Below, one piece after another: positions 1 to 44,913 of a stretch of DNA of 44,913 nucleotides. Source of the DNA: Actinomycetes bacterium (GTDB lineage: Bacteria; Actinomycetota; Actinomycetes; JAHEKZ01); NCBI GenBank assembly GCA_024644435.1, contig JAHEKZ010000016.1, positions 1 through 44,913 of the forward strand, written 5' to 3'. The translations under genes were made by a program, and so were the position numbers. Position 1 is the first letter of the stretch, and every line of letters begins with the position of its first letter. Below the pieces are notes generated by a model. That model did no database searches. It saw nothing but the letters and a program-made list of their open reading frames with translations, and had not been told where the DNA came from.

Positions 1-873
1 CTGGCGGCGAGCACGTCGACTGAGCTGCCGGGATCGCCCACCGGAAATGCTCAGTACACGCCGGGCCTGGTGTTCGCGCCCTATCCAAGTTCGTACCGCG
101 CCCCGTTCACTTCTGGAGCCGCGCCGCACGACGACACCGTGGTCATCGACTACATCGAGACATGGCTGCTCCGGCACCAGGTGGAGCCGACCCAGATTGC
201 TGCCGTGCTGATCGAGCCGATCGCCGGCGAGCTGGGCGTCTACGCACCGTCACAGGCGTTCTGGGACGGGCTGAACCGTCTGCGCGAGGAGCACGGCTGG
301 CTCTTGATCTGCGACGAGATCCAGTCGGGCATGGGTCGGTCCGGACCGGTCTGGGCCGGTGATCTCTGGGGGCTCGAGCCCGACATGTTGCTGACCGGGA
401 AGGGGCTGGCTGCCGGTGGCCAGGCGATGGCCGCGATCCTCGGCACCGACAAGGTCATGGCCGACTCGCACGTATACACGACCGGGACGTATGTCTGGGA
501 GCCCGCGGGTGTCGCCGCCGCATTGGCCGGACTCGATCTCCTCGACGACGCCATGAGGAATGCGCTGGAGCTGGAGAAGATCGGTCGGGAGATTCTCGGG
601 CCGCTGGTGACCAAATACGAGCAGGTGGGAGACGTCCGTCAGTACGGCGCGTGGGCGGCCGTCGAGTTCGTCCAGGACAAGGCGTCTCAGTCCCCGAACC
701 GGGAGGCGCAGCACGCCTTCAGTCAGGCGGCGCTCATGCGCGGGGTCTTCGCGATCAGCTCTCCAGAGAAGTGGGTCTACCGCATGCAACCGGCGCTCAC
801 CATGCAGCCGGAACTCTTTCGGTGGTCCTGTGAACAGATGGTCGAGGCGGCCGCAGACGTGTTCGCGGACTAG
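1..873 (+). CDS. Class III (PLP-dependent) aminotransferase, C-terminal part
   Basis: The reading frame is open from the first base, so the gene begins outside the window; 290 residues are visible. The fold-type I signature is clear: LLICDEIQSGMGR supplies the Asp that binds the pyridine nitrogen of PLP, and DMLLTGKGLAAGG carries the Lys that forms the internal aldimine. The family transfers amino groups from omega-amino acids, diamines or similar substrates to 2-oxo acids in the cytoplasm. The substrate cannot be read from the sequence. The genes downstream encode an N-acyl-amino-acid deacylase-like enzyme and a sulfatase, so an amino compound released by deacylation is a reasonable guess. 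A full family member has about 400-450 residues, so roughly a third is missing. The family call is firm; the substrate is unknown. Confidence 0.9.
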   Translation: MAASTSTELPGSPTGNAQYTPGLVFAPYPSSYRAPFTSGAAPHDDTVVIDYIETWLLRHQVEPTQIAAVLIEPIAGELGVYAPSQAFWDGLNRLREEHGWLLICDEIQSGMGRSGPVWAGDLWGLEPDMLLTGKGLAAGGQAMAAILGTDKVMADSHVYTTGTYVWEPAGVAAALAGLDLLDDAMRNALELEKIGREILGPLVTKYEQVGDVRQYGAWAAVEFVQDKASQSPNREAQHAFSQAALMRGVFAISSPEKWVYRMQPALTMQPELFRWSCEQMVEAAADVFAD

Positions 874-905
874 CGGGTCACCCAGCTCAGCGGGAGGCCA
901 AGATT

Positions 906-1142
906 TCAGTCTTCGGGCAGCTCAGCAAATGACTTCTTGGTGGCGTTGTACCAGCCGAGTGACTTCTTCGGATGCCTCCATCGGCCCTTCATCTGACGAA
1001 GCGCATCATCATGTGATGCGTCTCCGGCCTTGACTGCATCCTTGAGGTGTTGATCCTGGGCCTTGATGACATCGTCTGCGGTCTCGCCGTGCAGGGCGAG
1101 ATCACAGGGTCCACCTAGATCACGACAGGTCATCGTCTTCAC
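906..1142 (-). CDS. DUF1059-family small protein
   Basis: A 78-residue protein beginning VKTMTCRDLGGPCD, matching the start typical of DUF1059 proteins (short, acidic, of unknown function, with a CRDLGG-x-CD core). I chose GTG at 1142 because GGAAGG lies about 8 nt upstream; ATG at 1133 is the alternative, and the longer readings to 1157 and 1247 have no ribosome site and would run into the divergent gene. The C-terminal half (RHPKKSLGWYNATKKSF) is basic and not part of the usual short domain. It is convergent with the aminotransferase gene and divergent from the 1227 gene. No function can be assigned. Confidence 0.75.
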   Translation of the reverse strand: MKTMTCRDLGGPCDLALHGETADDVIKAQDQHLKDAVKAGDASHDDALRQMKGRWRHPKKSLGWYNATKKSFAELPED

Positions 1143-1214
1143 TGAGCGTCCTTCCATCGAACGGGCCAAGACAACATACCGGGCATCGGAGGGCTGAGGC
1201 GTCGCGCTGATCGT

Positions 1215-1220
1215 TATGGT
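1215..1220 (+). promoter_or_regulatory. Likely -10 element of a leaderless promoter (TATGGT)
   Basis: TATGGT ends 6 nt before the GTG start at 1227 and there is no Shine-Dalgarno sequence. With usual sigma-70 spacing, transcription would begin at or next to the start codon. No convincing -35 is visible. Confidence 0.45.
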
Positions 1221-1226
1221 CTGAGC

Positions 1227-2216
1227 GTGGACGGTGCAACCCTGCATGCGTGGCTGCTCGACTCTGACCCGGCGTTGCGCTGGCAGGTCGAACGCGATCT
1301 TGGGGGAGAACCGGCGGCCGTCTGGGAGGCGACGCGGGGAAAGGTTGCCACCGAGGGTTTCGGAGCGCGCCTCCTCGCGCTACAGGACCCGGATGGTCAG
1401 TGGGCCGGCGGGGCGTTCTTTCCCGCGGACTTCGATTTCGACGGACCAGAGGCGGCAGATGGTGCCGGGCAGCCGTGGACGGCGACGACCTGGACACTCA
1501 ACTCCCTGCGCGAGTGGGGACTGGACGGATCCGCTCTCCGTGAGCGCCGTACAGCCGAGCTCCTGGAGGAGAACAGCCGCTGGGAGTATGACGATCTTCC
1601 CTATTGGGGTGGTGAGGTCGACTGCTGCATCAACTCCTGGACTGTCTCGAATGGTCTATGGCTCGGCGCAGACATCTCGGGCATCGTCGACTGGTTCCTG
1701 GAGCATCGACTGCCTGATGGCGGGTGGAACTGCGAGTGGGTGGAGGGCTCGACGCGCTCGTCCTTCCACTCAACGCTCAACTCTCTCAAAGGGCTGCTGG
1801 ACTTCGACATCTCTACCGGAGGTACCTCGGCGACGCAGGCCGCTCGACGTTCGGGTGAGGAATACCTCTTGGAGCGGGGGCTCTACCGCCGCCTCTCCAC
1901 CGGTGAGCCTGTCGCCCCGTGGGTGGACCGGTTGGCCTACCCGTTCCGCTCCTTCTACAGCGTGCTGAACGCGGTGGAGTACTTCCGGCAGACGTCCCTG
2001 TTCGAAGGCGCGACTCCGGACCCGCGAATGGCGGATGCAATCGCGCTGATCCGCGGTCAACGACAACCCGATGGCACCTGGCTGCAGGCACGTCGACACC
2101 CTGGGAGGACCTGGTTCGAGGTCGATGTGCCAGCGGGGGAACCTTCAAAGTGGCTGACCCTGTTCGGAACACGAGTACTCGCTTGGTGGGACGAGCAGAC
2201 GTCGTCAGTAGCCTGA
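1227..2216 (+). CDS. Prenyltransferase/squalene-cyclase-fold (alpha-alpha toroid) protein
   Basis: This 329-residue protein is built from alpha-hairpin repeats. Three DG-x-W turns recur at about residues 56-59 (DGQW), 164-167 (DGGW) and 282-285 (DGTW), like the QW motifs of squalene cyclases and prenyltransferase repeats. It lacks the DxDD proton-donor motif of true squalene-hopene cyclases and is half their length, so cyclase activity is unlikely; short proteins of this kind are usually annotated only by fold. No signal peptide or membrane segment is visible. Its stop lies 4 nt before the start of the amidohydrolase gene, so the two are probably translationally coupled and act in one process. 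The start is GTG, probably on a leaderless transcript. The fold call is fairly secure; the function is unknown. Confidence 0.75.
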   Translation: MDGATLHAWLLDSDPALRWQVERDLGGEPAAVWEATRGKVATEGFGARLLALQDPDGQWAGGAFFPADFDFDGPEAADGAGQPWTATTWTLNSLREWGLDGSALRERRTAELLEENSRWEYDDLPYWGGEVDCCINSWTVSNGLWLGADISGIVDWFLEHRLPDGGWNCEWVEGSTRSSFHSTLNSLKGLLDFDISTGGTSATQAARRSGEEYLLERGLYRRLSTGEPVAPWVDRLAYPFRSFYSVLNAVEYFRQTSLFEGATPDPRMADAIALIRGQRQPDGTWLQARRHPGRTWFEVDVPAGEPSKWLTLFGTRVLAWWDEQTSSVA

Positions 2217-2220
2217 TCGC

Positions 2221-3711
2221 ATGGCGGGATCAGCGGACGTCCACGATGTGGTTGTACGTGGCGCGCGCACGATCGACCCGGAGACCGGGCTCGACGCGGT
2301 CTGTGATGTCGCGGTCGATGGGGGCATCATCGCTGTGGTGGCCGAAGGCGGTGATGACACTTTTCGGGGTACTGCCGAGGTCGAGGCATCCGGGTACGTG
2401 CTGGCTCCCGGCTTCATCGACCTGCACAGTCACTGCCGCGACTACGCGTCTCGGGCTCTGCAGGTCTGTGACGGAGTGACGACCGCACTCGAGCTCGAGG
2501 GCGGCGAGATCGACGTGGCGGACGCCTATCTGAAGACAGCGGCTGAGGGGAGTCCCAACCACTACGGCTTCTCTGCTTCGTGGGCCGTGGTTCGCATGGC
2601 CGTCTGCGGACTCGACGTTCGTTCCAGGACCGATGCCTTCATGGACTTCATCGGCGACCCCGGATGGCACCGGGCGCTGACGCGCGACCAGACCAAGCAG
2701 TTACTGGACGGCATGCGGCGAGAGCTGGCTGATGGAGCCTTGGGCGTCGGAGTTCTGCTCGGCTACTGCCAAGAGGCATCGGCGGCCGAGTACCTGTCCG
2801 TCGCGCGGCTCGCCGCCGAGCAGGGCACGGCGACATTCACGCACGTCCGTGAGCTGGCGCGTCCCGACAGCGGTCTCTTCGGGGCGGCGGAGGTGGTGAC
2901 CGCGGCGCTTGCAACCGGCGCTCATATGCACATCTGCCACGTCAACAGCACCTCCACTCGCAACATCGACCACGTCAACGAGCTGGTCGGACGCGGACAG
3001 GACCAAGGCCTGGCGGTCACGACCGAGGCGTACCCCTACGGGGCAGGCTGCACCGGCATCGGGGCGGAGTTCCTCGCGCCTGAGGCATTGGCGTATCAGG
3101 GCCTGGATCCGACGGACATCCGGTACCTGCCGACGGGTGAGCGTGTGTCGTCCGTCGAGCGGCTGGACCAGCTTCGGGCATCCGACCCAGGTGGCATCGC
3201 TGTCATCGACTTCCTCCGCGAGAGCGATCCGGACGACCTCGGCTACCTCATGCGGGCATTCCTCACCCCGGGAACGGCAGTGGCGTCCGACGCTATGCCG
3301 CTCGTGCCCGCGAGCGGTGACATGACCGAGCCGATCCCGTGGCCGATACCCCCGGGCGTCCTGACCCATCCACGCACGGCCGGCACCTTCAGCAGGGTCC
3401 TGCGCTGGTACGTGCGTGAGCTCGGGTTGCTGGACCTGCCGGAGGCGATTCGGCGGTGCACCTTGGTGCCGGCCGACATCCTGCGCGACGTCGCGCCAGG
3501 AATGGCCCGCAAGGGACGGATCCAGGTGGGCGCGGATGCCGATCTGGTGGTCTTCGATCCACATACGATCACTGATCGGGCGACGTACGACGAGCCCACC
3601 CTGACGTCTGCCGGAATCCACCACGTCTTCGTCTCGGGTGTGCCTGTGGTGCGTGGCGGCACCCTTCTCTCGGACACCCGCCCCGGTCAGCCGGTGCGGG
3701 GGACGGCGTAG
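2221..3711 (+). CDS. N-acyl-D-amino-acid deacylase-like amidohydrolase
   Basis: A 496-residue metal-dependent hydrolase of the amidohydrolase superfamily. GFIDLHSHCRD (HxH at about residues 69-71) gives the first metal ligands, HICHVNSTSTR supplies a later His, and the ASDAMPL segment supplies the Asp expected at the end of the barrel. The stretch GVTTALELEGG resembles the D-aminoacylase / N-acyl-D-glutamate deacylase branch, where a metal-bridging Cys or Glu sits at this place. The terminal segment ADLVVFDPHTI is the usual small beta domain. Such enzymes release D-amino acids from N-acyl precursors; the specificity here is inferred from resemblance only. A dihydroorotase- or hydantoinase-like substrate is the alternative. 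There is no ribosome site in front, consistent with coupling to the gene 4 nt upstream. Confidence 0.8.
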   Translation: MAGSADVHDVVVRGARTIDPETGLDAVCDVAVDGGIIAVVAEGGDDTFRGTAEVEASGYVLAPGFIDLHSHCRDYASRALQVCDGVTTALELEGGEIDVADAYLKTAAEGSPNHYGFSASWAVVRMAVCGLDVRSRTDAFMDFIGDPGWHRALTRDQTKQLLDGMRRELADGALGVGVLLGYCQEASAAEYLSVARLAAEQGTATFTHVRELARPDSGLFGAAEVVTAALATGAHMHICHVNSTSTRNIDHVNELVGRGQDQGLAVTTEAYPYGAGCTGIGAEFLAPEALAYQGLDPTDIRYLPTGERVSSVERLDQLRASDPGGIAVIDFLRESDPDDLGYLMRAFLTPGTAVASDAMPLVPASGDMTEPIPWPIPPGVLTHPRTAGTFSRVLRWYVRELGLLDLPEAIRRCTLVPADILRDVAPGMARKGRIQVGADADLVVFDPHTITDRATYDEPTLTSAGIHHVFVSGVPVVRGGTLLSDTRPGQPVRGTA

Positions 3712-3735
3712 GGAGTGGACAACAGGCGATGCCTA

Positions 3736-3778
3736 CGACCGGGCGAGTCGTCCCGTCGGGAGGTAGACGTGGGCTACC
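3736..3778 (+). other. Two small inverted repeats between amidohydrolase and sulfatase genes
   Basis: The 130-base gap holds an imperfect hairpin (CGACCGGG, 8-nt loop, CCCGTCG; 3736-3758) and a second 5-bp one (GGTAG, 7-nt loop, CTACC; 3762-3778). Neither is followed by a T run. They could form a weak terminator or part of the sulfatase leader; the evidence is only the pairing itself. Confidence 0.25.
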
Positions 3779-3841
3779 CGGCAGAGCACGATGGGGAAGG
3801 GCGGTCATGTGTCCGCCTTCTGCAGAGAAGGAGTGAACCGG

Positions 3842-6193
3842 GTGCCGAAGTTCGCGGGGAAGATTGAAGTAGATATCCGAGACTCCGAGCCTGACTGGGC
3901 CCCGTTTCTGGCACCGCAAGCCAAGGCGGGAGCTCCCAACGTTCTGATGATCGCGTGGGACGACGTCGGGTACGGCACGATGGAGTGCTACGGCGGCCCG
4001 GTCAAGACGCCCACGATGAACCGGATAGCCGACATGGGAGTCCGGTTCTCGAACTTCCACACGACTGCCCTGTGCTCACCGACGCGGGCATCCCTGCTGA
4101 CCGGACGGAACGCCACCACGAACGGAATGGCGACGATCGCCGAGTTCGCCTCCGGTTTCCCAGGGATCTCCACGCGCATCCCGTTCGAGAGCGGTTTCAT
4201 CTCCGAGGTCTTGCTGGAGAAGGGCTACAACACCTACTGCATCGGCAAGTGGCACCTCACCCCTGGTGAAGAGTGCAATCTCGCCGCCTACAAGGGGAGG
4301 TGGCCACTCGGACGCGGGTTCGAGCGCTTCTACGGCTGGCTCGGCGGTGAGACGAACTCGTACTACCCCGACCTCGTGCACGACAACCATCCGATCGAAC
4401 CCCCGGCGCGCCCCGAGGACGGTTACCACCTCGCCGATGACATCTCGGACCGCGCCATTGAATTCATCCGCGATGCCAAGGTGATCGACCCCGACAAGCC
4501 GTTCTTCATGTACTTCGCCCCACAGGCAGGTCATGCTCCGCACCTGGTGCCCACAGAGTGGGCCGACAAGTACAAGGGAACGTTCGACGAAGGCTACGAG
4601 GCGATCCGCCCGCAGATCCTCGCGCGGCAGAAGGAGCTGGGACTTCTTCCGGACGACACCGAGCTCTCGGGCATCAACCCCCATGGAGAGCCCGAGCGGC
4701 ACGGCCCCGACGGGCAGGCCTGGCCGATGCTCGACACGGTACGTCCGTGGGCGACGCTGACCCAGGACGAACGGACCATGTTCACGCGGATGGCGGAGGT
4801 CTACGCGGGATACATCTCGTACTACGACGACCGGCTCGGCAGGGTGATCAGCTACCTCGAGGAGTCGGGGCAACTCGACAACACCATCATCGTCGTGATT
4901 TCCGACAACGGTGCCAGCGGCGAGGGTGGCCCCAACGGATCGTTCAACGAATGGCGGTTCTTCAACGGGGTCCCGGATACCGCTGAGACGACGATGCCGC
5001 ACCTGCACGAGCTCGGGACACCGAAGTCGAACAACCACTACAACACCGGCTGGGCCTGGGCATTCGACACGCCTTTCCCCTACTGGAAGCGCTGGGCCGG
5101 CTACGAGGGCGGCACGGCAGACATGTGCATGATTGCCTGGCCCGGGCGGATCACAGCACGGGCAGAGATTCGCGAGCAGTACGTCCACGCCGTGGACGTC
5201 GTTCCGACCCTCTACGAACTGCTCGACATCGAGCCGCCTGAGACGCTCAAGGGCTACCAGCAGTTCCCGATCGAGGGCGAGAGCTTTGCCTCAGCCATCA
5301 CTGCTGCCGATACACCCGCAAAATCTACCCAGTTCTACGCGATGCTCGGTCAGCGGTCGATCTACCACGAGGGATGGCTGGCGTGCACCGTCCACCCACC
5401 GCTCAGCAGCTGGGGGAACTTCGAGAAGGACGAGTGGGAGCTCTACCACCTCGAGACCGACCGGGCTCAGGCCACGAATTTGGCCGCCAGCGAGCCCGCA
5501 CGTCTGGAAGCGATGAAAGCGTTGTGGTTCTACAACGCCGGACTGTACAACGGCCTTCCACTTGATGACCGGTCCGCGATCGAGCAGGTCCTGGCGGAAC
5601 GACCGCGTGCCGCGGAGCCCAGGGACCAGTACATCTTCTACCCGAACTGCGCGGACGTTCCCGAGTCGGCCGGTCCCACGATGCCGGGACGGTCGTACAC
5701 AATCGCCGCCGGTGTGCGGATCGATACGACGAAGGCGCAGGGTGTGCTGTGGGCGGCCGGGGGTGTCCCTGGGGGACACAGCCTCTACATCAAGGGTGGC
5801 CGGCTCAGGTACACCTACAACTGGGTGGGCACTCACCTTCAGGACGTCGTGGCCGAAGCTGACATCTCGCCGGGAGCACATGTTCTCGCCGCGGAGTTCG
5901 CCGTGACCGGTAAGTCAGAAGATCCCATGATGCCGGGGGCCAAGGGCCTCTTGACCCTCTATGTCGATGACGTCGCGGTCGGCAGCGGTGAGATCGTCAC
6001 CCAACCCGGATACTTCTGCCTTACCGGCGACGGGATCTGCGTCGGTCGCGACAGCGCATCGGCCGTGACTCCTGAATATGACGCACCGTTCGAGTTCACT
6101 GGGGGAGAGATCGACAAGGTGATCGTTGACATGTCCGGTGAACACTACGTCGACCACGAGGCCCAAGTGCGCGGGTGGTTCCTCCTTGACTGA
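3842..6193 (+). CDS. Cys-type arylsulfatase (cytoplasmic type, large)
   Basis: A 783-residue sulfatase that hydrolyses sulfate esters. LCSPTRASLLTGR (Cys78, Pro80, Arg82) is the C-x-P-x-R signature whose Cys is oxidised to formylglycine, the catalytic nucleophile. WDDVGYG at residues 39-45 gives the first metal ligands, and GKWHL and ISDNG supply further active-site residues. I start it at GTG 3842 because AGAAGGAG lies 8 nt upstream and the protein then begins VPKFAGKIEVDIRDSEPDW, like other large bacterial arylsulfatases; GTG 3833 and ATG 3791 lack this. No signal peptide is visible. A C-terminal beta-rich domain follows the catalytic part from about residue 600. The maturase gene starts 10 nt after the stop. 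The natural substrate is unknown. Confidence 0.92.
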   Translation: MPKFAGKIEVDIRDSEPDWAPFLAPQAKAGAPNVLMIAWDDVGYGTMECYGGPVKTPTMNRIADMGVRFSNFHTTALCSPTRASLLTGRNATTNGMATIAEFASGFPGISTRIPFESGFISEVLLEKGYNTYCIGKWHLTPGEECNLAAYKGRWPLGRGFERFYGWLGGETNSYYPDLVHDNHPIEPPARPEDGYHLADDISDRAIEFIRDAKVIDPDKPFFMYFAPQAGHAPHLVPTEWADKYKGTFDEGYEAIRPQILARQKELGLLPDDTELSGINPHGEPERHGPDGQAWPMLDTVRPWATLTQDERTMFTRMAEVYAGYISYYDDRLGRVISYLEESGQLDNTIIVVISDNGASGEGGPNGSFNEWRFFNGVPDTAETTMPHLHELGTPKSNNHYNTGWAWAFDTPFPYWKRWAGYEGGTADMCMIAWPGRITARAEIREQYVHAVDVVPTLYELLDIEPPETLKGYQQFPIEGESFASAITAADTPAKSTQFYAMLGQRSIYHEGWLACTVHPPLSSWGNFEKDEWELYHLETDRAQATNLAASEPARLEAMKALWFYNAGLYNGLPLDDRSAIEQVLAERPRAAEPRDQYIFYPNCADVPESAGPTMPGRSYTIAAGVRIDTTKAQGVLWAAGGVPGGHSLYIKGGRLRYTYNWVGTHLQDVVAEADISPGAHVLAAEFAVTGKSEDPMMPGAKGLLTLYVDDVAVGSGEIVTQPGYFCLTGDGICVGRDSASAVTPEYDAPFEFTGGEIDKVIVDMSGEHYVDHEAQVRGWFLLD

Positions 6194-6202
6194 GGTGCCG
6201 CT

Positions 6203-7546
6203 GTGACCTCGTCGGTGGCGGCTCGGGTATTCCATGTGATGTCCAAGCCCACTGGGGCGATCTGCAACCTCGACTGCGAGTACTGCTTCTTCCTGTCGAA
6301 GGAGGAGCTGTACCCGGGCAGCGGGTTCCGGATGGACGAAGAGGTGCACGAGGCCTACATCAGCCAATTGCTCGCTGCCCAGCGATGGGCTGACGAGATC
6401 GTTGTGGCATTCCAGGGCGGCGAACCGACGCTGATGGGCCTGGACTTCTTCCGCCGCACGATCGAACTCGAAAGGCGGTTTGCTGCGAGGGGTCAACTGG
6501 TCCTCAACACGGTTCAGACCAATGCCACGTTGATCGATGACGAGTGGGCGACGTTTTTCAAAGAGCACGACTTTCTCGTCGGTGTCTCGATCGATGGCCC
6601 TCGTGAGATGCACGATGCCTTCCGCGTCGACAAGGGTGGCAAGCCGACTTTCGACCGTGTTGTCACCGGTATCGAGACGCTGCGTCGCCACGAGGTCGAG
6701 TGGAATGCCCTGACCACGATCAACGCGGCCAACCAGGATCACGGGCGTGAGGTCTACACGTTCCTGCGTGACGAGCTCGGAGCCACGTTCGTCCAGCTCA
6801 TTCCGATCGTCGAGCGGGTCACCCCTGAGCTCTTGCCCCTCGCCGAGTCTGGCTGGGGAAGCCGTCGCGGAGAGCGTCCCCTCTACCGCCAGCACGGCGA
6901 CCAGGTGACACACCGCACGGTGGGCGCCGAGCAGTTCGGCCGCTTCATGATCGACATCTTCGAGGAGTGGGCTCGCCGCGATGTGAGCGACGTCTTCGTG
7001 CAGATGTTCGACACCGCCCTCGCACATTGGCTGGGCATGGAACAGGCGGGGATGTGCGTCCATGCCCGAACGTGTGGAGACGCCGTGGCTCTGGAGCACA
7101 ACGGTGATCTCTACTCATGCGACCACTACGTCGAGCCGGAGTACCTGCTGGGCAACATCACCGAGGGTAAGACGCTGCTTCAGCTAGTCGACTCACCACA
7201 GCAACGGGCGTTCGGGCAGGACAAGCTTGACTCCCTCACCTCGTACTGCCGCTCCTGCGACGTGAGGTTCGCCTGCAACGGCGGGTGCCCGAAGGACCGC
7301 TTCATCAGTACGCCCGACGGTCAGCCTGGCCTGCACTACCTCTGCGCCGGCTACCAGTCCTTCTTCCGGCACATCGACCAGCCGATGAAGGTGATGGCAG
7401 GGCTGCTGCGCAGGGGACAGGACGCCACCGGGCTCCGCGACTGGTACGCAAGAACCGATGTCAAACGTGCGCCTGACGACCCCTGCAGCTGCGGGCGGGA
7501 CGCCCCCTGGGGCTCGTGCCATGGAGCGCCAGCCACTACGGCGTGA
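6203..7546 (+). CDS. Radical SAM sulfatase-maturating enzyme (anSME type) with SEC-C-like tail
   Basis: This 447-residue enzyme installs formylglycine in sulfatases without oxygen, using S-adenosylmethionine. The radical SAM cluster ligands are Cys21, Cys25 and Cys28 (CNLDCEYC), and FQGGEPT is the SAM-binding turn. A SPASM domain follows: CGDAVALEHNGDLYSCD, then CRSCDVRFACNGGC, the ligands of two auxiliary [4Fe-4S] clusters. The Asp right after Cys in YSCD fits the proposed catalytic base of characterised anSMEs. The C-terminus, DPCSCGRDAPWGSCHG, has exactly the CxC-x8-CH spacing of a SEC-C zinc motif. It follows the sulfatase by 10 nt on the same strand, so that sulfatase is the obvious substrate. 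The last 11 bases overlap the convergent gene. Confidence 0.92.
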   Translation: MTSSVAARVFHVMSKPTGAICNLDCEYCFFLSKEELYPGSGFRMDEEVHEAYISQLLAAQRWADEIVVAFQGGEPTLMGLDFFRRTIELERRFAARGQLVLNTVQTNATLIDDEWATFFKEHDFLVGVSIDGPREMHDAFRVDKGGKPTFDRVVTGIETLRRHEVEWNALTTINAANQDHGREVYTFLRDELGATFVQLIPIVERVTPELLPLAESGWGSRRGERPLYRQHGDQVTHRTVGAEQFGRFMIDIFEEWARRDVSDVFVQMFDTALAHWLGMEQAGMCVHARTCGDAVALEHNGDLYSCDHYVEPEYLLGNITEGKTLLQLVDSPQQRAFGQDKLDSLTSYCRSCDVRFACNGGCPKDRFISTPDGQPGLHYLCAGYQSFFRHIDQPMKVMAGLLRRGQDATGLRDWYARTDVKRAPDDPCSCGRDAPWGSCHGAPATTA

Positions 7547-8471
7547 GTACGACCTTTCCGCCAGCTTCACCTGAGTCGACCAGCCGGTGTGCCTCGAGGG
7601 CCTCGGCGAGGGGCAGCACCCGGGTGACGTGAGTCTTGAGGCGTCCGGAGGCGAAGAGCTCAGCCAGGTGTCGGACGCGGTCGCCGTTGTCGCGGATCAA
7701 GATCCCGTGGAACGACTGGTTGGCATCGATCATCTGGTCGACGTCGAGCTCTGGTCCGGCGATCGCCGCGATCACGCCTTCATCGCGAAGGTACGGCTGA
7801 GCCTGGCCGGTGAGCGGCCCCCCGACGAGGTCGGCGATCGAGTCGAACGAGCCACCGGCTGCATCCTTAGCCCGGGCGATGGCGTCGGCAGACCGGTAGT
7901 CGATGCAGGCGGCAGCACCGTGCTGGCGCATCACGTCGTGGCTGCGCTCCTGCCCGAGGGCGATGACGCGGATACCGGCGGCGGCCGCGAGCTGGAGCAG
8001 AAAGAGTCCGACGCCGCCGCTGGCGCCGACGACCAGCATGGTGGCGCCGGCGGGCTCGAGCTTCTGCAGCACCTCCCATGCCGTTCCGGCGGCGAGGGGC
8101 ACCGAGGAGGCCGCCACCAGGTCGGCATCGTCGGGGAGGGGTGCCATCAGCTGCTCGTCGACAATGGCGTACTCGGCGTAGCCGCCCTGCCCGAGGGGGA
8201 AGGCCGTCATCGCCATCACCTTGTGTCCAACCACGTAGTCGCGGTACCCCGTGCCGAACGTGTCGATGACGCCCGCGATGTCGTAGCCGAGGATGCACCC
8301 TGGAGAAAGGCCGGCCCACGACCGATCCTTGGCGTTGTACGTGTCGACCGGGTTGATGCCAGCAGCTGCGACCTTGATGCGAACCTGCCCTGGCCCGGGC
8401 TCAGGTGTCGGCACGTCTCGAAGGACGAATCGAGGGGGGTCGCCGAACTCCTCAACGATCACTGCCTGCAT
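7536..8471 (-). CDS. Quinone oxidoreductase-like medium-chain dehydrogenase/reductase
   Basis: A 311-residue zinc-independent MDR protein. The N-terminal GroES-like domain includes PGPGQVRIKVAAAGINPVD, and the Rossmann domain carries the nucleotide-binding stretch LVVGASGGVG near residue 150. The Cys/His ligands of zinc alcohol dehydrogenases are absent, which points to the NADPH:quinone reductase / enoyl reductase branch. I start at ATG 8471 because AGGAAGAGG lies about 6 nt upstream and the protein begins MQAVIVEEFGDP, typical of the family; the longer frame to 8525 runs into the antiporter gene. It follows the antiporter gene by 37 bases on the same strand, and a 15-bp palindrome (8506-8520) lies in that junction. 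The substrate is unknown. Confidence 0.85.
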   Translation of the reverse strand: MQAVIVEEFGDPPRFVLRDVPTPEPGPGQVRIKVAAAGINPVDTYNAKDRSWAGLSPGCILGYDIAGVIDTFGTGYRDYVVGHKVMAMTAFPLGQGGYAEYAIVDEQLMAPLPDDADLVAASSVPLAAGTAWEVLQKLEPAGATMLVVGASGGVGLFLLQLAAAAGIRVIALGQERSHDVMRQHGAAACIDYRSADAIARAKDAAGGSFDSIADLVGGPLTGQAQPYLRDEGVIAAIAGPELDVDQMIDANQSFHGILIRDNGDRVRHLAELFASGRLKTHVTRVLPLAEALEAHRLVDSGEAGGKVVLTP

Positions 8472-8505
8472 GGCGCCTCTTCCTGGTGGCGGGTTTGTCT
8501 GACCG

Positions 8506-8520
8506 GAGTCACGGTGACTC
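8506..8520. repeat. 15-bp perfect palindrome GAGTCAC-G-GTGACTC
   Basis: Seven-base arms around a single central G, overlapping the stop codon of the antiporter gene and 35 bases before the start of the quinone-oxidoreductase gene. It could be an operator for the downstream gene or fold as RNA. No matching regulator is next to it. Confidence 0.4.
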
Positions 8521-9792
8521 ACCATGGGCGGACCACGGCTCTGACCGCCAGCGTGGCCCCGGAGTGTGCACCGACTCCATCGTCGGCTTGGTCTCGTGTG
8601 CGTGGTACCAGTCTGCGTATCGGTTCACCAACGGTATGGCGGAGGCCCCATGGGCGATAACCGACAGCACAATCGTGGCCAGGGCCGTCGAGACGATGAC
8701 ATCCGAGTGCGGCAAACCCTCGGAGTCGAGAACGATGATGACAAACACGAGTGAGGCCAGGCCCCGTGGTCCGAACCAGCTGAGAAACGCCACAGTGGGC
8801 CGTCGGGCACGAGTGCCGACCAGACTGAGAGCTACGGGACCCATCCGCACCACCGTCAAACTGATCAGGGCATAGGCGACCATCGCGGGATCGACGGCGT
8901 CGAGTAACGGAACGAGAAGCACAGCCCCCACAAGGATGAAGGTGACAGCGTTCGTGAGTCCGCCTGCCTCTTCGAGAAAACGTCCAGCCGCCTCGTGCTC
9001 ACGGAAGAGGGCTCCGAAGGCGGCACCGCCGACAAAGGCGGCGATGAACCCACTTCCTCCCCACCAGTCCGCGAGACCGTAGGAGGCCAGCGCCGCGCCG
9101 AAGGGAACAACCTGCTCCCAGGAGCCACCGGACCACCCGGCACGAACGGCTCGGCCCAGGAGAAGGGCGACCACCGAACCGATCAGGGCTCCGGCGACCA
9201 CCCCGTAGCCGATCGCCTCGATTGCCACCGTGAGGCTCTCGGCCGCGCTCAGTGCGCCACTCTCTGTGTCTGCCCAGACCAGGGCGATCAGGAGCAGGGG
9301 CACGCAGATGCCGTCATTGAGCCCACTCTCGACGTTCAGTGCTTGGCGAATACGCGAGGGGAGTCGGTCATCTGATACCACCGCCTGACCGAGGGCAGCG
9401 TCGGTAGGCGCCAGAATGATGGCGAGGACAACTGCTTCGGCAAGGAGCAGCTCAGGCAGCAGGACCAGTGCTGCCAGGGTGCCCGCCACGATGGTGAGTG
9501 GCAGCCCGATACCCAACAAGCGCGTGGGGATCGTGGATTGGCGACGCAGAACGTGCAGGCGGATGCGAGAGGCGTCGGCGAACAGCACGAGCGCCAAAGT
9601 GATCTCGGCGAGCCCTTCGAGCGTCGAGCTGGTCACGGGCAGCGTCACGAGGTCGAGAGCGGACGGTCCGATGACAACCCCGCCGGCGAGAAAGAACATT
9701 GCGGCAGAGACGACTGTGGTGGACAGTCGGCGGCTGATCAGTCCGTACCCGAGGACCAGCGCCGCGATGACCGCTAGCCCCAGGGTGTCCAT
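8509..9792 (-). CDS. CPA1-type cation:proton antiporter
   Basis: A 427-residue polytopic membrane protein with about 12 hydrophobic segments. LAPTDAALGQAVV and NVESGLNDGICVP are the conserved core motifs of Na+(K+)/H+ exchangers of the NhaP/CPA1 type; the Asp residues of these motifs carry cation and proton. The role is pH or sodium homeostasis in the cytoplasmic membrane. The start is ATG 9792; GACAAT sits 6 nt upstream with no Shine-Dalgarno, so the gene may have its own leaderless promoter within the 65-base gap after the dimethylglycine-dehydrogenase-like gene. There is no long cytoplasmic regulatory domain. Confidence 0.88.
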   Translation of the reverse strand: MDTLGLAVIAALVLGYGLISRRLSTTVVSAAMFFLAGGVVIGPSALDLVTLPVTSSTLEGLAEITLALVLFADASRIRLHVLRRQSTIPTRLLGIGLPLTIVAGTLAALVLLPELLLAEAVVLAIILAPTDAALGQAVVSDDRLPSRIRQALNVESGLNDGICVPLLLIALVWADTESGALSAAESLTVAIEAIGYGVVAGALIGSVVALLLGRAVRAGWSGGSWEQVVPFGAALASYGLADWWGGSGFIAAFVGGAAFGALFREHEAAGRFLEEAGGLTNAVTFILVGAVLLVPLLDAVDPAMVAYALISLTVVRMGPVALSLVGTRARRPTVAFLSWFGPRGLASLVFVIIVLDSEGLPHSDVIVSTALATIVLSVIAHGASAIPLVNRYADWYHAHETKPTMESVHTPGPRWRSEPWSAHGESP

Positions 9793-9798
9793 GGCTGC

Positions 9799-9804
9799 AT
9801 TGTC
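9799..9804 (-). promoter_or_regulatory. Possible -10 of a leaderless promoter (GACAAT) for the antiporter
   Basis: Read on the minus strand, GACAAT is followed by 6 nt and then ATG. The same hexamer with the same spacing precedes the GTG at 18128. No -35 of quality is visible. Confidence 0.35.
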
Positions 9805-9857
9805 GTCGTTCTATTACGGTCGGGTAGGGGTATTCGTGTGTGTCGCGTCAGCCGTGG

Positions 9858-12293
9858 CTAGGAACGCAGGCGAGATCCTGTGGGGTCATACGGAGGCTCG
9901 GCCAGAATCCGGGCCGGACGCGGTTCGCCGACGATATCGACGATGAGGTCGGGAGGGCTCGATGTCGTGGCGTCGTCGACCAGGCTGATGTCGACATACG
10001 CCAGGGCAAGGCTTTTCCGCACGTGGTGCCCGTAGGCACCGGACGTTGTGAAGCCGACAAGGTCACCATCGAGCCACACGCCCTCGTCGCCGGAGGCATC
10101 CGCATCCACGGCGTCGATGGCTAAGAGCGCCAGGCGACGGTCTGGCGTAGCGGCCCGCGCGGCGAGGGCCGCATCGCGTCCGATGAAGTCCGGCTTGTCG
10201 AACGCGACGAAGCGGTCGAGCCCGGACATGGCAGGCGTATAGGCCTGGGTGAACTCAGCAGACCAGATGCCGTATGCCTTCTCCAGGCGCAGGCTATCGA
10301 TCGCTCGGTCGCCGATGAGTCGCATGCCGAGCGGCTCCCCCGCCTCGCGGAGAGCTGCCAACAGCACCCGCTGCTGTGACGCGGGAACGGTCAGCTCGTA
10401 GCCCAGCTCGCCGGTGAGTGAGATTCGCCCGAGGACGGCCTCGGTACCCGCGACCGTTGCCTCTCGCACGGACAGGAACGGGATGGCGGCATGACTGAGG
10501 TCGATGTCGGCCAGCTGTTGCACGATCTCGCGCGAGCGCGGCCCGGAGAGCGAGAAGCCGCACCAGTCGTCGCAAAGGTTGGTGATCTGCACTGTGCCAT
10601 CTGCCGGGAGGTGCTCGGCGAACCACCGCTGGTGCCACTCCTGCAGGTAGTACGACCCGGTGAGCCAGAAGCGTTCATCAGCGAGCCGGCTCACCGTGAG
10701 GTCGCCCATCAGGTGGCCTCGGTGGTTGAGCATGGGGGCGAGCTTGATCCGTCCGACTGCGGGGAGGGCCGAGGCCATCACGTGGTCGATCCACGCTGAC
10801 GCGCCGGCACCGGCTACCTCGTAGCGCGCGTAGGCGGTGGTCTCGTAGAGCCCGGCTGCGGCACGCGTCGCCTCGACTTCTTCGCCGACTATCTCGTGCG
10901 CGTTGGACCGCTTCCAGGTGAGAGTCTCGTCGAAGGTGGGGCTAGGGGCGTAGTACTGCGGAACCTCAAGGCCGTAGACCACGCTGCAGCGCGCACCGGC
11001 ATCGACCAGGTCGGGGTAGGCCGGGGAGGTCTTGAGGGGACGCCCCGCTGGTAGTTCCTCGTTCGGGTAGGCGATCAGGAAGCGGCGGGCGTAGAACTGC
11101 GAGGTGGTGGCGCGCAGGTACGAGTCGTCGGTCGCGTACGGCCCGAACCGGGTGATGTCCATGCCGAAGACATCGTCACCGGGGTCTCCGTCGACGATCC
11201 AGTTGGCCAGCGCGAGCCCGATGCCTGCACCTTGTGAGAACCCGGCCATGACGCCGCACGCCGACCAGAAGTTGCGGCGTCCGGGCACTGGGCCCACCAA
11301 CGGGTTTCCGTCGGGGGTGAACGTGATGCCGCCGTTGACCCAGCGCTTGATGCCGACGCGTTGCAGGGCGGGGAAGCGTTCGAAGCCGATCGACAGCTCG
11401 GGGGCGATCCGGTCGACCTCTTCGGGGATCAGCTCCATGCCGTAGTCCCAGTCGGGACCGTCAGCCAGCCAGTGCTTGGGGTTCTGCTCGTAGACGCCGA
11501 GCAGGACGCCGTTCTGCTCACGTTGCAGGTAGGTGAAGCCTTCGAGGTCGGTGACGGCCGGCATGGGGCCCGTCAAGGCCGCTACCTCGGGAACGTCCTC
11601 GGTGACCAGAAAGTGGTGCTGCATGGGGATGAGGGGTAGCTCGATACCCACCATGTGGCCGACCTGCCGGGCCCACAGGCCACCGGCGTTCACCACGTGC
11701 TCAGCGCGGATCGGTCCCTTCTCGGTCTCGAGCAGCCACTCTCCGCTCGCCTCCTGGGTGATCGACAGCACTCGGTTGTGCTGGATGACCTCGGCGCCCC
11801 TCTTACGTGCGGCACCTGCATACGCATGCGTGGCACCGTGCGGGTCGAGGTTGCCCTCGTGCGGGTCGAAGAGCGCGCCGGTCAGTCCGGTGGGGTCGAT
11901 GATCGGCACCATCTCGGCTGCTTCGGCCGGCGAGAGAAGGTAGGCGTCCTCGTTGCCCATGTAGCGGTGCCATGCCAGCTCGGACTTCAGCCACTCGGCG
12001 CGTTCCGGTGTCCCCGCGAGCTCGATGCCTCCGGTGAGGTGCAGCCCGGCGCTCTGCCCGCTCTCTTGCTCGACGGTGCGGTACATGCTGATCGTGTAGG
12101 CCTGCAGGCGAGCGATGACCGGGTCGGAGTTGATCGCGTGGAATCCGCCGGCCGCGTGCCAGCTCGAACCTGCCGTGAGCTCGCCACGCTCGATCAGTGC
12201 CACATCGGTGACGCCCCGAGCGGCGAGGTGGTACAGGACGCTGGCGCCCACGATGCCGCCGCCGATCACGACGACGCGGTACTGGTTGTTCAC
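9858..12293 (-). CDS. Dimethylglycine/sarcosine dehydrogenase-like flavoprotein with GcvT domain
   Basis: An 811-residue fusion. Residues 1-370 form a DAO-type FAD domain: VVVIGGGIVGASVLYHLA binds FAD, and GSSWHAAGG places a His at about residue 46, where dimethylglycine dehydrogenases attach FAD covalently. A linker domain follows, then from about residue 430 to the end a GcvT-like aminomethyltransferase module (folate domain plus C-terminal barrel). Enzymes of this plan oxidise N-methylated glycines and pass the one-carbon unit to tetrahydrofolate. GTG 12293 is preceded by GAGG at 6 nt. The gene starts 7 bases after the stop of the sarcosine-oxidase-like gene, so they form an operon. The exact substrate (dimethylglycine, sarcosine or another N-methyl amine) cannot be decided from sequence. 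Confidence 0.88.
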   Translation of the reverse strand: MNNQYRVVVIGGGIVGASVLYHLAARGVTDVALIERGELTAGSSWHAAGGFHAINSDPVIARLQAYTISMYRTVEQESGQSAGLHLTGGIELAGTPERAEWLKSELAWHRYMGNEDAYLLSPAEAAEMVPIIDPTGLTGALFDPHEGNLDPHGATHAYAGAARKRGAEVIQHNRVLSITQEASGEWLLETEKGPIRAEHVVNAGGLWARQVGHMVGIELPLIPMQHHFLVTEDVPEVAALTGPMPAVTDLEGFTYLQREQNGVLLGVYEQNPKHWLADGPDWDYGMELIPEEVDRIAPELSIGFERFPALQRVGIKRWVNGGITFTPDGNPLVGPVPGRRNFWSACGVMAGFSQGAGIGLALANWIVDGDPGDDVFGMDITRFGPYATDDSYLRATTSQFYARRFLIAYPNEELPAGRPLKTSPAYPDLVDAGARCSVVYGLEVPQYYAPSPTFDETLTWKRSNAHEIVGEEVEATRAAAGLYETTAYARYEVAGAGASAWIDHVMASALPAVGRIKLAPMLNHRGHLMGDLTVSRLADERFWLTGSYYLQEWHQRWFAEHLPADGTVQITNLCDDWCGFSLSGPRSREIVQQLADIDLSHAAIPFLSVREATVAGTEAVLGRISLTGELGYELTVPASQQRVLLAALREAGEPLGMRLIGDRAIDSLRLEKAYGIWSAEFTQAYTPAMSGLDRFVAFDKPDFIGRDAALAARAATPDRRLALLAIDAVDADASGDEGVWLDGDLVGFTTSGAYGHHVRKSLALAYVDISLVDDATTSSPPDLIVDIVGEPRPARILAEPPYDPTGSRLRS

Positions 12294-12300
12294 GACCGCC

Positions 12301-13608
12301 TCAGAGGTGTTCGGTGAGCTGCCGGTGCAGCTGGACGTGGCGGTGGCGTGAGAAGAACCCGAGCTCGAGCTCGACGCCGGTGTACTGGCCCTGGACCACG
12401 AGAGGGTCGGTGTCGTGGTCGTGACCCGACTGGACGGCGCCGATCAGCTCAGCCATGGCGACACCGACGAACGGAGCGGCCTTGAACTGATGACCGCTGG
12501 TGCCGATGGCGACGTAGAAGCCCCCGAGTGATGTCTTGTCGTAGATGGGGATCCAGTCGTCGGTGATGTCGTAGGCACTGACGATCCCGGACTTCTGGCC
12601 GGGCACCTGGAGGTCTGGAAGACGTCGTGCGAGACGCAGGCTCTGCACCTCCCAGTTCTCCGCGGACGGCGACTGGCGGACGTCGTCCGCGTCATCCACC
12701 AGGATCAGGGGGTCGCACGGTGCCTCGAAGCTTCCGACGATGATCGTTCCGCCTGGATGGGGCCGGAAGTAGGTGCCGAAGTCGGGATCGTGGACCCCGG
12801 TGCCTCCGTCGTCGAGGTGGAAGCCCTGCGGAGCCGGGACCGAGATGACTTCTTGCTCCGTTGCCCGGGTCGAGGTGCTGAAGTCGTCGAGCACTCCCGC
12901 CATCGTGTTGAGCGCGACGGACCAGGGTCCGGCCGCGTTGACCACGACGTCGGCGGACACGTCACTTCCGTCGGCGAGCCGGACACCCGTGACGCGGCCG
13001 TCGGCTTCCAGTACGTCCGTCACCTGCGCACGCCATCGGAATGTGGCGCCCAGCTGTTCGGCGGCGAACGCGAGGTTGTGAGCAGCGAGCGTTGCGTCGT
13101 TGACGAAGCCGGACTCGTGCTGGACGAAGCCGCCGATCTCGCCGGTCGGGTCGTCCCAGAAGTGCTCGTCCTCCACCCGGCAGGCCGGGCCGATCCGCGC
13201 TGGGTCGAGAGCCGGGTAGCGCTCGCGGATCTGGTCGGCGTCCACGGCCTCGTAGGGGATGCCGAGCGTGTCCATGTGGCCGAGCTCGAGCGAGCGGTCG
13301 AGCAGCTCGCCGTCGAGCACCAGCAGCCCGGTGCGGACGAAGGTGGCCAGTCCGGCCGGGTCGTCGATGCCGAGGTGCTTGCTCCACTCGACCCAGCGGG
13401 CATGGGACTCCCAGGCCAGGACAACTTCCTGCAGGTTGTCGTAGTTGAAGCGCACCATGGCCGACGAGGCGCTCGTCGATCCGCATCCGGGTGTCGAGCC
13501 TTTGTCGACGACGGTGACATGCCACCCACGGCGGCTCAGCTCGAGGGCGATCGAGCAGCCGATGATGCCGGCGCCGACCACGATGGCTGACGAGGGTGGT
13601 GTGTTCAC
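12301..13608 (-). CDS. FAD-dependent amine oxidoreductase (DAO / sarcosine oxidase beta-like)
   Basis: A 435-residue single-domain flavoprotein. AIVVGAGIIGCSIALELSRRG is the dinucleotide-binding beta-alpha-beta, VVNAAGPW is the second conserved FAD-contact motif, and the C-terminal IGTSGHQFKAAP closes the fold as in sarcosine oxidase beta and glycine oxidase. It should oxidise a secondary or N-methyl amine. I chose GTG 13608 because GGAG lies 10 nt upstream and the FAD motif then begins at about residue 9; ATG 13641 is an alternative with a weaker site. It is the first gene of the minus-strand set with the dimethylglycine-dehydrogenase-like gene and diverges from the EamA exporter gene. The alpha, gamma and delta subunits of heterotetrameric sarcosine oxidase are not present. 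Confidence 0.85.
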   Translation of the reverse strand: MNTPPSSAIVVGAGIIGCSIALELSRRGWHVTVVDKGSTPGCGSTSASSAMVRFNYDNLQEVVLAWESHARWVEWSKHLGIDDPAGLATFVRTGLLVLDGELLDRSLELGHMDTLGIPYEAVDADQIRERYPALDPARIGPACRVEDEHFWDDPTGEIGGFVQHESGFVNDATLAAHNLAFAAEQLGATFRWRAQVTDVLEADGRVTGVRLADGSDVSADVVVNAAGPWSVALNTMAGVLDDFSTSTRATEQEVISVPAPQGFHLDDGGTGVHDPDFGTYFRPHPGGTIIVGSFEAPCDPLILVDDADDVRQSPSAENWEVQSLRLARRLPDLQVPGQKSGIVSAYDITDDWIPIYDKTSLGGFYVAIGTSGHQFKAAPFVGVAMAELIGAVQSGHDHDTDPLVVQGQYTGVELELGFFSRHRHVQLHRQLTEHL

Positions 13609-13727
13609 GGCCGGCTCCAGGAACGTCGGGTTGTGTCCCATGCATCCCACCAGATGACAGGAGTCGCGCGTGGGCCAGGGCGGGATCTGAAACACGGTGT
13701 CCCACGGGGTGTGCCAGGCTGCCGGAC

Positions 13728-14594
13728 GTGAGACGCGACCGGGTGCCAGCTCCGCTGCTGGTCATCACCGCCATCGCCTGTGTCCAGACCGGCGCCGCCG
13801 TCGCCCGGACCCTCTTCGACGACCTCGGGGTTGCTGGAACGGCACTGCTCAGGTTGGTGATCGCCGCTCTGGTGCTTCTCGTCGTCCTTCGCCCACGGGT
13901 GCGGTCGTGGACGCGTCAGCAGTGGGGGGCCGCCGCGCTGCTCGGCTGCGCTCTCGGAGGCATGAACCTCATCTTCTACTCATCCCTCAGCCTGGTGCCG
14001 CTGGGAGTGGCGGTGACAGTGGAGTTCCTCGGTCCCTTGCTGTTGGCGCTGGTGCAGACCAGACGACCGATCGACTTCGCCTGGGTGGCGCTGGCCGGTG
14101 CGGGGGTCGCCTTGCTCGGGGCACAGGCCGCCAGCGGTGAGGTCAATGCCCTGGGCCTGGTGCTGGCCTTCACCGCGGGACTGTTCTGGGCCGGATACAT
14201 CGTGTCGAGCGCACGGGTGGGCCGCGTCCTGCCAGGGGTCGACGGGCTCGCGGTAGCCCTGGTGTTCGCCGCGATCGTGGTGCTGCCGTTCGGTGCGTCT
14301 CAGACGTCTGCCGTGCTGGACGATCCCGCTCTGCTGGTCGGCGTCGGTGTCGTTGCTTTGATTTCAACGATCATCCCGTACGGCTTGGAGCTAACCGCCC
14401 TGCGCCGTATCCCCACGAGGGTGTTCGGCGTGCTCATGAGCCTGCAGCCGGCTGCTGCCTCGATCTCGGGGTTGGTGATCCTGCATCAGCGCCTTGGCAT
14501 CCACGAGCTGGCTGCGCTGGGCATGGTGACAGCGGCGAGTGCCGGGGTGACGCTGGCCAACAAGGAACCGCCGGTGGCGAAGGAGCCGATGTGA
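13728..14594 (+). CDS. EamA/DMT-family exporter, RhtA-like
   Basis: A 288-residue membrane protein with ten hydrophobic segments in two EamA repeats. Stretches such as GGMNLIFYSSLSLVPLGVAVTVEFLGP resemble RhtA, the threonine/homoserine exporter of enteric bacteria; the cargo here is not known, but small amino acids or their analogues are likely. I chose GTG 13728 (VRRDRVPAP) because the hydrophobic region begins soon after; GTG 13743 also fits. A weak -10-like CAGGCT lies 7 nt upstream, so the mRNA may be leaderless. It diverges from the flavoprotein gene across about 120 bases in which I find no convincing operator. Confidence 0.85.
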   Translation: MRRDRVPAPLLVITAIACVQTGAAVARTLFDDLGVAGTALLRLVIAALVLLVVLRPRVRSWTRQQWGAAALLGCALGGMNLIFYSSLSLVPLGVAVTVEFLGPLLLALVQTRRPIDFAWVALAGAGVALLGAQAASGEVNALGLVLAFTAGLFWAGYIVSSARVGRVLPGVDGLAVALVFAAIVVLPFGASQTSAVLDDPALLVGVGVVALISTIIPYGLELTALRRIPTRVFGVLMSLQPAAASISGLVILHQRLGIHELAALGMVTAASAGVTLANKEPPVAKEPM

Positions 14595-14615
14595 TCTGAG
14601 GCGGGGCCCGGCCGC

Positions 14616-14621
14616 TACGCT
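14616..14621 (+). promoter_or_regulatory. Possible -10 element (TACGCT) for the HelD gene
   Basis: TACGCT lies in the 64-base gap before the HelD gene. It would start a leader of about 30 nt that contains GAGAGA 4 nt before GTG 14659. No clear -35 is seen. Confidence 0.35.
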
Positions 14622-14658
14622 GGACGACCCCCGTTTTCGATGAACCCCGAGAGATGCC

Positions 14659-16890
14659 GTGACCAGCAGCGAGGTCGATGTCGAGCAGCGTCACGTCGAC
14701 GTGCTCTATTCGCGTCTTGACCTGCTACGTGAGCGCACCGACCGCGAGCTTCGCAGGGTCAGGCGGGCCGGCGCCAGCGGCACCCCCCAGGCCAGGTCAG
14801 AGCGAGACGCCTTCGCGATCCTCTACGAAGACCGGCTCGTACAGCTGTCCGGGGTTGAGGACCGCCTCTGCTTCGGACGCCTCGACATGTCGGACAGCTC
14901 GGTGCGGTACATCGGGCGGCTGGGTCTCTTCGACGACGACCAGGCGCAGCTTCTCGTCGACTGGCGTGCACCGGCGTCTCGCGACTTCTACCAGGCCACG
15001 TCGCTACGGCCCGGCGAGGTGGTGCGTCGCCGCCATCTCGAGACGAAAGCACGTCAGGTGGCCGCCATCTATGACGATGTCCTCGACCTCGACGGCTTCG
15101 AAGCGCGTCCCGACCTGGTCTCGCACACGTCGGGGTCGACGAGCCTGACCACCGACGGAGCGTTGCTGGCGTCGTTGAACGCCCATCGGACAGGCCGGAT
15201 GGGCGACATCGTCGCCACCATCCAAAGCGAGCAGGACGAGATCGTGCGGGCGTCACTGCCAGGAATGCTTGTCGTGCAAGGTGGCCCTGGTACCGGCAAG
15301 ACGGCTGTCGCCCTGCATCGCGCGGCCTATCTGCTCTACACACACCGCGACCGCCTGGAGTCGCGTGGCGTCCTTCTGGTGGGGCCGAGCCCGGTGTTCC
15401 TTCGGTACATCTCGCAGGTGCTGCCGTCTCTCGGCGAGACCGGTGTTGTGACGGCCACCACGTCCGAGCTCTTTCCAGGAGTTTCAGTGACGACCCGGGA
15501 AGACGAGGCGGTGGCCGCGCTGAAGGGGTCGCTGCGGATGGTCGAGGTGATGGAAAGGGCAGTGGCCCAGCGGGTCCGGGTCCCCTCCCAGCAGCGGATG
15601 CTGCAGGTGGAGGGCACCCTGATCCCGCTGCGCCCTCGGGCGATGCGGTCGGCCGTGGAGGCAGCGCGTCGCAACGGCCGGCCACACAACGCCGGCCGCC
15701 GGGTGTTCGTGCGGACCATGTTGAACCACCTCGTCGACATCTATGCGAACGCCACCGGCCACTCGCCTGACTCGGTCGATCGGGCCGACGTCGAAGGGCT
15801 GTTGCGCGACTCGCGCGACGTCCGGCGTGAGCTCAATCTTGCGTGGCCGCCGCTGGCACCTGAGCACGTGCTGACGGACCTTTTCAGCAGCCCTGACCGC
15901 GTCTATGACGCGACCCCTGGCTGGAGCAATGACGACCGGGTGTTGATGCTTCGCCCCCGCCGCGCCGGGTGGACGACCGCCGATGTGGCGCTGCTCGACG
16001 AGGTCGCCGAACTCATCGGCGATGACGACGAGGATGCGGCTGCGGAGGGTCATCGCGAGCGGCGCGTTGCGGCCGACGACCTACGGCATGCGCGCGAGGT
16101 GCTCGAGTCGATGGGCGGTCCGGAGAGCCAGCTGGTGTCGGCTGAGACCCTGGCGTCGCGGTTCACCGAGGCTGGGGAGGTGTTCACGGTTGCGGAGCGA
16201 GCCTTCGCCGACCGCACGTGGACATACGGGCATGTCATCGTCGATGAGGCCCAGGAGCTGAGCCCGATGATGTGGCGCCTGCTGCTGCGGCGGTGCCCGA
16301 CGAAGTCGTTCACGATCGTTGGCGACATGGCGCAGGCAACGGGAGCGGCTGTGTCGGACTCGTGGGACGCCGCACTGTCGCCTCACGTGGGCGGCGCGTG
16401 GACGCAACGCGACCTCACGATCAACTACCGCACACCGGCACAGGTGATGGATCGCGCAGGAGCCATGCTGTCGGCAGCGGGGTTCGCGGCGACGACCCCC
16501 ACCTCGGTGAGAGACGGCGAGGAGCCGAGCACGGTCGAGATCACAGACCTAGCGTCGGTCGCGGGGGTAGTGGGACCTCAGGTCGACGAGCTGGGCGAGG
16601 GACGCCTGGCGGTGGTGGCCCCCCGTGCCAGCCTCAGGGAGCTGGCCGAGGTGCTCGCTCCGTGGTTGTCGGAGGCGGGCGACGATCTGCTCGCCCGTGT
16701 GGTCCTGCTCTCCGGTGAGCAGGCGAAGGGCCTGGAGTTCGACGTCGTGGTCGTGGTCGACCCCGCCGCCATCGTGGCCGAGGGGCGTCATGGGCACCGC
16801 GCACTCTTCGTGGCGCTGACTCGCCCCACACAACGCCTGGTGCTGGCGCACCGGGGAGACCTGCCGCCCGGTCTGGCCCCCGGTCGGTAG
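14659..16890 (+). CDS. helD: HelD-type superfamily 1 helicase / RNA polymerase recycling factor
   Basis: A 743-residue protein, the length usual for actinobacterial (class II) HelD. Such proteins bind RNA polymerase and remove it from DNA or nucleic-acid traps using ATP; this role is known from Mycobacterium and Bacillus. Walker A is GGPGTGKT at about residues 208-215, Walker B is VIVDEAQE, and later helicase motifs are INYRTPAQVMDRA and GEQAKGLEFDVVVVVD. The N-terminal helical hairpin (first 70 residues, rich in Arg and Glu) fits the coiled-coil arm that enters the secondary channel. The end is convergent with the AI-2E family gene, 9 bases apart. The assignment is good; a UvrD-like DNA helicase is the weaker alternative. 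Confidence 0.85.
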   Translation: MTSSEVDVEQRHVDVLYSRLDLLRERTDRELRRVRRAGASGTPQARSERDAFAILYEDRLVQLSGVEDRLCFGRLDMSDSSVRYIGRLGLFDDDQAQLLVDWRAPASRDFYQATSLRPGEVVRRRHLETKARQVAAIYDDVLDLDGFEARPDLVSHTSGSTSLTTDGALLASLNAHRTGRMGDIVATIQSEQDEIVRASLPGMLVVQGGPGTGKTAVALHRAAYLLYTHRDRLESRGVLLVGPSPVFLRYISQVLPSLGETGVVTATTSELFPGVSVTTREDEAVAALKGSLRMVEVMERAVAQRVRVPSQQRMLQVEGTLIPLRPRAMRSAVEAARRNGRPHNAGRRVFVRTMLNHLVDIYANATGHSPDSVDRADVEGLLRDSRDVRRELNLAWPPLAPEHVLTDLFSSPDRVYDATPGWSNDDRVLMLRPRRAGWTTADVALLDEVAELIGDDDEDAAAEGHRERRVAADDLRHAREVLESMGGPESQLVSAETLASRFTEAGEVFTVAERAFADRTWTYGHVIVDEAQELSPMMWRLLLRRCPTKSFTIVGDMAQATGAAVSDSWDAALSPHVGGAWTQRDLTINYRTPAQVMDRAGAMLSAAGFAATTPTSVRDGEEPSTVEITDLASVAGVVGPQVDELGEGRLAVVAPRASLRELAEVLAPWLSEAGDDLLARVVLLSGEQAKGLEFDVVVVVDPAAIVAEGRHGHRALFVALTRPTQRLVLAHRGDLPPGLAPGR

Positions 16891-16899
16891 CGGCCCCGC

Positions 16900-18054
16900 C
16901 TACCCGTCTGGCGGAGCGGCCGTGGCGTCCTTCCCCGAGACATTGACCGTTGCCGGTGTGATGGACTCCTGGCCAGGTGGAGCATCGTCGTCTTGGGGCG
17001 TCGTCGACCCGAGCAAGGTGCCGATCCACCTCGTACTGGGGTCCAGGTCGATCAGGATCGCCTTGGTAAGCAGCGTCAACGGCACCGCGAGCAGGGCGCC
17101 GAGCGGCCCGATCGTCCAGGTCCAGATGGCCATCGACAGAAACGTCACGGTCGTGGCGAGGTTGACCGAGTCGCCGACGAACTTCGGCTGGATGATGGAC
17201 TGGATGAGGAAGTTGATGACGCTGTAGACAACGACGACCACAATGGCAAGCTGCCAACCACCGACCAGCAAGCCGAGGACTGCCGGAGGAATCACTCCGA
17301 TGACGAAGCCGATATTCGGGATGTAGTTCGTGACGAACGCGACGAACCCCCAGAGGATCGGTGCTGGGATGCCCATGATGTACAGCGCGATCGTGTCGAC
17401 AACCGCCACGATGCCGCCGAAGATCGTGGAGACCGCGAGGTAGGTCCGTGTGCCGCTGGTGAAGTTCGACATCGCCTCGGAGATGTCGGGCCGGCTCTTG
17501 GCGGTGTACCGCATGCGGTCGGTGAAGCCAAGGCTGTCGAGGCCGAGGAAGATGATGACCGCCAGCACGAAGAAGAGTGACCCGGCCACGCTGCTCAAGC
17601 TCGAGAGCACATCGGTGAAGACCGTGGCGATGTCTTGGGGAGAGATGGATCCGGTGGCGGCGTCGATCTGCTTCTGACCGATCCCCAGGTTCGACAGGAA
17701 GTTCTGCGCGTCCTGGGTGATGGCGTCACTGCTCGGGGCGTACTGAGCGACCAGCGTGGCGAACTTGGCTGCGGCATACAGCAGGATCAGGCCGAGGGTG
17801 ATCAAGATGGCGTAGGCGCCGAGCACCATGGTAGTGATGGCCAACCATCGCGGCCAGTTCTTGCGGATCATCCAGTGCTGCAGCGGCACCATCAGGATCA
17901 CGAGCATCAGGGCCAGGAAGGTGGGGCCAACGATGCCCTGAAATGCCTGCAGCCCGAACATCACGACGAAGATGCCGGCCCCCCCCAGCAGAATGATCAG
18001 GCCGCGGGGGATCGACCAGTCGGTCAAGGCCGTGGGCGTCTCCGGTGTCGTCAC
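16900..18054 (-). CDS. AI-2E family transporter / PerM-like membrane protein
   Basis: A 384-residue membrane protein with about eight hydrophobic segments in the arrangement of the AI-2E exporter family: two helices, a large central loop (about residues 95-190), then a C-terminal bundle with WGFVAFVTNYIPNIGFVIGVIPP, the family core motif. Members include autoinducer-2 exporters and Na+/H+-linked PerM-like proteins, so transport of AI-2 should not be assumed. I start at GTG 18054 with GGGAGA 5-6 nt upstream rather than at 18120, which would overlap the divergent gene's promoter. The tail (last 50 residues) is hydrophilic and Pro/Ala rich. Confidence 0.85.
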   Translation of the reverse strand: MTTPETPTALTDWSIPRGLIILLGGAGIFVVMFGLQAFQGIVGPTFLALMLVILMVPLQHWMIRKNWPRWLAITTMVLGAYAILITLGLILLYAAAKFATLVAQYAPSSDAITQDAQNFLSNLGIGQKQIDAATGSISPQDIATVFTDVLSSLSSVAGSLFFVLAVIIFLGLDSLGFTDRMRYTAKSRPDISEAMSNFTSGTRTYLAVSTIFGGIVAVVDTIALYIMGIPAPILWGFVAFVTNYIPNIGFVIGVIPPAVLGLLVGGWQLAIVVVVVYSVINFLIQSIIQPKFVGDSVNLATTVTFLSMAIWTWTIGPLGALLAVPLTLLTKAILIDLDPSTRWIGTLLGSTTPQDDDAPPGQESITPATVNVSGKDATAAPPDG

Positions 18055-18115
18055 GTTGTCTCCCAGTCTGGGGTGGGTGCCAGGGGGTGATGTCTTTCGA
18101 TCATGCCGCACCGAG

Positions 18116-18121
18116 GACAAT
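18116..18121 (+). promoter_or_regulatory. Possible -10 of a leaderless promoter (GACAAT)
   Basis: GACAAT ends 6 nt before GTG 18128. A GAGGA overlaps it, at a distance slightly long for a ribosome site. This repeats the arrangement at 9799-9804. Confidence 0.35.
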
Positions 18122-18127
18122 CAATGC

Positions 18128-19501
18128 GTGACTCTCAACGGAAATGTGTCCTTTTGGTATGACGAAATCGGCCTCCCTGCGCAGCGGGCGCCGCTCCAAG
18201 GGCCCACATCGGTGGATGTCTGCATCGTGGGCGCCGGGTTCACGGGTCTGTGGGCCGCCTACTACCTGAAGCAGGCTGACCCCTCGCTCAACGTCACTGT
18301 CGTCGAGCAGCGCTTCGCCGGGTACGGCGCGAGTGGGCGCAACGGTGGGTGGCTCTTCGGCGGGATCGCCGGCTCGCGACGTCGGTACGCGGCCACCCAC
18401 GGGCGCCAGAGCGTGATCGATCTGCAGCACGCAATGAACGCCACCGTCGACGAGGTCATCTCGGTCGCGCAGCGCGAGGGTATCGATGCCGACATCGTCA
18501 AGGGCGGAACGCTCGAGGTGGCGTACACGCCAGCTCAGCTCGAGCGCCTGCAGGCCTTCGTCGAGGAGGAGCACGCGTGGGACGAGACCGACCACGTACT
18601 GATCAGCGCGGAAGAGTCCGCCAAGCGCATCAACGTCGCCAACACGCTGGGGGGTGCGTACAGCCCGCATGGCGCCCGCATCCAGCCGGCGAAGCTCGTG
18701 CGTGGGCTGTCGGACGTCGTTGAGCGGCTGGGCGTCACGATCGCCGAAGGGACGACCGTGACGGCGATCGAACCGCACCGCGTCCGCACCGACCGAGGTG
18801 ACGTTGCGGCCGACTTCGTCCTGCGGGCGACCGAGGGATTCACGGCCGGCATCAAGGGGCTCAAGCGCTCCTGGCTGCCGATGAACTCTTCGATGATCGT
18901 CACCGACCCCCTGCCTGAGTCCGCATGGCACGACATCGGGTGGCAGGGGATGGAAACGCTGGGCGACCTCGCGCACGCCTACTGCTATGTGCAGCGGACC
19001 GCCGACGGGCGGATCGCCATTGGGGGGCGTGGGGTGCCGTATCGCTATGGGTCGCAGACCGACAACGACGGCACGACGCAACCGCAGACCATCGAGGCCC
19101 TCCGAGAGATCCTGGTCCGGATGTTCCCGTCTACCGCGGACGTACCGGTCGCCCATGCGTGGTCAGGCGTGCTGGGGGTACCACGCGACTGGTGCTCGAC
19201 CGTCGGTCTCGACCGCGACACCGGGCTCGGCTGGGCGGGGGGGTACGTCGGGCACGGCGTGGCCACCACCAACCTCGCGGGGCGAACCCTCCGTGACCTG
19301 GTGCTCGGCGAGAGCACCGAGCTGACGGCGCTGCCATGGGTCGGGCGCAAGGTGCGCAGCTGGGAGCCGGAGCCCTTCCGCTGGCTCGGCGTCCAAGCCA
19401 TGTATGCGACCTACCGGGCTGCCGACAAGCAGGAGCACGGCGGCCGAGCGAGCACTTCGCCGCTCGCCAAGGTGGCTGACAAGGTGTCCGGGCGGGTCTG
19501 A
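18128..19501 (+). CDS. FAD-dependent amine oxidoreductase (glycine-oxidase / PuuB-like)
   Basis: A 457-residue flavoprotein of the DAO superfamily. SVDVCIVGAGFTGLWAAYYL is the FAD-binding beta-alpha-beta, and GYGASGRNGGWLFGG is the motif that in gamma-glutamylputrescine oxidases and related enzymes follows the FAD adenine site. VLGVPRDWCSTVGLD and YVGHGVATTNLAGR form the C-terminal FAD contacts. It likely oxidises a primary or secondary amine with release of an aldehyde. The GTG start at 18128 gives the protein VTLNGNVSFWYDEIG, with the Rossmann motif near residue 27. It stands alone, divergent from the AI-2E family gene and convergent with the epimerase gene. The substrate is not identified. 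Confidence 0.85.
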   Translation: MTLNGNVSFWYDEIGLPAQRAPLQGPTSVDVCIVGAGFTGLWAAYYLKQADPSLNVTVVEQRFAGYGASGRNGGWLFGGIAGSRRRYAATHGRQSVIDLQHAMNATVDEVISVAQREGIDADIVKGGTLEVAYTPAQLERLQAFVEEEHAWDETDHVLISAEESAKRINVANTLGGAYSPHGARIQPAKLVRGLSDVVERLGVTIAEGTTVTAIEPHRVRTDRGDVAADFVLRATEGFTAGIKGLKRSWLPMNSSMIVTDPLPESAWHDIGWQGMETLGDLAHAYCYVQRTADGRIAIGGRGVPYRYGSQTDNDGTTQPQTIEALREILVRMFPSTADVPVAHAWSGVLGVPRDWCSTVGLDRDTGLGWAGGYVGHGVATTNLAGRTLRDLVLGESTELTALPWVGRKVRSWEPEPFRWLGVQAMYATYRAADKQEHGGRASTSPLAKVADKVSGRV

Positions 19502-19528
19502 TCCCGGGCCGGTGCGCCGCTTACCGCG

Positions 19529-20515
19529 TCAGCGGGCGTCCCAGGCCTTCAGAACCTCGGCCTCGCGCTCTCGGCTCCAGCCCGTTCCGTCGGGGTTGGG
19601 GCTCGGAGTGGACTGCTCGTGCGCCAGCGTCTCTCGCACTGTCTGAACCAGTGGACGCGTGGCGAAGCCATGGGCGACAGCCCGTCCTGGGTCACAGCTG
19701 AGGCCGGCGTCAGGTTCTGGCGAGGGGTACCAGAGCGGGAGATCGGCGCTGCCGACGCCCTGTTCGATGAGGAACGCCGGTGACACGGGAACGATCTCGG
19801 TGCCTGCGGGCCCGACGGCATCCACGATCGTCTGCAGCATTTGTGAGTAGGAGAACGGAGGCGGCGGGCTCACCGTGTGGAAGGTGCCGGAGTCTCCGCG
19901 TTCGAGCAGCTCAAGGATCCAGCGGGCCTGGTCGCGAGCATCGATCACCTGGATCTGGTAGTCGCCGATGTCTGGCGCAAGAACGCGCCCTCCGTCGGCG
20001 ATGCGGTTGACCCAGTAGGTGAACCGGTGCGTGTAGTCGTGAGGCCCCACGACATAGGTGGGCCTGATGACGAGTGCGTCGGAGTAGTGGGCCGCGACGG
20101 CACGCTCGCACAGCACCTTCAGGCCGCCGTAGGTGTCACCGTCGACCACTTCGGTGGTCGGGTCGGCCAGCTCGATGAGAGGCGCGTCCTCGTCGATGGC
20201 GGGCGGCGCGGGTTCGGCGTAGACCGAGACGGTGGAAATGAAGGCGTGCCGCCCCCCTCGTGTGCCGAGCGCGTCAGCGAGCTCATTGACCTGACGGGGG
20301 ACGTAGGCGTTGGCGTCCACCGTGGCGTCCCATTGCTGGTCGGCGAGGAGGTCGAGGTCGGAGTTTCGGTCGCCGATGAGGTGCTCGGCGGTGGGAACTG
20401 CGTCGGCGTTCGTGCGTCCCCGGTGAAAGACGGTGACGTTGTGCCCGCGCTCGAGAGCGCTCTCGGCGATGTGGCGTCCGACGAACTGGGTGCCGCCCAT
20501 GATCAGCAGTCGCAT
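19529..20515 (-). CDS. NAD-dependent epimerase/dehydratase-family protein
   Basis: A 328-residue extended short-chain dehydrogenase. It begins MRLLIMGGTQFVGRHIAE, the Gly-rich NAD(P)-binding turn of atypical members, and has the catalytic pair in DTYGGLK (Tyr and Lys four apart). The substrate-binding C-terminal half ends in a long acidic and Arg-rich tail. ATG 20515 is fixed by GGAGG 5 nt upstream; longer readings on this strand have no support and run across the divergent secreted-protein gene. The family acts on nucleotide sugars or on reductase substrates; the specificity here is unknown and the neighbours do not help. Confidence 0.85.
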   Translation of the reverse strand: MRLLIMGGTQFVGRHIAESALERGHNVTVFHRGRTNADAVPTAEHLIGDRNSDLDLLADQQWDATVDANAYVPRQVNELADALGTRGGRHAFISTVSVYAEPAPPAIDEDAPLIELADPTTEVVDGDTYGGLKVLCERAVAAHYSDALVIRPTYVVGPHDYTHRFTYWVNRIADGGRVLAPDIGDYQIQVIDARDQARWILELLERGDSGTFHTVSPPPPFSYSQMLQTIVDAVGPAGTEIVPVSPAFLIEQGVGSADLPLWYPSPEPDAGLSCDPGRAVAHGFATRPLVQTVRETLAHEQSTPSPNPDGTGWSREREAEVLKAWDAR

Positions 20516-20554
20516 GAAGCCTCCGGGGTGATCGATCCTGATGCCAGCCTCGCA

Positions 20555-20560
20555 TACGGT
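20555..20560 (+). promoter_or_regulatory. Likely -10 of a leaderless promoter (TACGGT)
   Basis: TACGGT is followed by 7 nt and then ATG 20568. There is no Shine-Dalgarno sequence. Confidence 0.45.
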
Positions 20561-20567
20561 GGTGGTC

Positions 20568-21737
20568 ATGGGGATACGTACTGCAGTCGTTCTGCTCTCG
20601 TTCGCTCTCGGCATCACGCTGCTGGCTGCCGGCCAGGCGTCGGCCGTCGACCGGGCCGGGGCGCCCACCGCCACGCCTACCGAGCTGCAGCTGACGACGG
20701 ACTCCCATCGGGTGGGGCCGAACGGCCAGGTGACGCTGACGGCTCGACTGATCGTCCAGGTAAGTAGCGAGCCGGTGGCGGGTGCAGATGTCCTGTTCCA
20801 GTACCAGCGCATCGGTCGTACCGGCTGGCGAGATGGCGACACCATCGCGACCGGCAAGCGGGGGCGCGCCGAGTGGACCGTGGGCCTCACCAGCTCGACG
20901 CGGTTCCGGGCAGTGCACCGTGACTCGGCCACGACTACTGCGTCGACCGGCCCGGTGCGGAAGGTGTACGTCAAACCCGTCGTGTCGGCGTCGCTTCCGC
21001 GTGACTGGGTGCGTCCCGCCGGATCGGTGAAGCTCACAGGCCGAGTGCAGCCGGCATACAGCGGTGAGCGGGTCACGCTCCAGCGTCGGATCGGCGGCCG
21101 TTGGGGGTCGGTGGCCAAGGTGCAGCAAGGCGGCCAAGGCCGATTCGTGTTTCGGATCGGCGGTATGGACGCGTACGGCCCGCAGACTTACCGCGTCGCG
21201 CTGGAGGAGAGGGACCACCACCTGGCGGCGACGAGCAAGCGGCGCACGCTCACCACGGTTCGCCTGGTCACCTACAACATCGAGACCCGGGGCAAGGTGG
21301 GCGGGGCGCTTGACTCGTTCAAGAGGCGCGCGGCGGAGATCTACGCCGACCGACGTGGCTGGTCTCGTTCGTACATCCACTTCTCGCGGGTCAAGAGCGG
21401 CGGCGCGTTCTCGCTGGTGCTGAGTGCGGCTCGGTACCTGCCGACCTTTGACTCCATCTGCTCGAGCTACTTCAGCTGCCGCGCAGGTCGCTACGTGGTG
21501 ATCAACGAGGACCGGTGGCGGGCTGGCACCCCGTACTTCAAGAAGTCGGGCGGGACCCTGCGCCAGTATCGCGCCATGGTGGTGAACCACGAGACTGGCC
21601 ACTGGCTCGGGCTCGGCCACGCCACCTGCGGAGGGAGCGGTCAGCGAGCACCCGTCATGCAACAGCAGTCGAAGGGGCTGAACGGGTGTTCTGTGAACCC
21701 ATGGCCCTTGGGCTGGGAGATACGCAAGGCTTACTAG
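20568..21737 (+). CDS. Secreted DUF3152-type metzincin-like protein
   Basis: A 389-residue exported protein. Residues 1-26 form a signal peptide (MGIRTAVVLLSFALGITLLA, cleavage after AGQASA). Residues 35-225 look like two beta-sandwich repeats, with repeated motifs such as GSVKLTGRV and VTLQRRIGGRWGSV. Residues 230-389 match DUF3152: VRLVTYNIETRG, two Cys around residue 300, then HETGHWLGLGH at residues 341-351, which is the HExxHxxGxxH zinc site of metzincins. The family is thought to be a zinc peptidase, but activity is inferred. ATG 20568 is preferred over 20541 because the signal peptide then starts directly and a -10 lies at the right distance. It acts outside the membrane. Confidence 0.85.
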   Translation: MGIRTAVVLLSFALGITLLAAGQASAVDRAGAPTATPTELQLTTDSHRVGPNGQVTLTARLIVQVSSEPVAGADVLFQYQRIGRTGWRDGDTIATGKRGRAEWTVGLTSSTRFRAVHRDSATTTASTGPVRKVYVKPVVSASLPRDWVRPAGSVKLTGRVQPAYSGERVTLQRRIGGRWGSVAKVQQGGQGRFVFRIGGMDAYGPQTYRVALEERDHHLAATSKRRTLTTVRLVTYNIETRGKVGGALDSFKRRAAEIYADRRGWSRSYIHFSRVKSGGAFSLVLSAARYLPTFDSICSSYFSCRAGRYVVINEDRWRAGTPYFKKSGGTLRQYRAMVVNHETGHWLGLGHATCGGSGQRAPVMQQQSKGLNGCSVNPWPLGWEIRKAY

Positions 21738-21774
21738 CAGGGCAGTGCGAGCGTGTTGGAGCCGAGGTCATGTG

Positions 21775-22017
21775 ATGGAACCAGAGCCCTCCTTTGTTAG
21801 TCCACTGCGTCTACTGGGCGTCGGCGCTGCGGTTGTGGCGGTTGACCTTCTTCTGTGGTGGTTGGTGGCGAACACGCTTGCAGGTCCGTACGAAGATGGC
21901 GGCGACGGCACCTACCTGGTGATGGGACTTCTGACGCTGGTGCTGTTGGGCGGTGTTGTTGCGGTGATATCTGCAGTGATCTGGCTGTGCGTCGTCTTCG
22001 TCCGGCGCCTCACCTAG
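21775..22017 (+). CDS. Small two-helix membrane protein, unknown
   Basis: An 80-residue ORF beginning MEPEPSFVSPLRLLGVG. It has two hydrophobic segments, roughly residues 13-36 and 50-75, joined by a short acidic loop (GPYEDGGDGTY), and ends with VRRLT, which places a positive patch after the second helix. It follows the DUF3152 gene by 37 bases. The composition and strong hydrophobic pattern suggest a real protein, but I recognise no family and there is only a weak ribosome site (GAGG, about 8 nt upstream). Confidence 0.5.
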   Translation: MEPEPSFVSPLRLLGVGAAVVAVDLLLWWLVANTLAGPYEDGGDGTYLVMGLLTLVLLGGVVAVISAVIWLCVVFVRRLT

Positions 22018-22087
22018 CCCATTCGTCTGCCCCCGAGTAGCGACAGAGGAGGGGGCTGAACGGCTGCACGCCCAATGCTTGGCCGCT

Positions 22088-22105
22088 CGGTTGGGAGTCC
22101 AACCG
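22088..22105 (+). other. Short hairpin in the gap before the Rieske operon
   Basis: CGGTTGG-GAGT-CCAACCG is a perfect 7-bp stem with a 4-nt loop in the 170-base gap after the small membrane-protein gene. No T run follows, so an intrinsic terminator is only possible. A second G/C stem (22029-22034 with 22051-22056) lies just before it. The rest of this gap shows nothing recognisable. Confidence 0.3.
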
Positions 22106-22188
22106 CGCCCGCTGGACTCGTGTCGTTGAGTGCTGTCATGACGCCGGAATCGTCTTCCACACCTGGTGACAGAGGCGTCCGGCGAGGC

Positions 22189-22206
22189 ATTGAACGAGCG
22201 TTCAAT
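22189..22206. promoter_or_regulatory. TetR/BetI-type operator ATTGAACG-AG-CGTTCAAT
   Basis: An 18-bp inverted repeat with perfect 8-base arms and a 2-base centre. It covers TTGAAC (22190-22195), which works as a -35 with TAACGT (22213-22218) 17 bases on as the -10. A repressor bound here would block RNA polymerase. The BetI-like regulator encoded by the second gene of this operon is the natural candidate, and BetI sites in other bacteria are similar AT-rich TTGAAC/GTTCAA palindromes. Binding is inferred. Confidence 0.75.
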
Positions 22207-22212
22207 CGCTGC

Positions 22213-22218
22213 TAACGT
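22213..22218 (+). promoter_or_regulatory. -10 element (TAACGT) of the Rieske/TetR operon promoter
   Basis: TAACGT stands 17 bases after TTGAAC. The predicted transcript begins near 22225, downstream of the ATG at 22222, which excludes that ATG as the start and favours GTG 22261. Confidence 0.55.
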
Positions 22219-22260
22219 CCGATGACGTCCACGATCGGACCCTTCGACCAGGGAGACGCC

Positions 22261-23424
22261 GTGCCACCGTCCACGCGCCCCACGCCGACCGACATCTCGG
22301 CCGGCTATGACCCCGACCCGGCTGCGTCCTTCTCGCTGCATGCCGATGCCTACACCGAGCCCTCGTGGTTCGAGCTCGAGCAGCGCGCGGTATTCGGCTC
22401 CACGTGGCAGTGGCTCTGTCACGTGGAGAAGCTTCGTGAGCCAGGTAGCTACGTGTCCGACACCATCGCGGGGATGCCGATCGTGGCCGTGCGTGATGCG
22501 TCAGGTGGGCTGCGGGCGTTCTACAACGTGTGCAAGCACCGTGCCCATCAGCTGCTGGCCGACTCCGGCACCACCAACAGCATCGTCTGCCCGTACCACG
22601 CCTGGACGTACGACCTGACCGGACAGCTCAGCTCGGCGCGAAAGACCAAGCACCTGTCGGCGTTCGACACGTCTCAGGTGTGTCTCGACCAGGTGCAGGT
22701 CGAGGAGTTCGCGGGATTCGTCTACGTCAACCTCGATCCAGATGCGCCGTCGCTGGCGTCGCAGTCGGGCGATCTTGCCGTTGAGATCGCCGAGCGGGCC
22801 CCTGACATCGCTGATCTGAGGTTCGCCCGACGTCTTACCTACGAGATCGACGCGAACTGGAAGGCCGTCATCGACAACTTTCTTGAGTGCTACCACTGCC
22901 ACATCGCACACAAGGACTTCGTCACGCTCGTTGACATGAACACCTACCGGGTGACAACGCACGGCATCTACTCAAGCCACATGGCTGAAGCCGGCAAGAG
23001 TGACAACTCGGCGTACGACGTGTCGGGCGCCACGACCACTGAGCATGCCGTCTGGTGGCTGTGGCCCAACACCTGCCTGCTGCGATACCCAGGTCGGGGA
23101 AACTTCATGGTGTGGCGCATGATTCCTGTTGCACCGAACCGCACACTCGAAATCTTCGATTTCTTCCTCGAGACCGACGAGCCGAACGCGGCCGAAGTCG
23201 AGAGCATCCGCTACATCGACGAGGTACTCCAGAAGGAAGACATTTCACTGGTCGAGAGTGTGCAACGGGGCATGAGCACACCGGCCTTCACACAGGGTCG
23301 CTACGTCTGCGACCCCAAAGGGTCCGGCCTGTCCGAGCATGCTGTTCACCACTTCCACGGGCTTGTGCTCGACGCGTACAAGAACGCGGCGTCGTCTGAG
23401 TCGCGTGGGGCTCCCGGTGAGTAG
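22261..23424 (+). CDS. Rieske non-heme iron oxygenase, quaternary-ammonium type (GbcA/CntA-like)
   Basis: A 387-residue oxygenase alpha subunit. The Rieske [2Fe-2S] ligands are Cys91, His93, Cys110 and His113 (CKHRAH, CPYHAW). The mononuclear iron site is in NFLECYHCHIAHKDF: His212 and His217, with Glu209 where ring-hydroxylating dioxygenases have the bridging Asp. Glu at this place is the hallmark of carnitine monooxygenase CntA and is shared by glycine-betaine monooxygenases, which N-demethylate or cleave quaternary amines. GTG 22261 is preferred because GGGAGA lies just upstream, whereas ATG 22222 sits too close to the -10. The gene overlaps the TetR gene by 8 bases. No ferredoxin reductase partner is in the window. 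The substrate (glycine betaine, carnitine, stachydrine and others) is not fixed. Confidence 0.88.
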   Translation: MPPSTRPTPTDISAGYDPDPAASFSLHADAYTEPSWFELEQRAVFGSTWQWLCHVEKLREPGSYVSDTIAGMPIVAVRDASGGLRAFYNVCKHRAHQLLADSGTTNSIVCPYHAWTYDLTGQLSSARKTKHLSAFDTSQVCLDQVQVEEFAGFVYVNLDPDAPSLASQSGDLAVEIAERAPDIADLRFARRLTYEIDANWKAVIDNFLECYHCHIAHKDFVTLVDMNTYRVTTHGIYSSHMAEAGKSDNSAYDVSGATTTEHAVWWLWPNTCLLRYPGRGNFMVWRMIPVAPNRTLEIFDFFLETDEPNAAEVESIRYIDEVLQKEDISLVESVQRGMSTPAFTQGRYVCDPKGSGLSEHAVHHFHGLVLDAYKNAASSESRGAPGE

Positions 23425-24031
23425 CGCCTCGATCGCACCCACGGCCAGTGAAGCGCCGACAGTCGCGCAACAACCCAAGGAAGAGAAGATCCTTGATGCC
23501 GTGCTCGCTGTTCTTGCTCGTTCCGGAATTTCTGGGGTCAGCATGCGCGCCGTAGCCCGCGAGGCCGGCGTGGCGTTGGGCTTGATGAACTACTACTTCA
23601 CGGACAAGACGTCCCTGATTGCTGCCGCGCTGCGTCGCCTCGGCGAGCAGGACGCCCAGCTGGTCGAGCCGCAAGAAGGTCTTGGACCACGCGAGCAGCT
23701 GGTGAGCTCGCTCCACGGGGTCGTGGACGAGGAGTTCTTGCGGGGGGACTACCTGGCACTTCGTCTGCAGCTGTGGGCCCTGGCTCCGGTCGACCCGTCG
23801 TTCGCCACCGTCAACCAAGAGGCCCAGGAGCGCTACCGCGACGGGCTCACTCAGCTCGTGGGGCGAGCCAGTCCAGGTCTCGAGCCGGCTGAGGCTGCGC
23901 GCCGGGCCGCCGACATCCTCGTGATCCAGAACGGGCTCTGGCTCACCTCGCTGCTGATCGTCGACCGGGCGGCGATCAAACGCGGCGTACTGCGCTGTGA
24001 AGAGATCGCACTGGCACCGCCGCCGCTATAG
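23417..24031 (+). CDS. TetR-family regulator, BetI-like
   Basis: A 204-residue repressor-type protein. The HTH lies at about residues 25-70: EKILDAVLAVLARSGISG, then SMRAVAREAGVALGLMNYYF, the TetR recognition helix ending in the YYF signature, and DKTSLIAAALRRL. The C-terminal half (LALRLQLWALAPVDPSF) resembles the ligand-binding domain of BetI, which senses choline. GTG 23417 is chosen for the 8-base overlap with the Rieske gene stop; GTG 23405 also fits. It likely represses its own operon through the palindrome at 22189-22206, with a quaternary amine or a product as inducer. The 3' end overlaps the convergent gene by 6 bases. Confidence 0.87.
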   Translation: MSSASIAPTASEAPTVAQQPKEEKILDAVLAVLARSGISGVSMRAVAREAGVALGLMNYYFTDKTSLIAAALRRLGEQDAQLVEPQEGLGPREQLVSSLHGVVDEEFLRGDYLALRLQLWALAPVDPSFATVNQEAQERYRDGLTQLVGRASPGLEPAEAARRAADILVIQNGLWLTSLLIVDRAAIKRGVLRCEEIALAPPPL

Positions 24032-25054
24032 CGCGCGTGCGATCGTCAGCAGGTCGGCGTAGATGGCGTATGCGGTCTGGGTGAGCAGGCCGTCGCGCTC
24101 GACGATTTCGACGGTACCCGCCAGCTCGGTCTCGAGAACCAGACAGGAAGACGTTCCCGTGACCCAGTACATCGGGTCCTGGCTCCGCACCGGTGTCAGC
24201 GAGACTTGTGCTGACACTTCGCCGTCCTCGTCTCGATGGGCTTCGCCGATCAGTCGCAGTCGACGGCCGTACGAGAGCACCTGAGCCACGTCACTCTGTG
24301 TCAGCCCGGCGATCGAGTCGCGAGAGATGGCGTCCGGAGTGATGTCGGCGTCCAGCAGGACGTTCGCGAGGGCGGCCACCTTGGCGGCCGCATCGTGTCC
24401 TTCCAGGTCATAGCTCGGGTCGGTCTCGGCGAACCCTGCATCGATCGCCTCGGCGATCGCCTCCTGCTGACTGGCGCCCTCGGCCATGGCATCGAGGACG
24501 TAGTTGCTCGTGGAGTTGAGGACACCGCGAAAGCCGATGATGCGGTCTCCGGGCAGGCAGAACTCGGCGAGGTTGTACACCGGACAGCCATCCATCGTCA
24601 CGCCTTCGTGCCGCAGGCGTCGGCCCTCGCCGTCGGCTCTCGTGCGCAGTCGGCGGTAGTCCCAGGCGATGGGCCCCTTGTTGACCGTCACCACGTCGAG
24701 CCCGGCGTCAAAGGCGGCGTCGATGTGGGTGATGGCGAGCCGACCACCGTGTGCCAGGGGCGTGGACTCCACGAGTACGTCGGCCCCCGACGCCCCGATC
24801 AGGTCGGTGCCATCTCGTTCGTCATCAGGGAAACGGTCTCCGTCGGCCCGAAACTGGGCGAGGACCTGCGCAGGAGTCCTGCCCGCACGGTCGACCACGG
24901 AGCCGTGGGTTCCGGTGCCGACTGCTGTGACGAGGAAGCGGACGCCATGCTCACGGGCCAGAACGCCTTCGCGGTCGCGAACCAGCTCACAGAACCGCTG
25001 GGTGACGTGCCCGAATCCGAGAATGCAGAGTCGGATCTCGCGCACATCGCCCAT
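24026..25054 (-). CDS. Homoserine dehydrogenase-like protein lacking an ACT domain
   Basis: A 342-residue NAD(P)-binding protein. LCILGFGHVTQRF is the Gly-rich turn, DVVTVNKGPIAWDY contains the conserved Asn-Lys, and LNSTSNYVLDAM with GFAETDPSYDLEGHDAAAK carries the catalytic Asp/Glu and Lys residues of homoserine dehydrogenase. The C-terminal ACT regulatory domain of the usual actinobacterial enzyme (about 430 residues) is absent, so feedback control by threonine should be missing. No threonine-pathway neighbours are seen; it is the last gene of a tight four-gene minus-strand set, 2 bases after the DUF2505 gene. It may be a paralogue acting on another oxo-acid/hydroxy-acid pair, so I leave the symbol blank. 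Confidence 0.82.
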   Translation of the reverse strand: MGDVREIRLCILGFGHVTQRFCELVRDREGVLAREHGVRFLVTAVGTGTHGSVVDRAGRTPAQVLAQFRADGDRFPDDERDGTDLIGASGADVLVESTPLAHGGRLAITHIDAAFDAGLDVVTVNKGPIAWDYRRLRTRADGEGRRLRHEGVTMDGCPVYNLAEFCLPGDRIIGFRGVLNSTSNYVLDAMAEGASQQEAIAEAIDAGFAETDPSYDLEGHDAAAKVAALANVLLDADITPDAISRDSIAGLTQSDVAQVLSYGRRLRLIGEAHRDEDGEVSAQVSLTPVRSQDPMYWVTGTSSCLVLETELAGTVEIVERDGLLTQTAYAIYADLLTIARAL

Positions 25055-25056
25055 GA

Positions 25057-25542
25057 CTAGCCCTCATTGAGCCAGTCGGCGAGGAAGTGCTGCTCCTTGG
25101 TGACCAGATGGTCGAGGTAGCCGCGCACCTGTTGCTCGATCTTGCCACCGATGAAGGGCACCTTCACCTTGACGTGGATGCTGCAGCTGTAGCTGCAGCC
25201 GTCCGGGGTCGGATCGATCGTGTACTGGCCACCGATGTCTGCCGGCGCGGTGCCGAGGTCGGCGCGCCACGACCCCGTCAGCCCACCATCTGGACCGGGC
25301 GCGCGGGACCAGGTATCGACCTGGGTGATCTGACCGTCACCCACGAGACCCTTGATCGCCGACGGGATCTTGTCCATCGGCAGCTGTCGGACAGACGTGA
25401 TGGCCACCTCGTCGTCGGTGATCTCTGTGGTGGGGGTGCCGACGCCCCCGAACCTGGCACTGCGCGCGGCCAGGTAGTCATGGTTGCCGAGGGCGTCCAG
25501 GAGTGCGGTGGGCGCAACCGAGTAGCTGAGGGTGTGTGTCAT
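25057..25542 (-). CDS. DUF2505-family protein
   Basis: A 161-residue protein starting MTHTLSYSVAPTALLDALGN, with the length and layout of DUF2505, a START/SRPBCC-like fold common in actinobacteria. The middle has an amphipathic beta pattern, and DGCSYSCSIHVKVKVPFIGGKIE is the conserved C-terminal region. Related folds bind small hydrophobic ligands or lipids, but no ligand is known for this family. It lies between Tag and the homoserine-dehydrogenase-like gene with gaps of 33 and 2 bases, so it is cotranscribed. No signal peptide or membrane segment is visible. Confidence 0.82.
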   Translation of the reverse strand: MTHTLSYSVAPTALLDALGNHDYLAARSARFGGVGTPTTEITDDEVAITSVRQLPMDKIPSAIKGLVGDGQITQVDTWSRAPGPDGGLTGSWRADLGTAPADIGGQYTIDPTPDGCSYSCSIHVKVKVPFIGGKIEQQVRGYLDHLVTKEQHFLADWLNEG

Positions 25543-25575
25543 CGAAACTCCGCGGGGGTCGTGGTGACGAGCAGG

Positions 25576-26196
25576 CTACCGACTGTGGGGGACGGTCACG
25601 TGGCACCTCGCCTGATGGTCGTTCACGACTCCTACCGACTGGAGGAAGGCGTACATGGTGGTTGGCCCCACGAACGTCCAGCCTCTGGCCTTGAGCTCCT
25701 TCGACAGCGCCGCTGACTCCGGCGTCTTGGGGTTCTCCATCAGCCACGCCTTGGTAACTGTTGGTGGCCTCGTTGCCGCGTCCGGCGTGAAGCTCCAGAC
25801 CAGGTCGGTCAGGCTCTCGCCGGACGCCCGAAGCTCGGCACATCGACGGGCGTTGTTGATCGTCGACTCGATCTTCCCTCGATGCCGGACGATGCCGGCG
25901 TCCTGGACGAGTCGCTCCACGTCCGGAACATCGAACGCTGCTACGGCCTCGATCTCGAAACCGGCGAACGCGCTTCGGAAGTTCTCGCGTTTGCGAAGGA
26001 TCGTGAGCCACGACAGTCCGGACTGGAAGCCCTCGAGGCAGATCTTCTCGAAGAGCCGGGAGTCGTCTCGGACGGGCCGGCCCCACTCGTTGTCGTGGTA
26101 GGCGCGGTACTCGTCCGTGCTGCCGCCCCAGAAGCATCGCAGCAGACCATCGTCGCCGCGGTCGAGAAGATCTCCGTCGACGAGGGTCTCAGCCAC
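25576..26196 (-). CDS. tag: DNA-3-methyladenine glycosylase I
   Basis: A 206-residue base-excision repair enzyme that removes 3-methyladenine from alkylated DNA. The zinc site of the Tag family can be read: Cys21 in RCFWGG, His34 in YHDNEWG, and His194 and Cys198 in NDHQARC. EGFQSGLSWLTILRKRENFR is the helix-hairpin segment with the catalytic Glu region, and HRGKIESTINNARR is also family-typical. The start is GTG 26196, 4 bases after the stop of the membrane-protein gene, with only a weak ribosome site, so translation is probably coupled. Nothing in the neighbourhood suggests an adaptive-response regulon. Confidence 0.93.
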   Translation of the reverse strand: MAETLVDGDLLDRGDDGLLRCFWGGSTDEYRAYHDNEWGRPVRDDSRLFEKICLEGFQSGLSWLTILRKRENFRSAFAGFEIEAVAAFDVPDVERLVQDAGIVRHRGKIESTINNARRCAELRASGESLTDLVWSFTPDAATRPPTVTKAWLMENPKTPESAALSKELKARGWTFVGPTTMYAFLQSVGVVNDHQARCHVTVPHSR

Positions 26197-26200
26197 CTGG

Positions 26201-26551
26201 CTAGTTCAGCACACCGTTCGTCGTGATGAGGGCGGCGACGCCGATGGCGGTGAAGGCCACGGGTGCCAGCAGCAGGAGCGCGTGGTCGCGCACCAGGGCC
26301 ACGGCCGCCACGGCCGCGGAAGCGGTAGCGACGACCAGCGCGACCAGCGTCGAGCCCCAGAGCGTGAAGAACCACGGTGTTCCGGAGCCGGGCGAGAGCA
26401 GGTGCTGGGTGATCCACGCCAACAGCGGAGCCGCCAGCGCAACGACGGACGCCACGACAAATACCAGGGATGCCCCGCGTCCGAGTGAGCTGTCTGGCAC
26501 CACCCAGACCGGTCGCTCGTGCGTGTGGTGCGGGTGAGTGACGTCCTGCAT
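26201..26551 (-). CDS. Small three-helix membrane protein, unknown
   Basis: A 116-residue protein. The cytoplasmic N-terminus is His-rich (MQDVTHPHHTHERP), followed by three hydrophobic segments at about residues 28-50, 58-83 and 90-110. ATG 26551 is supported by GAGGAG 6 nt upstream; the reading frame is open to 26893 but the extension is antisense to the P450 gene. It is the promoter-proximal gene of the set with tag, DUF2505 and the homoserine-dehydrogenase-like gene. The His cluster could bind a metal, but I recognise no family. Confidence 0.7.
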   Translation of the reverse strand: MQDVTHPHHTHERPVWVVPDSSLGRGASLVFVVASVVALAAPLLAWITQHLLSPGSGTPWFFTLWGSTLVALVVATASAAVAAVALVRDHALLLLAPVAFTAIGVAALITTNGVLN

Positions 26552-26649
26552 GCGCTGCTCCTCGGGGAAGTGGAGGTCCAGGGACTTCAGGGTGCCCCTC
26601 CACCGAGGGATGTGCACGCACCGACGCGGCGAGTCGCACCGGGCGTCTC

Positions 26650-26655
26650 TAGGCT
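26650..26655 (+). promoter_or_regulatory. Likely -10 of a leaderless promoter (TAGGCT) for the P450
   Basis: TAGGCT is followed by 6 nt and then GTG 26662, with no Shine-Dalgarno sequence. It lies in the 110-base divergent gap; nothing else is evident there. Confidence 0.45.
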
Positions 26656-26661
26656 GGCGAC

Positions 26662-28032
26662 GTGACCAGCTCCGGTGATCGGCAGTTGCCGCCGGGTCCG
26701 CAAGGGCCCGAGATGCTGCGCAACATCGGGCTGATGCGGCGACGTCCGCCTGCCTTCCTCGCCCAGTGCGCTGCCCGCTACGGCCCGGTCGTGCGATTCC
26801 CGCTGCCACGCAGCGAGGTGTGGCTGCTGTCCGACCCGGACGATGTGCGCCGGGTGCTGCAGGGCAACCACAAGGCGTACGGCAAGCGCACAATCCAGTA
26901 CGACACCTTGGCGCTCGTCACGGGCACCGGCTTGCTCGCCAGTGACGCCGACCTCTGGCGCCGCATGCGTCGCGTGATGTCACCGGGCTTCCACCACGAC
27001 CTCGTGACGTCGATGGCGGCGGCGGTGCATGAGGCGTGCGCAGCATGGGTCGGCCGGGTGCTCGGTGAAGAGTCCGAGACCGAGCTCGATCTCGACGCAG
27101 CGATGCTCGAGCTGACGCTGGACATCGTCGCCGCCACGTTGCTGGGCGGTCCGCTCGCCGGGCGTGCTGACGAGCTGGTGGAGGCTGTCATGTCGGCTCT
27201 TCATGTCGTCGTGGCGAAGGCTCAACAACCCCTGCCGATTCCCGAGGCCTGGCCGACGCCGGGACATCGACGCCTTCGTCACTCGATGGCGGTGCTGGAT
27301 GCAGCCGTCGATGACGTCATCGCCACGCGCCGGTCCGGCGAGCCTGGGACGGACACGCTGTGGCTGCTCATCACCGCGCTGGATGAAGGGCTGGCGTCCG
27401 AGCGAGAGGTCCGCGACGAGGTGGTCACGCTGATCGTTGCCGGCCACGAGACTGTTGCCGCAACGCTGACCTGGTCGTGGGTGCTGCTGGCGGGACACCC
27501 GGAGGTCGAGCGCCGGGTGGACACCGAGGTGGCTGCACTTCCCGATCCAGGAACCCGCGGTTGGGATGCCGGTGTCTTGGAGCGTCTGCCCTACACGCGA
27601 GCAGTGGTGGCTGAGTGCCTGCGGCTCTACCCACCGGCGTGGGTCATCACCAGGCGGAGCCTCGAGCCGGACGTCGTCGGAGGTTTTGAGGTGCCACCGG
27701 GAGCCACCGTGATCCTGTCGCCGTACGCCGTGCAGCGTGACGAACGCTGGTGGCCGAATGCCGATGAGTTCGTCCCCGAGCGGTTCTTGGGTGCGATTTC
27801 TCCGGCCGAGACGGCGAGCGGACCGCTCACCTACTTCCCGTTCGGCGCCGGCCCCCGCCTCTGCATCGGCCGGGACCTGGCCCTGATGGAGGCGCCCATG
27901 GTGATCGCCACCCTGGCGCGGGCTTTGCGAGTCAGGCCGCTACGTCCAGGCGCCGTCCGCCAGGACTTCGGGGTGACATTGCGGCCTAAGGGTGGGCTGC
28001 CGGCTGAGGTGACACGGCGCCGCCATCGGTGA
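26662..28032 (+). CDS. Cytochrome P450
   Basis: A 456-residue soluble P450 monooxygenase. The I-helix oxygen-activation motif is AGHET at about residues 260-264, the K-helix ExxR is Glu318-Arg321 (ECLR), PERF follows at residues 372-375, and the heme loop is FPFGAGPRLCIG with Cys401 as the iron ligand. The Pro-rich start (LPPGPQGPE) and the overall sequence resemble CYP102- or CYP4-like fatty-acid hydroxylases more than the short macrolide-type P450s, but that is only impression. No ferredoxin or reductase lies next to it, so it depends on partners elsewhere. It is divergent from the tag operon. The substrate is unknown. Confidence 0.92.
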   Translation: MTSSGDRQLPPGPQGPEMLRNIGLMRRRPPAFLAQCAARYGPVVRFPLPRSEVWLLSDPDDVRRVLQGNHKAYGKRTIQYDTLALVTGTGLLASDADLWRRMRRVMSPGFHHDLVTSMAAAVHEACAAWVGRVLGEESETELDLDAAMLELTLDIVAATLLGGPLAGRADELVEAVMSALHVVVAKAQQPLPIPEAWPTPGHRRLRHSMAVLDAAVDDVIATRRSGEPGTDTLWLLITALDEGLASEREVRDEVVTLIVAGHETVAATLTWSWVLLAGHPEVERRVDTEVAALPDPGTRGWDAGVLERLPYTRAVVAECLRLYPPAWVITRRSLEPDVVGGFEVPPGATVILSPYAVQRDERWWPNADEFVPERFLGAISPAETASGPLTYFPFGAGPRLCIGRDLALMEAPMVIATLARALRVRPLRPGAVRQDFGVTLRPKGGLPAEVTRRRHR

Positions 28033-28043
28033 CCCAGATCACG
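28028..28043. promoter_or_regulatory. CRP/GlxR-like site 1 upstream of pckG
   Basis: GGTGACCCAGATCACG fits the TGTGA-N6-TCACA consensus at 8 of 10 defined bases, with perfect GTGA/TCAC arms. It overlaps the end of the P450 gene and lies about 140 bases before the pckG start. Its centre is 34 bases from that of site 2. Confidence 0.45.
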
Positions 28044-28061
28044 CGTTAGGCCGTTTCATCA

Positions 28062-28077
28062 TGTGGAGTTGCTCACA
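28062..28077. promoter_or_regulatory. CRP/GlxR-like site 2 upstream of pckG
   Basis: TGTGGAGTTGCTCACA fits TGTGA-N6-TCACA at 9 of 10 defined bases. CRP-family regulators of actinobacteria (GlxR, Crp) use this consensus, and GlxR control of gluconeogenesis is known in Corynebacterium. Binding here is inferred. Confidence 0.55.
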
Positions 28078-28181
28078 AACCTGCAGGTAAGGGCCCGATT
28101 TCTCGCATCTGCGTGGAGGTTTTGGCCCAGTTAGGGCACCCTGAGAGGCACATTCCGCCGCATCTCGCCGAAGAGGTCCTC

Positions 28182-30005
28182 ATGACGATTCCCGGTCTCG
28201 CTGAAGCGCCCACGAAGAACGCCAAGCTGCTGGCCTGGGTCGAGAAGATCGCGACGCTGACCAAGCCCGACCGAGTCGTCTGGGCTGACGGCTCGCAGGA
28301 GGAGTGGGACCGCCTGACCGCGGAGCTGGTCGAGTCCGGCACGTTTGTGCAGCTGAACGAGGAGAAGCGCCCGAACAGCTTCCTCGCGCGCTCGAACCCC
28401 AAGGACGTCGCCAGGGTCGAGGACCGCACCTACATCTGTGCCGAGCGCGAAGAGGACGCCGGCCCCACCAACAACTGGATGGCGCCCGACCAGATGCGCG
28501 AGACGCTGCGACCGCTCTTCGACGGCTCGATGCGCGGACGCACCATGTACGTCGTGCCCTTCAGCATGGGCCCGCTGGGTGGCACCATCTCTCAGCTCGG
28601 CGTCGAGATCACCGACTCCGCCTACGTGGTTGTGAACATGCGGATCATGACGCGCATGGGCACCGAGGCGCTCGACCTGATTGGCGACAACGGCGACTTT
28701 GTACCGGCCATCCACACGGTGGGCGCCCCACTGGCCGAAGGTGAGCAGGATGTCGCCTGGCCCTGCAGCGACACCAAGTACATCGTGCACTTCCCCGAGA
28801 CTCGCGAGATCTGGTCGTACGGCTCCGGATACGGCGGCAACGCCCTGCTCGGCAAGAAGTGCTTCGCGCTTCGCATCGCATCGGTCATGGCTCGCGATGG
28901 TGGCTGGCTTGCCGAGCACATGCTGGTCCTCAAGCTCACGTCGCCCAAGGGCACCACGCACCACATCACCGCGGCCTTCCCCAGCGCTTGCGGCAAGACC
29001 AACCTCGCCATGCTTCAGCCGACCATCCCGGGCTGGAAGGTCGAAACCGTCGGTGACGACATCGCCTGGATGCGCTTTGGTGACGACGGCCGGCTCTACG
29101 CGATCAATCCTGAGGCTGGCTTCTTCGGCGTTGCCCCGGGCACGGGTGCCTCGACGAACCAGAACGCCATCGACACGCTGTGGGGCAACAGCATCTTCAC
29201 CAACGTCGCCCTCACCGACGATGGCGACGTGTGGTGGGAGGGGCTCACCGACGAGGCTCCCGCGCACCTGATCGACTGGAAGGGCCGCGACTGGACGCCG
29301 GCGTCCGACGAGCCGTCGTCGCACCCCAACAGCCGGTTCACCGCACCTGCGTCGCAGTGCCCGTCGATCGCCGACAACTGGGAAGACCCCAAGGGTGTCC
29401 CCATCGACGCGATCCTCTTCGGCGGACGCCGCGCCACCAACGTCCCTCTGGTCAACGAGTCCAATGACTGGGAGCACGGCGTGTTCCTGGCGTCGACGGT
29501 CTCCAGCGAGCAGACGGCCGCCGCTGAGGGCACCGTCGGCGAGCTGCGCCGCGACCCCTTCGCCATGCTGCCCTTCTGCGGCTACAACATGGCCGACTAC
29601 TGGGGTCACTGGCTCGAGGTCGGAAAGGCCACCACTGCCGACAAGCTCCCGCGCATCTACCAGGTCAACTGGTTCCGCAAGGACGCCGCCGGCAAGTTCC
29701 TGTGGCCAGGGTTCGGCGAGAACAGCCGCGTGCTCGACTGGATCATCCGTCGGCTCGATGGTGACGCCGACGCGATCGAGACTCCGATCGGCAAGCTGCC
29801 GGCCGAGGGTTCGATGAACCTCGACGGTCTGAACTTGAGCGACGAGCAGGTCGCCGAGCTCTTCGCTGTCGAGCCGAAAACCTGGATAGACGAGGCCGAG
29901 CTCACCGAGCAGTACTACACCAAGTTCGGTGACCACGTCCCCGCCGCTCTGCAGGGGCAGCTCGCTGCACTTCGTGAGCGCCTCGAGGCAGCCCAGCAGA
30001 ACTAA
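28182..30005 (+). CDS. pckG: Phosphoenolpyruvate carboxykinase (GTP)
   Basis: A 607-residue enzyme converting oxaloacetate and GTP to phosphoenolpyruvate, CO2 and GDP, the first committed step of gluconeogenesis. The length is that of GTP-type enzymes. FPSACGKTN (Cys270) is the kinase P-loop with the reactive Cys, [17 protein letters not shown] is the oxaloacetate-binding region with the metal-ligand Lys, and GFFGVAPGT and FGGRR are guanine and substrate contacts. ATG 28182 follows GAAGAGG by 5 nt; the longer frame to 28113 lacks a site. It is monocistronic, with a leader of up to 150 bases that carries two CRP/GlxR-like sites. The next gene is convergent. Confidence 0.96.
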
Positions 30006-30029
30006 GCCACCGGGGGCCCGCGAACTGCT

Positions 30030-31259
30030 CTAGGCCGGACCGCGCTCGATCGGGCAGGTCATGCATCGTGGTCCGCCGCGTCCCCGGCCGAGCTCGCTGC
30101 CGGCCGATGCGATGACCTCTATGCCGTGCTCCTCGAGGTACCGGTTCGTCGTCGTGTTGCGCTCGTAGCCCACCACGACACCAGGTGAGATGGCCAAGAA
30201 GTTGTTGCCGTCGTCCCACTGCTCGCGCTCGGCGGCCCGGATATCCTGAGTCACCGACAGCACTCGAACGCGGTCGATCTCGAGGGCCTCCGCCACAGCG
30301 GACCAGAGGTCGTCGTTCTGCACGATCGTCATGGCACCGTCGTGTCCCGGAGTGATGGTGTAGCTACGCATCTCCTCCGGCAGGTACGGATACGTGACGA
30401 ACGTGGTGGCATCCAGCATGGTCATCGCCGTGTCGAGGTGCATGAAGGCTCGAGTCTTCGGCAGCTCAACGGCGATCACGCGCGTCACGTCGCCCCCGCT
30501 GCGACTGAAGTAGTTGTGCGCCAGGATCTCGGCTCCCTGTGGCGTGGTGCGCTCGCTGAGGCCGAGCATGACGGTGCCGTTGCCGATCACCAGGATGTCG
30601 CCACCCTCACAGGTGGCTGGGTCGTGTACCTCGTCGTCATCGCCGTAGTACATGACGATGTCGTCCTTGGCCGCGGCAAACATCGGATGGAAGTTGTAGA
30701 TCAGCCGCGAGTGGATGGCTTCACGCTTGCGCGCCGCCTTAGCCATGGGGTTCACCGACAGGCCCCCGTAGACCCAGGCTGAGTTGTCGCGCTGGAACAG
30801 ATGGTTCGGCAGGGGGGAGAGCACGAAGTCTTCGTCGTCGAGCAGGCGCCACAACAGGCTCGGCCACTCCGGCGCCGGCAGATCCTTTTTGAGGATTCCG
30901 CCAATCATGAAGTCGGCGAGGTCTTGCGGCTCTGTATCAGCGATGAGCTTGCGCAGCGGGTTGACGAGGGTCGGTCCCATCGTCTCTTCGTGGACGACGC
31001 GCTCCAGCAAGAACTCGCGAGCGTCAGACTGCTGCAGAGCCTGGCCCAGGAGCTCGTTGAAGTAGTAGACCGTGGTCCCGCGAGAGCGGAGCGACTCAGT
31101 GAAGGCATCGTGCTCTTCGACCGCGCGCTCCTTCCACAGCACGTCGTCGAAGAGCAGGCTGTGGACGTTGCTCGGAGTCAGGCGGGCGAGCTCGAGGCCC
31201 GGTCGATGCACGATCACCTGACGGAGCTGTCCGACCTCGGACTCAACGCGGAACACCAT
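30030..31259 (-). CDS. arcA: Arginine deiminase
   Basis: A 409-residue enzyme hydrolysing arginine to citrulline and ammonia. All core motifs are present: [19 protein letters not shown] (Glu and Asp that bind the guanidino group), [11 protein letters not shown] (catalytic His and Asp), [19 protein letters not shown] and, near the end, [14 protein letters not shown] with the nucleophile Cys399. ATG 31259 has GGGAGG 5 nt upstream; that site sits inside a strong hairpin (31265-31284) just after the sulfatase stop. No ornithine carbamoyltransferase, carbamate kinase or antiporter gene is nearby, so the complete ADI pathway is not encoded here. It is probably the last gene of a trxA - sulfatase - arcA unit. 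Confidence 0.95.
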
Positions 31260-31264
31260 GGAGC

Positions 31265-31284
31265 CTCCCTCGACTTCGAGGGAG
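31265..31284 (-). promoter_or_regulatory. Hairpin sequestering the arcA ribosome-binding site
   Basis: CTCCCTCGA-CT-TCGAGGGAG is a perfect inverted repeat with 9-base arms (20 bp). In the minus-strand mRNA it would fold as an 8-bp stem with a 4-nt loop, and its right arm contains the GGGAG of the arcA Shine-Dalgarno. The left arm starts 1-2 nt after the sulfatase stop codon. Confidence 0.65.
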
Positions 31285-31285
31285 C

Positions 31286-32710
31286 CTACGGGGTCGAGGG
31301 CTCTGCGTCCCACACGAAGTCAGGTGGCCCGGGGGAGCATGCCGCCTCTGCCTCCGATTGAAGCTCGTCCAGGATGCCGCCGTATGCGGCGTCGTTGACT
31401 CGGTTGTCGAGCTCGGCCGGGTCGACGTCGTAGTCGTAGAGCTCCTCGCCAGCCCCATTGCTGTAGCGCGTGTACAGATAGCGTTCGGTGCGCCATCCGC
31501 AGTACGCAGGTCGGGTGAATCCATTCTTGCTCGTCTCGATCCCCTCCACGACGGAGCCTTCTCGGCGTACATCGGAGAGGTAGCTGACGCCCTCGGTCGT
31601 CATGCCCACGCCCGCTGCGTCAACGATCGTTGCGGTGACGTCCTGGATCGTGAAAACCCGGGTGTCGAAAGTTGCGGGAGCGATCACGTCGTCCCAGCGC
31701 ATGAGGAGCGGGATCTCGGTTGCACCCTCGTAGGGCACGTACTTGCCGCGCAGCCGGTGGTCGCCGTTCATCAACGCGTTGTCGGAAAGGAAGATAAAAA
31801 GGGTGTTCACGGCCCGTTCCGCTCCCAGGGATGTGTGAATTCCCTGCACTGCCTCGTCGATCGACATCACTGCCTGATGTTGCTTGCGGATCATCGTGCG
31901 CAGCTTGCGTTTGGGAACAGGAAGCAGAGCCTGCATGAACTCCGGCTTGTCAGACATGTCATCTTCGTTCACCGGTGGCTTCAAACGTTCCTTGGGCCAC
32001 GCACCGATGTGTCGTGGGGCTGCGGTGTATGGCGCGTGGGGACCATAGGGGGCGAAGACGATGAACAGGGGAGCCCCGGGGTCGGACGATGAGGCGAACT
32101 GCTGGGCTTGGGCTGCCACAACGTCTGTGCTGTAGTCGGAGGCCTCCTTACCGTAGGACTGAGGGCTCGCTGTGCCAAGGATCGAGTAGTTGTAGTAGGC
32201 GCCGCCTCCCCCGGTGGGGCCACGCATTGCTGCGAAAGAGTCCCATCCGGCCGGCACAGTGGGGGCTTCCGGACGTGACCATCCGTTGAGGTACTTGCCG
32301 AAGTAGCCGGTCTGGTAGCCGGCCTCGCCGAGCGCCGTGGCGAGGGTGTTCGACTCGCTCTTGGCGAAGGCCCCCCAGCCACCGAGTGCACCTCCATTGG
32401 CCCACACGTCGTTCGTGTGTGAGTAGGTGCCCGTGAGGAGGGCGGCTCGCGCCGGGCAGCAGAGCGATGTAGGGCTCAGCCCGTTGTCGAACGTGACACC
32501 CATGTCGCCGACCAGCGCCTGTGTCTGCGGCATGGCGTCCACCAGGTCGTTGCCCTGGTCATCGGTGAGGATCACCACAATGTTTGGTTGTACGGGCCGT
32601 TCGGCGAGAGCAGTATCTGCTGAGGCCCCGCTAGTGCTGGTCACTGGCAGCAGCGACATCACCAGTGCTAGCGCGGCAGCCGGCAGCACCCGTGATTTTT
32701 GCCCCCCCAT
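31286..32710 (-). CDS. Secreted Cys-type sulfatase
   Basis: A 474-residue exported sulfatase. Residues 1-32 form a signal peptide (basic MGGQKSR, hydrophobic [11 protein letters not shown], cleavage near ASA). [11 protein letters not shown] gives the metal-binding Asp pair, and [12 protein letters not shown] holds Cys84 of the C-x-P-x-R signature, to be converted to formylglycine before export. [10 protein letters not shown] and FLSDNALM supply other active-site residues. It resembles N-acetylglucosamine-6-sulfatase-like and choline-sulfatase-like enzymes; the substrate is uncertain. ATG 32710 gives a proper signal peptide, but there is no good ribosome site and the ATG lies in the loop of a hairpin; TTG 32743 is the alternative. 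No maturase is adjacent; the one at 6203 is the visible candidate. It follows trxA by 44 bases. Confidence 0.88.
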
Positions 32711-32720
32711 GAGGGGCAAA
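32698..32720 (-). promoter_or_regulatory. Hairpin enclosing the sulfatase start codon
   Basis: Arms TTTGCCCC (32698-32705) and GGGGCAAA (32713-32720) are perfectly complementary around a 7-base loop. On the transcript the loop contains the proposed AUG. It could limit initiation at this codon, or the true start may be TTG upstream. Confidence 0.5.
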
Positions 32721-32754
32721 CCTATAGCTCGACAACTGGCCAAGCGGGGACGCT

Positions 32755-33153
32755 CTACTGCGCGTCGGCCGGTTCCTGCTCAGTCTGCTTCGCAGCCTGC
32801 TGCTCAGCCACCTTGCTGTGCACCTCGGCCATGTCGAGGTCCTTGACGGCGCCGAGAACCTTCTCCAGCTCGGGGGCGGGCAGTGCGCCGGCCTCGCCGT
32901 AGACGAGGACCTTCTCGCGGAAGGCAACCAATGTCGGGATCGAGGTGATGCCGAACATGCCGGCCAGCTCTTGCTGGTCTTCGGTGTCGACCTTGGCAAA
33001 GACGACGTCTTCGTGCGCCTCGCTGGCACTTTCGAAGACCGGGCCGAAGGCTCGGCACGGGCCACACCAGGCTGCCCAGAAGTCGATGAAGACGATGTCG
33101 TTTCCGCCGATGGTCTCGGCGAAGTTCTCCTTGGTCAGTGTCAGCGTGGCCAC
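32755..33153 (-). CDS. trxA: Thioredoxin
   Basis: A 132-residue cytoplasmic thiol-disulfide reductant. FIDFWAAWCGPCRAFGPVFE contains the WCGPC redox site (residues 29-33), and ITSIPTLVAF carries the cis-Pro loop. The thioredoxin fold ends near residue 108; about 25 further residues are charged and Gln/Glu/Ala rich and look disordered. GTG 33153 has GGAG 6 nt upstream. It diverges from the DUF302 gene across 82 bases that hold a CsoR/CstR-like operator, and it precedes the sulfatase and arcA genes on the same strand. Many organisms have several thioredoxins, so this need not be the main one; a role in sulfur or persulfide stress is suggested by the divergent gene only. Confidence 0.93.
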   Translation of the reverse strand: MATLTLTKENFAETIGGNDIVFIDFWAAWCGPCRAFGPVFESASEAHEDVVFAKVDTEDQQELAGMFGITSIPTLVAFREKVLVYGEAGALPAPELEKVLGAVKDLDMAEVHSKVAEQQAAKQTEQEPADAQ

Positions 33154-33213
33154 TGGGGCTCCTTCAGTCGTATGCGGATTGCATGGTGCTCGGTTCAGTT
33201 GCTCAGTCCAACG

Positions 33214-33229
33214 ATACCCCCTAGGGTAT
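33214..33229. promoter_or_regulatory. CsoR/CstR-like operator ATACCC-CCTA-GGGTAT
   Basis: An inverted repeat with perfect ATACCC/GGGTAT arms and a 4-base centre, the type bound by copper-sensing CsoR and persulfide-sensing CstR repressors (DUF156 family). It overlaps TAGGGT (33222-33227), a -10 that stands 8 nt before ATG 33236. No CsoR/CstR gene is in the window, so the regulator must be elsewhere. Confidence 0.6.
33222..33227 (+). promoter_or_regulatory. Likely -10 of a leaderless promoter (TAGGGT) for the DUF302 gene
   Basis: TAGGGT is followed by 8 nt and ATG 33236. It lies inside the operator, so a bound repressor would cover the -10 directly. Confidence 0.4.
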
Positions 33230-33235
33230 TATTCC

Positions 33236-33628
33236 ATGGACCTCTCGCTCAAGACCCACGTGCCAGGACCCTTCGACGACGTCGTCTCCCGCACCCGTGC
33301 CGCCCTTGCGGAGCAGGGGTTTGGCGTGCTGACCGAGATCGACGTCCAGGCGACGATGAAGGCCAAGCTCGACGAGGAGGTGGGCCCCTTCCTGATCCTG
33401 GGCGCCTGCAACCCCCCGCTGGCCCTGCGGGCGATCAGCGCCCAGGCATCGATTGGCGTGCTGCTGCCCTGCAACGTCGTCGTGCGGCAGGACGGGGCAG
33501 AGGTGCTGGTCGAGGCGGTCGACCCCATGGGAATGATGAGTGTCGCCGGTGACGACGCGCTGGACGCCGTGGCCAGCGAGGCGGCCCAGCGACTGGGTAC
33601 CGCACTTGACTCACTGACCGCCGCTTGA
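33236..33628 (+). CDS. DUF302-family protein
   Basis: A 130-residue protein beginning MDLSLKTHVPGPFDDVVSRTRAALAEQGFGVL, the normal opening of DUF302, followed by the TMKAKLDEEVGPFLILGACNPPLA segment that is best conserved in the family. The function is not established; genes of this family often sit with copper- or sulfide-stress genes and behind CsoR/CstR-type operators, as here. I chose ATG 33236 since nothing upstream has a ribosome site and the operator covers that area. It diverges from trxA. It appears cytoplasmic: no signal or membrane segment is visible. Confidence 0.85.
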   Translation: MDLSLKTHVPGPFDDVVSRTRAALAEQGFGVLTEIDVQATMKAKLDEEVGPFLILGACNPPLALRAISAQASIGVLLPCNVVVRQDGAEVLVEAVDPMGMMSVAGDDALDAVASEAAQRLGTALDSLTAA

Positions 33629-33672
33629 GCGAAGGGCTGGAGCACTTGGGCGTTCTGGGCGAGGATGGCGCC

Positions 33673-34269
33673 ATGGACGAGCCGAGTGTCGACGATGCCG
33701 GGGTCGAACAGACCCTGACAGGGCGCTTGCTGGTGGCATCACCCGAGCTCGGTGACCCGCACTTCGCGCGCACCGTCGTGCTGCTTGTCGACCATGACGA
33801 GAGCGGTGCACTGGGTGTTGTGCTCAACAGGCCCTCGACGACCGACGTCAGCGAGATCCTGCCCGACTGGCACCTGTACGCCACTCCGCCCCAGGTCGTC
33901 TTTCAAGGTGGCCCCGTGGGTCGCGACAGCGCCCTGGCGCTGGCCGCCCGCTCAGGGGGGAGGGGCGAGGAGGATGAGCCGCTCGGCTTCCGCCATGTGT
34001 CCGGCGGCATCGGGCTTGTCGACCTCGACTCGCCGGCAGAGCTGGTGGCCGGACTGGTGACGTCGATGCGCGTCTTTGCTGGGTACGCCGGATGGGGTTC
34101 GGACCAGCTCGAGGCGGAGATCGATGACGGGTCCTGGTTCGTCGTCGACGCCGAACTGGGCGACCTGGCTGACGATGACCCCGAGCGACTCTGGGAGCGA
34201 GTGCTCCGAAGGCAACCACCACCACTGGCGATCGTGGCGACCTTTCCCGATGACCCCTCGCTGAACTGA
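33673..34269 (+). CDS. YqgE/AlgH-family protein (UPF0301)
   Basis: A 198-residue protein. LTGRLLVASPELGDPHFARTVVLLVDHDESGALGVVLNRP is the N-terminal hallmark of YqgE/AlgH (split here by position only: residues 15-54), and VFQGGPVG with RVFAGYAGWGSDQLEAEI follow as usual. The family is widespread; its biochemical role is unsettled (AlgH was first seen as an alginate regulator in Pseudomonas). ATG 33673 has GAGG about 8 nt upstream; the TTG frame to 33625 overlaps the DUF302 stop and is less likely. The DUF3039 gene starts 17 bases after the stop. Confidence 0.9.
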   Translation: MDEPSVDDAGVEQTLTGRLLVASPELGDPHFARTVVLLVDHDESGALGVVLNRPSTTDVSEILPDWHLYATPPQVVFQGGPVGRDSALALAARSGGRGEEDEPLGFRHVSGGIGLVDLDSPAELVAGLVTSMRVFAGYAGWGSDQLEAEIDDGSWFVVDAELGDLADDDPERLWERVLRRQPPPLAIVATFPDDPSLN

Positions 34270-34273
34270 CGTT

Positions 34274-34279
34274 TACACT
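34274..34279 (+). promoter_or_regulatory. Likely -10 of a leaderless promoter (TACACT) for the DUF3039 gene
   Basis: TACACT ends 7 nt before GTG 34287 and there is no Shine-Dalgarno sequence. Confidence 0.45.
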
Positions 34280-34286
34280 GCTCCTC

Positions 34287-34571
34287 GTGACTACAGACCC
34301 TCTCGGGCCCAATCCCGACGACGGCGGCCTCGGCACCCTTCTCGAAGAGCGGGTCGAGCCGGCTGAGACCGAGCCAGGTGACCACGAGCGCTTCGCGCAC
34401 TACGTCCAGAAAGACAAGATCATGGAGAGCGCGGTCACGGGCACCCCCGTGATCGCCCTGTGCGGCAAGGTGTGGATCCCGAACCGTGATCCGCAGAAGT
34501 TTCCGGTGTGCCCTGACTGCCAGAAGATCTACGACGGTCTTCCGGGCGGAGGCGACAGCGGTTCCGACTAA
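34287..34571 (+). CDS. DUF3039-family small zinc-ribbon-like protein
   Basis: A 94-residue actinobacterial protein. The core DHERFAHYVQKDKIMESAVTG, then ALCGKVWIPNRDP and FPVCPDCQKIY, is the DUF3039 pattern. Cys59, Cys75 and Cys78 with His34 or His38 could form a zinc site, though this is inference. N- and C-termini are acidic and low in complexity. No activity is known. It lies between the YqgE/AlgH gene and a secreted protease gene and upstream of the helicase gene at 37115, an arrangement that seems common in related genomes from memory. Confidence 0.85.
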   Translation: MTTDPLGPNPDDGGLGTLLEERVEPAETEPGDHERFAHYVQKDKIMESAVTGTPVIALCGKVWIPNRDPQKFPVCPDCQKIYDGLPGGGDSGSD

Positions 34572-34661
34572 CGACGACGCCAGATCGGTCACAGATCGGT
34601 CACGCCCGAGACGTCGCACGGGCTGACCGACATGCTGGGTTCACTGTCTCGGGAGGCCTTC

Positions 34662-35612
34662 GTGTCGCAGCGTGTCCACATCCGTTCGTTCTCACGATGG
34701 GGTGCCCGTGCAGGCGTCATCACGACCCTGGCGCTGCTGGCGGCGAGCAGCGCGGCGATATCTCCGGTCATGACGGGGGCGACCGCCCCGGCGTCCGCCG
34801 ACTGCTTCGAGCCGTCGCCCCTGGCCGGCGGGGCCAGGTCCAACGGTCAGGTGCGGGTCGATCCGCACACCGAACGACTGGCCGAGGTGCCCACCGTGCA
34901 AGCCCGCTTGGCGGCGGGCTCGGTTCGCATCCCCACGTACATCAACGTGATCAGTGCCCAGCAGCTGAGCGCCAAGCGCCAGGCCAAGCGCGAGAGGCAG
35001 GCGGCACGCCAGATCCGGGTGTTGAACCGTTCATATGGGGGACGCAGCGCTGCCGATGCGGCGCAGTCGGCGTTCCGGTTCTCGCTCGTTGAGACGCGGT
35101 TCGTCGTCAACGCCGCGTGGGCCACGATGGGCTACGGCAGTGCGGCCGAGGCCGAGGCGAAGGCCGCCTTGCGTACCGGTGGAGCCGGCACGCTGAACAT
35201 CTACGCAGCAGACATCGGTGAGAACCTGCTGGGGTGGGCCACGTTCCCGCAGCAGTACAGCGGCAGCCCGACCGACGACGGTGTCGTGCTGCTGACCGAC
35301 TCGATGCCAGGGGGAAGCGCCGCGCCGTACAACAAGGGGGACACCGGGACCCACGAGGTGGGTCATTGGCTGGGGCTCTACCACACCTTCCAGGGCGGCT
35401 GTGCTCCCCAGAACGACCTCGTCGATGACACACCGGCTGAGAAGTCACCGGGGTACGGCTGTCCGGAGGGGCGCGACACCTGCAAGGCAGATGGTCTCGA
35501 CCCGATCGACAACTTCATGGACTACAGCGACGACATCTGCATGGACCGTTTCAGCGCCGGCCAGACCTCGAGGATGGCGTCCCAGTGGGCCACCTTCCGG
35601 TCCGGCGGGTAG
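34662..35612 (+). CDS. Secreted M43 (pappalysin/cytophagalysin) zinc metalloprotease
   Basis: A 316-residue exported protease. GTG 34662 is fixed by GGGAGG 5 nt upstream and starts a long signal peptide (VSQRVHIRSFSRWGAR, then a hydrophobic run, cleavage near ASA at residue 46); ATG 34632 has no site. HEVGHWLGLYH at residues 231-241 is the metzincin zinc site with catalytic Glu, and NFMDYSDD provides the Met-turn. Cys pairs in GGCAPQND, GYGCPEGRDTC and DDIC fit the M43 disulfides. Family members cleave extracellular proteins; the substrate is unknown. The basic helix around residues 98-120 may belong to the propeptide. Confidence 0.92.
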   Translation: MSQRVHIRSFSRWGARAGVITTLALLAASSAAISPVMTGATAPASADCFEPSPLAGGARSNGQVRVDPHTERLAEVPTVQARLAAGSVRIPTYINVISAQQLSAKRQAKRERQAARQIRVLNRSYGGRSAADAAQSAFRFSLVETRFVVNAAWATMGYGSAAEAEAKAALRTGGAGTLNIYAADIGENLLGWATFPQQYSGSPTDDGVVLLTDSMPGGSAAPYNKGDTGTHEVGHWLGLYHTFQGGCAPQNDLVDDTPAEKSPGYGCPEGRDTCKADGLDPIDNFMDYSDDICMDRFSAGQTSRMASQWATFRSGG

Positions 35613-35620
35613 ATGCTTGA

Positions 35621-35630
35621 AGGCATGCCT
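35621..35630. repeat. Palindrome AGGCATGCCT just before the MFS gene promoter
   Basis: A perfect 10-bp palindrome abutting the -10-like TACGCT (35630-35635). It may be an operator for the exporter gene; no regulator gene is adjacent. Confidence 0.3.
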
Positions 35631-35635
35631 ACGCT
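35630..35635 (+). promoter_or_regulatory. Likely -10 of a leaderless promoter (TACGCT) for the MFS gene
   Basis: TACGCT is followed by 6 nt and then GTG 35642, without a Shine-Dalgarno sequence. Confidence 0.45.
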
Positions 35636-35641
35636 GGTGGG

Positions 35642-37102
35642 GTGACCACGCCGCCTGATCCCGAAACGCTCGGGGTCGGCGATGCTGGTGAGGACCGCAA
35701 CACCGCTGGTCTGGTTGGCCCGGCTAGTCCGGGTACGTCTCAGGCCGGAAGCATCTTCGGGCCTGAGTTCCGCGTTCTGACCTTCGGCATCGTCGCGGTC
35801 ATGACGATCGTCGCCTTTGAGGCGATGGGTGTGATCACGGCGATGCCAACGGCCGCCCGTGACCTCGAGGGGCTGTCGCTCTACGCGTGGGGCGCGACGG
35901 CCGTCACCGCCGCCGGGCTCTACGCCATGGCGGCAGCCGGCGGATGGGCCGACCGACGCGGACCAGTGCCGCCCCTCACGGCAGGCCTGGCGGCATTCGT
36001 CGTCGGAACCCTGGTGTGCGGCGCTGCGCCCACCATGCCGGTGCTGCTCCTGGGACGTGGGCTCCAGGGGCTCGGCTTCGGGGCCGGCATCGTCGCGATC
36101 TATGTGGTGATCGGTCGCGCCTACCCAGAGCACCTCAGGCCGCGCGTGTTCACCGCGCTCTCGGGTGCGTGGATCGTCCCGGGGATCGTCGGCCCCCTGG
36201 TCGCTGGCGTGATCACCGACACCTTCGGCTGGCGATGGGTCTTCTTCGGCGTCCTGCTGCTCCTGGTGCCAGTGGGCATCATGTTGGTTCCGCGGCTCCA
36301 GGCGATGCATGTCGACCCCGACCTCGATGCCGTGCCTGCTCCTGGCCGGAAGCGGTTGGCGCTGCTCGCGGCGGTCGGCGTCGTGCTCCTGCAACTCGCC
36401 GGGCAGCGGCTGGACGCATCCTCGCTGGTGCTCGCCCCCGTTGCCGTCGCCATGCTCGTCTATGCCGTGCCACGCCTGCTGCCTCGCGGCACGCTCACAG
36501 TGCGACGCGGGCTGCCCACCGTCGTCCTGATCCGCGGCATCTTCGCGGGCGCCTTCTTCGGCGCGGAGTGGTTCGTCCCCCTGATGCTCGTCAACGAACG
36601 CGACCTGTCGTCGGCTTTCGCGGGCGGTGCCCTCTCGGGTGCCGCCGTTGGATGGTTCATCGGAAGCTGGATCCAGGGACGCCCCACATTGTCGATCTCG
36701 CGTGACCGGCTCGTGGTGATCGGAGCGATATGCACCACGGCAGGAATTGCCCTGTCGACCGTTGTGGCCCTCGAGTCGGTGCCGTGGCAGGTCATCGCCG
36801 TGACGTGGGCGATCGGCGCCTTCGGGATGGGGATCCTCTACGGCTCGCTGGGCGTTCTCATCCTGCAGCTGTCGCCGCCCGAGAAGCAGGGCGTCAACTC
36901 TGCGGCGCTGCAGATCTCTGACTCTCTGGGTGTGATCTTGGCTACGGGACTGGGTGGCGTCATCTTTGCCACGTCGCACGTGCACGCCGGCAAGGACAGC
37001 GGGGTCTACCTGACCATCTTCTTGGTCATGACCGCCATCGCAGTGATGGGCGCGGTGTTCTCTCCGCGGGTCGCGCCGGGTCCGGAGGGGGCAACGGCCT
37101 AG
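35642..37102 (+). CDS. MFS transporter, drug-exporter type
   Basis: A 486-residue major facilitator. A soluble N-terminal tail of about 40 residues precedes the first helix. GGWADRRGPVPP is motif A between helices 2 and 3, LLLGRGLQGLGFGAG covers helix 4, and GAWIVPGIVGPLVAGVI is motif C, characteristic of proton-driven exporters. Twelve to fourteen hydrophobic segments are visible, and the layout resembles DHA2-type multidrug efflux. The cargo is unknown. GTG 35642 stands 29 bases after the protease stop. The helicase gene starts 12 bases after the stop. Confidence 0.9.
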   Translation: MTTPPDPETLGVGDAGEDRNTAGLVGPASPGTSQAGSIFGPEFRVLTFGIVAVMTIVAFEAMGVITAMPTAARDLEGLSLYAWGATAVTAAGLYAMAAAGGWADRRGPVPPLTAGLAAFVVGTLVCGAAPTMPVLLLGRGLQGLGFGAGIVAIYVVIGRAYPEHLRPRVFTALSGAWIVPGIVGPLVAGVITDTFGWRWVFFGVLLLLVPVGIMLVPRLQAMHVDPDLDAVPAPGRKRLALLAAVGVVLLQLAGQRLDASSLVLAPVAVAMLVYAVPRLLPRGTLTVRRGLPTVVLIRGIFAGAFFGAEWFVPLMLVNERDLSSAFAGGALSGAAVGWFIGSWIQGRPTLSISRDRLVVIGAICTTAGIALSTVVALESVPWQVIAVTWAIGAFGMGILYGSLGVLILQLSPPEKQGVNSAALQISDSLGVILATGLGGVIFATSHVHAGKDSGVYLTIFLVMTAIAVMGAVFSPRVAPGPEGATA

Positions 37103-37105
37103 GCT
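37100..37105 (+). promoter_or_regulatory. Possible -10 of a leaderless promoter (TAGGCT) for the helicase
   Basis: TAGGCT overlaps the MFS gene stop codon and lies 9 nt before GTG 37115. No ribosome site is visible. Confidence 0.4.
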
Positions 37106-37114
37106 CGTCACCCC

Positions 37115-38839
37115 GTGACTGTCCCTCCTTCGGCTCTTGCCGCGCCTCTGCGTGCCTGGCAGCGGGCCGCCCTGGACCAGTGGCTCTCCGGGCGCCCTCG
37201 AGACTTCTTGGCGGTCGCCACCCCGGGAGCCGGCAAGACCACCTTCGCCCTTCAGGTGGCGTCGATCCTGTTGGCCAGCAAGGGAATCCGTGCGGTGACT
37301 GTCGTCGCACCCACCGAGCACCTCAAGCAGCAGTGGGCGGACGCCGCGGCCAAGCTGGGCGTTCGCCTGGACCCGCGCTTCACCAATGCCCAGGGGGCGA
37401 CTGGTCAGGGGTACGACGGTGTGGTGGTGACCTATGCGCAGGTGGCGTCGCACCCCATGCTGCATCGGGCGCGCACCGAGAACCGCAAGACGCTGGTAGT
37501 CCTGGACGAGATCCACCATGCGGGTGACGCGATGTCGTGGGGCAGTGCCGTGCGCGAGGCCTTCGAGCCGGCGGCGCACCGGTTGGCCTTGACCGGAACT
37601 CCGTTCCGGTCCGATGTCAACGCGATTCCCTTCATCCGGTACGAACCCGATGGCGACGGGTTGCCCCGTAGCGAGTCAGACCTCTCCTACGGATATGCCC
37701 ATGCTCTTCGCGACGGCGTGGTGCGGCCCGTGCTCTTCCTGGCCTACTCAGGCGAGATGCGGTGGCGTACACGAGCAGGCGACGAGGTGGCCGCGCGACT
37801 CGGAGAGGACGTCGGTCCCGACGCCACCTCGCAGGCGCTCAGGACGGCCCTCGACCCGAAGGGTGAGTGGGTCGGCTCAGTCATGGCCGCCGCCGACCGT
37901 CGGCTGAGTGAAGTACGTCGGGTCGTTCCGGATGCGGGCGGCCTGGTGATCGCGACCGACCATGAACATGCCCGTGCCTATGCGCGACTGCTCAGCCAGA
38001 TCTGCGGCGAGAAGGTGCCCACGGTGCTTTCTGACGACCCGAAGGCCAGCGGGGTCATCGAGAAGTTCTCCGGCTCGTCGGGTCGATGGTTGGTGGCGGT
38101 ACGCATGGTCAGCGAGGGAGTCGACATCCCCCGCCTGGCGGTGGGGGTCTACGCGACAACCACGACCACGCCGCTCTTCTTCGCCCAGGCAGTGGGCCGG
38201 TTCGTCCGAGCCCGCCGGCGCGGCGAGACGGCCTCGATCTTCCTGCCCAGCATTCCGGTGCTCCTGCAGCACGCTGCGATGATGGAGGAGGAGCGAGACC
38301 ACGTGTTGGGGCGCGTCGTTCATGACGAGGACGATCTGTTCGCCGCAGAACGCGAGATGCTCGAGCGAGCCGCTTCCCTGCGGGACGAACAGGGCATCGA
38401 CGACGGCACATTTGAGGCGCTGGAGTCGGCAGCGGCCTTCGACCGTGTGGTCTTCGACGGGGGCGAGTTCGGGCACGTCACGGCCGCCGGATCACCGGAG
38501 GAGCATGACTATCTCGGTCTTCCCGGCCTGCTCGAGCCCGACCAGGTGGCCGTGCTGCTGAAGGAGCGGCAGGCCAACCAGGTCAAGCAGATCAAACGGA
38601 TTGAACGGCAGAGCGCCCGGTCGGACCAGCCATCCACCACCCACCGGGCGGTGGCCGACCTGCGGCGCGAGCTCGGTGGCCTGGTTGCCGCCTGGCACCA
38701 CCGCACGGGACAGCCTCATGCCACCATCCACGCCGACCTCAGGGCTGCGAGCGGCGGGCCCCCGTTGCCACTGGCTGACGCCGCCGAGATCCAGGGCAGG
38801 ATCGACACCCTGCGCGCATGGGCGATCGCCCGGCGCTAG
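37115..38839 (+). CDS. Superfamily 2 DEAD/DEAH-type helicase
   Basis: A 574-residue ATP-dependent helicase. Motif I is ATPGAGKTT (residues 35-43), motif II is DEIHH (131-135), motif III is LTGTPFRSD, and the C-terminal RecA domain carries VAVRMVSEGVDIPRLAVGV (motif V) and FFAQAVGRFVRARR (motif VI). The Q-motif-like LRAWQRAAL precedes motif I. The closest relatives by eye are XPB/Rad25-like and UvrB-like actinobacterial helicases of unknown role; no nuclease domain is seen. The last 150 residues are helical and charged. Its gene follows the MFS gene by 12 bases. The DNA or RNA target is not known. Confidence 0.9.
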   Translation: MTVPPSALAAPLRAWQRAALDQWLSGRPRDFLAVATPGAGKTTFALQVASILLASKGIRAVTVVAPTEHLKQQWADAAAKLGVRLDPRFTNAQGATGQGYDGVVVTYAQVASHPMLHRARTENRKTLVVLDEIHHAGDAMSWGSAVREAFEPAAHRLALTGTPFRSDVNAIPFIRYEPDGDGLPRSESDLSYGYAHALRDGVVRPVLFLAYSGEMRWRTRAGDEVAARLGEDVGPDATSQALRTALDPKGEWVGSVMAAADRRLSEVRRVVPDAGGLVIATDHEHARAYARLLSQICGEKVPTVLSDDPKASGVIEKFSGSSGRWLVAVRMVSEGVDIPRLAVGVYATTTTTPLFFAQAVGRFVRARRRGETASIFLPSIPVLLQHAAMMEEERDHVLGRVVHDEDDLFAAEREMLERAASLRDEQGIDDGTFEALESAAAFDRVVFDGGEFGHVTAAGSPEEHDYLGLPGLLEPDQVAVLLKERQANQVKQIKRIERQSARSDQPSTTHRAVADLRRELGGLVAAWHHRTGQPHATIHADLRAASGGPPLPLADAAEIQGRIDTLRAWAIARR

Positions 38840-38842
38840 GCT
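38837..38842 (+). promoter_or_regulatory. Possible -10 element (TAGGCT) of the ABC transporter operon
   Basis: TAGGCT overlaps the helicase stop codon. It would start a leader of about 55 nt that includes the palindrome at 38869-38885. Confidence 0.35.
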
Positions 38843-38868
38843 GCAGCCCACGTTCACGTGCACGTCAG

Positions 38869-38885
38869 GTGGGGCATGCCCCCAC
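38869..38885 (+). repeat. Palindrome in the leader of the amino-acid ABC operon
   Basis: GTGGGGCATGCCCCCAC contains the perfect 12-bp palindrome GGGGCATGCCCC. It lies 20 bases before the lipoprotein start and just before GGAGG. It may be an operator or a leader hairpin. Confidence 0.35.
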
Positions 38886-38905
38886 TCACGAGCCTCGGAG
38901 GCCCC

Positions 38906-39772
38906 ATGCGTTCCGCCCCCTCTCCCTTCCGTACTGCCGTTGTGCTGGCCGCCACGGCCACCACCGCGCTGGTGCTCTCCTCCTGCGCGCAGGAAGAGAG
39001 CACTCCTGCCGCGACGTCGACGAGCGCGGACGCGTGCGCCGACATCACCACGGTGTCCGACGGCACGCTCACGGTCGGCACGAGCGATCCGGCGTTCCCC
39101 CCGTACGTGATCAACAACAAGCCGGCCAACGGCAAGGGATTCGAGTCGGCCGTCGCCTACGCCGTGGCGGACCAGATGGGCTTTGCACCTGACCAGGTCA
39201 CGTGGACCTATGCCGGCTTCAGTCAGCTCTTCGCCCCAGGGCAGAAGGACTACGACTTCGCCCTCAACCAGATCTCGATCACCCCGAAGCGCGAGAAGGC
39301 CGTTACCTTCAGTGATCCGTACTACGAGGCGGCCAACGCCGTCCTGGTGCTCAAGGACAGCCAGTTCGCTGACGTCACATCGCTCGCTGAGCTGCAGGAT
39401 GCCAAGATCGGCGTGCAGATCGGTACGACCGCCCTCGAGCAGGTCGAGAGCCAGATCGCCCCGACCCAAGAGGTCGCCGTCTTCGACGACACGACCGCCT
39501 CGACGCAGGCGCTGAAGAACGGTTCGATCGACGCCATCGTCACCGACCTGCCCACCACGCTCTACCTCGGTGCCGTCGAGGTATCCGGCGTCGTCGTCGG
39601 TCAGCTGCCACAGGAGCAGGCTGCAGATTCGTGGGGCCTGGCCCTCCAGAAGGACAACCCGCTCGTGAGCTGTGCCAACCAGGCCCTCGGTGCTCTCACC
39701 GAGTCTGGAGAGCTGCTGACGATCACGAACAAGTGGATGACCGAGTACACCCAGGCGCCGGTACTGGGCTGA
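38906..39772 (+). CDS. Polar amino-acid ABC transporter substrate-binding lipoprotein
   Basis: A 288-residue lipoprotein of the periplasmic-binding family 3. The signal peptide ends in the lipobox LSSC (Cys27 lipidated). LTVGTSDPAFPPYV opens the first lobe, KGFESAVAYAVADQMGF follows, and ITPKREKAVTFSDPYY is the signature of solute-binding family 3 proteins for amino acids. ATG 38906 has GGAGG 5 nt upstream. It is the first gene of an operon with the permease (22-base gap) and ATPase genes. A His, Gln, Arg or Glu-type substrate is usual for this class; I cannot tell which. Confidence 0.93.
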   Translation: MRSAPSPFRTAVVLAATATTALVLSSCAQEESTPAATSTSADACADITTVSDGTLTVGTSDPAFPPYVINNKPANGKGFESAVAYAVADQMGFAPDQVTWTYAGFSQLFAPGQKDYDFALNQISITPKREKAVTFSDPYYEAANAVLVLKDSQFADVTSLAELQDAKIGVQIGTTALEQVESQIAPTQEVAVFDDTTASTQALKNGSIDAIVTDLPTTLYLGAVEVSGVVVGQLPQEQAADSWGLALQKDNPLVSCANQALGALTESGELLTITNKWMTEYTQAPVLG

Positions 39773-39794
39773 TCGGCGACGCGTCCCGCCTGCC

Positions 39795-40658
39795 GTGACC
39801 AGCACCACCTCCGCCGCCCCGGTTCATGACCCGGAGCGGCTGGCGGCCATCGCCAGTCGTCGCCGGCGCAACACCACGGTGTCGACGGTCAGCACTGTGG
39901 TGGTGCTCGGCATCCTCACCCTTCTGATCGTCACCTCTCCGGGCTGGCCGGCCGTCCGCGAGTCCTTCTTCAACGCCGAGTACGCCCGCGACGTGCTGCC
40001 GGACATCCTCAAGGGCCTGCGCCTTACCGTGATCATGTTCGCGACCGCCGAGCCGGTGATCTTGGTGGTGGGGTTGCTGCTGGCAGTCGTCCGGGGGCTC
40101 ACCGCACCGATCTTCACCCCGCTACGCATCCTGTCGATCGCCTACGCCGATGTGGTGCGTGGCATTCCGACCATCCTGCTCATCCTGATGTTCGGGTTCG
40201 GCATTCCTGCCTTGAACCTGCAGGGCCTGCCCGACTCTCCGCTCTTCTGGGCCTGGTTCGCACTCGTGGTGTCCTACTCGGCGTACGTGGCCGAGGTGCT
40301 CAGGGCGGGGCTCGAGTCGGTGCACCCGAGCCAGCGCGCGGCCGCCCGGGCCTTGGGCCTGAACCAGTACCAAAGCCTGCGGTATGTCGTCGTGCCGCAG
40401 GCCGTGCGTCGGGTAACTCCGCCCCTGCTCAATGACTTCATCGCGCTCCAGAAGGACACCGCGCTGGTGGCGATCATCGGCGCCGGGATCGAGATGACGA
40501 GGGCCGCCCAGATCTACGCCTTCGATGCGTTCAACTACACCCCCTTCGTGGTCGCGGCCTGCTTCTACATCCTGCTGACCGTGCCGCTGTCGCGCTGGGC
40601 CGACTGGATGGCTGAGCGCCAGCGCCGACGGAGCCAGGCAGGTGGGGGTGCCCTGTGA
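39795..40658 (+). CDS. Polar amino-acid ABC transporter permease
   Basis: A 287-residue membrane permease. After a basic cytoplasmic tail (SRRRRNTT) there are about six hydrophobic segments. The coupling motif is EVLRAGLESVHPSQRAAARALGL, the EAA loop that contacts the ATPase, typical of the HisM/GlnP family. LTVIMFATAEPVILVVGLLLA and YADVVRGIPTILLILM match the first half of that family. It overlaps the ATPase gene by 4 bases (GTGA), so translation is coupled. As the only permease gene here it probably forms a homodimer. Confidence 0.93.
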   Translation: MTSTTSAAPVHDPERLAAIASRRRRNTTVSTVSTVVVLGILTLLIVTSPGWPAVRESFFNAEYARDVLPDILKGLRLTVIMFATAEPVILVVGLLLAVVRGLTAPIFTPLRILSIAYADVVRGIPTILLILMFGFGIPALNLQGLPDSPLFWAWFALVVSYSAYVAEVLRAGLESVHPSQRAAARALGLNQYQSLRYVVVPQAVRRVTPPLLNDFIALQKDTALVAIIGAGIEMTRAAQIYAFDAFNYTPFVVAACFYILLTVPLSRWADWMAERQRRRSQAGGGAL

Positions 40659-41416
40659 CGTCGTCTGAAGCCCGGCCGGCACTTCGGCTGGAGAAGGTGC
40701 ACAAGGCCTACGGCGACAACGCCGTCCTGCGGGGCGTATCGCTCGACATCGACGAGCACGAGGTGGTCGCGCTGATCGGCTCGTCAGGATGCGGCAAGTC
40801 GACGTTGCTGCGGTGTCTTGACCTGCTCGAGCCGATCGATGCCGGTGCGATCTGGTTCGAAGGCGAGGACATCTCGTGGCCCGGGTACGACGTCAATGCG
40901 GCCAGGCGGAAGATCGGCATCGTCTTCCAGTCCTTCAACCTCTTCCCGCACCGCAGTGTGATCGACAACATCACGTTGGCGCCGCGCAAGGTCCTCGGTC
41001 TGGGCGGAGACGAGGCCGAGGCCCGGGCGTCTGATCTGCTCACTCGATTCGGGCTGGCCGACAAGGCAGCCGACTACCCCGACCGGCTCTCTGGGGGTCA
41101 GCAACAGAGGGTGGCGATCGTGCGGGCCTTGGCGATGCAGCCGAAGATCATGCTCTTCGACGAGATCACCTCTGCCCTCGACCCTGAGCTGGTGGGCGAG
41201 GTTCTCAACGTGATTCGTGACCTCAAGCAGGCCGGGCTCACCATGGTTCTCGCCACCCACGAGATGACCTTCGCCCGCGAGGTGGCCACCCGCGTCGCCT
41301 TCCTCGACGGCGGCGAGGTTGCCGAGCTCGGGCCACCTGAGCAGGTACTGTCTGACCCGCAGCAGGAGCGGACCCGGCAGTTCCTGAGACGTGTGACGGA
41401 GGCCAGACGAATATGA
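40655..41416 (+). CDS. Polar amino-acid ABC transporter ATP-binding protein
   Basis: A 253-residue ABC ATPase. Walker A is GSSGCGKST (residues 42-50), the Q-loop is FQSFNLFPHRSVIDNI, the signature is LSGGQQQR (from residue 145), and Walker B is IMLFDEITSALD (Asp169, Glu170), followed by the ATHEMTFAREVA switch His. The FNLFPH and SALDPEL features are typical of GlnQ/HisP-type proteins. It completes a three-gene importer. The HdeD-like gene overlaps its end by 4 bases (ATGA), so that gene belongs to the same transcript. Confidence 0.95.
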   Translation: MTSSEARPALRLEKVHKAYGDNAVLRGVSLDIDEHEVVALIGSSGCGKSTLLRCLDLLEPIDAGAIWFEGEDISWPGYDVNAARRKIGIVFQSFNLFPHRSVIDNITLAPRKVLGLGGDEAEARASDLLTRFGLADKAADYPDRLSGGQQQRVAIVRALAMQPKIMLFDEITSALDPELVGEVLNVIRDLKQAGLTMVLATHEMTFAREVATRVAFLDGGEVAELGPPEQVLSDPQQERTRQFLRRVTEARRI

Positions 41417-41979
41417 GCACGCCATCTGTTGACTCAATCCAAGGGATGATGGGGCGAACCTTCGGGGTCGTGCTGGCCTTCGGTGTGGCTACCATCGCAC
41501 TCGGCGTCATCTTGATGGTCTTTACCGAGCAGTCCGTGGCGTTCTTCGCGGTGATGGTCGGCATCTACCTGATCATCAGCGGGATCTTCCTCATGGTCGC
41601 CAGCTTCTCGAACGAGACCGGTGGCGCAGGTCTGCGGGTCATGTCGGCGATCGCCGGACTCTTCTCGGTGCTGCTCGGCGTCCTGGCCTTCCGCGGCATC
41701 AGCCAGGCCGTCGCCATCCTGGCGCTGCTCATCGGTGTCGGCTGGGTGGTGCGGGGGATTGCGGAGCTGATCGAGGGCATCGCCAACCCGGGGATGCCGG
41801 CGCGCGGCTGGGTGATCTTCATCGGTGCCCTGAGCCTGGTGGCGGGCATCGTGGTCCTCTCGTGGCCGGCCATCACCCTGAACGCCCTCGTGTGGGTCAC
41901 CGGGCTCTGGCTGGTCCTCCTCGGGATCGTCGAGGTCATCGGGTCGTTCCAGCTTCGCAGCCTGTCGAAGGCCCTCTAG
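41413..41979 (+). CDS. HdeD/DUF308-family membrane protein
   Basis: A 188-residue protein with six hydrophobic segments in three pairs, as in HdeD of Escherichia coli, where it is linked to acid resistance at high density. GVILMVFTEQSVAFFAVMVGIYLIISGIF-like helix pairs repeat with DUF308 spacing (about residues 15-55, 68-118 and 128-175). Its function here is unknown; coupling to an amino-acid importer is unusual and may be only positional. It overlaps the ATPase gene by 4 bases at the start and the convergent Lrp gene by 4 bases at the end. Confidence 0.85.
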   Translation: MSTPSVDSIQGMMGRTFGVVLAFGVATIALGVILMVFTEQSVAFFAVMVGIYLIISGIFLMVASFSNETGGAGLRVMSAIAGLFSVLLGVLAFRGISQAVAILALLIGVGWVVRGIAELIEGIANPGMPARGWVIFIGALSLVAGIVVLSWPAITLNALVWVTGLWLVLLGIVEVIGSFQLRSLSKAL

Positions 41980-42458
41980 ACCTTCGCGTCCCCTGCCACA
42001 CCATCCAGCAGAGGTTCGGTGCGGTACGGCACGCCGTCGGCGAGCACGATGACCATGTTGGAGCGCCCGACGCCGTCGATTCCCAGCACGTCGTCGACGA
42101 CTCGCTGAAGGTCGGCGTTCGTGCGGGCCACCACCCGCACCAGCATGTCTCCGGCGCCGGTGATGGTGTGCGCCTCGAGCACCTCGGGCAGGGCGGTGAG
42201 AGCGGTCTCGATCCGTCGGTGCCCGCGCTGGCTGATCTCGAGCGTCACGAACGCCATGACCTCGTAACCGAGGGCACGCGGGTCGACATCAGGCCCCCAC
42301 CCGGTGACGACCCCGTTCGCCTCGAGCCGGTCCAGTCGGGCCTGAACGGTTCCGCGCGCCACCGCGAGGCGGCGTGAGGCCTCCAGGACGCCGATCCGGG
42401 GCTCTGAGCGAAAGAGGGCCAGAATGCGGGCGTCGAGGGCATCGATTGGCTGCTTCAT
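41976..42458 (-). CDS. Lrp/AsnC-family transcriptional regulator
   Basis: A 160-residue regulator. The N-terminal HTH covers residues 5-50: LDARILALFRSEPRIGVLEASRRL and ARGTVQARLDRLEANGVV, with recognition in the second part. The C-terminal RAM/ACT-like domain begins MAFVTLEISQRG and includes TGAGDMLVRVVARTNADLQ, the ligand and oligomer region. ATG 42458 has TACAGT 8 nt upstream and no ribosome site, so the mRNA is likely leaderless. It diverges from the HPPD gene. Lrp-type regulators next to hppD are known in actinobacteria and probably respond to an aromatic amino acid or its keto acid; this is inference. Confidence 0.92.
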   Translation of the reverse strand: MKQPIDALDARILALFRSEPRIGVLEASRRLAVARGTVQARLDRLEANGVVTGWGPDVDPRALGYEVMAFVTLEISQRGHRRIETALTALPEVLEAHTITGAGDMLVRVVARTNADLQRVVDDVLGIDGVGRSNMVIVLADGVPYRTEPLLDGVAGDAKV

Positions 42459-42466
42459 GCTCGCCG

Positions 42467-42515
42467 ACTGTACAGATTGATCACTATGCCGACTAGTGGT
42501 TGCGCAGGGTGATCA
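42467..42515. promoter_or_regulatory. Divergent Lrp/hppD control region with two TGATCA boxes
   Basis: TGATCA occurs at 42478-42483 and 42510-42515, 32 bases or three helical turns apart. On the minus strand TACAGT (42467-42472) is the likely -10 for the regulator. On the plus strand TTGCGC (42500-42505) and CATTCT (42523-42528) are 17 bases apart and may serve hppD. Each box would lie in a promoter spacer. CTGTACAG (42468-42475) and CACTA/TAGTG arms (42482-42498) also lie here. Confidence 0.5.
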
Positions 42516-42578
42516 GTCGAGCCATTCTCCGACGAACACGTGCCTCGCCCTGCGAGGCGGCAGAGGATGGAGACCTAA

Positions 42579-43715
<1,137 letters not shown>

Positions 43716-43724
43716 GACGCGCAC

Positions 43725-43730
43725 TAGGGT
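43725..43730 (+). promoter_or_regulatory. Possible -10 element (TAGGGT) of the M1 aminopeptidase gene
   Basis: TAGGGT lies 23 nt before GTG 43754, leaving a leader of about 17 nt that includes GGAGG (43745-43749). Confidence 0.35.
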
Positions 43731-43753
43731 GTGCCCACCACCCTGGAGGTTCT

Positions 43754-44913
43754 GTGAAACGTCGCCATGCTGCCGTGAGTCTCGGTCTTGCCCTGTCGCT
43801 GACCGTCGGTGCCATCGGGTTGGGCACCGCTGCGATGGCGGGGGATGTCTTCACGCCGGGCGCCGTCGGCATCGGTGACCCGTACGTCCCTGAAGAAGGC
43901 AACGGCGGCTACCAGGTGCGTTCGTACGACCTGGATCTCACGTTCAATCCCGGGACCGATCGGCTGACGGGCCTGGCCACCATCGAGGCCACGTCGACGC
44001 AGTCGCTGTCGGCCTTGAACTTCGACCTCTACGGCCTGAACGTGCAGTCGGTGGTGGTTGATGGGGCGAGCGCCACGTTCAGCAGGGCGCCTCGCGAGCT
44101 GACGGTCGTTCCGGCTGTCGGTATCCCTTCGGGCAGCCGGTTCCAGGTGGTGGTCGAGTACGCCGGCAAGCCACAGGTTCTGCACGACCCCGACCTAGGG
44201 GACTCGGGGTGGTTCAACACCAGCGACGGCGCAATCGTGGTGGGCGAGCCCGAAGCCGGCATGTTCTGGTTCCCCGTCAACGAACACCCCAGCGACAAGG
44301 CCCGGATGTGCAGCCGGATCACCGTCCCGAAGGGTCTGCGAGCGGTGTCGACCGGCCTGCCCTCGGCCAAGCCCCGCACCAGGAATGGCTGGACCACGTT
44401 CAGCTGGTGCACCCGAGACCCGATGGCCTCGTACCTGGCCACCGTCGCCATCGGCACCTGGCGGTTCGACCGCAGCCGTACGGCATCAGGGATCCCCGTG
44501 CTCAACTACGTCGACCGGCACTTGCCGCAGAGAGCCGATCGCGCCCTGTCCCATACCGGCGAGATGGTCGACTTCTTTGAGAGGAAGTTCGGGAAGTACC
44601 CCTTCGAGGCGGCCGGCGGCATCGCGGACAACCATGCCAGCTGGTACGCGCTCGAGAACCAGACGCGTCCGACTTACGACCGCAAGACTGTGGGCTGGGG
44701 CGGGCTCACGGCCACGGTTGCCCACGAGATCGCCCACCAGTGGTTCGGCGACAGTGTCGCGCTGGAGCGCTGGAGCGATATCTGGCTCAACGAGGGGTTC
44801 GCGACGTACGCCGAGTGGATGTGGGTCGAGCACCATGGCGGGCCATCGGTCGACGCGCAGTTTGATACCGCCTACGCTCGCCCGGCGGACAGCTCGTTCT
44901 GGACTCTGACGGT
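43754..44913 (+). CDS. Secreted M1-family metallopeptidase, N-terminal part
   Basis: The gene runs off the window; 386 residues are visible. GTG 43754 has GGAGG 4 nt upstream and opens a signal peptide (VKRRHAAVSLGLALSLTVGA, cleavage after AMA). The N-terminal beta domain includes YQVRSYDLDLTFNPGTDRLTG, usual for M1 aminopeptidases. The exopeptidase motif appears as ALENQ (GAMEN equivalent). The zinc site is HEIAH (residues 324-328) plus Glu347 in NEGFATYAE, the HExxH-x18-E pattern. It should trim peptides outside the cell. Full members have 450-850 residues, so 100-450 are missing. Confidence 0.92.
   Translation, partial: MKRRHAAVSLGLALSLTVGAIGLGTAAMAGDVFTPGAVGIGDPYVPEEGNGGYQVRSYDLDLTFNPGTDRLTGLATIEATSTQSLSALNFDLYGLNVQSVVVDGASATFSRAPRELTVVPAVGIPSGSRFQVVVEYAGKPQVLHDPDLGDSGWFNTSDGAIVVGEPEAGMFWFPVNEHPSDKARMCSRITVPKGLRAVSTGLPSAKPRTRNGWTTFSWCTRDPMASYLATVAIGTWRFDRSRTASGIPVLNYVDRHLPQRADRALSHTGEMVDFFERKFGKYPFEAAGGIADNHASWYALENQTRPTYDRKTVGWGGLTATVAHEIAHQWFGDSVALERWSDIWLNEGFATYAEWMWVEHHGGPSVDAQFDTAYARPADSSFWTLT

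Follow-up and report, generated by a model that had tools for sequence, protein, structure and literature searches.

A BetI-related TetR repressor with a conserved predicted operator at a group V Rieske oxygenase operon of an actinomycete and its relatives

The described systems closest to the locus considered here are the BetI repressors and the group V Rieske oxygenases. In E. coli, where the repressor gene belongs to betIBA-betT, the bet intergenic region holds ATTGGACGTTCAAT, which we take to be the BetI site. In Ruegeria, the choline-responsive BetI1 binds ATTGACG*CGTCAAT, a palindrome that covers the -35 of betI1-betC (PMC12442346). Among the group V oxygenases, members of group Va act on carnitine, choline or benzalkonium, and those of group Vb, which have Asn at the position of CntA residue 203, are demethylases of glycine betaine or stachydrine (PMC7948474); Phe at this position left CntA active (PMC7948474).

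The window, by which is meant the whole analysed stretch of 44,913 nucleotides from the draft genome of an actinomycete (contig JAHEKZ010000016.1), contains a Rieske oxygenase gene overlapping a TetR gene, behind a promoter that appears to include an operator of BetI character, as well as a distant gene that may belong to the same pathway:

22189..22206, no strand assigned: predicted operator ATTGAACG-AG-CGTTCAAT (perfect arms; the 16-mer recurs 5' of orthologous oxygenase operons)
22190..22195, forward strand: -35-like hexamer TTGAAC, within the operator (direct reading; TANNNT follows the operator in relatives)
22213..22218, forward strand: -10-like hexamer TAACGT (3/6 to TATAAT, fitting TANNNT; not a strict sigma-70 match)
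22250..22255, forward strand: Shine-Dalgarno-like AGGGAG (direct reading; 5 nt before GTG 22261)
22261..23424, forward strand: group V Rieske oxygenase alpha subunit, CntA/YeaW-like, 387 aa (CntA 6y8j match; PF00355 and PF00848)
23417..24031, forward strand: TetR-family repressor with a BetI-type C-terminal domain (PF00440 and PF13977 above gathering; 51-63% identity to the TetR proteins of orthologous loci)
9858..12293, reverse strand: dimethylglycine/sarcosine dehydrogenase-type protein (DAO, FAO_M, GCV_T and GCV_T_C; context, possibly of a shared pathway)

Direct reading of the sequence gives ATTGAACGAGCGTTCAAT at 22189-22206 as a palindrome with perfect 8-base arms and a 2-base centre, AG; it covers TTGAAC, from which TAACGT is separated by a 17-nt spacer, and the oxygenase stop codon (TAG, 23422-23424) lies beyond the GTG start of the TetR gene (23417-23419), resulting in an overlap of 8 bp. 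In each of these points the original prediction was borne out. Palindromy alone is no evidence of function, since composition alone would give the whole window about 1.4 palindromes of this architecture (8-base arms, 2-base gap), and four are present; for those with at least ten A/T, the expectation from window composition is 0.02.

The TetR protein has the helix-turn-helix and helical ligand domain of its family (PF00440, TetR_N, 43.7 bits) and a C-terminal domain of the BetI type (PF13977, 42.2 bits, gathering threshold 27), and shares 28% identity with E. coli BetI. Its description as BetI-like stands for the C-terminal domain and the logic of the promoter, but the BetI equivalog cut-offs are missed (TIGR03384, 66.8 versus 201.3 bits; PRK00767, 57 versus 118 bits), and the protein is best described as a BetI-type relative, predicted to work like a BetI switch, that is not BetI by the curated criterion. 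As in the BetI systems of E. coli and Ruegeria, a repressor with this C-terminal domain is combined with a palindrome whose ATTGA...TCAAT ends cover the -35, and a choline sulfatase lies within the regulon, here in relatives of the unit. Unlike in those systems, the half-sites are set further apart (ATTGAACG-NN-CGTTCAAT) and the repressor gene is paired with a Rieske oxygenase gene rather than with betBA; neither betB nor betA lies beside it, its neighbours being the oxygenase gene and a homoserine dehydrogenase gene.

Orthologous oxygenase loci numbered 81, of which 80 came from a genome-collection search (65-75% identity) and one (L003) from a genome of the same class. A TetR protein 51-63% identical to that of the window is encoded at 34 of them, its gene lying upstream of the oxygenase gene, immediately after it or several genes further on. 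In every one of the 34 a TTGAACGNNCGTTCAA-type site precedes the oxygenase operon, located directly before the oxygenase gene in 32 and, in L067 and L091, before a choline-sulfatase gene that heads the operon. The proposal that the operon includes a cognate TetR gene of BetI type is supported. With the site defined as a TTGAACGNNCGTTCAA-type match with at most three mismatches within 250 bp upstream of the oxygenase gene, it was found at 32 of the 34 loci with the TetR gene versus 7 of the 47 loci where none was detected (Fisher p = 1.8e-13, which overstates the case because the species are related); among these seven, L060 is cut off by the end of its contig, and in L079 the TetR match is only partial. 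Across 689 kb of orthologous loci the 16-mer matches 71 times when up to three mismatches are allowed, compared with 4-21 times for each of four scrambled palindromes, and its low-mismatch matches cluster just upstream of the oxygenase gene. Site holders include Acidimicrobiia, Gaiellaceae, Streptomycetaceae (Streptomyces), Streptosporangiaceae (Microbispora), Nocardioidaceae (Nocardioides) and Intrasporangiaceae.

The promoter is conserved along with the site: TANNNT, with a background of 0.0013 per position, follows 36 of 45 sites, starting 6-9 nt past the 16-mer, and for 21 of them the offset is exactly that of the window (7); this kept spacing indicates that the operator overlies the -35 of a genuine promoter. 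The proposal of an operator inside the promoter is thereby strengthened, and a chance inverted repeat, such as the expected frequency of palindromes in the window would allow, is an extremely improbable explanation, because the exact sequence, with its promoter spacing, is found again ahead of orthologues, along with the TetR gene. Maintenance of the predicted operator at the same place in distant bacteria makes the switch almost certainly real. Paired sites, some 23 bp from each other, occur in many promoters of Streptosporangiaceae and some of Streptomyces; the window has a single one. At L003, L063, L075, L077, L082, L101 and L105, which have two operators at this distance, the ATG lies about 6 nt past the -10, compatible with a leaderless mRNA.

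The switch is not universal among the orthologues. The oxygenases closest by identity (up to 75%), those of Nonomuraea, Planotetraspora and relatives (L032-L047, L049-L054 and L058), are encoded without the TetR gene and without the site, which argues that the oxygenase does not require the predicted switch and that the control of such loci must differ.

The analysis establishes the conservation of the site, of its promoter spacing and of its TetR partner, as well as the protein families. The unit is read, with a probability of about 0.78, as an autoregulated BetI-like operator switch on a quaternary-amine oxygenase operon, opened by a quaternary amine that is probably related to choline. A dimer of the TetR protein encoded by the second gene would bind the palindrome at 22189-22206 over the -35 and block RNA polymerase from transcribing both the oxygenase gene and its own, a negative autoregulation; binding of a quaternary ammonium metabolite to the BetI-type C-terminal domain would free the DNA, the most likely inducer being choline itself or a compound close to it, for instance choline-O-sulfate or glycine betaine; and the oxygenase would then oxidise a quaternary amine with electrons from a donor encoded elsewhere. 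Ruegeria BetI1 follows the same logic, with a choline-responsive repressor on a palindrome over the -35.

The promoter of the window has a weak -10, and a strict sigma-70 scan finds nothing there, because this hexamer fits only TANNNT. Transcription would begin at about 22224-22226, approximately 7 nt after 22218, which places ATG 22222 too close to the -10 to be the start of the oxygenase. GTG 22261, favoured in the original prediction, is the probable start codon on the strength of its position relative to the promoter, the AGGGAG 5 nt upstream and the length of the N-terminus, with 14 residues before a conserved G-Y/G-F motif as with the ATG starts in Microbispora.

The genome scan for further sites that had been proposed along with the original prediction was run on the 2.53 Mb draft genome (97% complete), and no second copy of ATTGAACGNNCGTTCAAT was found at up to three mismatches. 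The operator core at the same tolerance has 57 matches in this genome versus 35 for a reversed control, and a wider regulon in the organism was rejected on this comparison. The best core match other than the window site, a single site with two mismatches on contig C46, was dismissed as an operator because it falls within the reading frame of an MFS-transporter-like protein instead of at a promoter. Base composition is unremarkable; no orthologue was found in three genomes of the same genus, one of them only 73% complete, where the best matches have about 30-32% identity, and horizontal transfer is possible.

The closest solved relative of the oxygenase is the carnitine monooxygenase CntA (6y8j, E=2.2e-74, 38% identity), and E. 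coli YeaW is likewise 38% identical. Homology with these group Va enzymes is full-length and includes the Rieske ligands (C91, H93, C110 and H113), the iron ligands (H212, H217 and D327), the bridging glutamate (E209) and a CxxC pair next to the iron (C210/C213), all near-invariant in the 81 orthologues and characteristic of group V. Residue F207 corresponds to Tyr203 of CntA, the group Va aromatic, and is Phe in 81/81 orthologues. By these residues the oxygenase is assigned to the group V (quaternary-amine) Rieske enzymes, and by its aromatic residue to clade Va. The group Va choline monooxygenases CmoA, CmoB and CmoS, compared at the level of the clade, have the same clade-defining aromatic, and a choline sulfatase belongs to the regulon of the unit's relatives. 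GbcA and Stc2, quaternary-amine Rieske enzymes of group Vb, align with the oxygenase over the Rieske and iron domains, but as matches they are far weaker than CntA, and the window protein has Phe, not Asn, at the substrate contact.

The pocket and the TetR/operator control set the unit apart from CntA and YeaW. Among the carnitine contacts of CntA only Y225 is kept, five of six being changed (N270, Y295, F258, Y315 and F319 to L, F, H, I and L), and H262 and L323 of the window oxygenase are invariant in 81/81 orthologues. These substitutions do not favour carnitine as the substrate, and cleavage of carnitine to trimethylamine and malic semialdehyde, suggested by CntA and YeaW being the best characterised relatives and by carnitine-dehydrogenase-like and BKACE genes in some orthologous operons, is improbable: operons that already include carnitine dehydrogenase and BKACE would have no need for a CntA, and a different contig of the window genome encodes a carnitine-to-betaine set of its own (BKACE, carnitine 3-dehydrogenase and thioesterase, L133 8124-11109). 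The apparent carnitine/gamma-butyrobetaine cluster in which this set is found (L133 7211-13069, contig C20) adds an IclR-type regulator, an acyl-CoA dehydrogenase and an enoyl-CoA hydratase.

Gene context in relatives suggests choline or a related amine. The operator precedes choline-sulfatase genes in five of them (L048, L062, L067, L074 and L091; the L062 protein scores 675 bits versus a curated cut-off of 433) and an FAD/2Fe-2S reductase gene in one (L108:2923). Elsewhere among the orthologous operons there are genes for a short-chain dehydrogenase, BKACE, carnitine-dehydrogenase-like enzymes, an aldehyde dehydrogenase of the BADH/ABALDH type or a GbdR-like regulator, and choline, betaine and carnitine metabolism is the common theme. 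Together with the group V oxygenase, this agrees with the quaternary-amine theme originally proposed. In the window genome itself only weak partial sulfatase matches were found, with no choline sulfatase linked to an operator, and the connection to choline is thus drawn from the relatives; the best match there to the relatives' short-chain dehydrogenase, at 38%, is not assignable as an orthologue. An 800-aa sulfatase gene in the window (3791-7546) adjoins an anaerobic sulfatase-maturase radical SAM gene, and is not a choline sulfatase by the cut-off. Genes for a metallo-beta-lactamase-fold protein and SufC/SufS/SufU-like proteins of iron-sulfur assembly are located just upstream of the oxygenase gene in seven loci of the Acidimicrobiia type (L059, L070, L078, L080, L084, L097 and L104).

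In an alternative reading, the choline sulfatase, the short-chain, aldehyde and carnitine dehydrogenases and BKACE of the relatives would all feed glycine betaine, and demethylation of glycine betaine by a GbcA-like oxygenase would explain why sulfatase, dehydrogenases and BKACE occur in one operon (L109). GbcA is also the best NCBIfam model for the oxygenase, and the window contains the dimethylglycine-dehydrogenase-type gene, at which no operator was found. The GbcA score of 147.9 bits is, however, far under the cut-off of 670, and the oxygenase has Phe at CntA position 203, where betaine and stachydrine demethylases have Asn (PMC7948474), which leaves glycine betaine a plausible but doubtful substrate.

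The inducer could also be something other than a quaternary amine: many TetR proteins respond to unrelated cations or drugs, and this one might do likewise or sense a product formed later in the pathway. The multidrug-binding proteins EbrR and EilR are among the nearest solved sequences or structures, and the TetR protein scores far below the BetI equivalog cut-off. The AlphaFold model of the TetR protein, all-helical with a pLDDT of 90 and built from 33 sequences, has neighbours that include RcdA with TMAO and a Saccharomonospora TetR crystallised with choline, which hint at the ligand; with 388 PDB matches at E<=0.001 the structural neighbourhood is broad, and ligand clues from it are weak. 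A non-amine inducer is nevertheless unlikely, because in distant actinobacterial classes the site stands before genes for choline sulfatases and for group V oxygenases, which form a coherent quaternary-amine set. A choline-related quaternary amine is the preferred inducer.

Rieske oxygenases need an electron donor. Unlike in the case of CntA, no FAD/2Fe-2S reductase of the CntB/GbcB type is encoded near the oxygenase gene or was found in the 97%-complete draft genome, where the relatives' reductase as a query gave only partial matches of 29-33%; the unit is therefore not self-contained, contrary to the original prediction. The only two PF00111 matches in this genome were rejected as CntB-type reductases, one being a RACo-like corrinoid activase (L144) and the other a NuoG-type frame beside NuoF (L138). 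Either another donor serves the oxygenase, or the reductase gene falls in an assembly gap. The RACo-like activase (Fer2 plus ASKHA-type; L144 6372-9133, contig C22) adjoins a methylenetetrahydrofolate-reductase-like gene, a pair, identified from the reading frames, that suggests a corrinoid-dependent methyltransferase system in the same organism.

A literature search covering papers outside subscription returned nothing relevant on a Rieske-TetR or Rieske-choline-sulfatase regulon. Tentatively, the relatives' operons may represent a widespread actinobacterial regulon governed by one BetI-related TetR protein through a distinct operator type, TTGAACGNNCGTTCAA, and comprising choline sulfatase, a group Va oxygenase with a pocket unlike that of CntA, dehydrogenases and a reductase; these would constitute an oxygenase route for choline-O-sulfate, choline or a related quaternary amine that bypasses the classical choline dehydrogenase BetA. 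Through the unit, a branch of the group V Rieske oxygenases that has no assigned substrate is connected with a predicted regulator and its predicted operator. Occurrences of the operator can mark additional pathway genes, and a screen for the quaternary amine that frees the TetR protein from DNA would lead directly to the natural substrate.
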